From contig NZ_VORW01000001.1 in assembly GCF_007997215.1 (NCBI RefSeq), positions 372,001 to 436,000 of the forward strand: DNA of 64,000 bases, written 5' to 3'. Shown piece by piece: positions 1 through 64,000 of the stretch. The first letter of the stretch is position 1. The number at the start of each line of letters is the position of its first letter. This DNA is from Algoriphagus aquimarinus. Lineage in GTDB: Bacteria; Bacteroidota; Bacteroidia; Cytophagales; Cyclobacteriaceae. A program made the translations under genes and the position numbers. The notes beneath the pieces were generated by a model. That model worked only from the letters and a program-made list of their open reading frames with translations. It was not told the DNA's origin and searched no databases.

Positions 1-717
1 CCAAACCTGGAAGTTAAAGCGCGTGGAGCAGTACGATTTCCTGGCGATGCACATTTGGATCCGGGGAAATTGTATGGATTTCTGAAAACCTATTTGCAGG
101 AAAAAGGCGTGAAGTTCTTAACAAATACTCAAGTGACAGCTTTTGAGAAAAGTGGAAATACGGTCAAGGCTGTCATCACAGATCAAGGAAAAATTGATGC
201 TGAGAAAGTAATTCTCTGTGGAGGTTCATGGTCTGGTGAGTTGGCGAATTTGTTAGGTTTTAATCTACCTATGATGGGTGGGAAAGGTTATTCTTTCCTT
301 CAGGAAAATAAACCTGAGATCATGCAATCTACCATTTTGACTGAGATGAAAGTGGCAGTAAGCCCCTATGGGGAGCAGATTCGCTTTGGTGGAACGATGG
401 AAATCGCAGGCACCAATCAAAAAGTAAACCTCAATCGCGTAAAAGGAATCTTCGAATCCATCAATCGCTATTACCCAGAATTCGAAGCTAAATTCCCCCA
501 AGAAAATAAAATCTGGAAAGGATTAAGACCCTGCTCCCCTGATGGACTTCCCTACATAGGTTATGCTCCTGGCTATTCCAATGTGATGGTCAACAGCGGA
601 CATTCCATGATGGGAATCAGTCTAGCTCCTGCCTCAGGCAAAATCATCAGCGAACTACATCAGCAAAAAGATACTACCCTTGAGTTGACAGGTTTTGAAG
701 TGGATAGGTATAGTTGA
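1..717 (+). CDS. DadA-like FAD-dependent amino acid oxidoreductase (5' truncated by window)
   Basis: The reading frame is open from the first base of the window, so the N-terminus with the FAD-binding GxGxxG fold lies outside. The visible 238 residues match the C-terminal two thirds of DAO/DadA-type flavoenzymes: a substrate-domain segment with GDAHLDPGKLYGFL near the left edge, a central beta-sheet domain, and a C-terminal FAD-closing region with WKGLRPCSPDGLPYIG and GHSMMGISLAPASGK. Members oxidise D-amino acids, glycine or related amines to keto acids and ammonia. Which substrate this one uses cannot be read from the part seen. Confidence 0.8.
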   Translation, partial: PNLEVKARGAVRFPGDAHLDPGKLYGFLKTYLQEKGVKFLTNTQVTAFEKSGNTVKAVITDQGKIDAEKVILCGGSWSGELANLLGFNLPMMGGKGYSFLQENKPEIMQSTILTEMKVAVSPYGEQIRFGGTMEIAGTNQKVNLNRVKGIFESINRYYPEFEAKFPQENKIWKGLRPCSPDGLPYIGYAPGYSNVMVNSGHSMMGISLAPASGKIISELHQQKDTTLELTGFEVDRYS

Positions 718-823
718 GCGGAAAGACGGAAGACCGCAGCAAACACGTTAGTTAAGTTTTTCCTCTTTTCTATGGGGTGAATTTATTGATGAAAATCTTA
801 AGCCATTTCCTTAAATTGCTTCT

Positions 824-1432
824 ATGAAATCCGAGGATAAAGATCTTGTGAAAGAGCCGTTCACAGAATATGGAGTGTATTCTTATGCGGACTACCTGAC
901 TTGGGAGATCGATGAAATGGTCGAACTCATCAAGGGAAAAGTGTTTCGTTCTGCTGCTGCAGCACCTAGAAAAAAGCATCAAGAAATCGTGCTTCAATTA
1001 GGCTCGCATCTTTTAAAACATCTTGAAAAGAAAACGTGCAAGGTATTTATCGCTCCTTTTGACGTAAGATTACCGGTCAAATCCAGAAAGAACGAAGATA
1101 TATTTACGGTCGTTCAGCCAGATGTCTGTGTCGTTTGTGATGGTACAAAATTGGATGATGCTGGGTGTTTCGGCGCTCCTGATTTAATCGTGGAAGTGCT
1201 TTCTCCGGGAAACAATAAGAAAGAATTACAGAACAAATACGAAGTTTATGAGGAATCTGGCATTCAGGAATACTGGATTATTTCTCCATACGAAGAAACT
1301 TTGATGATCAATAAGCTAATCAATGGGAAATATGTTCCATCTCGACTTTTCACCCGTGGTGATATCGTAAAATCAGATTGCATCGCAGGATTTGAAGTCG
1401 ATCTGGAAGAGTTTTTTGAGAAGATAGATTAG
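824..1432 (+). CDS. Uma2-family putative endonuclease (DUF820)
   Basis: 202 residues, usual length for the Uma2/DUF820 family, which has a PD-(D/E)xK restriction-like fold. The core motifs are visible: PDVCVVCD, then APDLIVEVLSPGNNKKEL about 15 residues on, and YEESGIQEYWII, giving the D...ExL...K pattern. Biological role of the family is unsettled; members often occur as solitary genes. It stands alone between the truncated oxidoreductase and the convergent arginine operon, from which a terminator separates it. Start taken at the ATG at 824. Confidence 0.75.
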   Translation: MKSEDKDLVKEPFTEYGVYSYADYLTWEIDEMVELIKGKVFRSAAAAPRKKHQEIVLQLGSHLLKHLEKKTCKVFIAPFDVRLPVKSRKNEDIFTVVQPDVCVVCDGTKLDDAGCFGAPDLIVEVLSPGNNKKELQNKYEVYEESGIQEYWIISPYEETLMINKLINGKYVPSRLFTRGDIVKSDCIAGFEVDLEEFFEKID

Positions 1433-1439
1433 AAAAGCA

Positions 1440-1469
1440 TAAAAAAATCCTGCTTCAAGAGAAGCAGGA
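1440..1469 (-). terminator. Rho-independent terminator of the arg operon
   Basis: A perfect 9-bp stem (TCCTGCTTC / GAAGCAGGA, 1448-1456 and 1461-1469) with a 4-nt loop is followed on the minus strand by a run of T (1440-1447). It lies 30 bp beyond the argJ stop codon. Confidence 0.85.
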
Positions 1470-1499
1470 CAACTATTTTCCGTCTAGAAACCCAATCGA

Positions 1500-2711
1500 T
1501 TAGGTGGTATAAACCGAGTTGAACATCACGTAATCCGTGGTCAAATCTGATCCCCAGCCTAGGCCTTCTTCCTCTCCCGTATTCAGCTCTAGCAACACTT
1601 TGATATGGGATTCACGAAGCAACTTTTTCATGTAAGACTTCTCAAACTCCAGCGGATTTCCTTTATCCAACACTTGTACCAAGTGATTTTGGTCGCCTAT
1701 GAATAAGTTTACTTTTCTATAGTTGAAAGGCACACCAGCATTTCCTGCAGCTGCGATGATTCTGCCCCAATTCGGATCACGTCCAAACATAGCGGTTTTC
1801 ACCAAAGTAGAATCTGAAATCGCACGAACCAGTGTTCTGGCAATTGCTTCAGTTCTCGCTTTAGTCACTTTATATTCTATAAACTTAGAAGCTCCTTCTC
1901 CATCAGACACAATCAGTTTCGCTAAGTGAGTTAGGATTCCCAAGAGTTTTTCCAAAAACACCTCATAACCTGGATCTTCTTTGCTGGTCACTTTTCTATT
2001 ACCCGCCAATCCATTTGCCATCACAGCTACCATGTCATTGGTAGACGTATCTCCGTCCACAGTGATCATGTTGAATGATCGATCCACGCAGTAGCTCACT
2101 GCCTCTTGAAGCAGTTTCTCATCGATATGGAAATCCGTCACTACGAACGCTAGCATTGTCGCCATATTTGGATGGATCATACCAGATCCTTTGGCTACTC
2201 CACCCATGTTGATCATTACTCCATCGTACTCAAATTCGACAAATCCTTCCTTTGCAAAAGTATCCGTCGTCAAAATAGCATTGGCCACAAATGATCCCGC
2301 TTTCAGCTCATCACTCAGTTTAGGAATATTCACCTTAAGACCTTCCACCACATCTTCAGTAGGAAATTCCACGCCGATAATGCCCGTAGAAGCCACAATT
2401 ACATCTTCTTCGGAGATTCCCAACATCTGTGCAGTCGTTCTCACCATCGCTTCAGCACCTTCTTTACCCTGATCGCCTGTACATGCGTTAGCATTTCCAG
2501 CGTTACAGATGATTACCTGTGCTCTATTATTTGCAAGGTTTTTTTCTGTGATTTTGATAGGCTCAGCACGCACTTTATTTTGGGTCAAAGTCCCTGCAGC
2601 TGCAGCGGGAACTTCTGAGTAAATAATCGCGAGATCCCTTTTCATGGACTTCACCCCTGTATGTGCACCCCAGCATTTAATGCCGCGTACATTAGTAATA
2701 TTTTTGATCAT
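1500..2711 (-). CDS. argJ: Bifunctional glutamate N-acetyltransferase / ornithine acetyltransferase ArgJ
   Basis: 403 residues, normal ArgJ length. ArgJ moves the acetyl group from N-acetylornithine to glutamate (fifth and first steps of arginine synthesis) and is made as a precursor that cuts itself before a Thr. The cleavage motif KGSGMIHPNMATML is present, placing the new N-terminal nucleophile at Thr185. Other conserved blocks seen are CNAGNANACTG and TVDGDTSTNDM. It is the last gene of argB-argD-argC-argJ, 10 bp after argC, with a terminator after it. Having ArgJ suggests an acetyl-recycling pathway rather than the succinylated route reported in Bacteroides. Confidence 0.93.
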   Translation of the reverse strand: MIKNITNVRGIKCWGAHTGVKSMKRDLAIIYSEVPAAAAGTLTQNKVRAEPIKITEKNLANNRAQVIICNAGNANACTGDQGKEGAEAMVRTTAQMLGISEEDVIVASTGIIGVEFPTEDVVEGLKVNIPKLSDELKAGSFVANAILTTDTFAKEGFVEFEYDGVMINMGGVAKGSGMIHPNMATMLAFVVTDFHIDEKLLQEAVSYCVDRSFNMITVDGDTSTNDMVAVMANGLAGNRKVTSKEDPGYEVFLEKLLGILTHLAKLIVSDGEGASKFIEYKVTKARTEAIARTLVRAISDSTLVKTAMFGRDPNWGRIIAAAGNAGVPFNYRKVNLFIGDQNHLVQVLDKGNPLEFEKSYMKKLLRESHIKVLLELNTGEEEGLGWGSDLTTDYVMFNSVYTT

Positions 2712-2721
2712 CTTTTTCTTA

Positions 2722-3765
2722 TTAAGGTTTTAATGGTACTTGGTTCAAACCTTCTGACTCTGTCAAACCAAACATTAAATTCATATTGTGTACCGCCTGA
2801 CTAGCGGCGCCTTTTAGCAAGTTATCGATTGCTGAGATAACAATCACACGCTCAGTCCTCGGATCCCATACAGGGAACACATCGCAAAAATGACTTCCGC
2901 GCACATCTTTGATTCCTGGAGCCTCATTTCTCAATCTCACAAAAGGCTTGTCCTGATAAAAATCTCTGTAGATCTCAGTCAATTTCTCCTGATTCATCTC
3001 ACCCTTAATTTTTGCATAAGCCGTCACCAATATACCTCTATCCACAGGAAGCAAATGCGGAGTAAATTGAACCGTCGTCTGATTGCCAGCCAAAGCTCCT
3101 AATTGCTCCTCGATCTCGATGGTGTGTCTGTGTCCAGCGATGCCATAGGCTTTGAAATTCTCATTCACATTAGAAAAATGTGTAGTGGCGCTCGCCTTAA
3201 TTCCGGCTCCTGTAAGACCCGACTTAGCATCGATGATCAGAGATCTATCCTCTACCATCTGCTTCGCAAAAAGCGGAGCCATACTTAGAATGGAGGCAGT
3301 AGGGAAACAACCTGGGTTAGCTACTAGATTTGCTGACTTTATTTTATCTGCAAAAAGCTCTGGTAAACCATATACAGCCGTAGCAAACCCTTCTGGGTAG
3401 CTATGCTTTTTGTTATACCATTCTTCGTAAACTTCTTTGGTAGAAAGTCTAAAATCTCCCGAGAGATCAATGATTTTCGCACCAGAATCTTTCCATTTGG
3501 AGACAAAATCCATAGAAACCCCGTGAGGCAAAGCCAAGAAAATAACATCTAGTTTTTTCTTACTCACCTCTTCAGCGCTCACCAAAGGAATATCCAGTCT
3601 AGTAAAGAACTGCGGGTGCAAGTCCGAAAAAGGCTTGTCCACATGAGACTCTGAAGTGATCATTTCTATAGAAACTCCTTCATGATTGAGGAGTAATCTC
3701 GCCAACTCAGAACCTGTAAATCCAGACGCTCCGACTATCGCTACTTTTAATTTTTGATTGCTCAT
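2722..3765 (-). CDS. argC: N-acetyl-gamma-glutamyl-phosphate reductase
   Basis: 347 residues. Reduces N-acetylglutamyl phosphate to the semialdehyde with NADPH, third step of arginine synthesis. The N-terminal nucleotide-binding motif GASGFTGSELARLL (residues 12-25) and the active-site NPGCFPTASIL with Cys153 are present, as is GHRHTIEIEEQL with the expected catalytic His. It sits one base after the argD start side of the operon (spacing 1 bp from argD stop), which implies co-transcription and probable translational coupling. Confidence 0.95.
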   Translation of the reverse strand: MSNQKLKVAIVGASGFTGSELARLLLNHEGVSIEMITSESHVDKPFSDLHPQFFTRLDIPLVSAEEVSKKKLDVIFLALPHGVSMDFVSKWKDSGAKIIDLSGDFRLSTKEVYEEWYNKKHSYPEGFATAVYGLPELFADKIKSANLVANPGCFPTASILSMAPLFAKQMVEDRSLIIDAKSGLTGAGIKASATTHFSNVNENFKAYGIAGHRHTIEIEEQLGALAGNQTTVQFTPHLLPVDRGILVTAYAKIKGEMNQEKLTEIYRDFYQDKPFVRLRNEAPGIKDVRGSHFCDVFPVWDPRTERVIVISAIDNLLKGAASQAVHNMNLMFGLTESEGLNQVPLKP

Positions 3766-3766
3766 A

Positions 3767-4960
3767 TTAGGCAGTAACTGTGGTTTCTGATAGGATTTCG
3801 TCTAGCTTCTCAAGGAAAATCGTCAGTTCATCTTTACTGATATTCAATGCTGGCACGAGTCTCAAAATATTTCCAGCAGTAGAATTCGCTACGATTCCTT
3901 CTTCCAATAAGCGAAGCACGTAAGGCTTGGACTCAGATTTCATTTTAACCCCAAGCATCAAACCCAATCCTCTTACAGATTCCAGTTCATCATGCTTTTC
4001 TATCAGCTCAGCTAATTTGCCTCTTAGCCAATCACTGGTTTCGGTTGCTCTTTTGCAAAGCTCCTCATCATTGATCACTCCGATGGTCGCTATTGCCGAA
4101 GCTGCTACAAGTGGGTTCCCACCGAAAGTCGTTCCGTGATCGCCAAACTCAATTGCACTCGCGACTTTCTCGTTGCAAAGAATGGCCCCGATTGGGGCTC
4201 CACCACCTAGGCCTTTGGCCAAAGTCATAATATCTGGCTGCACTCCAAAATGATCCTTAGCAAACCATTTCCCAGTTCTGCCGATTCCACATTGTATCTC
4301 GTCAAAAATCAACAAAATGCCTTTCTCATCACACAATTTCCTGAGTCCTTCCAAATACGCTTTCTCCGCAGGAACAACTCCTCCTTCACCTTGGATCGGC
4401 TCCACAATGATAGCTGCAGTGTCGGAATCAATGGCTGCTTCTACAGCCTTAAGGTCATTAAAAGGCACTTGAGCAAACCCAGCTGGGATGGGCTCAAATC
4501 CTTGCTGATATTTCTCTTGACCTGCAGCGATGGTTGCTAAAGTCCTTCCGTGAAATGAATTATGCATGGAGATAACTTTTCCACCTTTACCGTGCTTATG
4601 CCCATATCTTCTAGCAATTTTGATTGCTCCCTCGACGGATTCAGAACCACTATTCGTCAAGAAAACCCGATCCAAACCTGAGATTTTCACTAGCAATTCG
4701 CTCAATGCAACTTGCTGTGGACTCACGAAAAAGTTAGAAATATGCATCAACTGGGCGGCTTGCTCCTGAATCGCTTTCACTACTTTCGGATGGCAATGAC
4801 CTACGTTATTCACAGCTATTCCAGCCAATAAATCAATGTATTCCTTACCGTCTGCGTCCCAGAGCCTAGATCCTTTTCCTTTGATAAAAGCTATAGGAAA
4901 GCGATTAAAGGTGGGTAGGTAATTTTCTTTGTCTTTGGTATATAAATCTTGATTTGTCAT
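3767..4960 (-). CDS. argD: Acetylornithine aminotransferase
   Basis: 397 residues, class III PLP aminotransferase. Converts N-acetylglutamate semialdehyde to N-acetylornithine using glutamate. Visible motifs: TNSGSESVEGAIKIAR (cofactor phosphate binding), IIVEPIQGEGG, LLIFDEIQCGIGRTG with Asp220 that holds the pyridine N, and TLAKGLGGGAPIGA with the Schiff-base Lys249. Its position between argB and argC supports the biosynthetic ArgD assignment over ornithine or GABA aminotransferase paralogues. It is 3 bp downstream of argB. Confidence 0.93.
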   Translation of the reverse strand: MTNQDLYTKDKENYLPTFNRFPIAFIKGKGSRLWDADGKEYIDLLAGIAVNNVGHCHPKVVKAIQEQAAQLMHISNFFVSPQQVALSELLVKISGLDRVFLTNSGSESVEGAIKIARRYGHKHGKGGKVISMHNSFHGRTLATIAAGQEKYQQGFEPIPAGFAQVPFNDLKAVEAAIDSDTAAIIVEPIQGEGGVVPAEKAYLEGLRKLCDEKGILLIFDEIQCGIGRTGKWFAKDHFGVQPDIMTLAKGLGGGAPIGAILCNEKVASAIEFGDHGTTFGGNPLVAASAIATIGVINDEELCKRATETSDWLRGKLAELIEKHDELESVRGLGLMLGVKMKSESKPYVLRLLEEGIVANSTAGNILRLVPALNISKDELTIFLEKLDEILSETTVTA

Positions 4961-4963
4961 AGT

Positions 4964-5779
4964 CTATTGTAGTGTCAGAGTAGTTCCAATTTTCTCATTG
5001 TCAATCACATACTTTGCGATTTGCTCAGGCTTGGTGCCATTTAGAATAATTGCTTTTTTCACGCCTTCTTTCAAAGCCAGCATACAGGATTGGATTTTTG
5101 GGATCATTCCGCCTTGAATGGTCGTCCCCATGTGCTCCTTTACTGCACTTTCATTAAGCTTGTGAATAATCGATGCAGGATCTGGATAGTTGAGAAAAAG
5201 ACCATCCACGTCCGTTAGGACAATAAGCTGATCAGCATTCACAGCTGCCGCGAGTTTCCCCGCAAAAGTATCCGCATTAATATTGTATGAAGTGCCATCC
5301 ACACCATCAGCTACACATGCGACCACGGGCACATAACCCGCTTCGCACAGTATGTTGATCAGGCTATTGTCGATATGGGTGATTTCACCAACCAGCCCGA
5401 GATCCACCATACTACCGTCAGCTGATTGGTGCTGATACTTTATTGCCTGCACCATTCCTGCGTCCTTACCGGAAAGGCCAACGGCTTTTAATTTGTTTTG
5501 ATTCAGCATGGAGATCAAGTCAGCATTGACTTCTCCGATCAGAGCTTTTTGAATTTCTGCGAAAGCAATGGCTTCCGTCACCCTGAGACCATCCACGAAT
5601 TGTGATTGGATGGCTGCTTTTTCTAGTGCTTTATTGATAAATGGCCCACCTCCGTGTACCATGATGACTTCAAATCCCGCTTCTTGAAGCTTAAAAATCT
5701 GTGCCGCAATTTCCTGCTGCAACTGGGGATTGATCATCGCATTCCCACCATATTTGATGAGAATTCTTTGCTTAGACAT
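4964..5779 (-). CDS. argB: Acetylglutamate kinase
   Basis: 271 residues of the amino acid kinase fold. Phosphorylates N-acetylglutamate (second step). Seen are the N-terminal KYGGNAM, the glycine loop HGGGPFINKAL (from about residue 43), NINADTFAGKLAAAV and VLTDVDGLFLNYP, and a C-terminal GGMIPKIQSCMLAL block. First gene of the minus-strand arg operon, so the operon promoter should lie in 5780-6127. Some Bacteroidota homologues act on N-succinylglutamate; the linked ArgJ makes the acetyl substrate more likely here, but this is inference. Confidence 0.9.
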   Translation of the reverse strand: MSKQRILIKYGGNAMINPQLQQEIAAQIFKLQEAGFEVIMVHGGGPFINKALEKAAIQSQFVDGLRVTEAIAFAEIQKALIGEVNADLISMLNQNKLKAVGLSGKDAGMVQAIKYQHQSADGSMVDLGLVGEITHIDNSLINILCEAGYVPVVACVADGVDGTSYNINADTFAGKLAAAVNADQLIVLTDVDGLFLNYPDPASIIHKLNESAVKEHMGTTIQGGMIPKIQSCMLALKEGVKKAIILNGTKPEQIAKYVIDNEKIGTTLTLQ

Positions 5780-6127
5780 TTCTACTTTTTTTATATTAAA
5801 TTGATTTTTTCCGAACCTAGCTCTCCCTTATGGATGGACAGAAATGGAAATGAATCAGACCTGAATTACTACTTTTTAAAGATGAAAACTTGATAAATAC
5901 TGGTTTTACTAATTTAACCTAACACTTTTAAAACAACCTTCGTTCCGAAAGAGGATATTTGGCAGATTAATCTAATGTTATTAGAATAGTTAAAATTAAA
6001 ACCCCTAAAAGCCAAATTACAATTAATTATTTGGCCTGATAGGGTGACAGGCTGTCAGTTGAAAACAGAATTATTTCCCGCTAACTCAAAAAACCTAAGA
6101 GGATAACCAGTCAAGCTTTTTGGTTAT
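5780..6127. other. Intergenic region upstream of the arg operon, with two inverted repeats
   Basis: 348 bp, AT-rich, no convincing gene. It should hold the argB promoter (minus strand), but no clear TAnnTTTG box was found. It contains a 7-bp inverted repeat (GCCAAAT 6011-6017 / ATTTGGC 6029-6035) and a perfect 13-bp palindrome TGACAGGCTGTCA (6045-6057), either of which could be operator or structure. A weak hairpin (ATAACCA 6103-6109 / TGGTTAT 6121-6127) just beyond the 6128 stop may terminate the pyruvyl transferase gene. Confidence 0.5.
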
Positions 6128-7321
6128 TTACTCTCTTTCCAACACCTTCACCATCTTATCAAAACCCTTTTTGATCTCTGCGAATTGTCGATCTCTGGAA
6201 GCCTCCAGATTTTCTTTTGTGGCATTCGTCGCCACTTGGAATTGCTCATATATCTCGGAAAACTCAATGGATCTCTGATTGCCTTTCAGTCCCCAAGTTG
6301 CTAAGTAGGCGCCTAGCTTTTCTACTTTCAAGCCTACATGCGGCACAGCATAGCTCAAAGCGGTAATCGCTCCATGCAAACTCGTCCCGACATAGCACTT
6401 AGAATTTGCGATTAGGTACATGATGTCCCATATATTATCTGCATCAAAATAGGTATAAGGACTTTTCAAAAGCGATCCTATTTCTTGCAAAGCCTCATGG
6501 TCATCATGATCAAGCGCCTTCCCGATAGGACAAAGACAGATTTCCGTCTTTGCTTTTTGGTAGATCTCATCCAATCCACTTGCAATTACCTCTTCATGGC
6601 CACGTGTGGTTTTTTTATTTATCTGAGCAAAAACGTACTTCCCAGAGTGTTCGGCAACATATCCAGCAACTTCTTGTGTCACCATTTTGTGAAGAAAATT
6701 CAAAGGATAAAACTCCGACATCAAGATGGCTGAGTCAGGACAAAGATCAGCACTTAGGCCGCTTTCCTTCAAGTTATCCACTGTCAATTGATCACGAACT
6801 GCGAAATAATCTGCATTTTGAAGCTTCTCTTTCAAGAAATCATACTTCGAAAAAGTAGCAGCGCTTAAGCCAGAGCCACCCAGGGAATTCAAAGTCACAG
6901 ACTGAACCCCGGCAAAATCAGATTTATCAAATACAAAAGGGAGAGTTGTCTTGCCCTTCAGGATTTTCTTGGTCCATGTATTCAAATCCAATACCTTGTT
7001 GACTCTCACGTGTCTTTTATTAATTCGCTGAAAAAGCGGATTCAATGCCGCATATAGTGAATTCCATGTTACGCCCAATGCCTCACCACCTGCAATAATC
7101 ACATGTACAGGTTTATTGGGATCATTACATTGCTTATAAAATTCCTTGAGCCCTTTTGTCGGAAGTCCGCCGACACTGGATAGATCGCTTTCCACCAGAC
7201 CGAAATATTCAAATTCGAAATCCTTCCCATAAGTACTCAACTGCCTTTCTATCACTAATGGAAAAAGTAAATCCCCGTAATTGTATCGGTCGAAAGCACC
7301 TATAATTAAGACTTTTGTCAT
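6128..7321 (-). CDS. Polysaccharide pyruvyl transferase family protein
   Basis: About 397 residues from the ATG at 7321; an upstream in-frame ATG at 7348 adds nine hydrophobic residues and is less likely. The family (CsaB/WcaK-like, GT-B fold) adds pyruvyl ketals to sugars of exopolysaccharides or cell-wall polymers. Visible: N-terminal VLIIGAFDRYNYGDLLFP, the central AGGEALG, and the C-terminal YVGTSLHGAITALSYAVP containing the conserved SLHG. It is transcribed away from the polysaccharide genes at 7539-18207 but is presumably part of the same locus. Confidence 0.8.
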   Translation of the reverse strand: MTKVLIIGAFDRYNYGDLLFPLVIERQLSTYGKDFEFEYFGLVESDLSSVGGLPTKGLKEFYKQCNDPNKPVHVIIAGGEALGVTWNSLYAALNPLFQRINKRHVRVNKVLDLNTWTKKILKGKTTLPFVFDKSDFAGVQSVTLNSLGGSGLSAATFSKYDFLKEKLQNADYFAVRDQLTVDNLKESGLSADLCPDSAILMSEFYPLNFLHKMVTQEVAGYVAEHSGKYVFAQINKKTTRGHEEVIASGLDEIYQKAKTEICLCPIGKALDHDDHEALQEIGSLLKSPYTYFDADNIWDIMYLIANSKCYVGTSLHGAITALSYAVPHVGLKVEKLGAYLATWGLKGNQRSIEFSEIYEQFQVATNATKENLEASRDRQFAEIKKGFDKMVKVLERE

Positions 7322-7538
7322 ATGTTTAACTAGTATAATTAAGATCAATCGAACTTACCCGAATAACAAATTCTTTAAACATTATTAGGCTGGAAGAGCG
7401 TTGACCGAAGACCGAAGTGGCCGTGACCATTCATCCTTGCAAAAAAGATACTTGATTTTAAATCCAGAGAAATTAAGCTCAGGAACTATTTTTGGTAAGT
7501 AGGACGTAAATTCAGTACAAAATCATCAAAAGACTATT

Positions 7539-9086
7539 TTGAGCACCAAACCCGTTGCCGTCCATCGTATTTTTTCAGGTTCAGTCTGGGGGATTTTAGC
7601 CAAAATTCTCGATGCCGCCGCAAAGTTTGTGACCATCCCATTATTGGTGGGTTATTATGGCAAGGCTGACTACGGATTGATCGCCTTGGCCTTTTCCCTA
7701 AATGCCTATTTAAGACTTATGGATCTAGGAATGAATGTGGGTTCTGTGCGTTTTTTCTCTATGTGGGAAGCCAAAGCTGATTGGGAAAACATAGGAAAAG
7801 CTTCCCGATCCAGCATTATTTTCTACGGTACCATCGGACTTGTGAATGCGCTGATTTTCATGTTTATGGCTAATTATGGCCAGTCATTCTTTAATCTCAA
7901 TCCCGATCAGATTCCCACTTATAGGATCATGATGTACATACTTTCGGCAAGTACGGTTTTGAACTGGCTGTCGAATGTGATCATCCAGTTACTCAGCGCC
8001 AAAGATGAACTCGGCTACGTAAACCGAGTTACGGTGGTGAGTAGCATGCTGAACTTTATAGTGGCGATCACAGCCATTCATTTCGAGTGGTCACTTCCAC
8101 AATATTTCCTTTTCTACACGATTTCTACGCTTGTTCCGATTCCACTTAATATTCTTCGTTTACGAGTTTTTCCAGTTCCATTAGGGCAATTACTCACACC
8201 AAAATGGGATGGGAAGATTTTCCGAGAAATCATCGGCTACAGTTCTGCAATATTTCTGATGGGACTTTTCCAACTTACAGCAAATGAATTGCGGCCTATT
8301 TTGCTGGCAAAATTCGCTTCTGGAATTGACGTACTGACAGATTACCGGGTGATTCAGACTATCGCGATGCTGATTATTTCCTTTGGTACGATCTTCCTTC
8401 AGGTGCTTTTGCCTTCAGCTAGTAAAGTCTATCAGGAAGGGAATCACTCCAAGATGGAGAAGATGGTTTTTACCGCAACTCGGTACATATCTATTTTCTT
8501 AAGTTTTATCGTTTTCCTTTTGGTGCTGAATTCTGAATCTATTCTAGTACTCTACATGGGGAAAGACTACCTCCATTTGGCCGTCTGGCTGAACATCTGG
8601 CTGCTCACTGTATTGCTCAATATGCACAATACTCCCGTCGCTAGTTTGGTGCTTTCTTCTGGAAAAACCCGCTTCCTTATTTATTCTTCTGCGACGGCTT
8701 GTATTCTATCGCTTCCGATCACGGTGATCCTAGCCCCTACTCTGAATGTAGGCGCGGCAGTGATTGGCTACTTGGTTTATATGCTGATTCAGATTGGTTT
8801 CTTTTATATTTATTATATTCCTAAAGTGCTTAAGCTAGATAGCAAGAAGATTTTCTTCGGAGCTTTTTCACCTTCCGTCCTAGGAGCTGTGATTGCTTTT
8901 GCAGTTGCTTACGGGTTTGGAAAATGGATAGAAGTGCCGGAAGGTTTACTTGGAATGACCATAAGTTCGGCGATTTTCACTACGGTTTTTGCAGCATTCC
9001 ACTTTCTGTTTATCATCAAAGCCGCAGATATTGATTTTCTACGGACGAAACTTTTGAAAAGAAAACCATCTAATGAGCAAGAATAA
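7539..9086 (+). CDS. Wzx-like oligosaccharide flippase
   Basis: 515 residues, almost entirely hydrophobic with roughly 12-14 membrane segments, matching the MOP/polysaccharide-biosynthesis exporter family. N-terminal RIFSGSVWGILAKILDAAAKF and YYGKADYGLIALA resemble Wzx/RfbX proteins, which flip lipid-linked repeat units across the inner membrane. The start appears to be TTG at 7539. It overlaps the next glycosyltransferase by 14 bp, so these genes form one operon. It probably works with the Wzy-like protein at 12485. Confidence 0.82.
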   Translation: MSTKPVAVHRIFSGSVWGILAKILDAAAKFVTIPLLVGYYGKADYGLIALAFSLNAYLRLMDLGMNVGSVRFFSMWEAKADWENIGKASRSSIIFYGTIGLVNALIFMFMANYGQSFFNLNPDQIPTYRIMMYILSASTVLNWLSNVIIQLLSAKDELGYVNRVTVVSSMLNFIVAITAIHFEWSLPQYFLFYTISTLVPIPLNILRLRVFPVPLGQLLTPKWDGKIFREIIGYSSAIFLMGLFQLTANELRPILLAKFASGIDVLTDYRVIQTIAMLIISFGTIFLQVLLPSASKVYQEGNHSKMEKMVFTATRYISIFLSFIVFLLVLNSESILVLYMGKDYLHLAVWLNIWLLTVLLNMHNTPVASLVLSSGKTRFLIYSSATACILSLPITVILAPTLNVGAAVIGYLVYMLIQIGFFYIYYIPKVLKLDSKKIFFGAFSPSVLGAVIAFAVAYGFGKWIEVPEGLLGMTISSAIFTTVFAAFHFLFIIKAADIDFLRTKLLKRKPSNEQE

Positions 9087-10017
9087 ATTTTCGATTTGTA
9101 TTCCTGCTTACAAGAGCAAATACCTGCAAGAATGCATTGATAGCATCCTTGCACAGAAGGTTGTCGACTTTGAACTAATCATTTTGAATGACTGCTCTCC
9201 AGAGCCAATTGAGGAAATAGTCCTAAAAAATCAGGATCCTAGAATTCGCTATTTCAAGAACGAAAAGAATGTAGGTGCTTATGATTTGGTGGACAACTGG
9301 AATAAGTGTCTGGAGCTGTCCACTGGGGAAAATATCGTCATAATGGGTGATGATGACCGTTTAGCTCCAGATTATCTGGCTGAGTTTGAAAATTTGATTC
9401 AAACCTACCCAAGTTTAAATGTCTACCACTGCCGCAGCAAAATCATCGACGACGATGGAAATGATGTGATACTTACACCAGCACTACCTGCTTTCGAATA
9501 TGTCTATGACTCGATCTGGCATAGACTGCGTCAACTTCGCTCAAATTACATCTCTGATTACGTCTATGATACTTCCGCGTTAAGAGCTCAGGGTGGCTTC
9601 TACAAACTTCCACTTGCCTGGGGTTCGGATGACATCACAGCCTTTATAGCTTCTGCGAAAAAGGGCATTGCTCATAGCAACAAACCCGTTTTCGAATACC
9701 GTAGCAATCGCCTTTCCATCACTACAACAGGAAATGATCTGCACAAAATGATGGCAGATGTAAGTTATTCTGAGTGGTTAGGAGATTTCCTGAAAAACAA
9801 TCCTCCGCATCCTTCGGAAAAGGTGATTTATCAGCATTTACTGAAGGAAAAGGATAAGTACATGCACGATAAGCGGCTCTACACGATGATGCTGTCCATG
9901 CGTAGTAACCCTTTGGAAAAGGCTAAAAACTGGATGAATACTCGAGATAAATTCGGTTTATCGATAAAGGACATTGGCGTTGCTTTAGCGAAAAGCATGA
10001 ATTCAAACCGCTCTTGA
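9073..10017 (+). CDS. Glycosyltransferase family 2
   Basis: 314 residues with an N-terminal GT-A fold: SICIPAYKSKYLQECIDSIL, DFELIILNDCSPE and the metal-binding IVIMGDDDRLAPDYL (DDD, about residue 90). A second acidic motif WGSDDITAF lies near residue 195. It probably transfers one sugar of the polysaccharide repeat unit on the cytoplasmic face; donor and acceptor cannot be told. The start overlaps the flippase gene and the stop overlaps the next gene. Confidence 0.85.
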   Translation: MSKNKFSICIPAYKSKYLQECIDSILAQKVVDFELIILNDCSPEPIEEIVLKNQDPRIRYFKNEKNVGAYDLVDNWNKCLELSTGENIVIMGDDDRLAPDYLAEFENLIQTYPSLNVYHCRSKIIDDDGNDVILTPALPAFEYVYDSIWHRLRQLRSNYISDYVYDTSALRAQGGFYKLPLAWGSDDITAFIASAKKGIAHSNKPVFEYRSNRLSITTTGNDLHKMMADVSYSEWLGDFLKNNPPHPSEKVIYQHLLKEKDKYMHDKRLYTMMLSMRSNPLEKAKNWMNTRDKFGLSIKDIGVALAKSMNSNRS

Positions 10018-11090
10018 TGCCGATGGATTCACCTACCAAAATCATCTTCAATCCCTGCGAGAACAAGGAAAATCAATACATCACTATTCTGGTCAATGGA
10101 CTAGAGAAGCATGGGTTTGAAGTTAGCAAACTGGATGATTTTCTTTCTTCGAAAAAGCATTATCAATCTATCAAATTACTTCACTTGAACTGGTTTGAAA
10201 ATCTGGATGATAGCAGCTCCTCAAGTATGTGGAAAAGCTATTTCAGAAAATTGGTTGTACTTGCGGCTATTAAGTTTGGGAAGAAAAAATTGGTTTGGAC
10301 CATGCACAACAGACTTTCTCACGAGAAAAAGTCGGGCAAACTTAGCCGGGCTTTAACTCAAAAAATTGTGGCACAGGCAGATGCAATTATTATTCATTCT
10401 GAGGTTTCCAGAGGAATTTTGCGCAGCAAATACCCGAATCTCAAAAGCAAAATCATTCACATTCCACATCCTGACTTTGTAGATGTCTATGGGGCTATGC
10501 TTCCTGAAAGTTCGGAAGAAAGAACTCCACAACTCAAGCTTCTTTTTCTAGGTGCAATCAAACCCTATAAAAATATTGAATTGCTAATCGAAGTGGCAAG
10601 AAGATTTCCCCAGTCAGTTCACCTGACTATAGCAGGAAATCCAAATTCTGAAGCTTATCGAAGTGAATTACAGAAGTTGGCAGAGAATACTCCCAATATT
10701 TCGCTCGAACTTAAATTCATTCCTGACGAGGAATTGCCAAGCTATATACATCAGTCAGACTTACTCATTCTTCCCTATTCTCTGGATAGCAGTCTAAACT
10801 CAGGAACGGTCATTCTTGGATTTTCATACGGGAGAACCGTCATCTGCCCAAGAATTGGCACTATTGATGACTTAGATGGTGGCGAAAACGTATTTGACTA
10901 TAGCTATGAATACGAATCTGAACACCTTGAAGCACTGGAAAAACAGATTCAAAAAGCCATAACTCTTCATCAAAACAACCCAAATTCTCTAATCGAAAAA
11001 GGTCATAGAATGCAGGGTTTGGTACTAAAGAAAAACAACAAACAAGACGTAACCGATAGTTTAATTGAGCTATATGAAAGCTTATTATGA
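10017..11090 (+). CDS. Glycosyltransferase (GT4-like, GT-B fold)
   Basis: 357 residues from the ATG at 10017, which overlaps the previous stop (TGATG); a TTG at 10014 is also in frame. The C-terminal half is a GT-B nucleotide-sugar domain: LKLLFLGAIKPYKNIELLIE, a conserved-position ILPYSLDSSLNSGTVILGF and GRTVICPRIG. N-terminal KLVWTMHNRLSHEKK resembles acceptor-side domains of GT4 enzymes. Expected to act in assembling the same surface glycan. Confidence 0.78.
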   Translation: MPMDSPTKIIFNPCENKENQYITILVNGLEKHGFEVSKLDDFLSSKKHYQSIKLLHLNWFENLDDSSSSSMWKSYFRKLVVLAAIKFGKKKLVWTMHNRLSHEKKSGKLSRALTQKIVAQADAIIIHSEVSRGILRSKYPNLKSKIIHIPHPDFVDVYGAMLPESSEERTPQLKLLFLGAIKPYKNIELLIEVARRFPQSVHLTIAGNPNSEAYRSELQKLAENTPNISLELKFIPDEELPSYIHQSDLLILPYSLDSSLNSGTVILGFSYGRTVICPRIGTIDDLDGGENVFDYSYEYESEHLEALEKQIQKAITLHQNNPNSLIEKGHRMQGLVLKKNNKQDVTDSLIELYESLL

Positions 11091-11221
11091 GAATCAGCCT
11101 ATTTGCAGGAATTACTATTTGGGTTGGTTTTTTATTTAGAAAATCCTCCTTGCCCCCTTTTAAAGGGGGAATTGCGAAACTTGAAACTCAGCCATCGATC
11201 CAATGGATCGAACTACACTAA
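11087..11221 (+). pseudogene. Possible 44-codon gene remnant cut by a palindromic repeat
   Basis: An ATG overlaps the preceding stop (ATGA), as at other junctions in this operon, and opens a 44-codon frame whose first 17 residues are hydrophobic (MRISLFAGITIWVGFLF). The frame then runs into the CCCCCTTT/AAAGGGGG repeat at 11153 and stops. This could be the start of a lost membrane or glycosyltransferase gene, or chance. Confidence 0.25.
11141..11185 (-). repeat. Palindromic intergenic repeat, CCCCCTTT/AAAGGGGG family, copy 1
   Basis: Core CCCCCTTTTAAAGGGGG at 11153-11169. Read on the minus strand the flanks (ATTCCCCCTTT...AAAGGGGGCAAGGAGGATTT) match the element at 21018-21052, so this is a dispersed repeat and not a chance palindrome. 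Confidence 0.7.
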
Positions 11222-11276
11222 AATAGAAAACATAAGCTCGTTAAACAGACATATCTTTTTCGGCTAAAACCAACAC

Positions 11277-12488
11277 ATGAAAATTCTATACATCAACTCT
11301 CTTTATAGCCCGCTGATCGAAGGTGGCGCGGAGATTTCCCTGAAACTGATCGTGGAAGGAATGAAATCTCTGGGTCATCAGGTCGTGGTGCTGAGTTTGA
11401 TGCCTGAGAAAGGACTGAAGAAAGAGCAGGTTGATGGAGTTACAGTTTATCGGGCAGGATTGCAAAATGGGTACTGGCCTTATTCCAAAGCCAAGAAAAA
11501 CAAGCTTTCTCGACTGGCCTGGCACTACAGAGATCAGTCAAATGAAGCGATGGCAGAAGTCGTTAAAGAAATCTTGATGGCAGAAAAGCCAGACATTGTC
11601 TCTTGCCACAACCTTGCTGGATGGTCGGCCGCAGTCTGGAACCCGATTCATGAAGCTGGCATTCCCATAGTTCAAGTTTTGCATGATCTGTATTTGCTTT
11701 GCCCAAACAGCAACATGTTTAAGAATGAGCAAACTTGTGAGAATCAATGCTTCAGCTGTAAACTTTTGCGCAGAAATCATGCAGAAAAATCAGCCCAAGT
11801 AAGCGCTGTGGTAGGCATCAGCAATAGCATTTTGCAGCGATTTATCGACTTTGGATACTTTACGAATGCCACTAAAAACATCATTTATAACACACGTACG
11901 ATTTCAAACCCAGTTTTTAAGCCCACTAGAAAATCTGGCCAAGCAATGCGTTTTGGTTATTTGGGCACGCTATCTAAAGTCAAAGGATTGGAATGGCTGA
12001 TCGAGCAATTCAAAAAACTGGATTTCGAGGCAAGTTTAAGAATAGCGGGAAAAGGGGATAGAGTGTACGAAAATCAATTAAAGGAACTGGCTAATGACTC
12101 CAACATTGAATTTGTAGGATATGTGAATTCCACAGAATTTCTAGCTGAAATGGACGTGTTGATAGTGCCGTCCCTCTGGGAAGAACCTCTGGGAATGGTT
12201 GCGATAGAAGCATTGGCAAACCATGTTCCTGTGATCGCAAATAAAAGAGGCGGACTTCAGGAAACGGTAAAAGATGGAATCAACGGCCTGTATTGCTACG
12301 ATAGCGAGCCTGATTCTTTGAGCGCTGCTATGCGCCAACTCTATGAGAATCCTGAGCAGTACAATCAATTTAGCCAAGCGGCGAGAGCGTCCGTGGCTTC
12401 TATTTTGGATGCTGATCGAATGATCGGAGAATATGAAGCAGTTTTGAAGGAGGCCTTAACCAAGCCCAATCCTGAAATTTCGAAATGA
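11277..12488 (+). CDS. Glycosyltransferase family 4
   Basis: 403 residues with the two Rossmann domains of GT4. N-terminal acceptor domain: LYSPLIEGGAEISLKLIVEG. C-terminal donor domain: MRFGYLGTLSKVKGLEWLIE and LIVPSLWEEPLGMVAIEALA with the E(x7)E motif. A cysteine cluster (CPNSNMFKNEQTCENQCFSC, about residues 142-161) is typical of one GT4 subgroup. It follows a 186-bp gap carrying a repeat, so it may have its own promoter, and its stop overlaps the next start (ATGA). Confidence 0.87.
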   Translation: MKILYINSLYSPLIEGGAEISLKLIVEGMKSLGHQVVVLSLMPEKGLKKEQVDGVTVYRAGLQNGYWPYSKAKKNKLSRLAWHYRDQSNEAMAEVVKEILMAEKPDIVSCHNLAGWSAAVWNPIHEAGIPIVQVLHDLYLLCPNSNMFKNEQTCENQCFSCKLLRRNHAEKSAQVSAVVGISNSILQRFIDFGYFTNATKNIIYNTRTISNPVFKPTRKSGQAMRFGYLGTLSKVKGLEWLIEQFKKLDFEASLRIAGKGDRVYENQLKELANDSNIEFVGYVNSTEFLAEMDVLIVPSLWEEPLGMVAIEALANHVPVIANKRGGLQETVKDGINGLYCYDSEPDSLSAAMRQLYENPEQYNQFSQAARASVASILDADRMIGEYEAVLKEALTKPNPEISK

Positions 12489-13702
12489 GCACTCCTCCAA
12501 TCACACTCACCAACCAAGCAGCTTTACTTGAAGGAAATGAATGGAAAGCCATCTCAATAGCAGAATCCCTGTTTTTGATTTCGCTGATTTCCATGTTCCT
12601 TCCAGTGAAGGTTTATCCGGTGATTTTTGTGATCACCTCATACTTTTTCTACAGAGAAACTCCCCAACTCACTTTCTCGAAGTGGTTTATAGCGCTGGCT
12701 GTTTTCAGCACTTACGCTGTGCTGAGTTACTTACTCAACTATCCTGGAGAACCGCTCGCTTTGACCAATATCATCAAGCTCGTCATCAATTTCTTCTTTC
12801 TGTTTTTTGCTATCAATTGGCTTGGTTCCAGGGATAACGAATCACTGATTAGCAAGCTTGATTCGGTACTTTTAGCCATTCTGGCACTGTCATTAGTTCA
12901 GCTTCTGATTTATCATCAAGCATATGATTTTAAGCTGATCACAGGAAGTGATTCTTCAGGTCAAGCGAGTTCACTTTACCGAGACTCACTTTATTACTGG
13001 GGTTTGGACGATAAAAATATGTTTGGAGCGCGCATAGCTCTGATCGGATTTTCGTTCATATGTATTCCTGTAGTCTTGAAAAATAGGCTGTCGATCTGGA
13101 GAATTGTCTTCGTGTTTTTGATCGGATTTCTCAGCTTATCCCGAACTCCAATCGTCGCTTTATTACTTGGCATCTTTTTCTTAATCTGGATTTCTGTGGA
13201 GAAAAAATGGAAAATCGGGTTGCTTGTTTTGGTAGCCATAGCACTTCCTTTTATCCTCCAAAAAGTAATTCGGGTAGACTCTCTGACCTCGTCCAATGAT
13301 GGCATGGGAATCAGATTGGTTTATTGGAAAGCATTTTTCCAGCATTTCGACGCGATTTCTCCCTTGGGAAATGGCTTTCTCAGCGCACCTGGATTCCTAG
13401 GAAGTTATGCCGATTTCTACCGTGGAGAGCCCCATATTCATAACACCTTTCTCACCACTTATCTTGAATTAGGTATTGTAGGCTTCTTCTCATTCTTGGC
13501 ATTTCTGGTTTGGTTTATCAAGGAGTGCTGGCAAAAAACAGTCAATTCAAAACTTTGGATAGCACTTTTTATCCCGATCCTCTCCATTATGATGATCCTA
13601 TATTCTGGCTATGACAACGACGTAGTCATGTATTTATGTCTGATTTATCTCATCGGTTCACTGCGGGAAATCAGCTTTCAAAACATAAAACTCAGTCTAT
13701 GA
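12485..13702 (+). CDS. O-antigen polymerase/ligase-like membrane protein (Wzy/WaaL family)
   Basis: 405 residues with about ten hydrophobic helices. The large periplasmic loop and the following helix carry GNGFLSAPGFLGSYADFYRG and EPHIHNTFLTTYLELGIVGF; the HNxxL pattern next to a hydrophobic helix is typical of Wzy_C/O-antigen ligase proteins. It probably joins repeat units into the polymer (Wzy) in the periplasm; a WaaL-type ligase role cannot be excluded. Overlaps both neighbours by 4 bp. Confidence 0.75.
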   Translation: MSTPPITLTNQAALLEGNEWKAISIAESLFLISLISMFLPVKVYPVIFVITSYFFYRETPQLTFSKWFIALAVFSTYAVLSYLLNYPGEPLALTNIIKLVINFFFLFFAINWLGSRDNESLISKLDSVLLAILALSLVQLLIYHQAYDFKLITGSDSSGQASSLYRDSLYYWGLDDKNMFGARIALIGFSFICIPVVLKNRLSIWRIVFVFLIGFLSLSRTPIVALLLGIFFLIWISVEKKWKIGLLVLVAIALPFILQKVIRVDSLTSSNDGMGIRLVYWKAFFQHFDAISPLGNGFLSAPGFLGSYADFYRGEPHIHNTFLTTYLELGIVGFFSFLAFLVWFIKECWQKTVNSKLWIALFIPILSIMMILYSGYDNDVVMYLCLIYLIGSLREISFQNIKLSL

Positions 13703-14691
13703 AATCTCGAAAAAATGTATTGATCGATAGTCGATGGGCTGGAAATACTGGAATAGGAAGATTGTATCAGGAGGTAATGAATTATGCCCCATTTGAGGCT
13801 ACATGTGAATATGTGGAGAGTAAAATGGGTTTAGGGAGTTTACTGACGCCCTTGATGCTGGGTGAGGAAATAAAGAAGTCAAATGCGGACGTGTTCTACA
13901 GTCCGTCATTTATGCCACCTGCATTCTCCAAGACTCCATTTATTTTTACCGTTCACGATCTCATGCACTTGTTTTACTATACCAAGCTGCACAAGATTTA
14001 TTATGAGCAGGTGATTGGGAGGCTGGCGCCAAAAGCGAAGAAGATCATCACAGTATCTCATTTCAGCAAAAAACAATTGGTGGAATTAATGGGAATACCA
14101 GAAGAGCTAATACAGGTGATTTATAATGGAGTAGATAGTCATTTCCTTGAAAATGAAGAAGAATATGAGAGCATTCGCCCCTATTTTCTCTATGTGGGAA
14201 ATAGAAGAAAAAACAAGAATGTACCGGCTATGCTCACTGCCTTTGCAAAAGCGAGAATCCCAAATGACTTTATGTTCTTCCTCTCTGGCAATGCTGATGC
14301 GGAGCTTGATGCTCTTATTGGAAGTCTAGGCATACAGAAAAGGGTTCGGTTTTTGGGTTTTATAGAGGAAGCAGATTTACCCAAACTATACAAAGGTGCC
14401 CATGCTACTTTATTCGCCTCACTGATGGAAGGATTTGGTTTACCGGTCATTGAATCTATGGCCTCAGGTACTCCAGTTTTGACTTCGAATACAAGTTCAC
14501 TTCCTGAAATCGCTGGGGGAGCTGCACTTTGTGTAGATCCGACTGAAATTTCTGCCATTCAAGCGGGCATAGAAAAACTCGTAGATGACGAGGATTTCTA
14601 CGTGGAATGCATGGTAAAAGGTCTTGAGCGCGCAAGGGAATTTAGCTGGGAGAAAACGGCTGCAGAAACATGGGAAACCATTCTTTCTTGA
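13699..14691 (+). CDS. Glycosyltransferase family 1/4
   Basis: 330 residues from the ATG at 13699, which overlaps the previous stop (ATGA); an earlier in-frame start at 13636 would lie inside the wzy-like gene. N-terminal VLIDSRWAGNTGIGRLYQE is typical of GT4 mannosyltransferase-like proteins. The donor domain shows YFLYVGNRRKNKNVPAMLTA and ASLMEGFGLPVIESMASGTP with the E(x7)E motif. Likely adds a sugar to the repeat unit. Confidence 0.85.
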   Translation: MKSRKNVLIDSRWAGNTGIGRLYQEVMNYAPFEATCEYVESKMGLGSLLTPLMLGEEIKKSNADVFYSPSFMPPAFSKTPFIFTVHDLMHLFYYTKLHKIYYEQVIGRLAPKAKKIITVSHFSKKQLVELMGIPEELIQVIYNGVDSHFLENEEEYESIRPYFLYVGNRRKNKNVPAMLTAFAKARIPNDFMFFLSGNADAELDALIGSLGIQKRVRFLGFIEEADLPKLYKGAHATLFASLMEGFGLPVIESMASGTPVLTSNTSSLPEIAGGAALCVDPTEISAIQAGIEKLVDDEDFYVECMVKGLERAREFSWEKTAAETWETILS

Positions 14692-14697
14692 AACAAC

Positions 14698-16389
14698 ATG
14701 AAAAACTACTTTCACACATTCATCTTCTTTACGCTGCTTTTTGCATTGCCCCTAGCAGGCATATGCCAATCTGGGAAGAGAATCAATGTGCTTGAAATTG
14801 GGATTTTGGCTAATTCAGAAAACGATCAAACAGAAGCCATTCAGGAAATTATTGACCAAGCTAAGGAAGGTGATACCGTATTTTTTCCCGAAGGAAAATA
14901 CCTAGTCCGAACAATTCTGCTGAAGTCTGGGATAAACCTTCTTGCAGTTGGCATTATCAAGCATCATAAATCTGCAAAAACCGGGGAATATTCCATCGAA
15001 AAGCAAAACTCTCCTAACCCGTTGATATTGGGAAAAGGAGTGAAAAACGTTTCAATTTCCATCAAAGGAGAATCCAAAAATGAGGGAATCTATCTTTTGA
15101 AAAGTCAGCAAATCCGTATTTACAACACTGTATTAACTGGTGATTCTACGAAGCTAAGAGCATATCCTGGCGTCATGACTTTTCAGTGCAGCGGAATTGA
15201 AATTGCGAATACGAGAATTCATCATTTCGGAATGCCACGGACTGAAACTGACAAGTACCAACCTGGAACGGGTATTCGGATCATGTCTAGCAACACTATT
15301 TCCATTCATGATTCTGAGATTTATAAGAATGGTGAAAATGGGGTTTTTATCCATGGAAGCAGGAAAGTAGAAGTCATCAATAATGTGATTCGACACAATG
15401 GAATGTCTGCTATTCAGGTTGCTTTTGGGGATACTGGAAAGGAAAGAGACTATAATTTCTCCTACAATATCCTCGAGGAAAATGCTTCAGATGCGATAGA
15501 CATAAATAACAGATCTAAGGAAAAAGCAAAAGATATCGAGTGTCTGATCACCGAGAATATTACCTGCGGAAATGGTTTTGTGAAAGGTGAATCCACCCCT
15601 GATGGTTCAGGCATTGCAACACTGATCAACGTTTCAAATGTCATTCTCTATAAAAATGAAGCTTATAGAAATAACCGTCCAGCGATCTACGTCGAAAGCT
15701 GTGGATTGATCTTGGCAAAGGAAAACTGGGCAGATAATCAGGTGGAGATCACGCTCGATTTGGAAGAATTACTTCTGGACAAAAACAGATTCAGCAGCAT
15801 CAATTTGATCGCAAATACTAAGGCTCAGAAAATCCATCTTCGAAATAATACGCTAGGCTCACTTTCCTTGCCAAATGGAATTCAAGTGAATGAATTTGAC
15901 GTGGAAAACAACCGCTTCTCGAATGCAACCTTCAACTTCAACATGGAAGGAACTATGCATCTGACAGGAAATACGATGGAGAACAATTCCGAAAACCCAG
16001 CAATTTTGATTGTGAAAGCGGATAATGCATTACTGGAAAATAATGAGATTGTGAGCAGAAACTCATCTGCGATTATCATTAAAAACACGGCTAAAAATAT
16101 CCACATCATCGGAAATCAGATTGAATCATTCAACACAGCCATTTTTGATGATAGCTCAAAAGACCTCGTAGTAAAGAATAACAGGATCAAATCCATCGCC
16201 GGCGGAGAAGAAAATCAGGCATTTCGAAGTCATTTTCCCAATAACCTAACGTTGGTTGCGAATGAATATCACGGTATACAAAACACTGAAACCGTACTCC
16301 TTGTAGGAAAAGGAAAAGCTACCATTGGCAAGGAAAAACTAATTTCCGGAACAGCCAATTATGGGGAAGTAGAAATCACATACTATTAA
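14698..16389 (+). CDS. Secreted right-handed parallel beta-helix protein
   Basis: 563 residues. The first 24 form a signal peptide ending near GICQ. The rest is made of short turns typical of pectate-lyase-like beta-helices, with repeated patterns such as GVFIHGSRKVEVINNVIRHN and ALLENNEIVSRNSSAIIIKN. DTVFFPEGKYLVRTILLKSG at the start of the helix resembles the entry coil of polysaccharide lyases and C5-epimerases. Within this locus it could trim, epimerise or modify the glycan in the periplasm. No catalytic residues could be assigned. Confidence 0.75.
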   Translation: MKNYFHTFIFFTLLFALPLAGICQSGKRINVLEIGILANSENDQTEAIQEIIDQAKEGDTVFFPEGKYLVRTILLKSGINLLAVGIIKHHKSAKTGEYSIEKQNSPNPLILGKGVKNVSISIKGESKNEGIYLLKSQQIRIYNTVLTGDSTKLRAYPGVMTFQCSGIEIANTRIHHFGMPRTETDKYQPGTGIRIMSSNTISIHDSEIYKNGENGVFIHGSRKVEVINNVIRHNGMSAIQVAFGDTGKERDYNFSYNILEENASDAIDINNRSKEKAKDIECLITENITCGNGFVKGESTPDGSGIATLINVSNVILYKNEAYRNNRPAIYVESCGLILAKENWADNQVEITLDLEELLLDKNRFSSINLIANTKAQKIHLRNNTLGSLSLPNGIQVNEFDVENNRFSNATFNFNMEGTMHLTGNTMENNSENPAILIVKADNALLENNEIVSRNSSAIIIKNTAKNIHIIGNQIESFNTAIFDDSSKDLVVKNNRIKSIAGGEENQAFRSHFPNNLTLVANEYHGIQNTETVLLVGKGKATIGKEKLISGTANYGEVEITYY

Positions 16390-16399
16390 TTTTTAAGCT

Positions 16400-17317
16400 A
16401 TGCAAGTCAATCTTTTTATCCCTACGCTGAATGCAGGAAAAATCTGGAAAGAAGTATTGGATGGTGTTGCTATGCAAAATTATCCCATCTCTCGATTGAT
16501 AGTGATTGATTCTGGCTCTACGGATGGGACTTTGGATTTGCTCAATGAAGAAACATGCGATCTGATCCAAATCGACAAGAAGGATTTTGACCATGGCGGA
16601 ACGAGGCAAATGGCTGTGGAGACATTTCCAGATGCTGATGTATTTATTTTTCTTACCCAAGATGCAATCCTTGCAGAGCCTGATGCGATTTCAGTGATGG
16701 TTAATGCTTTGGAAGAAAACCCTGACCTTGGAATGGCTTATGGTCGTCAGCTCCCCCATAAAAATGCGAAGCTGTTGGAAACTCATGCAAGACTTTTTAA
16801 TTATCCAGCGGAGTCAAAAGTGAAGAGCATGGAAGATGCTGATCGATATGGCATTAGAACAATTTCCTGCTCCAACTCTTTCGCAGGCTATAGAAAAACC
16901 GCATTTTTTGCCGTCAACGGATTTCCAACTGGCTCTATATTAGGAGAAGACGTGCTAATTGCTGGCAAAATGTTATTGAATGGATGGAAGTTGGCATACC
17001 TTTCGCATTCTAAAATATACCATTCACATAATTATTCAGCCACTGAAGAATTCAAGCGATATTTTGACATTGGAGTATTCCATTTCAATAATCAATGGAT
17101 CTTCGAAAAATTTGGCAGAGCAGAAAGTGAAGGATTCAAGTATCTTAAATCTGAACTCACCTATACACTAAAGAACAATCCATTTTTACTTCCAAAGTCG
17201 ATGATTGCAACCTTGGGTAAATGGCTTGGCTATAAATTGGGACTACACTACCAATCACTTCCAGCTGGACTTCGCAAGTCATTTTCTATGACTAAAGCCT
17301 ACTGGAATCGCTCCTGA
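16400..17317 (+). CDS. Glycosyltransferase family 2, rhamnosyltransferase-like
   Basis: 305 residues, GT-A fold. Key stretches: NLFIPTLNAGKIWKEVL, LIVIDSGSTDGTLDLL, DHGGTRQMAVE, and FLTQDAILAEPDAI, where QDA is the metal-binding motif of rhamnosyltransferase-type GT2 enzymes. Later GEDVLIAGKMLLNGWKLAY holds a conserved ED. Last glycosyltransferase before the priming transferase, 10 bp downstream of the beta-helix gene. Confidence 0.83.
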   Translation: MQVNLFIPTLNAGKIWKEVLDGVAMQNYPISRLIVIDSGSTDGTLDLLNEETCDLIQIDKKDFDHGGTRQMAVETFPDADVFIFLTQDAILAEPDAISVMVNALEENPDLGMAYGRQLPHKNAKLLETHARLFNYPAESKVKSMEDADRYGIRTISCSNSFAGYRKTAFFAVNGFPTGSILGEDVLIAGKMLLNGWKLAYLSHSKIYHSHNYSATEEFKRYFDIGVFHFNNQWIFEKFGRAESEGFKYLKSELTYTLKNNPFLLPKSMIATLGKWLGYKLGLHYQSLPAGLRKSFSMTKAYWNRS

Positions 17318-17428
17318 ACAATAAACCCATCAGGTAACAACCCTCACAATGTGTGGATAGCTTCCACATAATTAATGTTAACAATCTATTAAAAATAGCC
17401 CTATCTAACCAATTAGGCCTGTTTTTGC

Positions 17429-17446
17429 TTGGCATCCGTATTGGAT
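17429..17446 (+). promoter_or_regulatory. Sigma-54-like -24/-12 sequence (weak candidate)
   Basis: TTGGCATCCGTATTGGAT upstream of the sugar transferase resembles the TTGGCAC-N5-TTGC(A/T) sigma-54 element, but the -12 GC is GG here. It lies 41 bp before the start codon. The match is imperfect, so this is a candidate only. Confidence 0.25.
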
Positions 17447-17487
17447 ATAACCTAGCGTCACAATATTTGACTTAAAATACTAAACCA

Positions 17488-18207
17488 ATGATACGTAATT
17501 CATCCCATCAACAAGAGATTGTTTTTAAAGGCTACCAGTCGGGGCGTATTATTCCTGACCTATTTTCCCTTACGCACATCTCACGAAGCTCCGTTTCTCA
17601 GACTGTGAACGAAGGTATTGAGATCACAACCAGATTCGTTAAAAGGTCATTTGATATACTATTCTCTTCCTTTGCAATCCTTATTGGTCTGCCGGTGTTT
17701 CTCACTTTGATGTTGATCACAAAGCTTACATCTAAAGGGCCAATATTCTACAAGCAGGAAAGAATTGGTAGAAACGGTCAGCCGTTCTACATACTGAAGT
17801 ATAGAAGTATGATTGTAGATTCTGAGGTGAATGGCCCGCAATTGACTAAGGATAACGATCCTAGGGTGACTAAATGGGGTAATTTCATGAGAAAAACTCA
17901 CCTAGACGAGATTCCACAGTTTTTCAATGTACTTATGGGTGATATGTCAGTAGTAGGTCCTAGACCAGAACGTGCCCATTTTATCCAGCAGATTGTAGCC
18001 AGACAGCCACAGTATGTTCAGTTGCTTGCGCTACGTCCAGGAATTACCTCTATTGGACAGGTAGATTATGGCTATGCAGAAACTGTAGAGGAAATGTGTC
18101 AGCGAGTACTTTTGGATTTGAAATACTTAACTCAAGTTAATTTATTAACTGATTTGAATATTATAGGACAAACAGTCATGACTATGATTAACAAAAAAGG
18201 GAAATAA
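17488..18207 (+). CDS. Priming sugar transferase (bacterial sugar transferase, WcaJ/ExoY/PglC type)
   Basis: 239 residues. A short N-terminal cytosolic stretch, one hydrophobic segment (about residues 55-75), then the catalytic domain: GPIFYKQERIGRNGQPFYIL, KYRSM, KTHLDEIPQFFNVLMGDMS with the essential DE, and VVGPRPERAHF. It moves a sugar phosphate onto undecaprenyl phosphate to start the repeat unit. It lacks the four-helix N-terminal half of full WcaJ, so it is of the short ExoY/PglC type. Preceded by a 170-bp gap, so it may be separately transcribed; a strong terminator follows. Confidence 0.9.
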   Translation: MIRNSSHQQEIVFKGYQSGRIIPDLFSLTHISRSSVSQTVNEGIEITTRFVKRSFDILFSSFAILIGLPVFLTLMLITKLTSKGPIFYKQERIGRNGQPFYILKYRSMIVDSEVNGPQLTKDNDPRVTKWGNFMRKTHLDEIPQFFNVLMGDMSVVGPRPERAHFIQQIVARQPQYVQLLALRPGITSIGQVDYGYAETVEEMCQRVLLDLKYLTQVNLLTDLNIIGQTVMTMINKKGK

Positions 18208-18240
18208 GTCACCCCTTAAATTGAATATATCATTGAAAGG

Positions 18241-18273
18241 AAACGTCAGGCATTTAGCCTGACGTTTTTTTTT
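18241..18273 (+). terminator. Rho-independent terminator of the polysaccharide locus
   Basis: Perfect 11-bp stem (AAACGTCAGGC / GCCTGACGTTT) with a 5-nt loop and a T run, 33 bp after the sugar transferase stop. Confidence 0.92.
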
Positions 18274-18373
18274 CGCCATAAAACTATTTCGCAGATTATG
18301 TAAAAATGGAGTAATTTATGGACTGAGGATGATAGTTTAGAACTATATGTATCCTAGAAGAAACCGAAAAACT

Positions 18374-18772
18374 ATGAAAAAGGCATTGTTAGAAGATCTT
18401 GCCTTACTGATTTTAAGGGTAGGCTCAGGTGCGATGATTCTTACGCACGGCTACCCAAAACTGATGAGACTTATTGGCGATGAGCCAATTAAGTTCTTGG
18501 ATTTATTAGGAATAGGGTCTACAGCCTCCTTAGCTCTGGCTACTTTCGCAGAGTTCTTCTGCGGCATCCTACTAATCCTTGGTTTCAAAACTAGATTGGC
18601 AACCATCCCTTTGATGATAACTATGCTGACTGCTGCTTTTGTAGCACACGCGGCGGATCCATTTGGGCGGAAAGAGCTTCCATTGCTTTATTTTATTGTC
18701 TTCTTATTTATTTTGATTTTTGGTGCTGGTAAATTCTCTTTAGATGCATTAGGGAAAAAGAGTCTACTTTAA
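18374..18772 (+). CDS. DoxX family membrane protein
   Basis: 132 residues from the ATG at 18374 (an in-frame ATG at 18347 adds a basic, unconserved stretch). Four hydrophobic helices. LLILRVGSGAMILTHGYPKL and ATFAEFFCGILLILGFKTRL are typical of the DoxX/SURF4-like family. Function of the family is poorly defined; links to thiosulfate:quinone oxidoreductase and oxidative stress are reported for some members. No partner gene sits next to it. Confidence 0.82.
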   Translation: MKKALLEDLALLILRVGSGAMILTHGYPKLMRLIGDEPIKFLDLLGIGSTASLALATFAEFFCGILLILGFKTRLATIPLMITMLTAAFVAHAADPFGRKELPLLYFIVFLFILIFGAGKFSLDALGKKSLL

Positions 18773-18792
18773 CCAGCATCTCCTTATAGAAA

Positions 18793-20910
18793 TCAATCAG
18801 GAAGAGCGAATGCCACATAAGCATCTCCGCTTTTGGTACCTTTCCCTCCTCCACACGCGATCACAAGAAATTGCTTACCACCCATTTCATAAACGGCTGG
18901 AGTAGCATGCCCAGAAGCTGGAAGCTTGGCTTCCCACAGAATCACGCCAGTTTCCTTGTCGAAAGCTCGGATCTTCTCATCCTTCGTTGCGGCAATAAAT
19001 AACACTCCACCGGCGGTTACGACCGGGCCACCATAGTTTTCTGTACCTGTTGGGGCAAAACCTTGCGCACTCAGCGAATCGATTTCTCCCAAAGTCACCT
19101 GCCATTTTTTCTTACCTGTATTCATATCTATCGCGGTAAGCAATCCCCATGGAGGATTAGATCCATACAAGCCGTCTTTGGTTACCAACTTCTTATAACC
19201 ATCCATGTAGTAGCGTGGAAAAAGCTGTGAAGGAGCACCTTCCATCTCTTGCTTGTCTCCTGCAGCAGGTGCTTTGTCTAGCAAGTAATCCAAAATAACT
19301 TTTCGGTTTTCATTAGAAATATGATCAAAAGCAGGCATGGCACCTCTGCCTTTGCGAAGCAAAAGATCCAATGAATCATAGGTGAATTTTTCTTTTATAT
19401 CTAATAAACTCGGGATAGTAGGCGGATTCCCTTTTCGATCCAAGCCATGACAATTGCCACAGTAATTCGTGTAAGCTGATTTGCCTACATTTTCAAAATC
19501 AGCATTTGGAGTCATCCCGATTATCCAAGGGATTTGATTGGCATTCACATAGAAAGTCTGTGTTTCCGGGTCAAAAGAAGCTCCGCCCCATTCTCCTCCG
19601 CCGTCCATTCCAGGGAAAAGAACGATGGGTTTTTCAGGATGTGGAGGAGCCCAAGTATCTCCATAGATCGCTCCTTCGAGTTGACTTCGGATATCAGCTT
19701 CCCATTTGGGGTGAAGATTTAAAATACTATTTTCATCAAAAACCATCTTCATGAATGGTTCTGGAAAAGTTGGAATTGGCTGTGTGGCTGAAGAATGTTC
19801 ACCAGGCATCAGAGATTGAGTAACCGGAGTTTCTACAATCGGCCAAACAGGCTCGCCAGTTTCCCGGTCAAATACATAAGTCATTCCTTGCTTGGAAATC
19901 TGCGCCACTGCATCAATCCACTTCCCGTCTTTTTGGATTCGAATCAGGTTTGGATTGGCAGGGAAATCCCGATCCCACACATCATGATGCACTGCTTGAA
20001 AATGCCATATTCGCTCGCCTGTTTGAGCATTTAGGGCGATCAAAGAATTCGCATAGAGATTATTTCCTTTGCGATAGCCACCCCAAAAATCATAGGTAGC
20101 CGAGCCTGTAGGTACAAAAACGATCCCCCGCTGCTGATCCACGGTCATCCCAGCCCAGTTATTTGCTCCACCGATCTGCTTGATATTCTTGGCATCCCAG
20201 GTTTCATAGCCAGGTTCTCCTTCCTGTGGAATCGTATGAAAAATCCATTCCCGCTTTCCTGTCTTAATATTATATGCTCGTATATGCCCAGGTGCCGCAT
20301 CCAGACCTTCGGAAAGCCGCATCCCGATAATCAGCAAATCTCCATAAACCACTCCAGGAGCATTGGCCACAATCAAAAAATCCTCGCGATCTGTATCTAA
20401 GCCTTTGCGTAGATCGACTTTTCCCTGATCACCAAAACTCAAGATGGGTTCTCCTGTCTCAGCATTTAGTGCCATTAGCCAATTACCCGCTCCAAAAAGA
20501 ATGCGCTTGTCATCTCCATCTTCCCAATAGCTCACCCCACGATTCGTTCCCGCCCAGGAATTCTCGCCTCCAAGTACCTGAAATGGGTCAAATCGCCAAA
20601 CTTCCTCACCCGTCTCTGCATTAAGAGCGAACACATTCAATTTGGGTGTGGATCCGTAAAGCAAGCCATTCACGACAATTGGTTGGCATTGAATCTGCGA
20701 ACTGGCAGTAGCATCCCCAGTATTATAAGTCCACGCAACTTCGAGTTGGGAAACGTTGTCGGGTGTGATTTGGGTCAAAGATGAATAGCGTGAACCGTCT
20801 TCTGGCCCTCCATAGTGGGACCAATCAGTATAGTCGATTTCTGTAGTTTTTGATTGGCAGGCTGAAAAAAGTAAAATTGAGCAGAGTGCAACTTTGATAA
20901 TGGCTTTCAT
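18793..20910 (-). CDS. PQQ-dependent dehydrogenase lipoprotein with cytochrome c domain
   Basis: 705 residues from the ATG at 20910, chosen because a lipoprotein signal follows at once (ILLFSACQSK, lipobox Cys about residue 17). Repeated W-motifs such as LNAETGEEVWRFDPF, LNAQTGERIWHFQAV and IDMNTGKKKWQVTLG mark the eight-bladed quinoprotein propeller. A heme c site, YCGNCHGLDRKGNPP, is inserted late in the chain, with a likely Met ligand in RGRGAMPAFDHIS. It probably oxidises a sugar or alcohol outside the inner membrane and passes electrons to the heme. Substrate unknown; glucose-type enzymes are the usual match. Confidence 0.85.
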   Translation of the reverse strand: MKAIIKVALCSILLFSACQSKTTEIDYTDWSHYGGPEDGSRYSSLTQITPDNVSQLEVAWTYNTGDATASSQIQCQPIVVNGLLYGSTPKLNVFALNAETGEEVWRFDPFQVLGGENSWAGTNRGVSYWEDGDDKRILFGAGNWLMALNAETGEPILSFGDQGKVDLRKGLDTDREDFLIVANAPGVVYGDLLIIGMRLSEGLDAAPGHIRAYNIKTGKREWIFHTIPQEGEPGYETWDAKNIKQIGGANNWAGMTVDQQRGIVFVPTGSATYDFWGGYRKGNNLYANSLIALNAQTGERIWHFQAVHHDVWDRDFPANPNLIRIQKDGKWIDAVAQISKQGMTYVFDRETGEPVWPIVETPVTQSLMPGEHSSATQPIPTFPEPFMKMVFDENSILNLHPKWEADIRSQLEGAIYGDTWAPPHPEKPIVLFPGMDGGGEWGGASFDPETQTFYVNANQIPWIIGMTPNADFENVGKSAYTNYCGNCHGLDRKGNPPTIPSLLDIKEKFTYDSLDLLLRKGRGAMPAFDHISNENRKVILDYLLDKAPAAGDKQEMEGAPSQLFPRYYMDGYKKLVTKDGLYGSNPPWGLLTAIDMNTGKKKWQVTLGEIDSLSAQGFAPTGTENYGGPVVTAGGVLFIAATKDEKIRAFDKETGVILWEAKLPASGHATPAVYEMGGKQFLVIACGGGKGTKSGDAYVAFALPD

Positions 20911-21017
20911 AAAATAGGCTGAGGTGGGTTTGAAAGCAAAATATCGGGAATTAACTGTTAAGATCACAGATAAGTGCATCTACACTTACATCAATGATGG
21001 AAGTTCAAATTGGGTGA

Positions 21018-21052
21018 TTCCCCCTTTTTTTCAAAGGGGGTTGGGGATTTTG
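21018..21052 (+). repeat. Palindromic intergenic repeat, CCCCCTTT/AAAGGGGG family, copy 2
   Basis: Core CCCCC...CTTT...AAAGGGGG at 21020-21040 with downstream TTGGGGATTTT, matching the minus-strand reading of 11141-11185. It lies between the dehydrogenase gene start and the small membrane protein gene. Confidence 0.7.
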
Positions 21053-21130
21053 CAATTGAATAGGTGTGAAACTCAGCGGTTAAAATTGACTTTTAGAAAA
21101 ATATAGATTCAAATTTCTTCATGCCAATTG

Positions 21131-21430
21131 TTACGCTTGTCCTTCCATTTGAATTCTTTTTCCCAACCAGCCTAGTACAAAAAAGATCACCAAGAAGCCT
21201 ATTGCAGGAATGGATAAAATGATCAGCTGCCAAAAGAATGGGCTTGTTTCTGGTTGAAACTGGCCGAAAGCAGATTGAATCTCCCTATCCCATTCTTGAA
21301 AAATACCAAGCGATGCGAGATAGGCTATATAGATAAATATTGCCACCATAACTACTGAGAAGATCATTCCCAGACGGATAAATACTTTGGCAATCTGAAA
21401 GCTTGGATCGAATGAAATTGAATTGCTCAT
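21131..21430 (-). CDS. Small two-helix membrane protein, unknown
   Basis: 99 residues with two clear hydrophobic helices (about residues 20-42 and 65-88) separated by a charged segment with FQEWDREIQSAFGQF. Not recognised. A conserved-looking start ATG at 21430 is followed by a soluble N-terminus of 15 residues. It is isolated: divergent from the beta-propeller gene and not linked to the dehydrogenase. Confidence 0.6.
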   Translation of the reverse strand: MSNSISFDPSFQIAKVFIRLGMIFSVVMVAIFIYIAYLASLGIFQEWDREIQSAFGQFQPETSPFFWQLIILSIPAIGFLVIFFVLGWLGKRIQMEGQA

Positions 21431-21541
21431 AAGTGAAAAGTTTTAATAAAAATGGTACTCAAATTCTTGTTAACCAATTATTTAACGTTAAATCCTTTTA
21501 AAATTATCATAAGGCTTAGATTTTCATTTGTTAATATCCAG

Positions 21542-21571
21542 TTTGAATTAATTTCTGACTATTTAGTTTTG
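21542..21571 (+). promoter_or_regulatory. Bacteroidota-type promoter of the beta-propeller gene
   Basis: TTTG at 21542-21545 and TAGTTTTG at 21564-21571 with 18 bp between fit the TTTG-N19-TAnnTTTG consensus of the Bacteroidota primary sigma factor. The start codon is 17 bp downstream, giving a very short leader. Confidence 0.6.
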
Positions 21572-21588
21572 TTACGTATGTTTAGTAC

Positions 21589-22776
21589 ATGAGATATGTT
21601 TCACTGATAATTTGGTCCTGCCTAATTTTGGTTGGTTTCCTTGGTTGTGCGGAGAAAGAGCTTGAAACTGGTTTAAGCGAAGAAGTTGTTAAAATTGACC
21701 TTTCTGAGGCGAGGGAAGCTAAGCTTTCCGAATTTTTTCAATCTGTGAGCTATACTTTGTTGGACTACACGGACGAGTTACCTATTGTAAATGGGTATAA
21801 AATGGTGGTTACCAAAGATGAAATATTTGTTGAAAGCCGAGAAACTGCCAAGGTTTTTGTTTTTGACAATTCCGGTCAGTTGAAAAATGTTATTGGACAA
21901 TTTGGTGATGGGCCTGGAGAAATCCGCTTAATAGATGGCCTTTTTGTGAATGGAGACACGGTTCGAATCGACTCTGAATATGCATTTAAGTATGTTTTAT
22001 TTTCGAAAGACGGGAAATTTATCAAGGAGGATAAACTCTCCTATCGAGCTTCGGCTATTTATGAGCCGGATTTTAGTTTGTATTATTTCCAGCATGGAGA
22101 AGGACCAGATCAATGGACTTATATCAGAGAAGATAAAAGTGGTGGCAAGCCCGAAGAAACAGTGAAAGGCTATTTGCCAATGAGGAAAGGCTTTGAGAAA
22201 TTTACTTCTTTTGCAGGGCCAATTGGGTTTCTGAAAGATGTTGAAACAGAGGAGTTTTACTATACTGAACCCAATGACTATCAGGTGCAGAATTTTGATA
22301 CCGAAGGTTATTATAAGAGGACAATACGCTTTGACTTTGGCAAGTATAACTGGCCTATGGAAATGAGATTGGAATTAGCTGGTAAAGGGAGGGAGCAGAA
22401 TGACTATCTAAAAGAAAATATTGTTGTGGCTGGGTTGTATGACTTTTTCCCTTTTCAGAACCTTTTCTTTATGTCAGCAGGTACTTATGGGAAGACTTAC
22501 TGGATCTTTACGGATAAAAAATTCACTTCTATTGATATAATCCAGGATTGGGAAAATGATCTGGATGGAATGAAACTTCGACAGCTCTCTTGGACAAAAT
22601 CAGAAGATGAGATTATTTATCAGATTGACTCAAGGGCATTCTTCAATGATTATAAGGAAGCATTTAATGGGAAGTCAGTGGAATCCAAACCAGGAGATAT
22701 TCATGAATTCTTTGAGAAAAATCGCGACAAACTACAGGAGGAAAAAATTGTGCTGGTGTCTTATAAGTTGAAATAA
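21589..22776 (+). CDS. Six-bladed beta-propeller lipoprotein
   Basis: 395 residues with a lipoprotein signal (LILVGFLGCAEKE, lipid Cys about residue 20). The body matches the 6-bladed beta-propeller family of Bacteroidota (DUF5128-like): FVFDNSGQLKNVIGQFGDGP followed by GEIRLIDGLFVNGD, and later NFDTEGYYKRTIRF. The family is cell-envelope located and of unknown function. It has a relative at 37130. Monocistronic as far as can be seen. Confidence 0.75.
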   Translation: MRYVSLIIWSCLILVGFLGCAEKELETGLSEEVVKIDLSEAREAKLSEFFQSVSYTLLDYTDELPIVNGYKMVVTKDEIFVESRETAKVFVFDNSGQLKNVIGQFGDGPGEIRLIDGLFVNGDTVRIDSEYAFKYVLFSKDGKFIKEDKLSYRASAIYEPDFSLYYFQHGEGPDQWTYIREDKSGGKPEETVKGYLPMRKGFEKFTSFAGPIGFLKDVETEEFYYTEPNDYQVQNFDTEGYYKRTIRFDFGKYNWPMEMRLELAGKGREQNDYLKENIVVAGLYDFFPFQNLFFMSAGTYGKTYWIFTDKKFTSIDIIQDWENDLDGMKLRQLSWTKSEDEIIYQIDSRAFFNDYKEAFNGKSVESKPGDIHEFFEKNRDKLQEEKIVLVSYKLK

Positions 22777-22849
22777 GTCATTTGGTTTCTGAGATGCATA
22801 CTCTTTTCAAGTTGAAGCCCATCTTCTTCAAAATCAGAGACCTTAGGCT

Positions 22850-22872
22850 TCGACTTCGCTCAGCCTGACATG
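22850..22872. repeat. Dispersed short repeat (TTCGACTTCGCTCAG type)
   Basis: GGCTTCGACTTCGCTCAGCC forms a small hairpin and is the core of an element common in Bacteroidota intergenic DNA. A partial copy in the other orientation (GAGCGAAGTCGAG) lies at 28185-28197. Confidence 0.55.
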
Positions 22873-22928
22873 CAAACTTGATTTTTATACAAAAACTTTG
22901 AGCCCACAGCTGTTAATAGATTATACAA

Positions 22929-22958
22929 AAAAAGGAACCCATTGCTGAGTTCCTTTTT
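22929..22958 (-). terminator. Rho-independent terminator of the rpsP operon
   Basis: 10-bp stem AAAAAGGAAC / GTTCCTTTTT with a 10-nt loop, 20 bp beyond the rplS stop; the minus strand continues into a T run. Confidence 0.85.
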
Positions 22959-22978
22959 GATTTCAATCGTGTGAAATC

Positions 22979-23344
22979 TTACTTTCTCACTCTAATTTTT
23001 TCCTTGATACGTGCAGCTTTACCCTGACGTCCTCTTAGGTAGAATAGACGAGCTCTTCTTACTTTACCTTGTCTCAATAGATCGATTTGCTCGATCGCAG
23101 GGGAGATGATAGGGAAGATTCTTTCTACACCGATACCATTGGATATTTTTCTTACAGTGAAAGTCTCACCGTTAGAGTTAGGGTTTCTACGCTGGATCAC
23201 AGTTCCTTGGAACTGCTGGATACGCTCCTTGCTACCTTCTTTGATACGTACGTGTACGTTGATGGTATCGCCAGCTTTGAATGAAGGGAATTTAGCTCTA
23301 ACCTCGCTGTATTCCGCCTCTACTATTTTCATTAAATCGCTCAT
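22979..23344 (-). CDS. rplS: 50S ribosomal protein L19
   Basis: 121 residues, normal L19 length. Seen: [59 protein letters not shown] and a basic C-terminus [19 protein letters not shown]19 sits at the 30S-50S interface. Last gene of rpsP-rimM-trmD-rplS, 49 bp after trmD, followed by a terminator. Confidence 0.97.
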
Positions 23345-23393
23345 AGCTTTATGTTTTTATGCTTTCGCTGTTTGCCAACGCGTGGCTTATTAA

Positions 23394-24110
23394 TTATTTC
23401 TTATACGATTCTGCATCGCTTATCCCAGTTCCTTTGTCACTGAGCAAGTCAGGTCTTCTCTCTTGGGTTCGGCGAACCGATGCTTCAAATCTCCATTCGT
23501 TTATCTTGGCTTCATGTCCTGACAGCAATACTTCCGGTACTTTCATCCCGTCATAATCGGCAGGGCGAGTGTATACCGGCGGTGCCAGCAGTCCATCCTG
23601 GAAAGAGTCTGTCAAAGCTGAGGTCTCATCATTCAGCACTCCCGGGATCAGGCGAATCAATGCATCAGCCACTACAGCTGCTGCTAATTCTCCTCCAGAA
23701 AGTACATAATCACCAATACTAATTTCCTTGGTGATGAATCGCTCTCTTACTCGCTCGTCCACGCCCTTATAATGACCACAAAGGATCAACAGGTTTTGGC
23801 TGAGCGAAAGCGCATTTGCCATGGGTTGGTCGAATCGAGCTCCGTCGGGTGTCATGTAGATGATCTCATCGTACGTGCGTTCCTTCTGAAGTGCTTCTAT
23901 ACATCGAGCGATAGGCTCGATGGACATTACCATCCCGGCTCCCCCTCCAAAAGCGTAGTCATCGACCTGCTTCTGCTTGCTAGTTGAATAATCCCGTAGA
24001 TTAATCACGCGAATACTGGCTATTCCTTTGTCCTCCGCTCTTTTCAGAATGGAGTGTGCAAATGGTCCTTCCAATAATCCCGGTACTACAGTGATAATAT
24101 CAATGTGCAT
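23394..24110 (-). CDS. trmD: tRNA (guanine-N1-)-methyltransferase
   Basis: 238 residues, SPOUT fold. Methylates G37 next to the anticodon to prevent frameshifting. The knot region is clear: [54 protein letters not shown], and [19 protein letters not shown] with the conserved GDYVLSGGE. The C-terminal domain has [20 protein letters not shown]. Third gene of the ribosomal operon, 3 bp from rimM. Confidence 0.97.
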
Positions 24111-24113
24111 GGG

Positions 24114-24644
24114 TTAGTCTTCCAGATAAATTTCAAGTAAACCTTCGGGTAATCGGCAGTAAACTTTTTTAGCTGCCTTGTCCACCTTCTGGATAATTCC
24201 GTCCTGAATTGGTATCAGCACTTCTTTTTCCTTGTGTGTTACTCCGAGGAGATTCTGTGTCTCCAGATCATAAACGATCTGAATAGGTCCGATCAGGCCG
24301 TCAGTCTCATCAAAGACTTCGAATCCGATCAACTCATGGAAGAAATACTGGTCATCTTTCAATTCAGGAAGCGCTGTCAAGGGAAGATAAACTCCCAATC
24401 CAACCAAATCTTCTACCTGATCGAGCGAGTTCAAATCCTCAAACTTCGCCAATGCTTTATTTCCAGGTTGGAGTACAAAGTGCTCCAGGAAAAACGGCAC
24501 CAGCCGGGATCTTTGCTCTAAGAATAAGTGCTCAAGCATCTCATAATCCTCAGGATAATCGACATCAAGCATTATCATTACTTCTCCACGAAGTCCATGA
24601 ACTTTAGACACGTAGCCTAATTGAAAGCTTTGGTCTTTATTCAT
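24114..24644 (-). CDS. rimM: 16S rRNA processing protein RimM
   Basis: 176 residues. N-terminal RimM domain (QLGYVSKVHGLRGEVMI, about residues 8-24) and C-terminal PRC-barrel (DDQYFFHELIGFEVF and VLIPIQDGIIQKVDKAAKKV). Acts in 30S head maturation around S19. Located between rpsP and trmD in the classical order. Confidence 0.94.
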   Translation of the reverse strand: MNKDQSFQLGYVSKVHGLRGEVMIMLDVDYPEDYEMLEHLFLEQRSRLVPFFLEHFVLQPGNKALAKFEDLNSLDQVEDLVGLGVYLPLTALPELKDDQYFFHELIGFEVFDETDGLIGPIQIVYDLETQNLLGVTHKEKEVLIPIQDGIIQKVDKAAKKVYCRLPEGLLEIYLED

Positions 24645-24655
24645 GGGGATTTATA

Positions 24656-25336
24656 TTAAGCTTTTGCTTCGTCTTCGCCAGCTTCAGGAGCTTTTTCTTC
24701 AGCAACAGGAGCCTTAGCTTCTGGAGCCTCTTCAGCAACAGGTGCCTTCTCTTCAGCAGCAGGAGCTTCTTCAACTACAGGTGCTTCTTCAGCAACGGGA
24801 GCTTCTTCAGCAACAACTTCCTCTACTACAGGAGCAGGGTTGTTAGCAGCTTCAGCAGCAGCTAGAAGAGCTTTTTGCTCATCTTCTCTTGCTTGAATAC
24901 CGTCAAGTCTAGCTTGGTTCTTAGCAGTTTCAGCATCAAATGCTTTCTTACGGATATCCGCTTTAGCTGCAGAAATACCTTCAGCCTTACCAGCAATCTT
25001 CGTGTCTTTTTCGTTCAACCAAGCTTCGAATTTCGCATCTGCTTGTTCTTGCGTGATTGCACCTTTCAATACACCAATCTGAAGGTGTTTTTTCAGCATC
25101 ACACCTCTGTAAGAAAGCATAGCTTTCACAGTGTCTGTTGGCTGAGCTCCGTTCAACAACCATTTAAGAGCGCGCTCATTGTTGATGTTGATAGAAGCAG
25201 GATTTGTGTTTGGATTGTAAGATCCGATCTTTTCGATGAAGCGTCCATCACGTGGAGCTCTTGCATCAGCTACAACCACGTCGTAGATAGCCATTTTTCT
25301 TCTACCTCTTCGTGCTAATCTGATTTTTACTGACAT
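24656..25336 (-). CDS. rpsP: 30S ribosomal protein S16 with long Ala/Glu/Pro-rich tail
   Basis: 226 residues against about 80-90 for the S16 core. The core is clear: [38 protein letters not shown] and [21 protein letters not shown] helical charged segment follows, then a tail from about residue 165 made of variations on [12 protein letters not shown] with repeated KAPVAEE units. Extended S16 proteins occur in Bacteroidota; the role of the tail is not known. First gene of the operon, with a promoter box at 25393-25400. Confidence 0.95.
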
Positions 25337-25392
25337 AAATTTTGTATGTATTTAGTGAGTGGATGGAACCCGTCCATCCTAATTTTGGAGTG

Positions 25393-25400
25393 CAAAGATA
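25393..25400 (-). promoter_or_regulatory. -7 box of the rpsP operon promoter
   Basis: TATCTTTG on the minus strand matches TAnnTTTG, 57 bp before the rpsP start codon. The -33 box is not clear. Confidence 0.55.
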
Positions 25401-25613
25401 GTGTAAATCCTTGTAAAGCCATAAGTTGACTAAAGAATATTTGCCTAAAAGGAGTGTTTTGGGTTATCTTGTCCGATAAATCTATATTATCGCCTATTGC
25501 GCAGCAAATGACATGGTTCAATTTATATTTGCCTGCTGCAACATAACGAATAAGAGTTTCCAAAATTCTGGTTTTAATTTACAATCCTCAAACGAGAGGT
25601 TTTTGATAAAGAT
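25401..25613. other. Intergenic region between rpsP promoter and the tRNA-like module
   Basis: AT-rich; no gene supported. A short hairpin (CCTC 25586-25589 / GAGG 25596-25599 followed by five T) sits just before the first tRNA-like gene and could be a weak plus-strand terminator. Confidence 0.4.
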
Positions 25614-25768
25614 GGTTCCGTAGTTCAATGCCCGCCCGGCTGAAGCTATTCGGATGAGCGGATCAGGTTAACACGGTCGGACAGGCCCGCCCGGCTGAAG
25701 CCATTCGGACGGGGATAGAACAAGCGTTTCCTAAACGCTAGATCTAAGTTCGATTCTTAGCGGGGCTA
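25614..25768 (+). tRNA. tRNA-Arg(CCT)-like gene interrupted in the D-loop (copy 1)
   Basis: Removing 25631-25713 leaves a 72-nt cloverleaf. Acceptor GGTTCCG (25614-25620) pairs with CGGGGCT (25761-25767), three pairs being G-U. D-stem is GTTC/GAAC (25623-25626, 25718-25721). Anticodon stem AGCGT/ACGCT encloses loop TTCCTAA with anticodon CCT at 25730-25732, for Arg codon AGG. T-arm is CTAAG-TTCGATT-CTTAG with the canonical T-loop. The 83-bp insert falls exactly between the two conserved G of the D-loop (G18/G19). CCA is not encoded. Whether a functional tRNA is made is unknown. Confidence 0.7.
25631..25713. repeat. 83-bp palindromic insert in tRNA-like copy 1
   Basis: GC-rich against AT-rich surroundings. 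It holds two related units: 25631-25685, beginning CCCGCCCGGCTGAAG and ending CGGTCGGACAGG, and 25686-25713, beginning with the same 15 bases and ending ATTCGGACGGG. Ends CCCGCCCG and CGGACGGG can pair (one C/A mismatch, a G-U pair on the minus strand). The same insert recurs at 26050-26132 with five differences. Confidence 0.85.
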
Positions 25769-25799
25769 CTATAATTTTTTCAACTTAAATTTTCATTAT

Positions 25800-26042
25800 A
25801 TGTTCTACGCATATGTGCTAAAAAGTAAGATGCACGACTATTTTTATAAGGGTCATTGTCAAGACTTAGATAAAAGATTGGCTGAACATAATGCAGGAAA
25901 GACCCAATCAAATCGACCATATCTCCCATTTGAGATTGTGTATTTTGAAGAATTTGAAAGTGAATCTGGGGCAATACAGAGAGAGAAATATTTTAAAACC
26001 TCGAGAGGGAGAAAGTTTTTAAAAAAGATGTTGACCCCGTAG
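25800..26042 (+). CDS. Single-domain GIY-YIG nuclease (UPF0213/YhbQ-like)
   Basis: 80 residues, one complete small GIY-YIG domain. The two signature strands appear as FYAYVLKS and DYFYKGHCQ, followed by the catalytic Arg region DLDKRLAEHNAGKT and the Glu in GAIQREKYFKTSRGRKFLK. The family cuts nucleic acid; single-domain members have poorly known roles. It starts 31 bp after tRNA-like copy 1, and its last ten bases lie inside tRNA-like copy 2: the stop TAG is nucleotides 8-10 of that tRNA. This tight fit suggests a mobile or homing unit that uses tRNA-Arg as its site; that is inference. Confidence 0.85.
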   Translation: MFYAYVLKSKMHDYFYKGHCQDLDKRLAEHNAGKTQSNRPYLPFEIVYFEEFESESGAIQREKYFKTSRGRKFLKKMLTP

Positions 26043-26049
26043 TTCAATG

Positions 26050-26132
26050 CCCGCCCGGCTGACGCTATTCGGATGAGCTGATCAGGTTAATACGGTCGGA
26101 CAGGCCCGCCCGGCTGACGCCAGTCGGACGGG
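26050..26132. repeat. 83-bp palindromic insert in tRNA-like copy 2
   Basis: Same length and same position between D-loop G18 and G19 as 25631-25713, with five substitutions. In copy 1 both internal units read CTGAAG; here both read CTGACG. Confidence 0.85.
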
Positions 26133-26170
26133 GATAGAACAAGCGTTTCCTAAACGCTAGATCTAAGTTC

Positions 26171-26197
26171 TCCGCCCGGATGACCCGGTCGGACGGG
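26171..26197. repeat. 27-bp palindromic insert in the T-loop of copy 2
   Basis: Begins TCCGCCCGGATGACC and ends CGGTCGGACGGG, the same arms as the D-loop units with a different centre. Copy 1 lacks it, so it arrived after the duplication or was lost from copy 1. Confidence 0.85.
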
Positions 26198-26308
26198 GAT
26201 TCTTAGCAGGGATACTTCGTAGGATAATTCTAAAAAAAAATTCGTTTTGTAGGTGACTAATGATTCGATAAAAAGTCTATCTGATAGGCTCGATAGTCAT
26301 TCAATTTC

Positions 26309-27196
26309 TTATTTCATTGCCTCTCTAATCTCCTCCAAAAACAACTTCACTTTCACTTTTGGATCACCTTCACCCAATGTTTCAAGTGGGATATATCCAC
26401 GGTAGCTGGATTTCTGAATTATCGCCATGACTTTATCTACATCAGTTTTTTGCTCAACACCATTCACATACAGGTTCTCTTTTAATTGCCAACTGACCGC
26501 GTATGGAATGGCCTTTTCTATTTCCTCATAAGCATTAGAACGAAAACTTCCAATATCTAGAATCAGTCCAAACCAATCGGAGTTGACGCGATTGATGATT
26601 TCTATCGTCTCATAGGCTGTTTTCAGAAAATCATGGTGGTTTTGTATTCCAACAATAACCCCATGTGCTTTCCCAAATTCAACACATTCTTTAAGATCGG
26701 CCACCATATAATCGACTACTTTTTCTCGAGGGATATCTTTAACATCTGTTGTACCCGAGAAAACCCGGATAACAGGAGCTCCGAGCTTTTCTGCAGCTAA
26801 AATCCAATTTTTCACTAACTCAACACTTACTTTTCGCCTAGCAGGATCTGGATCGGTAAAATCATTACGCACACCCGTTCCGCTAATTTCAAGCCCCAGC
26901 AAAAAAGCCATTTGTTTGATATGATACAAATACTCATCGGAAGGGACTTCAGGATAACCCGGGAAATAGTAGGCGGTAATATCTACCGCATCAAACTGGT
27001 TGGCAGCACAATACTCCAATAAATCGTCCAAATTCATTTCGCCTTTCATCAGCGGGTCATTGAACGAATAGGCATTCAGGCTGGTCTTTAATTTTGTTGG
27101 AAGTTTTTGCTGCGACTTTCCTTCAAAAGGGAAACTTATGACCAAAAAAAGAAGGGTGACAAATATCCAAGGTTGGTCTTTATGATTTCGGTTCAT
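26309..27196 (-). CDS. Exported sugar phosphate isomerase/epimerase-like TIM barrel protein
   Basis: 295 residues from the ATG at 27196; the in-frame ATG at 27229 would overlap the upstream gene and bury the signal. Residues 11-29 form a signal peptide ending near FEGKSQ. The body is an AP-endonuclease-2-type TIM barrel: KTSLNAYSFNDPLMKGEM, QFDAVDITAYYFPGYPE, VGIQNHHDFLKTAYETIEII and a late SYRGYIPLETLGEG with probable metal ligand Glu. Exported members are common in Bacteroidota and are thought to act on sugars. It follows the SMP-30 gene by 22 bp. Confidence 0.78.
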   Translation of the reverse strand: MNRNHKDQPWIFVTLLFLVISFPFEGKSQQKLPTKLKTSLNAYSFNDPLMKGEMNLDDLLEYCAANQFDAVDITAYYFPGYPEVPSDEYLYHIKQMAFLLGLEISGTGVRNDFTDPDPARRKVSVELVKNWILAAEKLGAPVIRVFSGTTDVKDIPREKVVDYMVADLKECVEFGKAHGVIVGIQNHHDFLKTAYETIEIINRVNSDWFGLILDIGSFRSNAYEEIEKAIPYAVSWQLKENLYVNGVEQKTDVDKVMAIIQKSSYRGYIPLETLGEGDPKVKVKLFLEEIREAMK

Positions 27197-27218
27197 ATTC
27201 TTATAATCTATAAGTAAG

Positions 27219-28097
27219 TTATAACTCACATCGATAAGGTAAATATCCCTTACTTCCCGTCCTCACCAAAAACACATCCCCGCTCAAGGGATATTCCTTC
27301 AATTGCTCTGAGCTGATATTTTCCTGAGCCGTAGTGATCAAAAGCGTATCAAGATTTTCTCCACCAAAACAACAGGAAGTAACGTGAGGCACAGGGAGCT
27401 CGATTTTTTCTAGTAATTCACCGTTAATCGGATTCCAGCGATAAACTCCAGAACCTCCATAATGGGCTACCCAGAGCATGCCTTCCTCGTCAATGCACAT
27501 GCCGTCAGGGAATCCCAATTCTTCCGGAATCTCAATAGCAATCCGTTCAAATTCTATTTCTCCAGTTTCCAAGTCAAATTTATACGCCTTGATCTGTCTG
27601 GTCGGCGTGTCGATAAAGTAAAAAGTCTGATTGTCCTCAGTCCAAGCCATTCCATTTGAAATGGTCAGCCGATCAAGTATCTTTTCTGGCTTTAGATCCT
27701 GGTCGACTCTATAAAGTGACCCAGCGCCTTCCGTAAATAAGGTGCTGAGAGTCCCGATCCAAATTCTTCCTTTAGGATCGACTTTCCCATCATTGAAGCG
27801 ATGAAGAGGAAATTCTGATTCTACTTCGCAAAGCCAGGTTAGTTCTTCGGTTTCTAAATCAAATCTTGCCAGTTTTCGATCTAATCCCAGAATAAGGTTA
27901 CCCTCCTTATCTTCCAAAACCACAGCCAAACGATGCGGGAAACTTCGGGTTATCGTCTCGTCAGTCTTGGGATTATGTTCAAATAATTTTCCATTTTCAA
28001 TATCTACCCAGAAAAAACATTGTCGTCCTGCATGCCAATAAGGCCCTTCGCCGAGGAAGCATTGAGAGGGGATGGAGGTGTAGTTGTAGGTTTTCAA
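27219..28097 (-). CDS. SMP-30/gluconolactonase family protein
   Basis: 292 residues, six-bladed propeller lactonase family. The metal ligands expected for the family are visible: Glu in CFLGEGPYWHAGRQCFFWVD, Asn in HRFNDGKVDPKGRIWIGTL, Asn in LTISNGMAWTEDNQTFYF, Asp in GFPDGMCIDEEGMLWVAHYG. Such enzymes open sugar-acid lactones. In this cluster it would act on the lactone made by one of the dehydrogenases (28-31 kb). No signal peptide, so cytoplasmic. 150 bp with a dispersed repeat separates it from the upstream gene. Confidence 0.85.
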   Translation of the reverse strand: MKTYNYTSIPSQCFLGEGPYWHAGRQCFFWVDIENGKLFEHNPKTDETITRSFPHRLAVVLEDKEGNLILGLDRKLARFDLETEELTWLCEVESEFPLHRFNDGKVDPKGRIWIGTLSTLFTEGAGSLYRVDQDLKPEKILDRLTISNGMAWTEDNQTFYFIDTPTRQIKAYKFDLETGEIEFERIAIEIPEELGFPDGMCIDEEGMLWVAHYGGSGVYRWNPINGELLEKIELPVPHVTSCCFGGENLDTLLITTAQENISSEQLKEYPLSGDVFLVRTGSKGYLPYRCEL

Positions 28098-28247
28098 GAT
28101 TTATAGTGTTGAAGAAGATGCAAATTTAATATGTGCGTTGTAAGGTTACAATGAACCAAGTGGAAACATTCCAAGTGCCATAATGAGCGAAGTCGAGGGG
28201 TCAGAGGTTCTACAAAATCTCGTAAATCCGATATCAAAAATCGTAAA

Positions 28248-29135
28248 TCATTGGTGCCAATACTGAGCAATTTTCTTTTTCAAAAATGCTACTGATCGCT
28301 GGAGTTGGTCCATGCCATCCACGCCATCTTCTATGCTGATCCAGTTGTCAAATCCAACTCGCTTTAGTTCAGTGAAAATCGCATCGTAATCATTCAGGCC
28401 TTTGCCAACTTCCCCGTGACTGAGTCGAGCTGCATAGCCAGTCACACCGCTTTCCTCATTTTTCAAATCTTCAATAGTCCCATACTTCAAAAATCGATCA
28501 CTGGCATGCATAGTGACTACTCGCTCCGATACCTCATACAATAAATCGAGCGGATCCTCTCCCGCCAAAAAGGCATTACTTGGATCATAATTCACGCCGA
28601 AATTCGGGTCTTTGATGCTATTGACCAACTTCGTGAAAAGGGCTCTTTTCTGTGCGAATTCAGGATAATCCCAAAAGTCATCCTTGTAGTGATTCTCCAG
28701 AATTAAGGTAATTCCCAGAGATTTGGCATAAGGAAGACAGGCTTGTATAGATTCTGAGGCAAACTTAATTCCCTCATCCTCGGAGAGTTCAGGGCGATAT
28801 TGACCCGATAGTACTCGGCAGTATTTTCCACCAAGCTCGTCAGTCATCTCTATCCAGCGTTTCTGTTTCTGGATTTCTTTGTCCCGAAAGGCCTTGTCTG
28901 GATGCGTGAAATCCGGTGAACAGCACATCATAGGAATGACCATTCCCTTGTCCTCTACCATTCTTCGGAATAAGCGCCAGTTTTCTTCTTTTTCCATTTC
29001 TAGAAAACCTGCATACCACTCCAATCCATCAATTTCCAGTGCAGCGGAAAGTTCTATCCATTCCGATAATTTCATACTTCCATCCTTGCAAAGTGCTTGC
29101 ATGAAAGCTTTAGGGAAGGCGGCAATTTTGGGCAT
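28248..29135 (-). CDS. Sugar phosphate isomerase/epimerase (TIM barrel)
   Basis: 295 residues, no signal peptide. AP-endonuclease-2/xylose-isomerase-like barrel: MKLSEWIELSAALEIDGLEW, GITLILENHYKDDFWDYPEF with a metal-binding Glu-Asn-His, NFGVNYDPSNAFLAGEDP, VVTMHASDRF and FDNWISIEDGVDG with a late metal ligand. The HxD and final E-D are typical. Probably interconverts keto sugars or their phosphates. Fourth gene of the operon HUMPS-Zn dehydrogenase-SDR-epimerase, 18 bp after the SDR. Confidence 0.82.
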   Translation of the reverse strand: MPKIAAFPKAFMQALCKDGSMKLSEWIELSAALEIDGLEWYAGFLEMEKEENWRLFRRMVEDKGMVIPMMCCSPDFTHPDKAFRDKEIQKQKRWIEMTDELGGKYCRVLSGQYRPELSEDEGIKFASESIQACLPYAKSLGITLILENHYKDDFWDYPEFAQKRALFTKLVNSIKDPNFGVNYDPSNAFLAGEDPLDLLYEVSERVVTMHASDRFLKYGTIEDLKNEESGVTGYAARLSHGEVGKGLNDYDAIFTELKRVGFDNWISIEDGVDGMDQLQRSVAFLKKKIAQYWHQ

Positions 29136-29153
29136 GTTAGTTAAGTATTAGGT

Positions 29154-29951
29154 TCATTTATGTGGAATGGTACTCGCGTCTTTTGGAATATTTCTGCCAA
29201 TCATGGGGAATTGCTCCAAATCAACCACTTGACCGCTGATCGGACCACTCTCATCTGAAAGCCAATAAATGGTTGCCGCAGCTATCTCTTCCGGCCAAAT
29301 AATTCTCCCTGCAGGAGCATAGAGTTTAGATAAATCTTTGTACCAATTATCAGAAAGCCCATGTTCTTTTTTTCGCTCAATTTCTTTTTCGGTGAGTACC
29401 CAGCCAGGATTTATTTGATTGACCCGCACACCATTCTCACGAAAAAGGGAATCTCCCAGATTCCTTGTCATGGTCATTAATGCACCTTTGGAAATACTGT
29501 AGGCTAATAGATTATGCTCGCCGCTCCAGGCATTTATCGAACCTATATTCAAAACGGCTCCATGACTTTCAATCAAATGAGGCAAAGCAGATTTAATGAG
29601 AAACAAAGGTGCGATGGTGTTTACATCCAATATGCGGTTGAGAAACGCTTTATCTGTAGTCAAAAGGGTTGATGCCGCTACCACTGCAGCATTATTGACA
29701 ATGCAGTCAAGTCTTCCCCAAGTAGCTATAGCCAAGTCAACCAGTCTTTGTCCTGCTCCTTCATTGGAAATGTCCTCTATGTGTAATTTTGCATGTTCAG
29801 CACCCAATTCAGAAACTACCTGAATTCCCAGATCTTCTTCCAATCCATGAATAATGACTTTTGCACCTTCTGACACGACCTTCTTGGCGATGGCTTTCCC
29901 GATGCCCATCGTACTTCCTGTAACGATAATTACTTTGTCTTTTAATCGCAT
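29154..29951 (-). CDS. SDR family oxidoreductase
   Basis: 265 residues, classical SDR. Cofactor motif TGSTMGIGKAIA (about residues 11-22), NNAAVVAAS, catalytic Ser in LNIGSINAWSG, YSISK as the YxxxK, and an INPGWVLTE loop. It probably oxidises or reduces a sugar, polyol or sugar acid with NAD(P). One base separates it from the zinc dehydrogenase stop, so the two are co-expressed and may act on successive intermediates. Confidence 0.88.
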   Translation of the reverse strand: MRLKDKVIIVTGSTMGIGKAIAKKVVSEGAKVIIHGLEEDLGIQVVSELGAEHAKLHIEDISNEGAGQRLVDLAIATWGRLDCIVNNAAVVAASTLLTTDKAFLNRILDVNTIAPLFLIKSALPHLIESHGAVLNIGSINAWSGEHNLLAYSISKGALMTMTRNLGDSLFRENGVRVNQINPGWVLTEKEIERKKEHGLSDNWYKDLSKLYAPAGRIIWPEEIAAATIYWLSDESGPISGQVVDLEQFPMIGRNIPKDASTIPHK

Positions 29952-29952
29952 C

Positions 29953-30990
29953 TTAAACTGGTTTTAGAACACTTTTTACTACTTCTCCACTATGCATTTT
30001 CTCAAATGCTTCATGCCATTCTGTTATCGGCCAGATGCCTCCGATAATGGGTTTTACGTCTAAAATTCCGCTGGAAAGTAAGCCAATGACTTTTTCCCAG
30101 ATTGGCCAGTTGTGACTGAAACTTCCTTGCAGCCGCACATTTTTCTGCACTAATGGATCCAGAGAAAAATTGAATGGAGTTGGCCCCCAGCCTACTTTGG
30201 TGATTTGCCCATTTGGGCGCACTAGATCCATGGCAATTTTTAGCGTAGCACTGATTCCTGCAGCATCGATAATCAGATCTGCTCCAAGTCCATCCGTTTT
30301 TCTAGCCCACTCAGTAGCGTCATTTATGATAGGCGTGACTCCATAACTTCTCGCTATTTCAAGTCTTCCACGATCTTTTTCTAGACCTAGAATTGCCACA
30401 TCTCCACCGCAGATTTTCGCAACAGCAGCACAAAGAATTCCAATGGTTCCTGGCCCTATGACGATTACTCGATCTCCGGGTTTGATGTGAGAATTGACCG
30501 CGACGGCATTGTAAGCAACGGAACAAGGCTCAGTCAAACATGCCTCTTCAAATGACAATCCATCAGGCACACGGTGTAAGCATCTGGCAGGAACTCTAAC
30601 GAATCGTGTCATAGCGCCATTTACTCCATAGCCAAAACCTTTTCTGGTTGGATCCAGATTATATAAGCCAGTTTTGCTCATAGGGTTTTGAGGATCGATC
30701 ACAGCAGCAGTTTCACTGACAACTCGGTCACCCACTTTCCAGCCAGTCACTCGATCTCCGACCACTGCGATTTTCCCTCCGAACTCGTGGCCCAAAACCA
30801 CCGGATAGTTCACTGGCCAAGAATGATCGGAAGTCCACTGATGCAGATCGCTTCCGCAAACTCCCACATTTTCTACTTCCAATAGAATGTCCTCCTCTCC
30901 GATTTCTGGGACAGAGATTTCTCTGATTTCTACTGATCCTTTTGTCTCTGAAAAATTAACTACGGCGGCTGATTTACCTGATATTGACAT
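29953..30990 (-). CDS. Zinc-dependent polyol/threonine-type dehydrogenase (MDR family)
   Basis: 345 residues. Catalytic zinc site: GVCGSDLHQW and LGHEFGGKIAVVGDRVTGW. The four-cysteine structural zinc loop appears absent; the corresponding region reads SKTGLYNLDPTRKGFGYGVN. The coenzyme domain shows VIVIGPGTIGILCAAVAKIC. Closest in style to sorbitol/L-threonine/galactitol dehydrogenases. Sits between the HUMPS gene (12 bp) and the SDR (1 bp). Substrate unknown, probably a polyol or sugar acid. Confidence 0.83.
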   Translation of the reverse strand: MSISGKSAAVVNFSETKGSVEIREISVPEIGEEDILLEVENVGVCGSDLHQWTSDHSWPVNYPVVLGHEFGGKIAVVGDRVTGWKVGDRVVSETAAVIDPQNPMSKTGLYNLDPTRKGFGYGVNGAMTRFVRVPARCLHRVPDGLSFEEACLTEPCSVAYNAVAVNSHIKPGDRVIVIGPGTIGILCAAVAKICGGDVAILGLEKDRGRLEIARSYGVTPIINDATEWARKTDGLGADLIIDAAGISATLKIAMDLVRPNGQITKVGWGPTPFNFSLDPLVQKNVRLQGSFSHNWPIWEKVIGLLSSGILDVKPIIGGIWPITEWHEAFEKMHSGEVVKSVLKPV

Positions 30991-31002
30991 GAAATAGTGG
31001 GT

Positions 31003-31701
31003 TTAAAAGTTGCTGATCGTTTGAGAATGTATAGCTGCGCAAATTTTCCGAAGTGACGCTTCAAGGTCGCCATCAGCAGTTTTGAAAGCATCTGCGTCTA
31101 TTGTCAGTGGAGCGCCAAGTACAACTAGAGGGGCACCGAATTGTGGACATTGGATGGCTTGCTCCAAAGTAAGCCCGCCCACGGCCTGAACTGGCACTTT
31201 TACCGCTTTCACGACTTCTCGCAATTGATCCAGCGGACTTGGCATTCGATGACCAGCAGCGGCAATTCCCCGGCGCTCATCGTAACCGATATGATGAATC
31301 ACATAGTCACATCCCAAATCCTCCAAAAATCTCGCTCCCTCCACCATATCTGGACAACCCAGATTGTCGCCCATTACTTTCACACCATAATCTTTTCCTG
31401 CCTGCACTACACATTTGATTGTTTCGGGATGAGCTCTTGCCATCACGACAACGTGCGTTGCTCCTGCTTTTGCCATCATTTCGGCTTCCAGATAGCCCCC
31501 ATCCATGGTTTTCAAGTCAGCAACGATTGGTATTCCAGGGAAAGCTTCCCGCAATTTTCTGACTCCATGAAGTCCTTCGGCGAGAATCAGCGGAGTGCCG
31601 GCTTCCAGCCAATCTACTCCTGCCCGCATTGCCAAAGCGGCTGTTTCCAGTGCTTCATCTATGTCAGTTAGATCTAAAGAGATTTGTACTATAGGTTTCA
31701 T
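31003..31701 (-). CDS. HUMPS/orotidine-phosphate decarboxylase family protein
   Basis: About 232 residues from the ATG at 31701; the longer frame upstream lacks family similarity. Motifs fit the 3-keto-L-gulonate-6-P decarboxylase / hexulose-6-P synthase suprafamily: QISLDLTDIDEALETA, VDWLEAGTPLILAEGLHGV, VADLKTMDGGYLEAEMMAKAG (the DxKxxD motif), HHIGYDERRG and VQAVGGLTLEQAI. The segment before the His, VKVMGDNLGCPD, differs from typical hexulose-6-P synthases. No kinase or phosphohexuloisomerase gene is near, so the substrate is uncertain. First gene of a four-gene operon. Confidence 0.8.
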   Translation of the reverse strand: MKPIVQISLDLTDIDEALETAALAMRAGVDWLEAGTPLILAEGLHGVRKLREAFPGIPIVADLKTMDGGYLEAEMMAKAGATHVVVMARAHPETIKCVVQAGKDYGVKVMGDNLGCPDMVEGARFLEDLGCDYVIHHIGYDERRGIAAAGHRMPSPLDQLREVVKAVKVPVQAVGGLTLEQAIQCPQFGAPLVVLGAPLTIDADAFKTADGDLEASLRKICAAIHSQTISNF

Positions 31702-31982
31702 TTTGGGTTGGGTTAAAAGTAAAGCAATGAAAAAACCATCCTGATATATATCGGCATGTACTAAGATTTTTAAGATAAGGAAATTTGGAAAAGATACTTT
31801 CCTGCTTTGGGATGAATGGAGGATTATATTCTGGAAATCAGTGAAAAAATCATTCATGAGATTGTTTACAGCAAAGTAGCGAAGGACGCAAAGGTTTTTT
31901 CGCAGAGACACTCTACTAATTCGTATTGAATCAATCTTTGCGAATTTCTCCTTGATCTTGGCGGCTTTTCGGTAAGTAAAGT
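31702..31982. other. Intergenic region upstream of the HUMPS operon
   Basis: No gene supported. It should hold the operon promoter (minus strand), but no clear TAnnTTTG box was found. 31870-31905 carries GCGAAGGACGCAAAGG and TCGCAGAGACAC, degenerate copies of an AACGCAAAG/CGCAGAG repeat that recurs at 58957-59010 and 62268-62305. Confidence 0.5.
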
Positions 31983-32018
31983 CATAAAAAAAGCCCTGTT
32001 CTGGAAAGAAAAGGGCTT
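31983..32018 (-). terminator. Terminator after the dipeptidase gene
   Basis: Stem AAGCCCT (31991-31997) / AGGGCTT (32012-32018) with a T run on the minus strand (A run 31986-31992). It separates the dipeptidase unit from the HUMPS operon. Confidence 0.75.
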
Positions 32019-32038
32019 GTATAAAGTTGACGTAAAAA

Positions 32039-33109
32039 TCAGGACCAGGCTTTTCTGAGGAATTTCAGCCAGTTGCCATGCATGACTTTAGAGATATCTT
32101 TTTCGGTAAAACCTCTTTTGCGAAGTAAATCAGGAATTGTATTCAGATCGCTGATGGTATTGAGATCAGCAGGACACTGCTCGGTACCAAAAGCTCCATC
32201 CAAATCAGATCCAATTCCTATATGATTAGAATTTCCAGCAATTTGGCAAATATGCTCCATGTGATCTATAACTGTATTCAATGTCACATTTCTTTCTCGT
32301 GGAGTAGATTTTCCTCTTTCCCATCCTGCACTAAGCATCCAAGCATCCATCGCTCCACCGATCACAGCCCCACGATCAATTAGTGCTTTGATCATTTCAT
32401 CAGAAAACTGACGGTTATGATCTACCAAGGCCCGGCAGTTGTTGTGACTTGCCCAAACTGGGCCGTTGTAAATATCCAGTGCTTCCCAAAAAGCCAAATC
32501 GCACAAATGAGTTGCATCCAGGATAATTCCAAGTTCATCCATTTTGCGAATTAAAGCTTTTCCTTCCGAGTTGAGAGGCGCAGAAGCGTCAGTTCCATGT
32601 GCGTATCGTCCAGGGCCGTAATGTGCAGGACCAAGAGCTCGAAGCCCGCTTTCATAGGCTTTTTCCAAATAATCTACAGTCACTATCGAATCCCCGCCTT
32701 CTAGAGAAAGTATGAACCCCACTGGTTTGCTGGAATTATCTTCTCCATTGTCCCAAAGAGCTAAATGCGTATCCAACTCAACGAGATTTCTAATTTGGGC
32801 CATTTCGCCTTTTTCCACCATCGCCTGATACCAAGCCAGCTGACCTTGGGTCTGAGCCCAGGCTTGCTCTGGAGAATTCCAACCAGGAAGGGAATTTCCC
32901 GGTGCTACATAACGGGCGATTTGCGTAGCGACTACCAAACCGATGTTTCCTTCTCTTAAAGCAGGTAGGGAAACCACCGCATTTCCACGATCCGGCTTAT
33001 CAGTAAGTTCCTTTTCCCGTGCATTTATTTCTGAAACTGGAAGTGTGAGATCACGATTCCATTCCAGTGCATTCATACTGAGATCAAGGTGGGCGTCGAT
33101 TGTAAACAT
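32039..33109 (-). CDS. Membrane-dipeptidase family (peptidase M19) hydrolase
   Basis: 356 residues, no signal peptide. Renal-dipeptidase-type TIM barrel with binuclear zinc ligands: IDAHLDLSMNALEWNRDL (HxD, residues 5-7), bridging Glu in FILSLEGGDS, LGIILDATHLCD and VWASHNNCRALVDHNRQ (two His), and HIGIGSDLDGAFG. Hydrolyses dipeptides, often with D-residues. Three bases after the RsmI-like gene and followed by a terminator, so these two form one unit distinct from the sugar operon. Confidence 0.88.
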   Translation of the reverse strand: MFTIDAHLDLSMNALEWNRDLTLPVSEINAREKELTDKPDRGNAVVSLPALREGNIGLVVATQIARYVAPGNSLPGWNSPEQAWAQTQGQLAWYQAMVEKGEMAQIRNLVELDTHLALWDNGEDNSSKPVGFILSLEGGDSIVTVDYLEKAYESGLRALGPAHYGPGRYAHGTDASAPLNSEGKALIRKMDELGIILDATHLCDLAFWEALDIYNGPVWASHNNCRALVDHNRQFSDEMIKALIDRGAVIGGAMDAWMLSAGWERGKSTPRERNVTLNTVIDHMEHICQIAGNSNHIGIGSDLDGAFGTEQCPADLNTISDLNTIPDLLRKRGFTEKDISKVMHGNWLKFLRKAWS

Positions 33110-33112
33110 GGT

Positions 33113-33823
33113 TTAAAAGCTTTGAAGTACGAAAACTGTGGGAATTTTATGCAAGTCAAGAGGAATTTGCTTCCATTCTTGTGCTGTTTTGGTCAGGATC
33201 ATTTCGTCTGAACCAGTAATATTTTTGGCGATACAAAGCTTGGTCTGAGGAGAAAGTACACGCAGTAAATCTTCCAACAATTGATTATTTCGAAACGGTG
33301 TTTCCATGAAGATCTGCGCTCTTCTTTCTCGAAGAGATTCAGCTTCCAGCTTCTTGATAGCGGCAGTTTTTTCTTTTTTGTCTATGGGTAAATAGCCATG
33401 AAAAGCGAAGGACTGGCCTGAAAATCCAGACCCCATCAATGCCATAAACATGGAGCTAGGACCTGCGAGAGGCACAACTTGAATGCCTTTTTTATGCGCA
33501 TGTTCCACCGCCAAAGCACCTGGATCAGCGATACCAGGACATCCTGCTTCGGAGATAATTCCTATATCTGCACCATTCATAAGTGGCTGCATCAGTCGAT
33601 TGATAAATTCTGGGGAAGTGCTCTTATCCAAAATTTCCATGTGAACTTCCTCTAAGTTTACACCGAGTTTCAAGCTAGAGATGTATAGGCGTGCAGTCCG
33701 CATGTTTTCAACTAGGTAGACTTTGGTATTTGCGATTACATCCTTCACCTGAGGTGAAATGACCACGTCTTGCGTATTGTCCGCCAGTATATTTGGAATG
33801 AGGAAGAGTTTTCCTTTGGGCAT
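33113..33823 (-). CDS. RsmI-like SAM-dependent methyltransferase (tetrapyrrole methylase fold)
   Basis: 236 residues. The fold's landmarks are visible: GIISEAGCPGIADPGALAVE (the conserved SDAG-type motif reads SEAG), VVPLAGPSSMFMALMGSG, FAFHGYLPIDKKEK and ETPFRNNQLLEDLL. RsmI 2'-O-methylates C1402 of 16S rRNA; this protein is a shorter relative, common as a second copy in Bacteroidota. The exact target is not proven. Co-directional with and 3 bp from the dipeptidase. Confidence 0.8.
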   Translation of the reverse strand: MPKGKLFLIPNILADNTQDVVISPQVKDVIANTKVYLVENMRTARLYISSLKLGVNLEEVHMEILDKSTSPEFINRLMQPLMNGADIGIISEAGCPGIADPGALAVEHAHKKGIQVVPLAGPSSMFMALMGSGFSGQSFAFHGYLPIDKKEKTAAIKKLEAESLRERRAQIFMETPFRNNQLLEDLLRVLSPQTKLCIAKNITGSDEMILTKTAQEWKQIPLDLHKIPTVFVLQSF

Positions 33824-33921
33824 TTTAGATTGGTTGATTAAAAAAGAACGGAAAGTTAGGTGAAATGACGCTTTTGGGACTGGAAATTTTCTTAATTATG
33901 ATGAACTGGTTGAGAGCAAGG

Positions 33922-34680
33922 CTACTTCAAAAACCGTCTAATTTCCTCAACCACTGCATCGGGCTGCTCTGCGTGAAGCCAGTGACCAGCATCTGCGATA
34001 AATTCCACTTCGTTGTTTGGGAAAAACTTATCGATGTCATCTAAGTCAGATTGCTGAACATAACTGGAATTTGCACCCGCCATGAAAAGGGTGGGGCCAG
34101 TGAAATTTTTGCCATCTGGTAAGGCAGTTCCTACTTCGTTGATATTCTCAGTAATGACAGGAAGATTGATTTTCCACATAAATCCATCAGAATCTCTTCC
34201 CAGACTTTTTAGCAAAAACTGACGCACTCCGATTTCGGGAATGTATTTAGCCAGCTCATCATCGGCTTCTTTTCTGGATTGAATTTCGGTAAGATCCAGC
34301 GCATTCAATCCCTCCAAAATATTTTGATGGTGTACCGCATAATATCGAGGTGCAATGTCAGCTACGATCAATTTATCTACTTTCTCAGGGTATTTTAGTG
34401 CGAAATTCATCACTGTTTTACCTCCCATGGAGTGTCCCATCAGGAAAGCTTTCTCCAAGCCTTCATTATCCATGAGCTCTTTCAGATCTTCCACCATCAC
34501 ATCGTAGTTCCACTCATCAGACTGCGGAGAATCACCGTGATTACGCTGATCAATGAGGTAAAGCGTATAGTTGTCCTTAAGCTCTTTGGAAATGCTAAAC
34601 CAATTATCCGCCGAACCAAAAAGGCCGTGAAGTATGATTAATGGCTTTCCAGAGCCTAGTTTTTTAAAATTTAACTGCAT
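33922..34680 (-). CDS. Alpha/beta hydrolase (YbfF-like esterase)
   Basis: 252 residues. The oxyanion HGLFGSADNW, the nucleophile elbow GHSMGG (Ser84), a late Asp in the FMAGANSSYVQQSDLDDID region and the catalytic His in IADAGHWLHAE are all seen. Close in layout to E. coli YbfF-type acyl esterases. Substrate unknown. Single gene. Confidence 0.82.
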   Translation of the reverse strand: MQLNFKKLGSGKPLIILHGLFGSADNWFSISKELKDNYTLYLIDQRNHGDSPQSDEWNYDVMVEDLKELMDNEGLEKAFLMGHSMGGKTVMNFALKYPEKVDKLIVADIAPRYYAVHHQNILEGLNALDLTEIQSRKEADDELAKYIPEIGVRQFLLKSLGRDSDGFMWKINLPVITENINEVGTALPDGKNFTGPTLFMAGANSSYVQQSDLDDIDKFFPNNEVEFIADAGHWLHAEQPDAVVEEIRRFLK

Positions 34681-34785
34681 TTTAGATTTACGATATGCGA
34701 ATTACGATTTACGAGATCCTTTGAACCTCAAACCATCATTCCTGTTCTCTGACAATTTTTCAATTTTTAATCTTACAATTCAACA

Positions 34786-35502
34786 CTACAATTCCAGTTT
34801 CCTTCTATACATCTGAATTGTGTTTTCCAGGCCATAATAAAGCGCATCACAAACCAAAGCATGGCCGATAGAAACTTCATCTAAGTAAGGAATGCTTTGT
34901 TTCAAAAAGGCTAAGTTTTGCAAATCCAGATCGTGTCCGGCGTTTAGTCCCATTCCCAATTCCCGCGCCAATTCCGCCACTTCTATGTAAGGTTTCACGG
35001 CTGCATCCCGGTCTTTGTGATAATTGGTAGCATAAGGTTCCGTATACAACTCCACACGATCCGTGCCTGTGAGTTTTGCGGGTTCGAAGTATTTGATTTC
35101 TGGATTAATAAAAATCGAAACTCGCACGCCAGACTCGTGAAGCTCGGCGACGATGTCTTTCAACATGCTCTGATTTGAAATCGTATCCCAACCATTATTT
35201 GACGTAATGGCTGTTGGAGGATCAGGGACAAGTGTTGCTTGTGCAGGTTTCACCAGGCGCACCAGCTCCATAAAACGCTGATCCGGATATCCTTCAATGT
35301 TGAATTCGGTCGTTACTACTTTCGCCAGATCCAGTACATCCTGATAGCGAATGTGGCGCTCATCCGGTCGCGGATGGACGGTAATCCCCTGTGAGCCAAA
35401 GCGCTCTGCATCAAGTGCTACTTTCACAACATTTGGATTATCTGCTCCGCGGGCATTGCGAAGGGTGGCGATCTTGTTAATATTTACGCTTAGCTTGGTC
35501 AT
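34786..35502 (-). CDS. pdxJ: Pyridoxine 5'-phosphate synthase
   Basis: 238 residues from the ATG at 35502; the 35-residue upstream extension overlaps the yqeY start and is not conserved-looking. TIM barrel: [70 protein letters not shown] and [18 protein letters not shown]. Condenses 3-amino-2-oxopropyl phosphate with deoxyxylulose 5-phosphate in vitamin B6 synthesis. Divergent from yqeY with overlapping promoters. Confidence 0.95.
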
Positions 35503-35519
35503 ATCCGAGTCGAAAAAGG

Positions 35520-35558
35520 TATTTTTGTCAGTATTATTAGAAGTGTAACGCAAACTTA
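35520..35558. promoter_or_regulatory. Divergent promoter boxes of pdxJ and yqeY
   Basis: TATTTTTG at 35520-35527 on the plus strand (38 bp before yqeY) and TAAGTTTG at 35551-35558 on the minus strand (50 bp before pdxJ) both match TAnnTTTG. The two transcripts would start about 10 bp apart and cross each other's promoter. Confidence 0.5.
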
Positions 35559-35564
35559 GGACTA

Positions 35565-36017
35565 ATGAGTTTAAAGCAGAAAATAGAAAGTGAAATAAAA
35601 TCAGCAATGATTGCTAGAGACAAAATCCGTTTGGGAGCTTTGCGATCTATCAAGTCGCTGATTCTTTTGGAAGAAACTAAAAGTGGAGCGAAGGCTGACA
35701 TCACTGAAGAGGACGAGTTGAAGTTGTTGACCAAAGCAGCAAAGCAGCGCAAGGATTCGGCAGATATCTATGAGCAGCAAGCACGCTTTGATTTATATGA
35801 GGTGGAAATGGCTGAGTTGAAAGTGCTTCAGGAATTCCTTCCAGTTGCGTTGACAGACGAGGAAATTTCTGCTGCTATCAAGGAAATAATAGCTCAGACA
35901 GGAGCTTCCAGCCCAAAAGACATGGGCAAAGTAATGGGAGTTGCAAGCAAGCAATTGGCTGGAAAAGCTGACGGCAAGGTGATTTCTGAGAAAGTCAAAG
36001 CCATACTGAACAGCTAA
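35565..36017 (+). CDS. GatB/YqeY domain protein
   Basis: 150 residues, usual YqeY length. [20 protein letters not shown] and [18 protein letters not shown] at the N-terminus, and [20 protein letters not shown] near the C-terminus, are typical. The domain is the tRNA-binding tail of GatB; free-standing members are thought to aid amidotransferase-type tRNA metabolism. One base separates it from cvpA. Confidence 0.88.
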
Positions 36018-36018
36018 G

Positions 36019-36564
36019 TTGAGCCTAATAGATATTATCATAGTGATCATTCTTGGTCTAGGAACCTATGAAGGATACCGTAAAGGTTTCCTTCTTGGTG
36101 TTCTGGGCCTTTTTGGCTTTGTGATCGCAGTGATCTTGGGCCTTTATTTCATGTCGCCAATGAATGACTGGCTAGCTGAAAATGTCACAGAATTCAACCT
36201 CGGCTTTCCCATTTTTGGCTTTATAGTCGTCTTTGTACTTACGCTATTGTTCATCAAAGTTGCTGGCTGGATATTGAAACAGGTCATGGATATGGTTCTA
36301 CTTGGACCGTTAGACGCGATAGTCGGAGCACTTTTTGGGGCCGTGAAAGCAGCTTTTTTTATCAGTTTGTTCTTTTGGCAAGCCAGTCTTTTCAAATTGG
36401 AGATGCCAAAGAAATGGACTAAGGATTCAGAAATGCTTTACTTCATTGAGCCAATAGCACCAGCAATTGTCGCTGCCATTGAGCCGTTTTTCCCAAGTAT
36501 TGAAGAGAGCTTGAAGAAGTTGGAAGAGGTAGTGGAGAAAATCAAAGATGCTACTACTGATTGA
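36019..36564 (+). CDS. CvpA family membrane protein
   Basis: 181 residues starting at TTG 36019. Four hydrophobic helices, with IDIIIVIILGLGTYEGYRKG at the N-terminus and LGPLDAIVGALFGAVKAAFF before the third or fourth helix, as in CvpA. The C-terminal 35 residues are charged and soluble. E. coli CvpA is needed for colicin V production and deoxycholate resistance; here the role is unknown. Overlaps pabA by 17 bp. Confidence 0.8.
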   Translation: MSLIDIIIVIILGLGTYEGYRKGFLLGVLGLFGFVIAVILGLYFMSPMNDWLAENVTEFNLGFPIFGFIVVFVLTLLFIKVAGWILKQVMDMVLLGPLDAIVGALFGAVKAAFFISLFFWQASLFKLEMPKKWTKDSEMLYFIEPIAPAIVAAIEPFFPSIEESLKKLEEVVEKIKDATTD

Positions 36565-37123
36565 TAATTTTGATTCCTTCAGCCATATGTTGGCTGATTT
36601 GCTGAGACAGACGGGGGAGCAATTACTTGTGCTTCGCAATGATGTCTCGCTGGAGGAAATCAAAAGGTTGGAATTTGATGGGCTGGTCTTATCTCCTGGA
36701 CCAGGCATTCCTCAGAATGCTGGAAATCTCAATAAAATCTTCTCAGCTTATTACGATAAAGTCCCTGTGCTGGGAGTTTGTCTGGGGCATCAGGCTATAG
36801 GTGAGTTTTTTGGAGCAACGCTGAAAAAGAATACTGTTCCAACTCATGGGAAAGTGCATCAAGTCAGAAAGACTAATGCTCATCCATACACTAAAGAACT
36901 ACCTGAATCCTTCAAAGTAACACGATATCACTCTTTACAATTAGCCAATTTGCCAGAGGAACTCGAAGTGATTTTGGAGACTGAGTCTGGAGAAGTAATG
37001 GGGATGGCCCACAAAAGTTTACCGATTCTTGGGATTCAATATCACCCGGAAGCGCACCTGACTGAATATGGCTTGGCGCTTGTGAAAAGCTGGGTTCAAG
37101 CCACTAAAGTCGATGTTTTGTAA
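36548..37123 (+). CDS. Anthranilate/aminodeoxychorismate synthase glutaminase subunit
   Basis: 191 residues, class I glutamine amidotransferase. LLIDNFDSFSHMLADLLRQ, LVLSPGPGIPQNAG, VLGVCLGHQAIGEFFG with the nucleophile Cys, and GIQYHPEAHLTEYG with His and Glu of the triad. Supplies ammonia to TrpE or PabB. No trp genes are near, so PabA (folate) is somewhat more likely than TrpG, but one protein may serve both. Ends 6 bp from the convergent propeller gene. Confidence 0.88.
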   Translation: MLLLIDNFDSFSHMLADLLRQTGEQLLVLRNDVSLEEIKRLEFDGLVLSPGPGIPQNAGNLNKIFSAYYDKVPVLGVCLGHQAIGEFFGATLKKNTVPTHGKVHQVRKTNAHPYTKELPESFKVTRYHSLQLANLPEELEVILETESGEVMGMAHKSLPILGIQYHPEAHLTEYGLALVKSWVQATKVDVL

Positions 37124-37129
37124 CCCCCC

Positions 37130-38320
37130 TTATTTTTTGACAAGCCTACTTCTATAAAGCGTAAAATCTTCCTGCTCTTCTTCCCCCACGTATTTTTTCA
37201 TCCACCAAATATCATCTCCGATTACAGAAAAATTATACGGGTTCATTTCTGGCAATGCTAAGGGAATGATATCGCCGTTCTGTGTGAGTACTACGGTTCG
37301 TGTTTTTGTTTCTTTGGATAGCTCCGCTCTTAATTCTTTTGATGCTTCTTTTGCAATTACTCGCGCTATATCATCTTTATTAGCCGGAGTAGGTTTGTAG
37401 CTGATCAACAAGTCATCTCCATATTTTTCAAGATTAAGTATTTGAGAAGGGTATGGAATGATCTTATAATCAAAAATTTGTGCGAAGCTCACCGCTCCCT
37501 TTTCGAATCCTTCGCCCGCTGCAAATCCCTCTAGGCTCAATGCTGTCTTTTCCTTCAAGACAGGAGATTCTCCAGACCAATCATACGTATATAAAATTGG
37601 CTCATTTTGAAACATGAGATACAGCAACTGAGATTCTTCATCATAGGAGAATACAGGTCTGAAATCAGCAAAGAAAAACACATTTCCATTTAAGAATTGA
37701 GAACCTTCTGGGAATGGCAACAAGGTTTTGGTTTCCTCTGTTTCCAGGTCAGTTAGAATCAAGTTTTTCCTTGTTTGGAGGAATTCAGGATCATAGTCAC
37801 CAGGTGCCTCTTCGATTATGTCCAGTGAATAAAGCAAGTATTCCTTTCCGTCTTTTTCGATGACTTGGTACGTTTTGAAATGCGAAAAAGGTCCTCCCAA
37901 ACCCCATTGGTTCTGATAAACCCCAAAATTCTGGACTATTTCACCATCTTTCTTGAAAACTTTCAGGCCATTCATAATATCCAAAATCACCAGATTCCCA
38001 GCCTTGTCTTGTGCGAAATTTCCTCCAGACATGGAGAAAGCTCCCGGCACATCACCTGTCTTGTCCCATTTATCTGTTGGATTTCCATCCCTGTCGAATA
38101 GGTAAACATCAGAAGAAGCTCCATCTCTGAAAATAATACCATCCTCGTCAGCCGTTTGAAAAAGAAAAACCCGTACAAGTATATCATGCACCGTCACTGA
38201 ATCTAAGACCTCCAGTTCATAGCTGGGCAATTCATTCGAACTGTTTTCAGATTGATTATCTTTTGTCTGACAAGAAAAAATCAGACATACTACAGAAGTA
38301 AAAAGCCATTGAATCTTCAT
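37130..38320 (-). CDS. Six-bladed beta-propeller lipoprotein
   Basis: 396 residues with lipoprotein signal MKIQWLFTSVVCLIFSCQTK (lipid Cys about residue 17). The body follows the pattern of the 21589 gene: VYLFDRDGNPTDKWDKTGDV, PGAFSMSGGNFAQDKAGNLV, LDIMNGLKVFKKDGEIVQNF. Envelope protein of unknown function; the family is much expanded in Bacteroidota. Confidence 0.75.
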   Translation of the reverse strand: MKIQWLFTSVVCLIFSCQTKDNQSENSSNELPSYELEVLDSVTVHDILVRVFLFQTADEDGIIFRDGASSDVYLFDRDGNPTDKWDKTGDVPGAFSMSGGNFAQDKAGNLVILDIMNGLKVFKKDGEIVQNFGVYQNQWGLGGPFSHFKTYQVIEKDGKEYLLYSLDIIEEAPGDYDPEFLQTRKNLILTDLETEETKTLLPFPEGSQFLNGNVFFFADFRPVFSYDEESQLLYLMFQNEPILYTYDWSGESPVLKEKTALSLEGFAAGEGFEKGAVSFAQIFDYKIIPYPSQILNLEKYGDDLLISYKPTPANKDDIARVIAKEASKELRAELSKETKTRTVVLTQNGDIIPLALPEMNPYNFSVIGDDIWWMKKYVGEEEQEDFTLYRSRLVKK

Positions 38321-38442
38321 AGAGGTAGTTTTAAGAATACTATTATAAGAAATTTAAGTTAGTTGAACAGTCTCTATTCTCATTTTTAAACACTTTTATT
38401 GTAGCTACTGAAAAATCAATTATTCAACTCCTGCGAAATTCT

Positions 38443-38450
38443 TACCTTTG
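38443..38450 (+). promoter_or_regulatory. -7 box upstream of the pseudouridine synthase gene
   Basis: TACCTTTG matches TAnnTTTG, about 100 bp before the start codon at 38552. No clear -33 box. Confidence 0.4.
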
Positions 38451-38551
38451 TAGCTGATTATGAAATCGAGCAATATTCTGAAAGTGACAAAGAGAAATGA
38501 TTAAGTGCGCTGCGAGATTCCATCTGACGATTGAAAAACAATTATAAACAG

Positions 38552-39286
38552 ATGAAAAAGAAGCCATTCACAGTTGTCTATGAGGACAACCACCTTTTGA
38601 TAGTAAATAAAGCCGCTGGTCTATTGGTGCAGGGAGATAAGACGGGGGACAAAACCTTGACGGATTACCTCAAAGAGTACATAGCAAAGAAATACAACAA
38701 ACCAGGGGATGTTTTTTTACACCCGATTCACCGGCTGGATCGTCCGGTAAGTGGATTAGTTGCTTTTGCCCGTACATCGAAGGGGCTGGAGCGCATGATG
38801 GAGATTTTCCGAAAGCGAGAGATACATAAAGTTTATTGGGCACTCGTAAAGAGAAAGCCAAGGGAAGAAAGTGGGAAACTGACCCATTATCTAGTCAAAG
38901 ACGAACAGAAAAATGTGGTGACTGCACACGATCGTGAAGTACCAGGATCTCAAAAAGCTGAGTTGAATTACAAGACGCTTGGATTTATGAATGACCACTG
39001 GCTATTAGAAGTTCGCCCTATATCCGGTCGTCCGCATCAGATCCGCGTTCAGTTGGCATCTATGGGTTGCCCGATTCGTGGAGATATTAAGTATGGCTTC
39101 GCAAAGCCAAATCCAGATGCGAGCATCAACTTGCATGCATTCAATTTGATTTTTGTACATCCGATCAAAAAGGAAAAACTTTACTTAAGAGCCGCTGTGC
39201 CGGAAGAGGAATTCTGGGAGCAGTTCTTAGAATACGAAAGCATCAAGACGAAAGACCAGCACTTGGATAATTCGTTCAGTGGATAA
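38552..39286 (+). CDS. RluA-family pseudouridine synthase
   Basis: 244 residues from the ATG at 38552 (a TTG at 38531 is also in frame). FTVVYEDNHLLIVNKAAGLL, IHRLDRPVSGLVAFARTSKG with the catalytic Asp, YWALVKRKPREESGKL and VRPISGRPHQIRVQLASMGC are the family blocks. Converts uridine to pseudouridine in rRNA or tRNA. No S4 domain is seen, as in RluA/TruC-type members; the exact site is unknown. A terminator follows. Confidence 0.88.
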   Translation: MKKKPFTVVYEDNHLLIVNKAAGLLVQGDKTGDKTLTDYLKEYIAKKYNKPGDVFLHPIHRLDRPVSGLVAFARTSKGLERMMEIFRKREIHKVYWALVKRKPREESGKLTHYLVKDEQKNVVTAHDREVPGSQKAELNYKTLGFMNDHWLLEVRPISGRPHQIRVQLASMGCPIRGDIKYGFAKPNPDASINLHAFNLIFVHPIKKEKLYLRAAVPEEEFWEQFLEYESIKTKDQHLDNSFSG

Positions 39287-39292
39287 GAATTT

Positions 39293-39330
39293 AACCTTTG
39301 AGATTTATAAAATCTCAAAGGTTTTTTTAT
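39293..39330 (+). terminator. Rho-independent terminator of the pseudouridine synthase gene
   Basis: 14-bp perfect stem AACCTTTGAGATTT / AAATCTCAAAGGTT with a 3-nt loop and a T run, 7 bp after the stop. Confidence 0.9.
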
Positions 39331-39508
39331 GGGAATTTACCTCAAAGTTCACAGTGGTTCGGCAGGCTCACCAACCAAGGATTTGGCAAAGAGGCAGAGA
39401 GATTATTGGCCCTTATCTCTTATTTTTTAGGGATAATGACATATTATGGGTGGCTCTGTTTTTTATGGTTGGCTAAAAATCAATTATAGAATTGTTTAAC
39501 TTTTGCCT

Positions 39509-40009
39509 ATGAAAAATATCTTACTTATTCTCATCAGTATCTTACTTTTTGCGGCATGCTCAAGCAAGCAAGAACCGAAAACCATCTACATCGTTCGTCA
39601 TGCAGAAAAGCAGTTGACAGGAAATGATCCTGAGCTTTCTGTCGCAGGAAACGCCCGTGCAGTAAAGCTTTCCCAGATTCTAGCAGATAAAGAGATTAAG
39701 CATATTTATAGCACCAATTATAAGAGAACTCGTCTAACGGCGACACCTACAGCTAGCGAAGCTGGTATTGAGATAGAAACGTATGAGCCGAAAAATCACG
39801 ATACTCTTATAGATCAACTTAGGAAGCTGGAAGGAAATGCATTAGTAGTTGGGCACAGCAATACGGTGGGCCAAATCGCCAATTATTTTGTAGGTGATGG
39901 TAATAAATACCAAGATCTGGAAGATTCAGAATACAATTTTATCTATGTGGTCACGCTAGATAAGGAGGGAAATTCATCTGTGGTCACAAAAACATATAAG
40001 GATTATTGA
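39509..40009 (+). CDS. Histidine phosphatase family lipoprotein
   Basis: 166 residues from the ATG at 39509 (a TTG two codons upstream is less likely). Lipoprotein signal MKNILLILISILLFAACSSK. The phosphohistidine motif reads YIVRHAEKQ (RHAE in place of RHGE), later LRKLEGNALVVGHSNTVGQI gives the second His. Similar to SixA/phosphoglycerate-mutase-like phosphatases, here anchored in the envelope. Substrate unknown. Confidence 0.83.
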   Translation: MKNILLILISILLFAACSSKQEPKTIYIVRHAEKQLTGNDPELSVAGNARAVKLSQILADKEIKHIYSTNYKRTRLTATPTASEAGIEIETYEPKNHDTLIDQLRKLEGNALVVGHSNTVGQIANYFVGDGNKYQDLEDSEYNFIYVVTLDKEGNSSVVTKTYKDY

Positions 40010-40090
40010 ATTGCGGGATTTTCAATGATTCTATAGGCCATTCAGTCTTCTCTTTCCCAATTTTTTCCCTACCTTAATTTGGTATTTTTA

Positions 40091-41662
40091 ATGTCTATGA
40101 AAAGAGAAGAGAATATAAGTCAGCTTCAAAACACAAGTAAAATTTGGGATATTGCCGTGATCGGCGGAGGTTCCTCCGGCTTAGGAGTGGCCTTAGATGC
40201 CATTTCAAGGGGCTTATCCGTGATTTTATTTGAAAAATCCGATTTTGCCAAAGGCACCTCCAGCCGTAGTACTAAGCTCGTCCATGGAGGAGTGAGGTAT
40301 CTTGCCCAAGGAGATGTAGGATTAGTGTTCGAGGCGCTTAAGGAGCGGGGGAAATTGTTACAAAACGCTCCACATTTGGCTCATGATCAGCCGTTTATTA
40401 TCCCGATTTTCACAGCTAAGGATCGAATAATGTATAGTGTTGGCCTGAAGATCTACGATTGGATGTCAGGTCGATTGAGTTTGGGCAAATCTGAATTCAT
40501 CTCAAAAGAGGAAACGCTGAAACGAATGCCGGGCCTTAAATCTGAAGGCCTTTATGGCGGAGTTGTCTATCACGATGGTCAGTTTGACGATGCAAGACTT
40601 GCTTTGAATCTCGCCCAATCGGCAGATGAGGCTGGCACCTGTGTGTTGAATTATGTCAGCGTGAATAGTTTAGTAAAAAATGAAGCGGGCAAGATCACCG
40701 GATTGCATGTTTCGGATAAACTATCCAGAAAAAGATATGAAGTGAACGCCAAAATGGTGGTGAATGCAACAGGAGTTTTTGCGGATAAAATACTGCAAAT
40801 GGATAATCCGGAAGCTCCGAAAATGATACAGCCAAGCCAAGGAATACATTTGGTTTTGGATCTTGACTTTTTAGGCGGAAAAGACGCCTTGATGATCCCG
40901 AAAACAAGAGATGGAAGAGTACTTTTCGCAGTTCCATGGCATGGGAAACTGGTAGTTGGTACTACCGATACACTGCGTGAAAAACCAAAATTAGAACCAG
41001 AAGCGCTGCAAAAGGAGATAGACTTTGTGCTGGAAACTGCAGCGGGCTATTTGGCTAGAAATCCTACTAGAGCAGATGTAAAGTCAGTTTTTGCAGGTCT
41101 AAGGCCTCTTGCCAGACCAAAAGAAGGCAGCACCAAAACCAAAGAAATTTCACGTTCTCATAAAGTGATCTTATCAGAAAGTGGCTTGGTCACTTTGACA
41201 GGGGGCAAGTGGACGACCTTCCGAAAAATGGGAGAAGATACGGTGGAGTATTATACCAAAGTCACTGGAGAAAAGCTGAAGGAAAGCAAATCTCTAGACA
41301 TGAAAATCCATGGAGCTACTTCCCGTGTTCCCGATGGACATTGGGGTGTTTATGGCTTTGATGCCCAACCTATTCAGGACCTAACTAAGGAGAACAAAGA
41401 ATGGGGGGCAAAACTGCACCCTGATTTCCCAAATATCGAAGCCGAAGTAATCTGGGCTGTCAGAGAAGAGATGGCGATGAAAGTAGAAGATGCTTTGGCG
41501 AGAAGAATCCGCATGCTTTTCCTAGATGCCCAAGCCGCTATAGATACAGCACCCAAAGTGGCAAAACTGATGGCCAAAGAAATGGGCAAAGATGAAAAAT
41601 GGATAGAATCGGAATTAGCTGAATTTACTAAAACAGCTTCCAAATACTTGATAAAAAAATAA
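40091..41662 (+). CDS. glpD: Glycerol-3-phosphate dehydrogenase (FAD)
   Basis: 523 residues from the ATG at 40091. FAD motif VIGGGSSGLGVALDAISRG, then RSTKLVHGGVRYLAQGD, FAGLRPLARPKEG and LTGGKWTTFRKMGEDT. Oxidises glycerol 3-phosphate to dihydroxyacetone phosphate, feeding electrons to quinone at the inner membrane. First gene of glpD-glpK-glpF; 6 bp to glpK. No GlpR-like regulator is in the window. Confidence 0.95.
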   Translation: MSMKREENISQLQNTSKIWDIAVIGGGSSGLGVALDAISRGLSVILFEKSDFAKGTSSRSTKLVHGGVRYLAQGDVGLVFEALKERGKLLQNAPHLAHDQPFIIPIFTAKDRIMYSVGLKIYDWMSGRLSLGKSEFISKEETLKRMPGLKSEGLYGGVVYHDGQFDDARLALNLAQSADEAGTCVLNYVSVNSLVKNEAGKITGLHVSDKLSRKRYEVNAKMVVNATGVFADKILQMDNPEAPKMIQPSQGIHLVLDLDFLGGKDALMIPKTRDGRVLFAVPWHGKLVVGTTDTLREKPKLEPEALQKEIDFVLETAAGYLARNPTRADVKSVFAGLRPLARPKEGSTKTKEISRSHKVILSESGLVTLTGGKWTTFRKMGEDTVEYYTKVTGEKLKESKSLDMKIHGATSRVPDGHWGVYGFDAQPIQDLTKENKEWGAKLHPDFPNIEAEVIWAVREEMAMKVEDALARRIRMLFLDAQAAIDTAPKVAKLMAKEMGKDEKWIESELAEFTKTASKYLIKK

Positions 41663-41668
41663 CCCAAA

Positions 41669-43168
41669 ATGAGCCAAAATAAACCCTACCTAATGGCTCT
41701 AGACCAAGGCACGACCAGTTCTAGAGCTATTATTTTTGATAAAAAGGGCAAAATCGTTTCTGTAGCCCAAAAGGATTTTAAGCAGCATTTCCCAAAGCCC
41801 GGATGGGTGGAACATGATCCCGAAGAAATCTGGACATCCCAGTCTTCTGTGATGATCGAGTCGCTTGTCAACAAAAGTATACGAGCTAATCAAGTAGCGG
41901 CAATTGGGATTACAAATCAGCGTGAGACGACTATTATTTGGGATAGAAAGACAGGTAAAGCAGTTTATAATGCCATAGTTTGGCAGGATCGCAGAACAGC
42001 GGACTATTGTAATGAGCTCAAGGATCAAGGTCATTCCGAATCGGTAGTATCCAAAACAGGTTTGATCATCGATGCCTATTTCTCGGCCACTAAAATCCGA
42101 TGGATTCTTGAAAATGTGAAAGGTGCACGAGAGAGAGCCGAAGCTGGAGAACTTGCTTTTGGAACGGTGGATTCTTGGCTAGTGTGGAAACTGACAGCTG
42201 GTAAAACTCATATTACAGACATTACCAACGCTAGTCGTACCATGCTGTTCAATATCCATTCTCAGGAATGGGATCAGGAATTGTTGGATCTATTTGGCAT
42301 TCCTGCATCGCTTTTACCTGAAGTGAAAAGCTGTAGTGAAGTTTATTGTGAGACCGCTGGGGATGTTCTCAGCGTAAAAATCCCTATCGCAGGTATTGCT
42401 GGAGATCAGCAAGCGGCACTTTTCGGACAGCTTTGTACTAAGCCAGGAATGGCAAAAACAACCTACGGAACTGGCTGCTTTTTGGTGATGAATACAGGAA
42501 AAGAGGCCGTTAGATCAAAAAATCAATTGCTCACCACTGTCGCCTGGAAGATTGGAGATGAGATTAATTACGCATTGGAAGGTTCGGTCTTCATAGGAGG
42601 AGCAGCAATTCAGTGGCTAAGAGATGGAATCGGCCTGCTTGATCATGCAAAAGAAAGTGAGCGTTTAGCGGAAAGCATAGAAGGAAATGACGGCGTTTAT
42701 TTTGTCCCAGCCCTTTCTGGATTAGGCGCACCTCATTGGGATCAAAATGCAAGAGGAGCGTTTTTTGGGATCACTAGAGGAACGGAAAAAGCTCATATGG
42801 CTAGGGCAGCGCTCGAAGCGATTGCTTATCAAGTATACGATGTGCTGAAAGCGATGGAAAAAGATGCAGGTAAACCAACCCAAGAATTGCGTGTAGATGG
42901 TGGAGCGACTGCGAATAATTTCCTGATGCAGTTTCAGGCAAACTTGCTCGATTGTGAAATCAAGCGACCTGAGATTATTGAAACCACTGCTATTGGAGCC
43001 GCATTTTTAGCAGGACTAGCTGTAGGTTTTTGGAAAGATCAGGAAGAGATCAACTCACTTTGGAATGCTGATAAGAGCTTTACCCCAAAAATGGAAAAAG
43101 GAGAACGAGAAAAACTGATACATTTTTGGCACAAAGCGGTAGAGCGCTCTAAAAACTGGGTAGAATAA
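41669..43168 (+). CDS. glpK: Glycerol kinase
   Basis: 499 residues, FGGY family. [63 protein letters not shown] and [13 protein letters not shown] are hallmark glycerol kinase blocks. Phosphorylates glycerol brought in by GlpF. The stop shares a base with the glpF start (TAATG). Confidence 0.97.
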
Positions 43169-43902
43169 TGAATATATATCTAGCAGAATTAATAGGAACA
43201 GGCTTGTTAATATTATTGGGATCGGGAGTTGTCGCCAATATGCTTTTGTCAAAAACCAAGGGTTATGGCGGAGGAATCATGGAAATCAGTACCGCTTGGG
43301 CTTTGGCTGTTTTTGTCGGAGTAGTGGTCGCTGGCCCATATAGCGGCGCACATTTGAATCCAGCTGTTACGTTGGGATTAGCTTTGACAGGGCAGTTTGA
43401 CTGGGCTTTAGCACCAGGATATATTATTGCGCAGGTTCTAGGAGCAATGATAGGAGTTGGAATAGCTTGGCTGATCTACAAGGATCACTACGATGCTACA
43501 GATGATGCCGGATTGAAAGCCGCTCCATTTGGTACTAGCCCAGCAATCAGAAACCTTCCATTGAACTTCTTTTCTGAAGTAATAGGAACGTTCGTCTTGT
43601 TATTAGTCATACTTTACAATGATGGTGTTGAAATCGGAGACGGCAACAAAACTCCTATTGGTATGGGCTCTTTAGGAGCAATTCCAGTGGCATTTCTTGT
43701 CTGGGTAATAGGTCTTTCATTAGGAGGAACTACAGGTTATGCGATTAACCCAGCCCGTGATTTCGGACCAAGATTGATGCACCAGATTTTGCCTATAAAG
43801 GGTAAGGGAAGCTCGGATTGGAGCTATGCTTGGGTTCCGATTTTGGGACCTTGTGTAGGAGCCGCTTTGGCAGCTGGATTGTTTTTGGTGGCGGGATCCT
43901 AA
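43168..43902 (+). CDS. glpF: Glycerol facilitator (MIP/aquaporin family)
   Basis: 244 residues, six membrane helices plus two half helices. Both NPA boxes are present: GAHLNPAVTLGLA and YAINPARDFGPRL. The Asp directly after the second NPAR favours an aquaglyceroporin over a water-only channel, and the glpDK context agrees. An inner membrane channel for glycerol. Confidence 0.94.
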   Translation: MNIYLAELIGTGLLILLGSGVVANMLLSKTKGYGGGIMEISTAWALAVFVGVVVAGPYSGAHLNPAVTLGLALTGQFDWALAPGYIIAQVLGAMIGVGIAWLIYKDHYDATDDAGLKAAPFGTSPAIRNLPLNFFSEVIGTFVLLLVILYNDGVEIGDGNKTPIGMGSLGAIPVAFLVWVIGLSLGGTTGYAINPARDFGPRLMHQILPIKGKGSSDWSYAWVPILGPCVGAALAAGLFLVAGS

Positions 43903-43960
43903 TTAATTCTGGAAATTGTCTCCAAATAATTAATCCTCATTTTATTGCTAAAAAAGTAAT

Positions 43961-44014
43961 TTAAGTGATCGTAATCACCAATTATACGTATATTTGGTGA
44001 TTACGATCACTTAA
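43961..44014. promoter_or_regulatory. 54-bp near-perfect palindrome just before the DUF4143 ATPase gene
   Basis: Arms 43961-43987 and 43988-44014 are complementary at 26 of 27 positions (T/T at 43982 and 43993). Each outer arm holds a smaller dyad, GTGATCGTAATCAC. The palindrome ends one base before the ATG at 44016. It could be an operator, or an RNA hairpin hiding the start codon. Confidence 0.85.
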
Positions 44015-44015
44015 T

Positions 44016-45164
44016 ATGCATATCACTCGTGTTTTATTCGAAGTACTTCAAGCTAAAATAGACTATAACAAGGTTATTTTATTGCTTGGACCAAGACAAG
44101 TAGGTAAAACTACGCTTGTAAAAAAATTGGCGGAGAGTATTTCATCAAGCTTCCTTTATCTAAATGGGGATGAAGCTAGTGTTCAAAACTCACTTACTGA
44201 GACTAGTATTTCGTTTCTAAAGTCTTACTTAGGGCAAAGTAAGGTAGTTGTGCTAGATGAAGCTCAGCGCATCCCAAATATTGGCATTGCCCTAAAATTA
44301 ATCGTGGATAACTTTACTGATATCCAACTAATAGTTACAGGATCTTCTGCTTTAGAACTTTCAAATTCGATTAACGAACCTCTTACTGGCAGGAAATGGG
44401 AGTATAAAATGTACCCATTAAGCTGGATGGAAATAAATCATTCTTTGGGAATGCCAGAAGCTCTAGGGAGTTTGAATACCTATTTGGTTTTTGGAACCTA
44501 TCCAGAAGTTGTTACCCAAAAAGGCAATGAAATTCCTGTGTTAACTAATCTTGCAACCAGTTATCTGTATAAAGATTTACTGAATTTTCAGGGGATTCGA
44601 AAGCCTGAACTTTTAAACAAAATATTACAGGCATTGGCTTGGCAAGTAGGCTCAGAAGTTAGTTTCAATGAATTAAGCAGGACCGTTCAAGCGGATAAAG
44701 TTACTGTTTCAAACTATATAGACCTTCTGGAAAAGGCATTTATCATTAGAAAACTTAACCCTTTTTCAAGAAATCTTAGATCCGAAATCAGCTCAAGTAG
44801 AAAAATATATTTCATTGATAATGGGATAAGAAATGCAATCATAGGTAATTATGCTCCAGTTTCGAATCGAAGCGATATTGGAGCACTGTGGGAAAATTAC
44901 TTAATTTCTGAGAGACAAAAGCTTCTAGCATATCATGGATTCTATGGACAGACATATTTCTGGAGAACCTCTAGAGGTCAGGAAATAGACTATATCGAAG
45001 AAATTGATGGTAAGCTTTATCCATTTGAGTTTAAATGGAATCCAAAAGCAAAGGTGAAGTTCCCAGCAGCATTTCAGGAAACATATTCAGCTGAAAAACC
45101 CAGAATAATACATCGTGAGAATTATTGGGAATGGTTAAATTCATACTCATACACAAAAGCCTGA
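44016..45164 (+). CDS. AAA ATPase with DUF4143 domain
   Basis: 382 residues. N-terminal AAA_14 domain: Walker A LLGPRQVGKTTLVKKL, Walker B VVVLDEAQRIPNIG, sensor LIVTGSSALELSNS. The middle has a winged-helix-like segment (VSFNELSRTVQADKVTVSNY) and the end is DUF4143, a PD-(D/E)xK-like region with FWRTSRGQEIDYIEEIDGK and YPFEFKW. Function unknown; these proteins are numerous in Bacteroidota and have been proposed to act in DNA-related or conflict systems. Single gene with the long palindrome at its 5' end and its own terminator. Confidence 0.88.
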   Translation: MHITRVLFEVLQAKIDYNKVILLLGPRQVGKTTLVKKLAESISSSFLYLNGDEASVQNSLTETSISFLKSYLGQSKVVVLDEAQRIPNIGIALKLIVDNFTDIQLIVTGSSALELSNSINEPLTGRKWEYKMYPLSWMEINHSLGMPEALGSLNTYLVFGTYPEVVTQKGNEIPVLTNLATSYLYKDLLNFQGIRKPELLNKILQALAWQVGSEVSFNELSRTVQADKVTVSNYIDLLEKAFIIRKLNPFSRNLRSEISSSRKIYFIDNGIRNAIIGNYAPVSNRSDIGALWENYLISERQKLLAYHGFYGQTYFWRTSRGQEIDYIEEIDGKLYPFEFKWNPKAKVKFPAAFQETYSAEKPRIIHRENYWEWLNSYSYTKA

Positions 45165-45189
45165 AATCTTCGCAGATCTCAGGCTTTTT
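45155..45189. terminator. Bidirectional terminator between DUF4143 ATPase and acyl-CoA dehydrogenase
   Basis: 10-bp stem AAAAGCCTGA / TCAGGCTTTT extended by ATCT/AGAT around a TCGC loop. A and T runs on both sides let it serve both convergent genes. It overlaps the end of the ATPase gene. Confidence 0.85.
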
Positions 45190-45209
45190 GAATTTTCTGA
45201 AGTTGGAGA

Positions 45210-46352
45210 TTATTTCAATATCTCTCGAGCAATTACCATTTTTTGAATTTCAGACGTTCCTTCGCCAATGGTGCAAAGCTTGGAATCACGATAGAATTTC
45301 TCCACTGGATAATCCTTTGTAAATCCATATCCGCCAAAGATCTGAACCGCATCATTAGAAACGGAAACCGCTACTTCAGAGGAAAAATACTTGGCTTGAG
45401 CTCCTGCCAAAGTCACTTTTTCACCACGGTTTTTAAGATCAGCAGCTTTAAAAATTAACAAGCTTGAAGCCTCAACCTGAGTCGCCATATCTGCAAGCTT
45501 AAAGGAAATACCCTGAAAGGAACTGATAGGTTTGTTGAATTGCTGGCGTTCTTTCGAATATTCAATGGAAGCCTCCAAAGCTCCTTCGGCGATTCCTTGA
45601 CCTAGCGCTGCAATAGAAATTCTACCTCCATCCAATACTTTCATAGACTGGATAAAGCCATCGCCAACTTCACCTAAAACCTGACTTTCATGAATTTTAC
45701 AATCCGTGAAAATCATCTCTGCCGTTTCAGATGCGCGCATTCCTAGCTTATCCTCTTTTCTACCTCCTTCAAATCCTGGAGTACCACGTTCTACAATGAA
45801 TGCGGTCATACCATGTGAGTCCCCTATCTCTCCAGTTCGGGCGATCAGTACAGCCACATCACCAGAAACCCCATGTGTGATGAAATTTTTAGCTCCGTTG
45901 ATAATCCAATGATCACCTTCTTTTTTGGCTACTGTGCGCATATTTCCAGCATCCGAACCAGTATTCGGCTCCGTTAATCCCCAAGCTCCAAGCCACTCGC
46001 AGGTAGCGAGTTTAGGCAAATATTTCTTCTTCTGCTCCTCCGAGCCAAAAGCCATTATATGACCTGAACAAAGTGAATTGTGAGCAGCCATGGATAGACC
46101 CACAGAAGGATCTAATTTGGATAGCTCTACAATTGCGGTGACATACTCTGTATAACCAAATCCGGAGCCACCATATTCTGTAGGAATAAGAACTCCCATA
46201 AGGCCTAATTCGCCGAGTTTCTTGAATACTTCCAATGGAAAAAACTGCTTGTCATCCCAGTCTTTTCTAAACGGTGTAATCTCCTTGGCGCCAAAATCAC
46301 GAATCATCTGAGCGATCATCCGTTGATTTTCATTTTGGTTGAAATTTAGCAT
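45210..46352 (-). CDS. Acyl-CoA dehydrogenase (short/branched-chain type)
   Basis: 380 residues, the normal length. WGLTEPNTGSDAGNMRT (flavin and substrate binding), DKLGMRASETAEMIFTDCKI, QIFGGYGFTKDYPVEKFYRD and the catalytic Glu in CTIGEGTSEIQKMVIAR are present, the last being the position used by short-chain enzymes. Oxidises acyl-CoA to enoyl-CoA with ETF as acceptor. Monocistronic here; substrate chain length not settled. Confidence 0.92.
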   Translation of the reverse strand: MLNFNQNENQRMIAQMIRDFGAKEITPFRKDWDDKQFFPLEVFKKLGELGLMGVLIPTEYGGSGFGYTEYVTAIVELSKLDPSVGLSMAAHNSLCSGHIMAFGSEEQKKKYLPKLATCEWLGAWGLTEPNTGSDAGNMRTVAKKEGDHWIINGAKNFITHGVSGDVAVLIARTGEIGDSHGMTAFIVERGTPGFEGGRKEDKLGMRASETAEMIFTDCKIHESQVLGEVGDGFIQSMKVLDGGRISIAALGQGIAEGALEASIEYSKERQQFNKPISSFQGISFKLADMATQVEASSLLIFKAADLKNRGEKVTLAGAQAKYFSSEVAVSVSNDAVQIFGGYGFTKDYPVEKFYRDSKLCTIGEGTSEIQKMVIAREILK

Positions 46353-46596
46353 TTCTATGTTATTTGGGTTTATTTCCTTCTACTTCTATAAGAACCCTAA
46401 GATTCAGAAATAGTTTGGATTCAACAAATCCTAGAATTCCATAGCAAATTTTATATTTAACTCTTTCTCATTCATATATATAGGCATTCGGAGAAATAAT
46501 CTTTGTATTCTTGCTCACTTTATATTTTCAACCACTTTTAATAGCACCTTGCGAGAGAAATATTTTTTGATTTATTTCCCATCAAATCAATTGTTT

Positions 46597-48537
46597 ATGC
46601 ATTCTTTTTGCCGTTTCTCAGGTATTTGTCTCTTCTTTTTATGTACACAAATGCTTTTTGCACAGACCAGCTCCGAACTGCTCGATAGTCTTAAAACTGA
46701 ACTTTCCAAAGCCTCCACAGCCAAGGCTCGTTCCCTTATTCTTTCAGAACTGACGTGGTATTATGTTCCAGTTTCTCAGGATACAGCTATACTGTATGGA
46801 AAGGAAAATATTGAAATAGCCAAATCACTTGACGATCCAGCTATGTTGGGCCAGGCATATAGCGACTTGGGGTATGCCTATATGGAAAAGGGTGAGCTAA
46901 TAGAAGCAAGAAAAAACTACCAAGAGGCACTAATTTTAAGATATCAAACTGGAGATTCAACCAAAATCTACGGCACTATAACAAACCTTGGCTCAGTCTA
47001 TCAGCGGGATTTTCAATCCGATTCCGCGATGGCAAACTACCTCAAGGCACTCAATTTTTTTGAACGCTCAGGCAATGACCGCAATGCTGATTTCATAAGA
47101 AATAACATAGGGGTGATTCATTTGGAAATGAGGAATTATCCAAAAGCTTTGGAAATACTGCAGGAGGTCGCAGAATACAGAAAGGCTCAGGATGATGAAT
47201 ACAACTTGGCTCTTACCCTGATCAATATTGGCAACATTTATAAAAACCTCAAAGAATTCGAAAACGCAGAAAAAACCTATTTGGATGCCCTTCGGATTTT
47301 TCAGGAAGAAGAGGACGACTACAATTCTTCGACTACCTATAATAATCTTGCTACGCTATACAATGCGCAAGGTAAAAGTGAACTCGCTATTTCAATTGCT
47401 GAAAAGGGGCTTCTACTCGCAGATAAGGTGGGTGCTGATTATGATTATGCTCTTGTGGAGTCGAACCTCGCTAAATCATATCATGACCTGAAGGATTATC
47501 CAAAATCCAGAGAATATTACTTAAGTGCCATAACCCACTTCAAAGCTCAAAATGCCGAAAATGACCTGGCATCGATGTACTTATTGATGTCTCCAGTCTA
47601 TGCAGCACTGGGAATGCCTGACAGCTCAGCTTACTACACAGAAGCCTATTCTGATTTGAACAAGAAGTTGACTGAGCAGGAAATCCAGCAACTCACCTCT
47701 GATCTGGAGGCTCGTTACCAATCTGAGCAAAAGGATGCTGCCATCTCCCGTCAACAGCTCGAGCTTCGAAATAAGAATTTTCAGCTCTATGGTTCTCTGG
47801 TTCTAGCTCTAGTTTTGGGTGTCGTAGGATATTTGCTTTACAGCCAGCAAAAGCTAAAAAACCGCCAACTTAAACAAGCAGGAAAGTTAAAAGTAGCTTT
47901 GGGACAAATAGAAACTCAGAATAAACTGCAGGAGCAACGCATGCTTATTTCACGAGACCTTCATGACAATATCGGGGCTCAACTCACTTTTATCATCTCA
48001 GCGATAGAAAACCTCAAATATTTTGATCCGATCAAGGACACACTCACACATCGATATGATTCCATCGCGAATTTCACGAAGCAAACCATAACAGAGCTTC
48101 GGGACACGATCTGGGCAATGAACTCCGGGCATATCACATGGGAGCAACTCTCAGCTAGAATTTCGGATTACCTACAGCGAGCCGGAATTTCTACGCTTGG
48201 TATCAACTTTGAATTTGAAGTGGATAAAAGCTTGGATCCAAACTTCCACCTGGTCTCATCCGAGGGGATCCAAATCTATAGAATAGTGCAAGAAGCAATT
48301 CAAAATTCGCTCAAATATGCCTATCCAAGTCAGATACTCGTAAGCGTCTCACAAGTTGATAACCTTCTCCAAATCACCATAAAAGATGATGGAACTGGAT
48401 TTGACGAGTCAGAAATCAAAGCTGGAAATGGATTGTACAATATGCGTAAACGTGCTGAAGAACTTGGCGGAAAACTAGAGGTACTATCTCAAGCGGGGAA
48501 AGGCACTACAGTAACACTTTTAATGCCGAAGAAATAA
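46597..48537 (+). CDS. TPR sensor histidine kinase (HisKA_3/LytS-NarX type)
   Basis: 646 residues from the ATG at 46597, which starts a signal peptide ending near LFAQ; a TTG at 46549 is also in frame. About eight TPR repeats (residues 60-370, for example GQAYSDLGYAYMEKGELIEA), a coiled coil, one membrane helix (FQLYGSLVLALVLGVVGYLL) and a kinase core: H-box ISRDLHDNIGAQLTFIISA, N-box RIVQEAIQNSLKYAY, and GNGLYNMRKRAEELGGKL. The TPR domain is probably periplasmic. No response regulator gene lies beside it. Confidence 0.9.
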   Translation: MHSFCRFSGICLFFLCTQMLFAQTSSELLDSLKTELSKASTAKARSLILSELTWYYVPVSQDTAILYGKENIEIAKSLDDPAMLGQAYSDLGYAYMEKGELIEARKNYQEALILRYQTGDSTKIYGTITNLGSVYQRDFQSDSAMANYLKALNFFERSGNDRNADFIRNNIGVIHLEMRNYPKALEILQEVAEYRKAQDDEYNLALTLINIGNIYKNLKEFENAEKTYLDALRIFQEEEDDYNSSTTYNNLATLYNAQGKSELAISIAEKGLLLADKVGADYDYALVESNLAKSYHDLKDYPKSREYYLSAITHFKAQNAENDLASMYLLMSPVYAALGMPDSSAYYTEAYSDLNKKLTEQEIQQLTSDLEARYQSEQKDAAISRQQLELRNKNFQLYGSLVLALVLGVVGYLLYSQQKLKNRQLKQAGKLKVALGQIETQNKLQEQRMLISRDLHDNIGAQLTFIISAIENLKYFDPIKDTLTHRYDSIANFTKQTITELRDTIWAMNSGHITWEQLSARISDYLQRAGISTLGINFEFEVDKSLDPNFHLVSSEGIQIYRIVQEAIQNSLKYAYPSQILVSVSQVDNLLQITIKDDGTGFDESEIKAGNGLYNMRKRAEELGGKLEVLSQAGKGTTVTLLMPKK

Positions 48538-48649
48538 CTCGATCGGTGAATAAGTAGTGGCTATGAAGGAGGTCAAATAGTCCATTTGCCGTATTATCTC
48601 AGCCTATTAGATTACCTAGTTTTGAAAAGCTTCACCTTTTCATCTTTTA

Positions 48650-48937
48650 ATGGTTCTATCCATTTTTGAAAATCACTTACTAGGCATTTTAGCGCTATTG
48701 GTTTTAGGCAGTATTGCACTGCTTCATTACCTATTGTTTCGGGAATATATTCGCCAAGATAGGATTCAAGTTAGACGTCTGCGCGAAATGGAGGGCTTGG
48801 TTCAAACCGAGATAAAACGCTCCCAAGGACTAAGCAATCAAGTCGGGGAGCTCTCCCAAATCAAAGAAAAAACTCAAGAACAATTAGAGATGATCAAACT
48901 CCAAGTGGAGGCGGTGAAGAAGTTTGAAAATCAGTAG
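48650..48937 (+). CDS. Small membrane-anchored coiled-coil protein, unknown
   Basis: 95 residues: one N-terminal membrane helix (LLGILALLVLGSIALLHYLL), a basic stretch, then a coiled coil with heptad-like spacing to the end. Not recognised. 112 bp downstream of the histidine kinase and followed by a terminator, so it could be co-transcribed with it. Confidence 0.6.
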   Translation: MVLSIFENHLLGILALLVLGSIALLHYLLFREYIRQDRIQVRRLREMEGLVQTEIKRSQGLSNQVGELSQIKEKTQEQLEMIKLQVEAVKKFENQ

Positions 48938-48940
48938 ACA

Positions 48941-48984
48941 AAAAAAGCCCCGAATCTCTCAATAAACAGGAATTCGGGGCTTTT
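48941..48984. terminator. Bidirectional terminator
   Basis: Stem AAAAGCCCCGAAT / ATTCGGGGCTTTT with an 18-nt loop between the coiled-coil gene and the convergent unknown gene, flanked by A and T runs. Confidence 0.88.
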
Positions 48985-48988
48985 GGTA

Positions 48989-49981
48989 TTATTCGAATTT
49001 CAATTTAGCATTGCTTACTATATGCGAAATAATCTCTTCAATTACTTTTTCCATTAGTTCCTCGACTGGATGAAATGGTGTTCCGTCAAAATACTTAGCC
49101 GTGGTACCTGGGCCATCAGGGGAGCCATGATCTGCATCTATGGAATCTCTCCATTTATCTGCATGACGCTGCCACTCCTCTTGATCCACTACGGACGGCT
49201 CAGTGAACCAAACGTTCCAGGTAAGGATATTTCCTGATTGTAACATATTCCCAGCTCCTAAATTAAAAAGTTTCATGACGAGCTGGTTAAAATAATCCAC
49301 ATCAGAATTCCCTGTTGAGTTGATCTGACCTATCTCTACTTCCACATTTGATACTGTCCAAGCCACATCGCTATGGTCAGCAAATTTTGGACTTTCAAAA
49401 CTTTGGGTGACACCTTTGCGAAGAGGGAAATCCTTTTGATTTGGGTTGCCCGGATCATACGTGTTGACTATAATGGCATTTGCCTTATTGAAAGGAAAAG
49501 GCAACCCGCTATCTTTAAACATCTTCCAGAGTAGTTTTACAAAGGGTTTTTGTGTAGCACTTGGACTAAACCAGATTTTTCCTACTACGGACATGTCAGC
49601 AGCCATTTCTCTGGTGTCTTCATTTGCCCATCCCCGTTGGCCGGTTACTGTTACTTCCACATTTAAGCAACCGATATCATTTATCCAGAGTCCCTGCTGT
49701 GGACAAATGATCGAATAAACCCGTCCTTCATCATTATAACCAAGACGGGAAATGTCTGGAGCAAACATTTGAAAACATCGCTTGGGATCCGTCATTCCTT
49801 TTTGAGTTTCCCAACTGAATTCAGGCCATAATACATCTTGCTGCCGTTGAAGTTTGTCGATGTTGTCCATATTGCCCAGCAATGGAAGAGAGGAGAGATC
49901 TGGGTCTGGATAAGAAAAAGCTTTATTTGTTCCTTCGAATCCGCCTTTCCAATCGTTGTTTGAATTTTGAGTAGTTGACAT
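48989..49981 (-). CDS. Unrecognised cytoplasmic protein downstream of myo-inositol oxygenase
   Basis: 330 residues from the ATG at 49981. No signal peptide or membrane helix. I do not recognise the family. It is rich in Trp and Pro motifs such as RVYSIICPQQGLWINDIGCL, TVTGQRGWANEDTREMAAD and GNILTWNVWFTEPSVVDQEE. It lies 222 bp downstream of the inositol oxygenase gene on the same strand, separated by a highly structured intergenic region, so a link to inositol use is possible but unproven. Confidence 0.7.
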   Translation of the reverse strand: MSTTQNSNNDWKGGFEGTNKAFSYPDPDLSSLPLLGNMDNIDKLQRQQDVLWPEFSWETQKGMTDPKRCFQMFAPDISRLGYNDEGRVYSIICPQQGLWINDIGCLNVEVTVTGQRGWANEDTREMAADMSVVGKIWFSPSATQKPFVKLLWKMFKDSGLPFPFNKANAIIVNTYDPGNPNQKDFPLRKGVTQSFESPKFADHSDVAWTVSNVEVEIGQINSTGNSDVDYFNQLVMKLFNLGAGNMLQSGNILTWNVWFTEPSVVDQEEWQRHADKWRDSIDADHGSPDGPGTTAKYFDGTPFHPVEELMEKVIEEIISHIVSNAKLKFE

Positions 49982-50020
49982 AAAAATTAAAAATTTGTGT
50001 GAATTGATTAATAAAATTAA

Positions 50021-50160
50021 TCGCATGCTCCAAGCTCAAAAACTAGATTAGAATGACTCCCTTCTGGAAGTCTTTGTTTCGCATATATCAGGCATTGAAT
50101 ATAAATGCCATTCAAAAATTCGAGCTTCGAATGCGACTAAAAACTTCCTGAAGGTATTAA
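50021..50160. repeat. Structured intergenic element (nested inverted repeats)
   Basis: Outer arms TCGCATGCTCCAAGCTC (50021-50037) and GAGCTTCGAATGCGA (50122-50136) pair imperfectly. Inside lie GGCATT (50091-50096) / AATGCC (50104-50109) and a GACTCC..GGAAGTC hairpin (50055-50072). A further palindrome, ACTTCCTGAAGG, follows outside the arms. This could be a three-way-junction leader RNA of the 49981 gene or a small mobile repeat. Confidence 0.5.
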
Positions 50161-50203
50161 ATTTTATCGAAAAATAAGTGGTAACTAGTTAGAAAAGTGA
50201 GGA

Positions 50204-51022
50204 TTACCAATTAATTGGCCCTTTTCCCAAGTACTTCTCAGCAATCGGTAAATAATAACCCTTCACATCATCCAAATCATAGATTTTTGGAGACTTGGTA
50301 TACAGGTCATATTGATTGAAATCCAAAATCCATTCCTTGTATTGTGCGTCTTGGGGAGCTTCAAACTGTGAATAACTTCCACCATTGTGCCAAGGATAAA
50401 AAGAGTGATAGCGTACCATCACCATTCCCGCTTCTGGAATCGTATTTTCAGAATGATTTTTCAAGACTTGGTAGAAATACTCATCATGTCCCCAAGCTAG
50501 TTGCAAATTGTCCAGTCCACAGCCTTTTTCATAAACTCCCAACTCTGTATTATATCGAGGATCTTTCATGTCAGGATTCAGCTCATTGAACTCGGAGTAA
50601 ACGCAGGTATCAGGGAGTTTTGCCCCTACGACAAACACATCACCGACTAATCCCCATTGCTCGTCTTGGCTCGTGCCATCTTCATCAGATCCCCAGAGAT
50701 ACATCACTTTTCCCAAATCATGGATCAAGCCGACCAACTGCATCCAGTCAGGGCGATTGTCAGCACGTAACGCTTCAGCAGATTGGATCAGATGCTGCAC
50801 ATTTGGCAAATCAAGATCAGGATCACTCACATCGATTAGCGCGTTGAGCTTTTCCATCGCATCCCAAAGACTCATCGGCTTGTCAAACGTGAGGTATTTA
50901 GCCTTCATCTCCTGCACATAATCATAAGTTTGATACAGGCGCATTTTTCTGTAATGCTCCTTCACGGCAGCCTTAATGTCGACGTGATTATAATTTCTGA
51001 ATTCCTTTTCTGTAGTCTCCAT
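50204..51022 (-). CDS. Inositol oxygenase (MIOX)
   Basis: 272 residues, typical MIOX length. The diiron site motifs are visible: VGLIHDLGKVMYLWG (His-Asp), AWGHDEYFYQVLKNH, MVMVRYHSFYPWHNGGSYSQ and DFNQYDLYTKSP. N-terminal RNYNHVDIKAAVKEHYRKMR also matches. Converts myo-inositol with O2 to D-glucuronate. Only 4 bp after a sodium symporter gene, which probably brings in the inositol. Best known from eukaryotes but present in some Bacteroidota. Confidence 0.92.
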   Translation of the reverse strand: METTEKEFRNYNHVDIKAAVKEHYRKMRLYQTYDYVQEMKAKYLTFDKPMSLWDAMEKLNALIDVSDPDLDLPNVQHLIQSAEALRADNRPDWMQLVGLIHDLGKVMYLWGSDEDGTSQDEQWGLVGDVFVVGAKLPDTCVYSEFNELNPDMKDPRYNTELGVYEKGCGLDNLQLAWGHDEYFYQVLKNHSENTIPEAGMVMVRYHSFYPWHNGGSYSQFEAPQDAQYKEWILDFNQYDLYTKSPKIYDLDDVKGYYLPIAEKYLGKGPINW

Positions 51023-51026
51023 AGTA

Positions 51027-52631
51027 TTAAGCGATTGTACCTAAAATTACATAAATAATTACTGTGATTGCAATCAAAACCCAGCCCAAAGTTTTGGCAT
51101 GTTTCCAAGGGACAATACTCAACTTACCTGAATCTTCCATTACAAATGGGATTGCTACTGGATATTTTGCTGACACCAGATGCATCACGATCAGATTGAG
51201 GATAAATTCGATGCCCCAAATGTGAACAAAATGGATGTTGACTTTCAGCACCAAATCCATAAGAATGTAGAAAGCTAATCCGAAAATCAATCCTGCTTTG
51301 GCACCTGCGGCAGATACTTTTGGGAAAAAGAATCCAGCAATGATCACCGTTGCCATAGGGATAAAGAAGATCCCGTTGAGCTGCTGCAAAAGCTGATAAA
51401 GTCCCGCTGGCGCATTTGCAACAAATGGCGCAACCAGTATAGAGACGATCGCCAAAATAGCTGAAACCCACTTTCCTACTCGAACGAGCTGAACTTCTTT
51501 AGCTGCTTTCTTGATATAGACTTTGAAAATATCCAGACTGAAAATCGTTGCCGCACTATTCAGAGCACTATTGAACGTGCTCAAAATCGCTCCCATAATT
51601 ACAGCTACAAAGAATCCTGTCATCCATGACGGAAGTACACGCTTGACCAATTCTGGATATACACTGTCCTGAGAATCAAAAAGCGTATCACCGAAATAGT
51701 AAAAACCGATAATCCCTGGAAGGACAATCACTAATGGAATCAGGATTTTCAAAATCCCTGTGAACAATAATCCCTTTTGAGCTTCTTTTAAACTCACCGC
51801 TCCAAGTGCTCGCTGAACGATGGATTGGTGCATAGTCCAGAAGTACAATTGGTTAATGATCAAGCCTGTGAAGAGCACTTCAAAAGGTAAAATAGAATCT
51901 CTCGATCCAGGACCAATCGAAGGTTCCTTACTGATCACATTGAATTTCTCTGGTGCATTGTTAAACACCTTCACTAAGCCATCGATCACATTCCCATCTC
52001 CGATATCCCAAAGCGCAAAAATGGGAACCAACAATCCCGCAATCAGCAATCCAAAACCATTAATGGTGTCTGTATAAGCGACCATTTTCAGCCCTCCAAA
52101 AATAGCGTAAACAGCTCCGATTACGCCCACCACGACGACCGTGAGCCAAATTCCTTCTGACTGTGTAATCCCTAGCGTTTCAGAAATCCCGAAGATAGAT
52201 TCAATATTTATCGCACCAGTATAAAGCACAATAGGCAAAAGTGTCACCACAAATGAGATGATAAGTAGCAGGGAAATCAGGGCCTGTGTCATTTTATCAA
52301 ACCTTTTCTCCAAAAACTCAGGAATGGTAGTGAGTCCCATTCTCAGGTATTTTGGGATAAAATACAATGCTCCGATCACTAGCGCGATAGCTGAGGTAAC
52401 TTCCCAAGCGATTATAATCGCTCCGTTTTTATAAGCCGAACCGTTCATACCCACGAGGTGCTCAGTGGAAATATTGGTCAGCAGCATAGATCCGGCGATG
52501 ACCACGCCTGTCAAGCTGCGACCTCCTAGGAAATATCCGTCTTGGGTTTGAAGGTTTTGTTTGCGAAGCATCCACGTAGAATAGATCGCTACAAAGCCCG
52601 TGAAAGCTAAGAAACTGAAAAGTGTAAGCAA
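51027..52631 (-). CDS. Sodium/solute symporter (SSS family, SGLT-like)
   Basis: 534 residues with about 14 membrane helices. Family landmarks: GYFLGGRSLTGVVIAGSMLL, NISTEHLVGMNGSAY, YAIFGGLKMVAYTDTINGFG, VQRALGAVSLKEAQKGLLFT and AVIMGAILSTFNSALNSAAT. SGLT/SMIT relatives carry sugars and myo-inositol with Na+. The direct link to inositol oxygenase (4 bp apart) makes myo-inositol the likely substrate. First gene of that unit. Confidence 0.88.
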   Translation of the reverse strand: MLTLFSFLAFTGFVAIYSTWMLRKQNLQTQDGYFLGGRSLTGVVIAGSMLLTNISTEHLVGMNGSAYKNGAIIIAWEVTSAIALVIGALYFIPKYLRMGLTTIPEFLEKRFDKMTQALISLLLIISFVVTLLPIVLYTGAINIESIFGISETLGITQSEGIWLTVVVVGVIGAVYAIFGGLKMVAYTDTINGFGLLIAGLLVPIFALWDIGDGNVIDGLVKVFNNAPEKFNVISKEPSIGPGSRDSILPFEVLFTGLIINQLYFWTMHQSIVQRALGAVSLKEAQKGLLFTGILKILIPLVIVLPGIIGFYYFGDTLFDSQDSVYPELVKRVLPSWMTGFFVAVIMGAILSTFNSALNSAATIFSLDIFKVYIKKAAKEVQLVRVGKWVSAILAIVSILVAPFVANAPAGLYQLLQQLNGIFFIPMATVIIAGFFFPKVSAAGAKAGLIFGLAFYILMDLVLKVNIHFVHIWGIEFILNLIVMHLVSAKYPVAIPFVMEDSGKLSIVPWKHAKTLGWVLIAITVIIYVILGTIA

Positions 52632-52837
52632 TTATTTTGGGTTAAGTGGGATTATCGAAATTGTATTCTGGAAAAATAGGAAATTAGAATTGCTGTGGCA
52701 ATAAAAGATTAAGCTTACAGCAGCATTCTTCTTTGTGTGATTCAAATCGTAAACTACAGACTACAGAAATTTCCTTAATTTCCCTTTTGAATTCCTATTA
52801 GAGAATTTCAATTGCTACCAGCTAACCAATTTTAACT

Positions 52838-54238
52838 ATGAAGGCTTTTTTCTTAGTACTACTCAGTGTTGTATTCTCGATTTCCAGTTTTGCTCAAGAG
52901 ATCACCGGCCAATGGAACGGTGTCCTGAAAGTGCAGGGCGTGCAATTGAGACTAGTCTTTAATATTTCGAAAACAGCAAGTGGCTTCAGCTCTACCATGG
53001 ATAGTCCTGATCAAGGAGCATTTGGAATTCCTGTCTCCTCCACCAGTTTCGAGAATGGCACTTTGATGATCGCCATCTCCAACGCGAATATCAAATACGA
53101 AGGAAGTCTCGGCGATGACCAAGTGGTTATCGGTGTTTTCACCCAAGCTGGTCAGTCTTTTCCAATGAATCTTTCTCGTGAAGAAATTAAAAAACAAGAA
53201 ACGAAAAGACCTCAGGAGCCTGCAAAGCCTTATCCTTATGAGGCTCAGAATGTAACTTTTTACAATGAGCAAGCTGGAATCACGCTTGCCGGGACACTTA
53301 CTTTGCCGCAAGCATCCGGCAACTTTCCTGCGGTAGTCTTGATCTCTGGTTCTGGTCCTCAAAACCGTGACGAAGAACTAATGGGACATAAGCCATTTCT
53401 GGTATTGTCAGATTATTTGACCAAAAATGGGATTGCAGTACTACGCTTTGATGATCGCGGAACTGCGGCATCCCAAGGTGATTTCAGTACGGCTACAAGC
53501 GCAGACTTTGCTACTGATGTAGCTGCTGCAGTTAAATATCTGAAAACAAGAACTGAAATAGATCACAGTCATTTAGGATTGATTGGTCATAGTGAAGGTG
53601 GGCTGATTGCACCTATGGTGGCAAATCAAAGTGAGGATGTTGACTTCCTTGTACTTCTTGCCGGCACAGGAATTCGGGGTGACCAATTGCTTTTGGCGCA
53701 GCAAGCTCTGATTGGGAAAGCCTCCGGAATGAGTCCAAATCAACTGGCAGAAAACGACATGATCAGCAGAAAGGCATTTGAGATCATGGTCAAAGACCAA
53801 AGTTCAGAAGACTTAAAAACCGAAATGTCGGCATATATGACTCAGGTTTTCCGCCAAATACCTGCAGAAAATATCCCTGGTGGAATGAGTGAGGAAGAAT
53901 TTGTAAAAGCCCAAATAGATCAGTTAACGAGTCCATGGATGGAGTATTTTATCAAATATGATCCGGTTCCAGCATTGGAAAAAGTCACTTCTCCGGTATT
54001 GGCAATCAACGGGGAAAAGGATCTGCAAGTGCCACCAAAGGAAAATCTAGGAGCAATAAAAGCCGCGCTGGAAAAAGGCGGAAATAAAGACATTACCACA
54101 GTGGAATTACAAGGGTTGAATCACTTATTCCAAGAAGCTCAAACCGGCGCACCAAGTGAATATGGGACGATTGAGCAGACTTTTTCTCCTCTAGCAATGG
54201 AGGTTGTTTTGAATTGGATTAAAGAACGGGTGAATTAA
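52838..54238 (+). CDS. Exported alpha/beta hydrolase with N-terminal beta domain
   Basis: 466 residues with signal peptide MKAFFLVLLSVVFSISSFAQ. Residues 20-120 form a small beta-rich domain (GQWNGVLKVQGVQLRLVFNI). The hydrolase core has LISGSGPQNRDEELMGHKPF, VLRFDDRGTAAS, the nucleophile elbow LIGHSEGG, and a late AINGEKDLQVP (Asp) and GLNHLFQEA (His). Similar to serine hydrolases of the YitV/S9-like group. Periplasmic esterase or peptidase of unknown substrate. Confidence 0.83.
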   Translation: MKAFFLVLLSVVFSISSFAQEITGQWNGVLKVQGVQLRLVFNISKTASGFSSTMDSPDQGAFGIPVSSTSFENGTLMIAISNANIKYEGSLGDDQVVIGVFTQAGQSFPMNLSREEIKKQETKRPQEPAKPYPYEAQNVTFYNEQAGITLAGTLTLPQASGNFPAVVLISGSGPQNRDEELMGHKPFLVLSDYLTKNGIAVLRFDDRGTAASQGDFSTATSADFATDVAAAVKYLKTRTEIDHSHLGLIGHSEGGLIAPMVANQSEDVDFLVLLAGTGIRGDQLLLAQQALIGKASGMSPNQLAENDMISRKAFEIMVKDQSSEDLKTEMSAYMTQVFRQIPAENIPGGMSEEEFVKAQIDQLTSPWMEYFIKYDPVPALEKVTSPVLAINGEKDLQVPPKENLGAIKAALEKGGNKDITTVELQGLNHLFQEAQTGAPSEYGTIEQTFSPLAMEVVLNWIKERVN

Positions 54239-54342
54239 CTTTAAGTGAAAAGTGAGACGTAAGAGGTTAATGATATTTTTTATTTTCAGAAATCCAGTTT
54301 TCAAATTCAACGCTGCGTCGTTGCGTCGCCGCGAGCAACTTT

Positions 54343-55902
54343 TTACCAACTCGTAGGCTTGTAATCCTTCAGAAATTTCCCATTCCAATGCTTGCCCGTA
54401 TTGATCCCATCAAATAGCGGATCCATTACTCGTGCTGCCCCATCGACGATATCCAGTGGAGGTTGGAAGTCATGCAAATCCTGCTTGCGCTTAGCCAGTT
54501 CCGCAGGATCCTCATCCGTCACCCAGCCTGTGTCCACGGCATTGGTATAAATCCCGAATTTTGGCAATTCCGCAGCCGAAGTAAGTGTCATCATGTTCAG
54601 CGCTGCCTTAGCCATATTAGTATGCGGATGGCGGGCTTCCTTGTGAAACTGATGGAATTTACCTTCCATGGCAGACACATTGATGATATGTTTTTTACCT
54701 GTATTATCCTTCTTCATGATATTCACGAGACGGTTACACAGCACAAAAGGAGCAACAGAATTCACCAACTGCACTTCCAGCATTTCATTGGTGTGAATTT
54801 CACCAAGCTTCAGTCTCCAGCTGTTTGTCTTTCTTAGATCCACTTGCTGCAGATCTGCATCGAGTTTGCCGATAGGAAAAATCTCCTCCGAACTCAAAGA
54901 ATCATCTATGCTATAGGGAATTTGTGTCAATTGAGCAGAAGAAGTAAGACCGATTCCAAGCTGTTTCCCATGCCAGGATACAGGTAGATTTTTGTTGTCG
55001 CCTTCGGCAAATTCCTGACTGAGAATTCGTATTTCTTGCAAGCAAGCATGATGGTCTGATAGCAATTTTTGCGAATCTGGAGTAAGATCCGTCCAAGCCA
55101 AGGATTCATTTTCCATCAAGTGCTGATAAAAACCACTTGGTCTGCGCACTGTTTGCGCAGCATTGTTGATCAGCACATCTAGTCGATCGTATTGCTGCTC
55201 GATGTAATTACAAAAAATCTCAACACTTGGAATATGTCTTAAATCCAATCCGTGAACATGAAGACGATCTCCCCATTCTTTAAAATCAGGCTCTTTGGCG
55301 TAGCGCAATGCAGAATCTATAGGAAATCTGGTAGTGGCAATCACTGTCGCTCCTGCGCGTAGCATCATCAAGGTAATATGGTAACCGATTTTCAACCTAG
55401 ATCCAGTCACCAAAGCCACTTGACCTTCTAGATCGGCGGTCTGGAAACGCTTGGCGTAATTGAAATCACCACAATTCGTACACATGGTATCGTAGAAATG
55501 ATGAAGTCTCTCAAAAGAATTCTTGCAGACGTAGCACTCACGAGGTGTTTCGAGCAGGATGGCCTCGTCGGATTCCTTGCCTGTCAATGCCAGCATGCTT
55601 GGAGCTATGAAAATTGAGGCTTCACGCGCAGAACGAATGCCTGTTGTCTTTCGAGCCGTTTTGTCTTTATCAGCAATCTTCTTTCGATGGATCTTTTTCG
55701 CACCTTTTTTTCGCTCAGCAAGTTCCTCTTTGCTCGGTCGGGAAAATTGCCCCGCAGCCATGAGCAAGGCAAGTCTATTCTCGGTCGGAATAGCGAAAAT
55801 CTGATCTGTATCTGCGTTCAACCCCTCCAAAATGGCGATGCATTGTTCAATTTGTTCGGGGGTGATTTTCACTGGGTTTACAGATTCTGTTTCCTTTTCC
55901 AT
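54343..55902 (-). CDS. SDR-type oxidoreductase with N-terminal extension and CxxC-CxxC zinc knuckle
   Basis: 519 residues from the ATG at 55902. Residues 1-125 are an unusual, partly basic extension. Then a two-pair cysteine knuckle, [12 protein letters not shown] and [13 protein letters not shown] (CxxC-x17-CxxC), comes just before the Rossmann motif [27 protein letters not shown] and the Ser of NVSAMEG follow, but at the YxxxK site the sequence is TNMAK, so the catalytic Tyr is Thr. An insertion of about 90 residues sits mid-domain. Function unknown; the activity may differ from ordinary SDRs. Confidence 0.8.
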
Positions 55903-56082
55903 GGTAGTGTTCTTACAAGGGCGCAAAAGTAAAGATTTAAAAAATGGGATTACCGATTTGGCTTGCGATTGAGCTTGAGAAAACTGCTGAACATGGTGAC
56001 TTTCACTGAATAGCGTGAATTTTCAGGATCAATATTTAACATATAAATTGCTATTTAAACCCATCCTAAAAAGATAATTTAT

Positions 56083-56090
56083 TACTTTTG
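56083..56090 (+). promoter_or_regulatory. -7 box of the 56098 gene
   Basis: TACTTTTG matches TAnnTTTG and ends 7 bp before the start codon, so the transcript would be leaderless or nearly so if this box is used. Confidence 0.4.
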
Positions 56091-56097
56091 CGCAGCA

Positions 56098-56601
56098 ATG
56101 ATCCAAAAACTCTTTCCATTAGACAAAAATTATATCCTTCGTCAGGCGCAGTCTGTGCTGGAAGAGGAGCTAATTGATCGAATGATTTTTGAATTGAAGC
56201 GATCCTATACTTCTCTGTATAATCCGCTTCAACTCATGGATACAACCTACGAGCAGATTCTTGATACGTTTGAGTTTCCCCGAGAACGTGCTCGCCTAAT
56301 CTATCGCCAACTTAGTGGTATCTATCGCTACAAGCACGGCGATAATCAGCTGGAAATGCTTTTTGATGGAAGAACACACTTAGAAAAATTTCAAGAGGAT
56401 TGGTCTGCAGCATTTATTGCCTATGTCAGCGAATTAGGTATTTACGAGCAGTATGTAAAAACCATGCTGAGAATGACTTTACTTTTTGATACTGATTCAC
56501 GTGCCGAATGGGCAGAAAATCACTGCAAGGCTTTCATCAATCAACACTTCGAATTGAAAGTGGTGAAAAGACATGGTGAACTTCGCCTGAAAGTCGGTTG
56601 A
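56098..56601 (+). CDS. Conserved-looking protein of unknown function
   Basis: 167 residues, no signal peptide or membrane helix, mostly alpha-helical by composition. Not recognised. N-terminal LFPLDKNYILRQAQSVLEEE and central FPRERARLIYRQLSGIYRYK are the most characteristic stretches. Isolated between the SDR gene (divergent) and oxyR (convergent). Confidence 0.7.
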   Translation: MIQKLFPLDKNYILRQAQSVLEEELIDRMIFELKRSYTSLYNPLQLMDTTYEQILDTFEFPRERARLIYRQLSGIYRYKHGDNQLEMLFDGRTHLEKFQEDWSAAFIAYVSELGIYEQYVKTMLRMTLLFDTDSRAEWAENHCKAFINQHFELKVVKRHGELRLKVG

Positions 56602-56637
56602 GAATTAGAATAATTATAAAGCTTCATTTCGGAGGTC

Positions 56638-57567
56638 CTACTTCCAAGTAATCAACTTGTACTGATCTTCTTTCTGAAATCGCTCTGGTATTGAAAGCAG
56701 AATAGATTTGCGGATCGCATGAATCAACACGTTTTTGGTGAAGTTTTTGGCTACCACCAGACTTATTTCTCTAACTGGTTCTGGCGCATCAAACCTTCTT
56801 ATCAAGCCAGATTCTTTTTTATCCAAAACTGCCATTTCGGGCACGAGTGTATAGCCCACACCCTTGTCTACCAATCGCATGAGAGACTCGATGGAGCCAC
56901 TTTTAAATTCAAATCCAAAGTTGTTTTTGGAAGCCTTGCTGTTGCAAATAGAAAGGATCTGATCGCGAAAGCAGTGACCTTCGTCCAATACCAGGATTTG
57001 ATTTGGATCCAGCATGGCAGGGATGATGTGGTTTCTCTTGAGAAAAGGATGTTCTTGGGGAAGATATAAGAGAAATGGCTCGTAGAAAAGTGGCATCTCT
57101 CGGATAGTTTTTTCCTCCAAAGGAGTTGCAAGCAAACCGACATCCAAGGTGCCTCGCTGTAATTCAAGAATGATTTCAGCGGTCTGCATTTCCCGAATAA
57201 TCAATTTGGTTTGTGGATTTGACTTCACAAACTCAGGTAAAAATAATGGCAGTAAATAGGGAGAAATAGTAGGTATCACGCCTAGGGTAAATTCTCCTTG
57301 TAAGGATTCTTTTTCAGTGAGGACGAATTCCTTTAATTCTGATATTTCCTTAAGAATTTTTCTAGCCTTTAGGAGGATCAAATTACCTGCAGTTGTCGGC
57401 TGAAGAGGTTTTGTATCACGATCGAAAATTTTGACCCCAATCTCTTCTTCCAACTTTTTCACCTGCGTAGTGAGGTTTGGCTGAGATACATTGCAGCTAT
57501 CTGCTGCAGTTACAAAATGCCTGAAGTTATCCAAGGCTACGATATACTCTAGCTGGGCTATTGTCAT
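56638..57567 (-). CDS. oxyR: LysR-family regulator, OxyR-like
   Basis: About 310 residues from the ATG at 57567; the longer frame adds 25 unrelated residues. N-terminal HTH: MTIAQLEYIVALDNFRHF, AADSCNVSQPNLTTQVKKLE. The effector domain has the redox Cys pair expected for OxyR: LDEGHCFRDQILSICN (Cys residues 9 apart, about residues 199 and 208). Divergent from ahpC, which fits a peroxide-sensing activator of the ahpC-ahpD genes. Confidence 0.9.
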   Translation of the reverse strand: MTIAQLEYIVALDNFRHFVTAADSCNVSQPNLTTQVKKLEEEIGVKIFDRDTKPLQPTTAGNLILLKARKILKEISELKEFVLTEKESLQGEFTLGVIPTISPYLLPLFLPEFVKSNPQTKLIIREMQTAEIILELQRGTLDVGLLATPLEEKTIREMPLFYEPFLLYLPQEHPFLKRNHIIPAMLDPNQILVLDEGHCFRDQILSICNSKASKNNFGFEFKSGSIESLMRLVDKGVGYTLVPEMAVLDKKESGLIRRFDAPEPVREISLVVAKNFTKNVLIHAIRKSILLSIPERFQKEDQYKLITWK

Positions 57568-57668
57568 ATAACCTAAAGTTATGAATAGATAAGAATTATT
57601 AATTTGATTTATGAGAAAATGTGATACAACTTTGTGTAACAATTTTGAAAACTAAAAACATATATCAT
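57568..57668. promoter_or_regulatory. oxyR-ahpC control region
   Basis: 101 bp between divergent oxyR and ahpC. AT-rich with ATAG/TATT-like half sites (for example GAATAGATAAGAATTATT, 57581-57598) that could be an OxyR site. No exact TAnnTTTG box for ahpC; nearest is TACAACTTTG at 57624-57633. Confidence 0.4.
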
Positions 57669-58226
57669 ATGAGCAATCGCATATTAGGCTTGGGCGCTGA
57701 ATTCCCAGCTTTCGAAAAAACCGCAGTAGTATCTAGAGAAAAAGGACAAGAATTCAAGACAATCAGCAACGATATCCACACTGCCGATGGCAAATGGATG
57801 GTGATGTTCTGGTGGCCAAAGGATTTTACTTTTGTATGTCCAACCGAAATCGCTGAATTCAATAAAAACGAAGGTGAATTTGCAGACAGAGATACTGTAT
57901 TGGTAGGTGCTTCTACTGATTCTGAATTCGTTCACTTGGCTTGGAGAAACAACCACGAAGATCTTCGTGACCTTAAATTCCCTATGCTAGCTGATACTTC
58001 TAAGTCTCTTGCAGAAGAACTTGGTATCCTGGAAGCAACTGAGAAAATTGCTTACAGAGCTACTTTCATCATCGATCCTCAAGGAATCGTTCGTTGGGTA
58101 TCTGCTTACGATCTTTCTGTAGGTAGAAATGTAGAAGAAGTATTGAGAGTGCTTGATGCACTTCAGACTGACGAGCTTTGCCCATGTAACTGGGAAAAAG
58201 GTGAAGAAACGTTGAACCTGAACTAA
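57669..58226 (+). CDS. ahpC: Alkyl hydroperoxide reductase C / peroxiredoxin
   Basis: 185 residues from the ATG at 57669 (an upstream in-frame start adds 16 unlikely residues). The peroxidatic Cys is in DFTFVCPTEIAEF and the resolving Cys in TDELCPCNWEKGEE. Typical 2-Cys Prx with ATFIIDPQGIVRWVSAYDLS. Reduces H2O2 and organic peroxides. No ahpF follows; the AhpD-like protein next to it may regenerate it. Confidence 0.93.
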   Translation: MSNRILGLGAEFPAFEKTAVVSREKGQEFKTISNDIHTADGKWMVMFWWPKDFTFVCPTEIAEFNKNEGEFADRDTVLVGASTDSEFVHLAWRNNHEDLRDLKFPMLADTSKSLAEELGILEATEKIAYRATFIIDPQGIVRWVSAYDLSVGRNVEEVLRVLDALQTDELCPCNWEKGEETLNLN

Positions 58227-58302
58227 ATCAGACCTCAAATCTATTAACAGCAAAGGAGGTCTCAGGATCTCCTTTGCTAGTTTCAAACCTAAATCTTACA
58301 CC

Positions 58303-58893
58303 ATGGAAGTATTAAATGTAAATCAATCAGTAGTCGAGCTTTTAGAAGTAGTAGGGCTGAATGAAGAATTTACCAACGAATCTTTGAGAAATCTGGGCGA
58401 TGCTGATTCCAGATATGTGAAAGATTTGAAACTCAATTTCAAGACTATCCTCAAAGGAGATAAGCTAAATCAAAAGGAAGTTGCTTTGATGGGCTTGGCA
58501 CTTGCCGCTAACGCGGCAAACAACCCACTTCAGAGATTTTTTAGAAAATTAGCTGAGGAAAACGAAGCAACGGTAGCCGAGATCGGCGAAGCTGTAGCTT
58601 GTGCTTCTTTGTTGAGCAGCAATAATGTATTGTATAGATTCCGCCACTTCGTAGAAAAGGAAAAGTATGCCCAAATCCCTGCCAGGCTTCGCATGAACAT
58701 CATGATGAATCCTGTGTTGGGTAAAGAGTTCTTCGAATTGATCTCTACCGCAGTGTCTGCTGTAAATGGCTGCCAGATGTGTGTGGCTTCTCACGAGAAT
58801 CACCTGATCGAAATGGGAACTAGTGAAGAAAGAATTTTCGAATCGATCCGTATGGCTTCTGTCATCCAGAGCATGGTAAAAGTGATTTATTAA
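58303..58893 (+). CDS. AhpD-type alkylhydroperoxidase (carboxymuconolactone decarboxylase family)
   Basis: 196 residues, all helical. The redox site is VNGCQMCVASHENHLIEMG (CxxC with following His), as in AhpD. LALAANAANNPLQRF is the matching upstream helix. In mycobacteria AhpD reduces AhpC with lipoamide-linked electrons; the 76-bp spacing from ahpC suggests the same here. Followed by a terminator. Confidence 0.9.
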   Translation: MEVLNVNQSVVELLEVVGLNEEFTNESLRNLGDADSRYVKDLKLNFKTILKGDKLNQKEVALMGLALAANAANNPLQRFFRKLAEENEATVAEIGEAVACASLLSSNNVLYRFRHFVEKEKYAQIPARLRMNIMMNPVLGKEFFELISTAVSAVNGCQMCVASHENHLIEMGTSEERIFESIRMASVIQSMVKVIY

Positions 58894-58918
58894 GTATTAT
58901 AGTCCGGTATATAAATGC

Positions 58919-58950
58919 AAAAACCTCCTGAGTGATCGGGAGGTTTTTTT
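58919..58950 (+). terminator. Rho-independent terminator of ahpC-ahpD
   Basis: 10-bp stem AAAAACCTCC / GGAGGTTTTT with a loop of about 9 nt and a T run, 26 bp after the ahpD stop. Confidence 0.9.
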
Positions 58951-58956
58951 AATGTT

Positions 58957-59012
58957 TTAACCGCGGAGAAGGCGGAGTCCCGATGGCTATCGGGATCGCA
59001 GAGAGCACAAGG
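58957..59012. repeat. Intergenic repeats: AACCGC-GCAGAG type with embedded palindrome
   Basis: AACCGCGGAGAAGGCGGAG, then the palindrome TCCCGATGGCTATCGGGA (58979-58996), then TCGCAGAGAGCAC. The palindrome seems inserted in the middle of an older repeat of the type also seen at 62268-62305. Confidence 0.5.
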
Positions 59013-59068
59013 TGGAATTTTGTTACAGTTGTCCTGCTTCTCCAGAAGCTGGATTCGCATATATATTT

Positions 59069-59109
59069 AACACAAAAGCTCGCCAATATTATTCGAGAGC
59101 TTTTGTGTT
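59069..59109 (-). terminator. Probable terminator of gnd
   Basis: 13-bp perfect stem AACACAAAAGCTC (59069-59081) / GAGCTTTTGTGTT (59097-59109) with a 15-nt loop, 18 bp beyond the gnd stop. Confidence 0.7.
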
Positions 59110-59127
59110 ACTGAAGACTGTTAACTA

Positions 59128-60540
59128 TTATTTCCCCCATTCAGTATGGAAAATCCCCTCACGATCAGTACGCTCGTAGGTATGTGAACCGAAGTGGTCA
59201 CGCTGAGCTTGGATCAGATTTAGTGGAAGTTTAGTCGAAGTGTAAGCATCGAAGTAACTCAACGCAGAGGAAAGTCCTGGAACAGGAATTCCATTTTTTG
59301 CAGCAAAAGCAACTACTTCACGAACTGCTGGCAAAGTGCCTTGAACTTTAGGCACGAATGAGGGAGACAATAGCAGATTCGGGATGGAATTATCCGCGGT
59401 ATATGCCTCGGCGATATCCGCCAAAAGTCCAGCACGGATAATACAACCAGCTCTCCAGATCTTAGCAATCGTAGACATGTCTAGATCGTAACCGTATTCC
59501 TTGGAAGCGTACATCAGCTGATGCAAACCTTGAGAATAAGCGATGATGAATGAGAAGTACAGAGCTTGCTCTGCTTGAGCGATCAACTCTTCTTTGGCGA
59601 TATGAGCCACTTCAGGTCGAGAATACAATTCGTCAGCCTGAACTCGCTCATCTTTCAATGCGGAAATCTCACGCATGCTTACCGCCATATCGATGGTAGG
59701 AACAGGAATACCCAAGTCCATTGCATTCTGAGAAGTCCACTTACCAGTTCCTTTTTGTTTGGCTTTGTCCAAAATCACGTCCACCAAATCTCCTGACGTC
59801 AAGTTATCCTTTTGGGTGAAAATTTCAGCAGTGATTTCTACCAAAAATGATTGTAATCGACCTTTGTTCCAAGTATCGTAAACTTGGTGAAGTTCTTCAT
59901 TAGATAGATCACAGGATTTCTTCAACAAATCATAAATCTCAGAAGTCAGCTGCATCATGGCGTACTCAATACCGTTGTGCACCATTTTCACATAGTTACC
60001 AGCTGATTTTGGGCCAAGGTAAGCCACACATGGTTCACCTTTATATTTCGCAGAAACAGCTTCAAAAATTGGCTTTACATACTCATAAGCTTCTTTGTCC
60101 CCACCTGGCATGATGCTCGGGCCTTTCCTAGCGCCTTCTGCTCCACCTGAAACTCCAGAACCGAAGAAGTGAATTCCTTTTTCTTTCAAATAAGCTTCTC
60201 TTCTATCCGTGTCGGTGAAAAATGAATTTCCACCATCTATAATGATATCTCCTTTGTCCAGAAGTGGCAGAAGGCTTTCAATTGCCTGATCAACAATCTT
60301 CCCGGCAGGCACGAGGAGCATGATTTTACGAGGAGAAGACAAGGCTTGCACAAAAGTCTTAATATCAGTGGATGCACTTACCTTTTCTAGATTTCCACCC
60401 TCTTCTTTCAACGCATCAACTTTCTCCTGATCCAGATCGTAGCCAAAAGCTTTGAAATTATTGTCGGCGACATTCAAAATAAAATTTCGCCCCATTACCC
60501 CAAGGCCAACTAATCCAAAATCATAATTTGTGTACTCCAT
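59128..60540 (-). CDS. gnd: 6-phosphogluconate dehydrogenase (decarboxylating)
   Basis: 470 residues, standard length. NADP motif GLVGLGVMGRNFILNVAD, IIIDGGNSFFTDTDRRE, GSGVSGGAEGARKGPSIMPG, and VKMVHNGIEYAMMQL with the catalytic Lys and Glu. The C-terminus YFDAYTSTKLPLNLIQAQRD is typical. Makes ribulose 5-phosphate and NADPH. Divergent from zwf and pgl rather than in one operon with them. Confidence 0.97.
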   Translation of the reverse strand: MEYTNYDFGLVGLGVMGRNFILNVADNNFKAFGYDLDQEKVDALKEEGGNLEKVSASTDIKTFVQALSSPRKIMLLVPAGKIVDQAIESLLPLLDKGDIIIDGGNSFFTDTDRREAYLKEKGIHFFGSGVSGGAEGARKGPSIMPGGDKEAYEYVKPIFEAVSAKYKGEPCVAYLGPKSAGNYVKMVHNGIEYAMMQLTSEIYDLLKKSCDLSNEELHQVYDTWNKGRLQSFLVEITAEIFTQKDNLTSGDLVDVILDKAKQKGTGKWTSQNAMDLGIPVPTIDMAVSMREISALKDERVQADELYSRPEVAHIAKEELIAQAEQALYFSFIIAYSQGLHQLMYASKEYGYDLDMSTIAKIWRAGCIIRAGLLADIAEAYTADNSIPNLLLSPSFVPKVQGTLPAVREVVAFAAKNGIPVPGLSSALSYFDAYTSTKLPLNLIQAQRDHFGSHTYERTDREGIFHTEWGK

Positions 60541-60611
60541 CGTTTCTTAGTGTTATTTTTCAAATCTGCTTCTATGCCTTACCGCTTGCAAGGTTAGAAA
60601 TAAATATGGGT

Positions 60612-60619
60612 TATTTTTG
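60612..60619 (+). promoter_or_regulatory. -7 box of the zwf promoter
   Basis: TATTTTTG matches TAnnTTTG, about 115 bp before zwf; TTG at 60586-60588 could be the -33 box, with a longer than usual 23-bp spacing. Confidence 0.45.
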
Positions 60620-60735
60620 CGTCTCTTGAGTCCAAAATTAATGGATTGAAGGTTGGCTTTCTAGTAAGATTGATAAATTTGTGATCGCCCAAAGTCGGGT
60701 TTTGATACAAAAAATATAAAAATACGCCCAAACTG

Positions 60736-62262
60736 ATGAAAAAAACACAAAACCAGATGCTAATAATTTTTGGTGCGTCAGGTGATTTGACTGCCAGAAA
60801 ACTGGTACCGGCAATATATAACCTGTACAAAGGAAAGCATCTTCCCGAAAATTTTGTGGTTTTGGGAGCTAGCAGAAGTGCAATGTCAAATGAGGAATTC
60901 CGTCAAAAGGTAGTTCAGGAGAGCGAGTTTTTGAAGGATAAAATCAGCAAAGAAGGCAAAGACTTTATAGCTGCTTTTGCTGAAAAAATGTTTTATGAGG
61001 ACTTGGGCGATGATTATGACAGCAAATACTCTGGCTTGGCCAATAGAATTTACCAACTAAATGAAGAGAAGGGCTGTGAAGAGAATTATATATTCTATCT
61101 CTCCACACCTCCCAGTCTATATGAAGTCATCGCAAAGAATCTTTGTGAAGCAGGCTTGACACAGGAAGAAAAGGGCTGGAAACGCATCATTGTGGAGAAG
61201 CCATTTGGGTACAGTTTGGAAACTGCAAAAGAGCTTAACGAAGGCTTGCACAAATACTTCAAAGAACCTCAGGTCTATAGAATTGATCACTATTTAGGCA
61301 AAGAAACGGTTCAGAACCTACTTGTAACGCGTTTTTCTAATTCGATTTTCGAACCGACCTGGAATCGCCGATACATCCATCATGTGGAAATCACCAATGC
61401 AGAAACTGTAGGTGTGGAAAAACGTGGTGGATACTATGACAAGTCTGGTGCACTCCGCGATATGTTCCAGAGTCACTTACTTCAGGTCGTTTCGCTCATC
61501 GTAATGGAGCCACCGATCAATTCTAGTGCAGAGGAAATCCGTGATGAAAAGGTCAAAGCGCTGAAATCGCTGCGAGTAATGACTAGTGATGAAGAACTTT
61601 CTCATCATACAATGAAAGGCCAATATGTGGCCTCAACCATCAATGGTAAAAAGGTAAAGGGATATCGAGAGGAGGAAGGTGTAAATCCGGATTCCAAAAC
61701 AGAAACCTTTGCTGCGGTTAAGTTTTTCGTTGACAATTGGCGCTGGAAGGATGTGCCTTTCTACGTCCGCACTGCCAAATATATGCCTACTAAGGTGACT
61801 GAAGTAGTGATTCACTTTAAGTCTCCGGCGCACGAAGTATTCAAAAGTCAGGATGTCTATAAAAAAGACAACAAGCTTATCATCCGTATTCAGCCAGACG
61901 AAGGTATTTTAATCAAATTTGGTGTGAAGGTGCCAGGATTAGGCTTTAATGTTGAGCAGGCCAATATGGATTTCTACTATTCTGACCTCGACTCAGCCGA
62001 GATAATGGATGCTTACGAAAGACTGCTTTTGGACGCTATGCAAGGAGATGCGACTCTTTACGCAAGAGCAGATGAAGTGGAAGCTGCTTGGAGATTTGTG
62101 GATCCAATCTTAAAGTATTGGGAAAATGAAGATGTCCCTACTTACGGCTATGCAGCTGGAACTTGGGGGCCAAGAAATTCTGATGACATGTTCGAAGGTC
62201 ATTTTGGCTGGAGAAACCCTGGAAATCGTCTGACTGACGAAACAGGCTTCTGTATTCTATAA
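60736..62262 (+). CDS. zwf: Glucose-6-phosphate 1-dehydrogenase
   Basis: 508 residues. NADP motif IIFGASGDLTARKLVPAIYN, IIVEKPFGYSLETAKELN, the active-site block RIDHYLGKETVQNLLVTRFS with the catalytic His region, and GGYYDKSGALRDMFQSHLLQ. First step of the oxidative pentose phosphate pathway. Separated from pgl by 226 bp of repeats but same strand. Confidence 0.97.
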   Translation: MKKTQNQMLIIFGASGDLTARKLVPAIYNLYKGKHLPENFVVLGASRSAMSNEEFRQKVVQESEFLKDKISKEGKDFIAAFAEKMFYEDLGDDYDSKYSGLANRIYQLNEEKGCEENYIFYLSTPPSLYEVIAKNLCEAGLTQEEKGWKRIIVEKPFGYSLETAKELNEGLHKYFKEPQVYRIDHYLGKETVQNLLVTRFSNSIFEPTWNRRYIHHVEITNAETVGVEKRGGYYDKSGALRDMFQSHLLQVVSLIVMEPPINSSAEEIRDEKVKALKSLRVMTSDEELSHHTMKGQYVASTINGKKVKGYREEEGVNPDSKTETFAAVKFFVDNWRWKDVPFYVRTAKYMPTKVTEVVIHFKSPAHEVFKSQDVYKKDNKLIIRIQPDEGILIKFGVKVPGLGFNVEQANMDFYYSDLDSAEIMDAYERLLLDAMQGDATLYARADEVEAAWRFVDPILKYWENEDVPTYGYAAGTWGPRNSDDMFEGHFGWRNPGNRLTDETGFCIL

Positions 62263-62267
62263 GTTTT

Positions 62268-62306
62268 AAACCGCAAAGGGCACAGAGGATTACGCAGAGA
62301 ACGCAG
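62268..62306. repeat. Degenerate AACCGCAAAG/CGCAGAGAACGCAG repeat
   Basis: TAAACCGCAAAGGGCACAGA followed by TACGCAGAGAACGCAG. Related to copies at 31870-31905 and 58957-59010. Confidence 0.5.
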
Positions 62307-62330
62307 TTTATGATAAACCTTTCGAAAAAA

Positions 62331-62427
62331 AGGGCTGAAAGCCTGCGATAACATAGCCCAGCCTGAAGGGCTGGGTAAATGATAAATTAACTATCTCAAA
62401 GCTCTGAAAGAGCGAAATAGTAATTCA
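62331..62427. repeat. Three-hairpin intergenic repeat
   Basis: Three small hairpins in a row: GGCT-GAA-AGCC (62333-62343), CCCAGCC-TGAAG-GGCTGGG (62357-62375) and GCTCT-GAA-AGAGC (62401-62413). Each loop contains GAA, and they are joined by AT-rich spacers such as GATAACATA and AAATGATAAATTA. It resembles dispersed repeats found between Bacteroidota genes. Confidence 0.65.
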
Positions 62428-62488
62428 AACCATTATAGTAAAGTCCCAAATCATGCATATTTAGGGATTTCATAAATCTACTAGACCA

Positions 62489-63202
62489 ATGACACTTAAT
62501 ATATACGACACCAAAGATCAGGTTGCCAAGGAGTTTTCTGAATACTTCAGAGACTTAGCAAAGAGCGATCAAACCATCCACATCGCACTTTCCGGAGGTA
62601 GCACGCCCAAGATTATTTTCGATTATTTAGCAGCTCATTTTGGAAGTGAAATCGACTGGTCAAAAATCAACTTCTACTGGGGAGATGAACGCTGCGTAGC
62701 ACCCGACGACTCTGAAAGCAATTACAAGATGACTGTGGATCACTTGCTATCGAAGATTGAGATTCCTACGGCAAATATTCATCGAGTTTTGGGAGAAAAT
62801 GACCCAGAAAGTGAAGCCGTTCGGTACAGTCAAGTTTTGGACAAAGAGCTTCCAAAATTGAATGATATTCCTCAGTTTGACCTAGTCATGCTAGGAATGG
62901 GTGATGATGGACACACTGTTTCTATTTTCCCTGATTCTATTTCACTTTGGGATTCTCCAGAAAACTGTGTCGTAGCTACACACCCTGATTCTGGCCAAAA
63001 GCGGGTAACCATCACTGGTAAAATTGTCAATAATGCCAAAGCAGTTGCCTTCTTAGTAACTGGAGCTGGTAAAGCGGAAAAAGTGCAGGAAATCATCAAA
63101 AAGGACAAGGACTTTGCGCTATATCCAGCAAACTTGGTGCAGCCATCACATGGTGAATTGATCTGGTTTTTGGATAAGGATGCTGCGAAAGGTATAAGAT
63201 AG
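62489..63202 (+). CDS. pgl: 6-phosphogluconolactonase
   Basis: 237 residues, NagB/Pgl fold. IHIALSGGSTPKIIFDYLAA, INFYWGDERCVAPDDSESNY, DLVMLGMGDDGHTVSIFPDS with catalytic Asp/His region, and KRVTITGKIVNNAKAVAFLV. Hydrolyses the lactone made by Zwf. Start ATG at 62489. Confidence 0.95.
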   Translation: MTLNIYDTKDQVAKEFSEYFRDLAKSDQTIHIALSGGSTPKIIFDYLAAHFGSEIDWSKINFYWGDERCVAPDDSESNYKMTVDHLLSKIEIPTANIHRVLGENDPESEAVRYSQVLDKELPKLNDIPQFDLVMLGMGDDGHTVSIFPDSISLWDSPENCVVATHPDSGQKRVTITGKIVNNAKAVAFLVTGAGKAEKVQEIIKKDKDFALYPANLVQPSHGELIWFLDKDAAKGIR

Positions 63203-63227
63203 CCTCGTTTTAAATACTTGAACATCA

Positions 63228-63260
63228 ATTCTGCGGACGCAAACCGCAGGATTTTTTTTT
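63228..63260 (+). terminator. Rho-independent terminator of pgl
   Basis: 9-bp stem ATTCTGCGG / CCGCAGGAT (one G-T pair), 7-nt loop, then a long T run, 25 bp after the pgl stop. Confidence 0.88.
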
Positions 63261-63350
63261 GCTTTTCCCCCCAGTATTCAGGTCTGCTAAAACTTAATTC
63301 CTCAGCAACTTGTTGTGAGCTCATAAGAAAACTATTAACCAATCATTATA

Positions 63351-64000
63351 ATGACACAAGTAAAATCATATGCAGCGCAGAAAGCTGATCAACCACTTGC
63401 ACCTTTTGATCTAGAAAGACGTACTCCAGGCCCAACAGATGTAGAAATCGAAATATTGTATTGCGGAGTATGTCACTCAGACATTCATACAGCTCGAAAT
63501 GAATGGGGAGGGACAATGTATCCAGTAGTTCCAGGTCACGAGATCGTTGGCAAAGTATCTTCAGTGGGTTCTGATGTCACCAAACATAAAGTAGGCGACA
63601 CGGTAGGTGTTGGATGTTTTGTTGATTCATGTGGACATTGTAATAATTGCGCAGAAGACTTGGAGCAATACTGTGAAAACGGTAACTCTCAGACATATAA
63701 TGCATTCCTTCAGGATAAAAAAACTATCACCTATGGGGGATACTCCACTCATATCGTGGTAACTGAAAAGTTTGTATTAAGCGTATCAGATAAGTTACCA
63801 CTTGAAGCTGTGGCTCCTTTGCTTTGTGCTGGGATTACGACCTATTCACCTTTGAAGCATTGGAATGTAAAAGCAGGTGATAAAGTTGCTGTGGTAGGAT
63901 TGGGAGGACTAGGTCACATGGCAGTGAAGATTGCTGCGGCAATGGGAGCAGAAGTGACCATGCTAAGCAGATCTCCTGAAAAAGCTAAGGATGCCGATGC
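63351..64000 (+). CDS. Zinc-dependent alcohol dehydrogenase, YahK/cinnamyl-type (3' truncated by window)
   Basis: The ATG at 63351 opens a frame that runs to the window end without a stop (216 codons seen). Catalytic zinc site GVCHSDIHTARNEWGG and VVPGHEIVGKVSSVGSDV; structural zinc cysteines in FVDSCGHCNNCAEDLEQYC; then PLLCAGITTYSPLKHW and the cofactor motif VVGLGGLGHMAVKIAAAMGA. This pattern fits NADPH-dependent aldehyde reductases of the YahK/Ahr/cinnamyl alcohol dehydrogenase group, which reduce many aldehydes. Confidence 0.92.
   Translation, partial: MTQVKSYAAQKADQPLAPFDLERRTPGPTDVEIEILYCGVCHSDIHTARNEWGGTMYPVVPGHEIVGKVSSVGSDVTKHKVGDTVGVGCFVDSCGHCNNCAEDLEQYCENGNSQTYNAFLQDKKTITYGGYSTHIVVTEKFVLSVSDKLPLEAVAPLLCAGITTYSPLKHWNVKAGDKVAVVGLGGLGHMAVKIAAAMGAEVTMLSRSPEKAKDAD

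Follow-up and report, generated by a model that had tools for sequence, protein, structure and literature searches.

In the genome of Algoriphagus aquimarinus, the body of a tRNA-Arg(CCT) is broken in its D-loop by 83 bp, which raises the question of whether such a gene can still be used and, if not, of what it is part. The window, i.e., the whole stretch of 64,000 nucleotides that we analysed, corresponds to positions 372001-436000 of contig C11, in a draft assembly of 5.16 Mb and 56 contigs. A sequence-only reading had proposed a novel split tRNA gene, with a GC-rich insert exactly between G18 and G19 and a cloverleaf that forms once the insert is taken out. The interruption is real. On the forward strand, the interrupted body (copy 1) occupies 25614-25769: nucleotides 1-17, up to G18, lie at 25614..25630; the 83-nt insert, indeed GC-rich and made of two palindrome-like units (around 25631-25684 and 25685-25713), at 25631..25713; and the remainder from G19, with the anticodon CCT, at 25714..25769. 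When the insert is omitted, ARAGORN calls a tRNA-Arg(cct), in agreement with the proposed cloverleaf. When it is present, ARAGORN finds no tRNA in the window and Rfam none that reaches its gathering score; there is only a sub-threshold Rfam tRNA match (24.7 bits) at 25699-25768, beginning inside the insert, so that the tRNA models do not recognise copy 1 as it stands. The same boundary is obtained by comparison with insert-free copies in relatives, in support of the exact site given by the earlier reading, with an edge uncertain by about 1 nt, since the deletion of 82, 83 or 84 nt at nearby points also yields a tRNA call. Against the intact tRNA-Arg(CCT) of three relatives (G006, G009, G070), the 54 nt located 3' of the insert are identical (54/54) and the 17 nt located 5' differ at 2 positions.

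This body is not a lone one, and here the earlier reading fell short: a second copy and a nuclease gene had been missed. In the 50 genomes compared, the gene located upstream of tRNA-Arg(CCT) is the divergent rpsP (S16), here at 24656..25336 on the minus strand. On the plus strand, 3' of copy 1, an ORF of 80 aa (P0001; 25800..26042) codes for a GIY-YIG nuclease (Pfam PF01541, E 5.6e-13). Copy 2 (26033-26215, plus strand) begins 419 nt downstream of copy 1, as a 134-nt repeat with 96% identity, and the TAG stop of the ORF is formed by its T8, A9 and G10. The register of this repeat puts nucleotides 1-17 of copy 2 at 26033..26049, and the repeat comparison places a D-loop insert of 83 nt, a homologue of the insert in copy 1, at 26050..26132 and the tRNA body from G19 to C56 at 26133..26170. 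By sequence inspection, a second insert of 27 nt stands in the T-loop, between GTTC and GATTC (C56|G57; 26171..26197), followed by the 3' end, with a mutated acceptor strand (26198..26215; repeat D3, 89%). The break is not a matter of chance, because it comes with this 134-nt repeat at 96% downstream and because the identical break point is found in 30/34 related loci.

Could copy 1 still work as a tRNA, either spliced or tolerating an extra helix? What speaks for it is that this assembly holds, by the Rfam RF00005 model, ARAGORN and DNA searches, only the two interrupted copies, so that the other intact tRNA-Arg(CCT) for which the sequence-only reading had allowed was not found. Indeed, the 36 tRNAs given by the Rfam model (150 of 394 candidates scored) include Arg(tct), Arg(tcg) and Arg(acg) and no Arg(cct). 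Moreover, copy 1 keeps its 7/7 acceptor pairs, two of which are now U-G, and the predicted fold of the RNA preserves the acceptor, D, anticodon and T stems around the insert; the 156-nt RNA folds no better than shuffles (z -0.73). The relatives point the other way. A DNA match was found in 64/72 same-genus genomes (own included), including each of the 50 with a completeness of 90% or more and a contamination of 5% or less, and the loci were compared in 50 genomes picked from these 64, own included. An intact tRNA-Arg(CCT) is present in 49/49 relatives, with rpsP divergent upstream as in A. aquimarinus. All seven acceptor pairs are kept in 11/25 rows of interrupted copies and in 25/25 of the adjacent intact ones, a rough count in which two rows are repeat fetches counted double and in which the 3' strand of upstream copies may be that of the intact copy; at loci with a downstream interrupted copy, 5/13 keep 7/7. 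The interrupted copies thus decay and do not seem to be under purifying selection, which goes against the two ideas that the RNA is processed in an unknown way and that the tRNA tolerates a large extra helix. With no intron family matched in Rfam, we consider a working split tRNA to be very improbable and rejected it as the main reading, given the decay and the intact copies that adjoin interrupted ones in relatives. A group I intron, an archaeal-type tRNA intron or another known RNA was rejected as well, on the D-loop position and the absence of any Rfam match at gathering score.

How, then, does A. aquimarinus do without an intact gene? AGG is used but rare in this genome (8 of 2659 codons in ten ORFs), and a gene for tRNA-Arg(UCU) is present. 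By wobble, tRNA-Arg(UCU) could read AGG, and this reading presumably falls to it if the loss of tRNA-Arg(CCT) is real. The two halves of copy 1 are what one would expect if the intact gene had recently recombined with an interrupted copy upstream of it, and a collapse of the assembly would look alike. Hence, for this genome only, the intact gene may exist within a tandem array collapsed in the draft, a possibility to which we give rather less than even odds and which is compatible with the module reading developed below. The assembly is, after all, a 56-contig draft; G006 and G020 do show the order interrupted copy - intact tRNA - nuclease - interrupted copy; and copy 1 resembles the 5' half of an upstream interrupted copy joined to the 3' half of an intact gene. 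On the other hand, the exact stretch common to such copies is short (around 20 nt in G006), and the two copies of A. aquimarinus differ from each other at several sites.

The answer to what the locus is part of comes from other genomes. Orthologues of P0001 with 70-79% identity lie 22-31 bp 3' of an intact tRNA-Arg(CCT) in G006, G014, G020, G053 and G058, with a second, interrupted tRNA copy 3' of the orthologue in each of them and, in G006 and G020, a further interrupted copy upstream of the intact tRNA. The order is tRNA - short spacer - GIY-YIG ORF - second tRNA copy, all on one strand, and the ORF often ends inside the second copy; at many loci the two tRNA copies are identical over long stretches. 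At the rpsP locus, an Arg-type module is present in 7/50 genomes (in G042 with a broken, frameshifted nuclease), plus one relic in G038. We also scanned public genomes of 84,980 species with six exact peptide patterns, which detect close relatives only, and obtained 37 loci (repeat fetches counted double). A same-strand tRNA lies within 400 bp of the nuclease in 36/37 of them, while our own estimate of the expectation, based on a density of 36 tRNAs per 5.16 Mb, is around 1%. The 27 loci that reach a best-segment identity of 57% or more all sit at tRNA-Arg (CCT or CCG), and the remoter loci (in Magasanikbacteria, Komeilibacteria, Parcubacteria, Omnitrophota and others) sit at Lys, Met, Thr, Pro, Leu, Glu or Val tRNA. 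Within the genus, 25 of 30 examined loci, a subset of a longer match list with repeat fetches counted double, have a same-strand tRNA within 600 bp, Leu(caa) in 11 cases; the other 5 have none called at this distance, including the A. aquimarinus locus, whose copies escape the tRNA call. By sequence comparison, many Bacteroidota and some candidate phyla carry the module at tRNA genes. Its usual state is one intact tRNA copy and another holding inserts that are GC-rich and palindrome-like; in the Arg family these stand almost always at G18|G19. The present locus is a member of this recurrent tRNA-linked GIY-YIG module, to which cutting and mobility are putatively ascribed.

The nuclease itself appears to be maintained. 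P0001 passes the GIY-YIG family cut-off (PF01541, 49.4 bits against 22.6), and residues Y5, Y16, K17, H19, H30, N31 and E62 are invariant among 26 Arg-type nuclease proteins. It consists of the catalytic domain alone, lacking a distinct part for DNA binding, and among solved structures it matches only two UPF0213 proteins (E 3e-4 and 1e-3). For the 15 pairs formed by six Algoriphagus orthologues, dN ranges from 0.07 to 0.22; dS has reached saturation in 12/15, and the remaining 3 give a dN/dS of 0.11-0.21. As judged from this low dN/dS, the protein is under purifying selection. Of the 34 distinct Arg-type loci, in which the repeat fetches L085=L132, L087=L124 and L110=L156 are counted once, six have a broken nuclease (L090, L110, L146, L148, L149, L155). 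Because the nuclease tree (68 rows) needs 9 tRNA-label changes among 60 labelled rows, against a shuffle mean of 25.3 and 0/200 shuffles as low, the nuclease clades appear to follow the tRNA families. There are exceptions: G015, for instance, has an Arg-linked nuclease that falls inside the Leu clade. This tree has few columns and many open forks, and it includes near-copies and repeat fetches counted double.

Tandem arrays with 2-4 nuclease copies exist at L012, L106, L125, L129 and L135. Arg-type modules edged by partial tRNA sequence are also seen away from an intact tRNA-Arg(CCT), at L090 (G010:C17) and L168 (G090:C3:103 kb). Tandem arrays and such off-site modules in G010 and G090 fit with amplification and movement of the putative element. 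The genome of A. aquimarinus has 12 GIY-YIG matches, 6 of them at tRNA copies. At C3:13800-16200 (L014, L036), an array located 3' of tRNA-Met contains several 3' tRNA-Met fragments and two GIY-YIG genes, and in most of the fragments TCCGCCGCGGCGGA replaces a portion of the anticodon arm and variable loop. At C11:681600-683600 (L012, L041), a tRNA-Leu(TAA) is followed by two tandem GIY-YIG units with 3' tRNA-Leu fragments, broken in the T-arm by CCTGCCTGTAGCAGACAGG, at the same position as in G008, G027 and G037. Two further GIY-YIG genes, on C53 and C33 (L009, L010), have no tRNA and stand amid repeats of type GTCAGGCTGAGCGAAGTCGAAG. In candidate phyla (L151, L153, L157, L160), tRNA copies adjacent to a GIY-YIG gene carry inserts starting with CCCGCCCG in the D-arm region, at slightly varying points.

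What are the inserts? One possibility is that they are ordinary REP-like mobile palindromes which insert into hairpin-forming DNA and are observed in these tRNA copies merely because a redundant copy tolerates them, with the nuclease unrelated to them; we regard it as unlikely, though it has real points in its favor. In A. aquimarinus, 6 of the 10 palindrome matches are in another repeat away from tRNAs, the remaining 4 being at this locus. In 22 other genomes there are 0-14 matches each, with 10 genomes at zero. Of the 30 loci read (out of 38 matches), 19 have no tRNA called, although 14 of these 19 come from two genomes. The T-loop inserts, found at GTTC|GATTC in 8/34 Arg-type loci, vary in sequence; nested palindromes are visible in L138 and L160; L164, L165 and L166, of the same family, show an interrupted tRNA-Arg that directly adjoins an intact tRNA-Arg(CCT), and no nuclease was detected in the stretch examined; and two Y1-transposase matches exist in the genome of A. 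aquimarinus. Against this origin stands the fixed point of insertion. In a scan of second copies over all break points, Arg copies are broken preferentially at G18|G19 and C56|G57 and Leu(taa) copies in the T-arm. The D-loop insert is at G18|G19 in 30 of the 34 distinct Arg-type loci (28/34 by a pattern search confined to this point, L087 and L088 being added from the unbiased scan); L129, L131, L134 and L147 do not have it. Moreover, L139, L141 and L145 share an identical 29-nt insert while the four-fold sites of their nucleases differ at 27/43, and in these three genomes the tRNA-borne insert is the sole copy within 3 mismatches. This identity in the face of such divergence, together with the single copy, suggests that the palindrome belongs to the module and is retained with it, rather than being random debris. 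The RAYT-mobilised form of REP was set aside for its low copy number and for want of a linked transposase, REP-like insertion staying as a rival.

The sequences of the inserts are partly in line with the palindromic units of the earlier reading: most start with a CCYGCCYG-like motif and end with its near-complement. Folding, however, was clearly better than that of shuffles in only 3 of the 21 short D-loop inserts tested (repeat fetches counted double). The D-loop inserts resemble one another between families: those of 26-34 nt have a mean identity of 81% over 210 locus pairs, against 67% over 10 pairs for the T-loop inserts. An order-wide search recovered the exact tRNA-insert joint in 6/291 genomes, whose loci include the nuclease-free L164, L165 and L166. 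In another idea, the palindrome acts in the RNA, either by blocking the folding of copy 2 and an RNase P cut that would remove the stop of the ORF, or by ending or stabilising the nuclease mRNA. Many loci do have the ORF stop at tRNA position 8-10 with the insert right after, and the insert sequence is conserved; but in L140 and L142 the interrupted copy is upstream of the ORF, which ends in the intact tRNA, and the inserts fold unexceptionally, so we find this role improbable. As to the palindromes seen elsewhere, six copies of a different, AT-rich repeat of A. aquimarinus hold an insert-like palindrome (L116, L117, L118, L119, L120, L123), and apparently the same AT-rich repeat also occurs without it (L119). 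A Segetibacter genome (L239, L245, L251, L253, L255, L257, L259) has 14 matches of the related palindrome; of the 7 that were read, 6 are embedded in another repeat, with CATCGTTG on one side and TGTCAC on the other.

We favor, with a little more than even confidence, the reading that the locus carries a chromosomal, tRNA-specific GIY-YIG module of the homing type, similar in its presumed action to SegB, and that the interrupted copy would be a displaced or recombined target. Such a module probably spreads by attacking tRNA genes. The nuclease would cut tRNA-gene DNA, and repair against the module-bearing allele would insert or amplify the module in the manner of phage SegB, through homing and segmental amplification. 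With the donor tRNA copy turned into the working tRNA, the host tRNA body would be pushed into the redundant copy, where the palindrome would mark the former target and may shield it. A difficulty is the intact tRNA beside the nuclease, which would have to escape if the enzyme does cut intact genes of this kind. In A. aquimarinus, recombination of an upstream interrupted copy with the intact copy would have deleted the last intact gene, leaving AGG to tRNA-Arg(UCU). Among the options of the sequence-only reading, which had named a decoy or target sequence, the target comes closest to this proposal. The long identical copies also fit with plain duplication or gene conversion, and the interrupted copies without a nuclease (L164, L165, L166) as well as the palindromes away from tRNAs count against a homing-type module. 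So do the 5 genus loci in which no tRNA is called within 600 bp and, for P0001, the single catalytic domain, the missing PHROG match and the identity of only about 40% to phage and plasmid matches.

Displacement can be looked for by comparing sister genomes, as placed by a species tree. Between G053 and its sister G002 (and likewise G019), the interrupted copy differs at 1/54 nt and the working copy at 14/54; against the further relative G007, the working copy of G053 has 6 differences and the interrupted copy 13. In G014, compared with both sisters, the working copy has 12 differences and the interrupted copy 5, and the interrupted copy is closer to other clades (0 differences) than to the sisters (5). 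G058 is uninformative in this respect, and G042, with its frameshifted nuclease, does not fit (5 and 8). Host tRNA displacement thus appears clear in G053 only, and even in this case G007 carries the other tRNA type. The flanks were compared in 14 cases: in G058/G031, G053/G019, G014/G010 and G020/G070, the sequence found downstream of the tRNA at the empty site is located, at the occupied site, 3' of the interrupted copy, and the remaining 10/14 comparisons gave no informative downstream match. For A. aquimarinus itself, the best match of the downstream flank to empty sites is a short one in G029 starting from the tRNA end, no stronger than chance matches elsewhere. A takeover by the incoming tRNA with displacement of the host body would fit some pairs, in which flanks and tRNA differences agree, and not others. 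The single informative base located 5' of the insert in G014 and G053 looks host-like and not donor-like, and a strict model, with entry exactly at G18|G19 and the interrupted copy receiving its 5' half from the element, is unproved.

A stronger version may be considered, i.e., a cleave-and-rescue element, in which the nuclease would destroy the host tRNA gene at G18|G19 while a working replacement tRNA is carried along, so that the module would be hard to lose; the palindrome would be a built-in lock at the cut site of the displaced copy, and different clades would handle different tRNA families in Bacteroidota and candidate-phyla bacteria. We hold it to be doubtful.

The homing-type module that we propose has its nearest model in phages. 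SegB of T-even phages is a free-standing GIY-YIG homing endonuclease located between tRNA genes (PMC2988022). It cuts inside tRNA genes, its activity is required for the tandem amplification of tRNA and segB by recombination, and it is reported to have no isotype preference (PMC13096335). The likeness is clear: here too the nuclease gene adjoins tRNA genes (36/37 public loci within 400 bp, 25/30 genus loci within 600 bp), and tRNA and nuclease are amplified in tandem, putatively through the nuclease. We further link the SegB motif, RAWTSGAAC (GTTCSAWTY on the other strand), to the T-loop GTTCGATTC, which it fits and which carries the inserts of 8/34 Arg-type loci. On the contrary, the module here is chromosomal, its nuclease is a single domain of 80 aa, each clade is tied to one tRNA family, unlike SegB as described in PMC13096335, and the flanking tRNA copy, a presumed target of cutting, is broken by a conserved insert. 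P0001 has no PHROG family match at E<=0.01, and its phage matches at E<=1e-3 are four records, all Listeria phages, at 39.7% over 78% of the protein; identity with its few phage and plasmid matches is about 40%. Hence, being chromosomal, single-domain and tied to tRNA families, with an interrupted flanking copy, no PHROG match and only partial phage matches at 39.7%, the module, which would work like SegB, is not filed as a SegB.

Other known systems are less close. With the homing endonucleases borne by bacterial group I introns, the target is split by the insert, and an allele that carries it is no longer cut by the nuclease it encodes (PMC3984707). Here too an insert splits the presumed target; the inserts of 83 and 27 nt, in the D- and T-loops, differ by having no Rfam ribozyme match, and an intact copy adjoins the interrupted one in relatives. 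With REP/RAYT systems (PMC3733652, PMC2817692), the locus shares short GC-rich palindromes, some also elsewhere in the genome. However, most genomes checked have few copies, the point in the tRNA copy is fixed, and the partner is a GIY-YIG and not a Y1 transposase, the two Y1 matches of A. aquimarinus lying on other contigs.

Integrative elements use tRNA genes as attachment sites, with tandem intact and partial tRNA copies around the element. Such tandem copies are present here too, but the module has no integrase and is a unit of about 0.35 kb with the nuclease only.

In the open-access literature we found SegB and nothing on chromosomal modules combining tRNA, GIY-YIG and palindrome. The results point to a widespread class of selfish modules on tRNA genes of bacterial chromosomes, undescribed as far as this literature shows, which would be the chromosomal counterpart to phage SegB and would account for the duplication, hybrid state or interruption of tRNA genes in many genomes. 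Several questions become testable in this way, i.e., how so small a nuclease recognizes its site, how the working tRNA of the host escapes, and whether the module has left its footprints in the tRNA sequence swaps between sister species. In the genus (L169-L217), the tRNA-Arg(CCT) body alternates between two sequence types among sisters, also where no module is present, and this two-type switching is possibly the footprint of past module passages.
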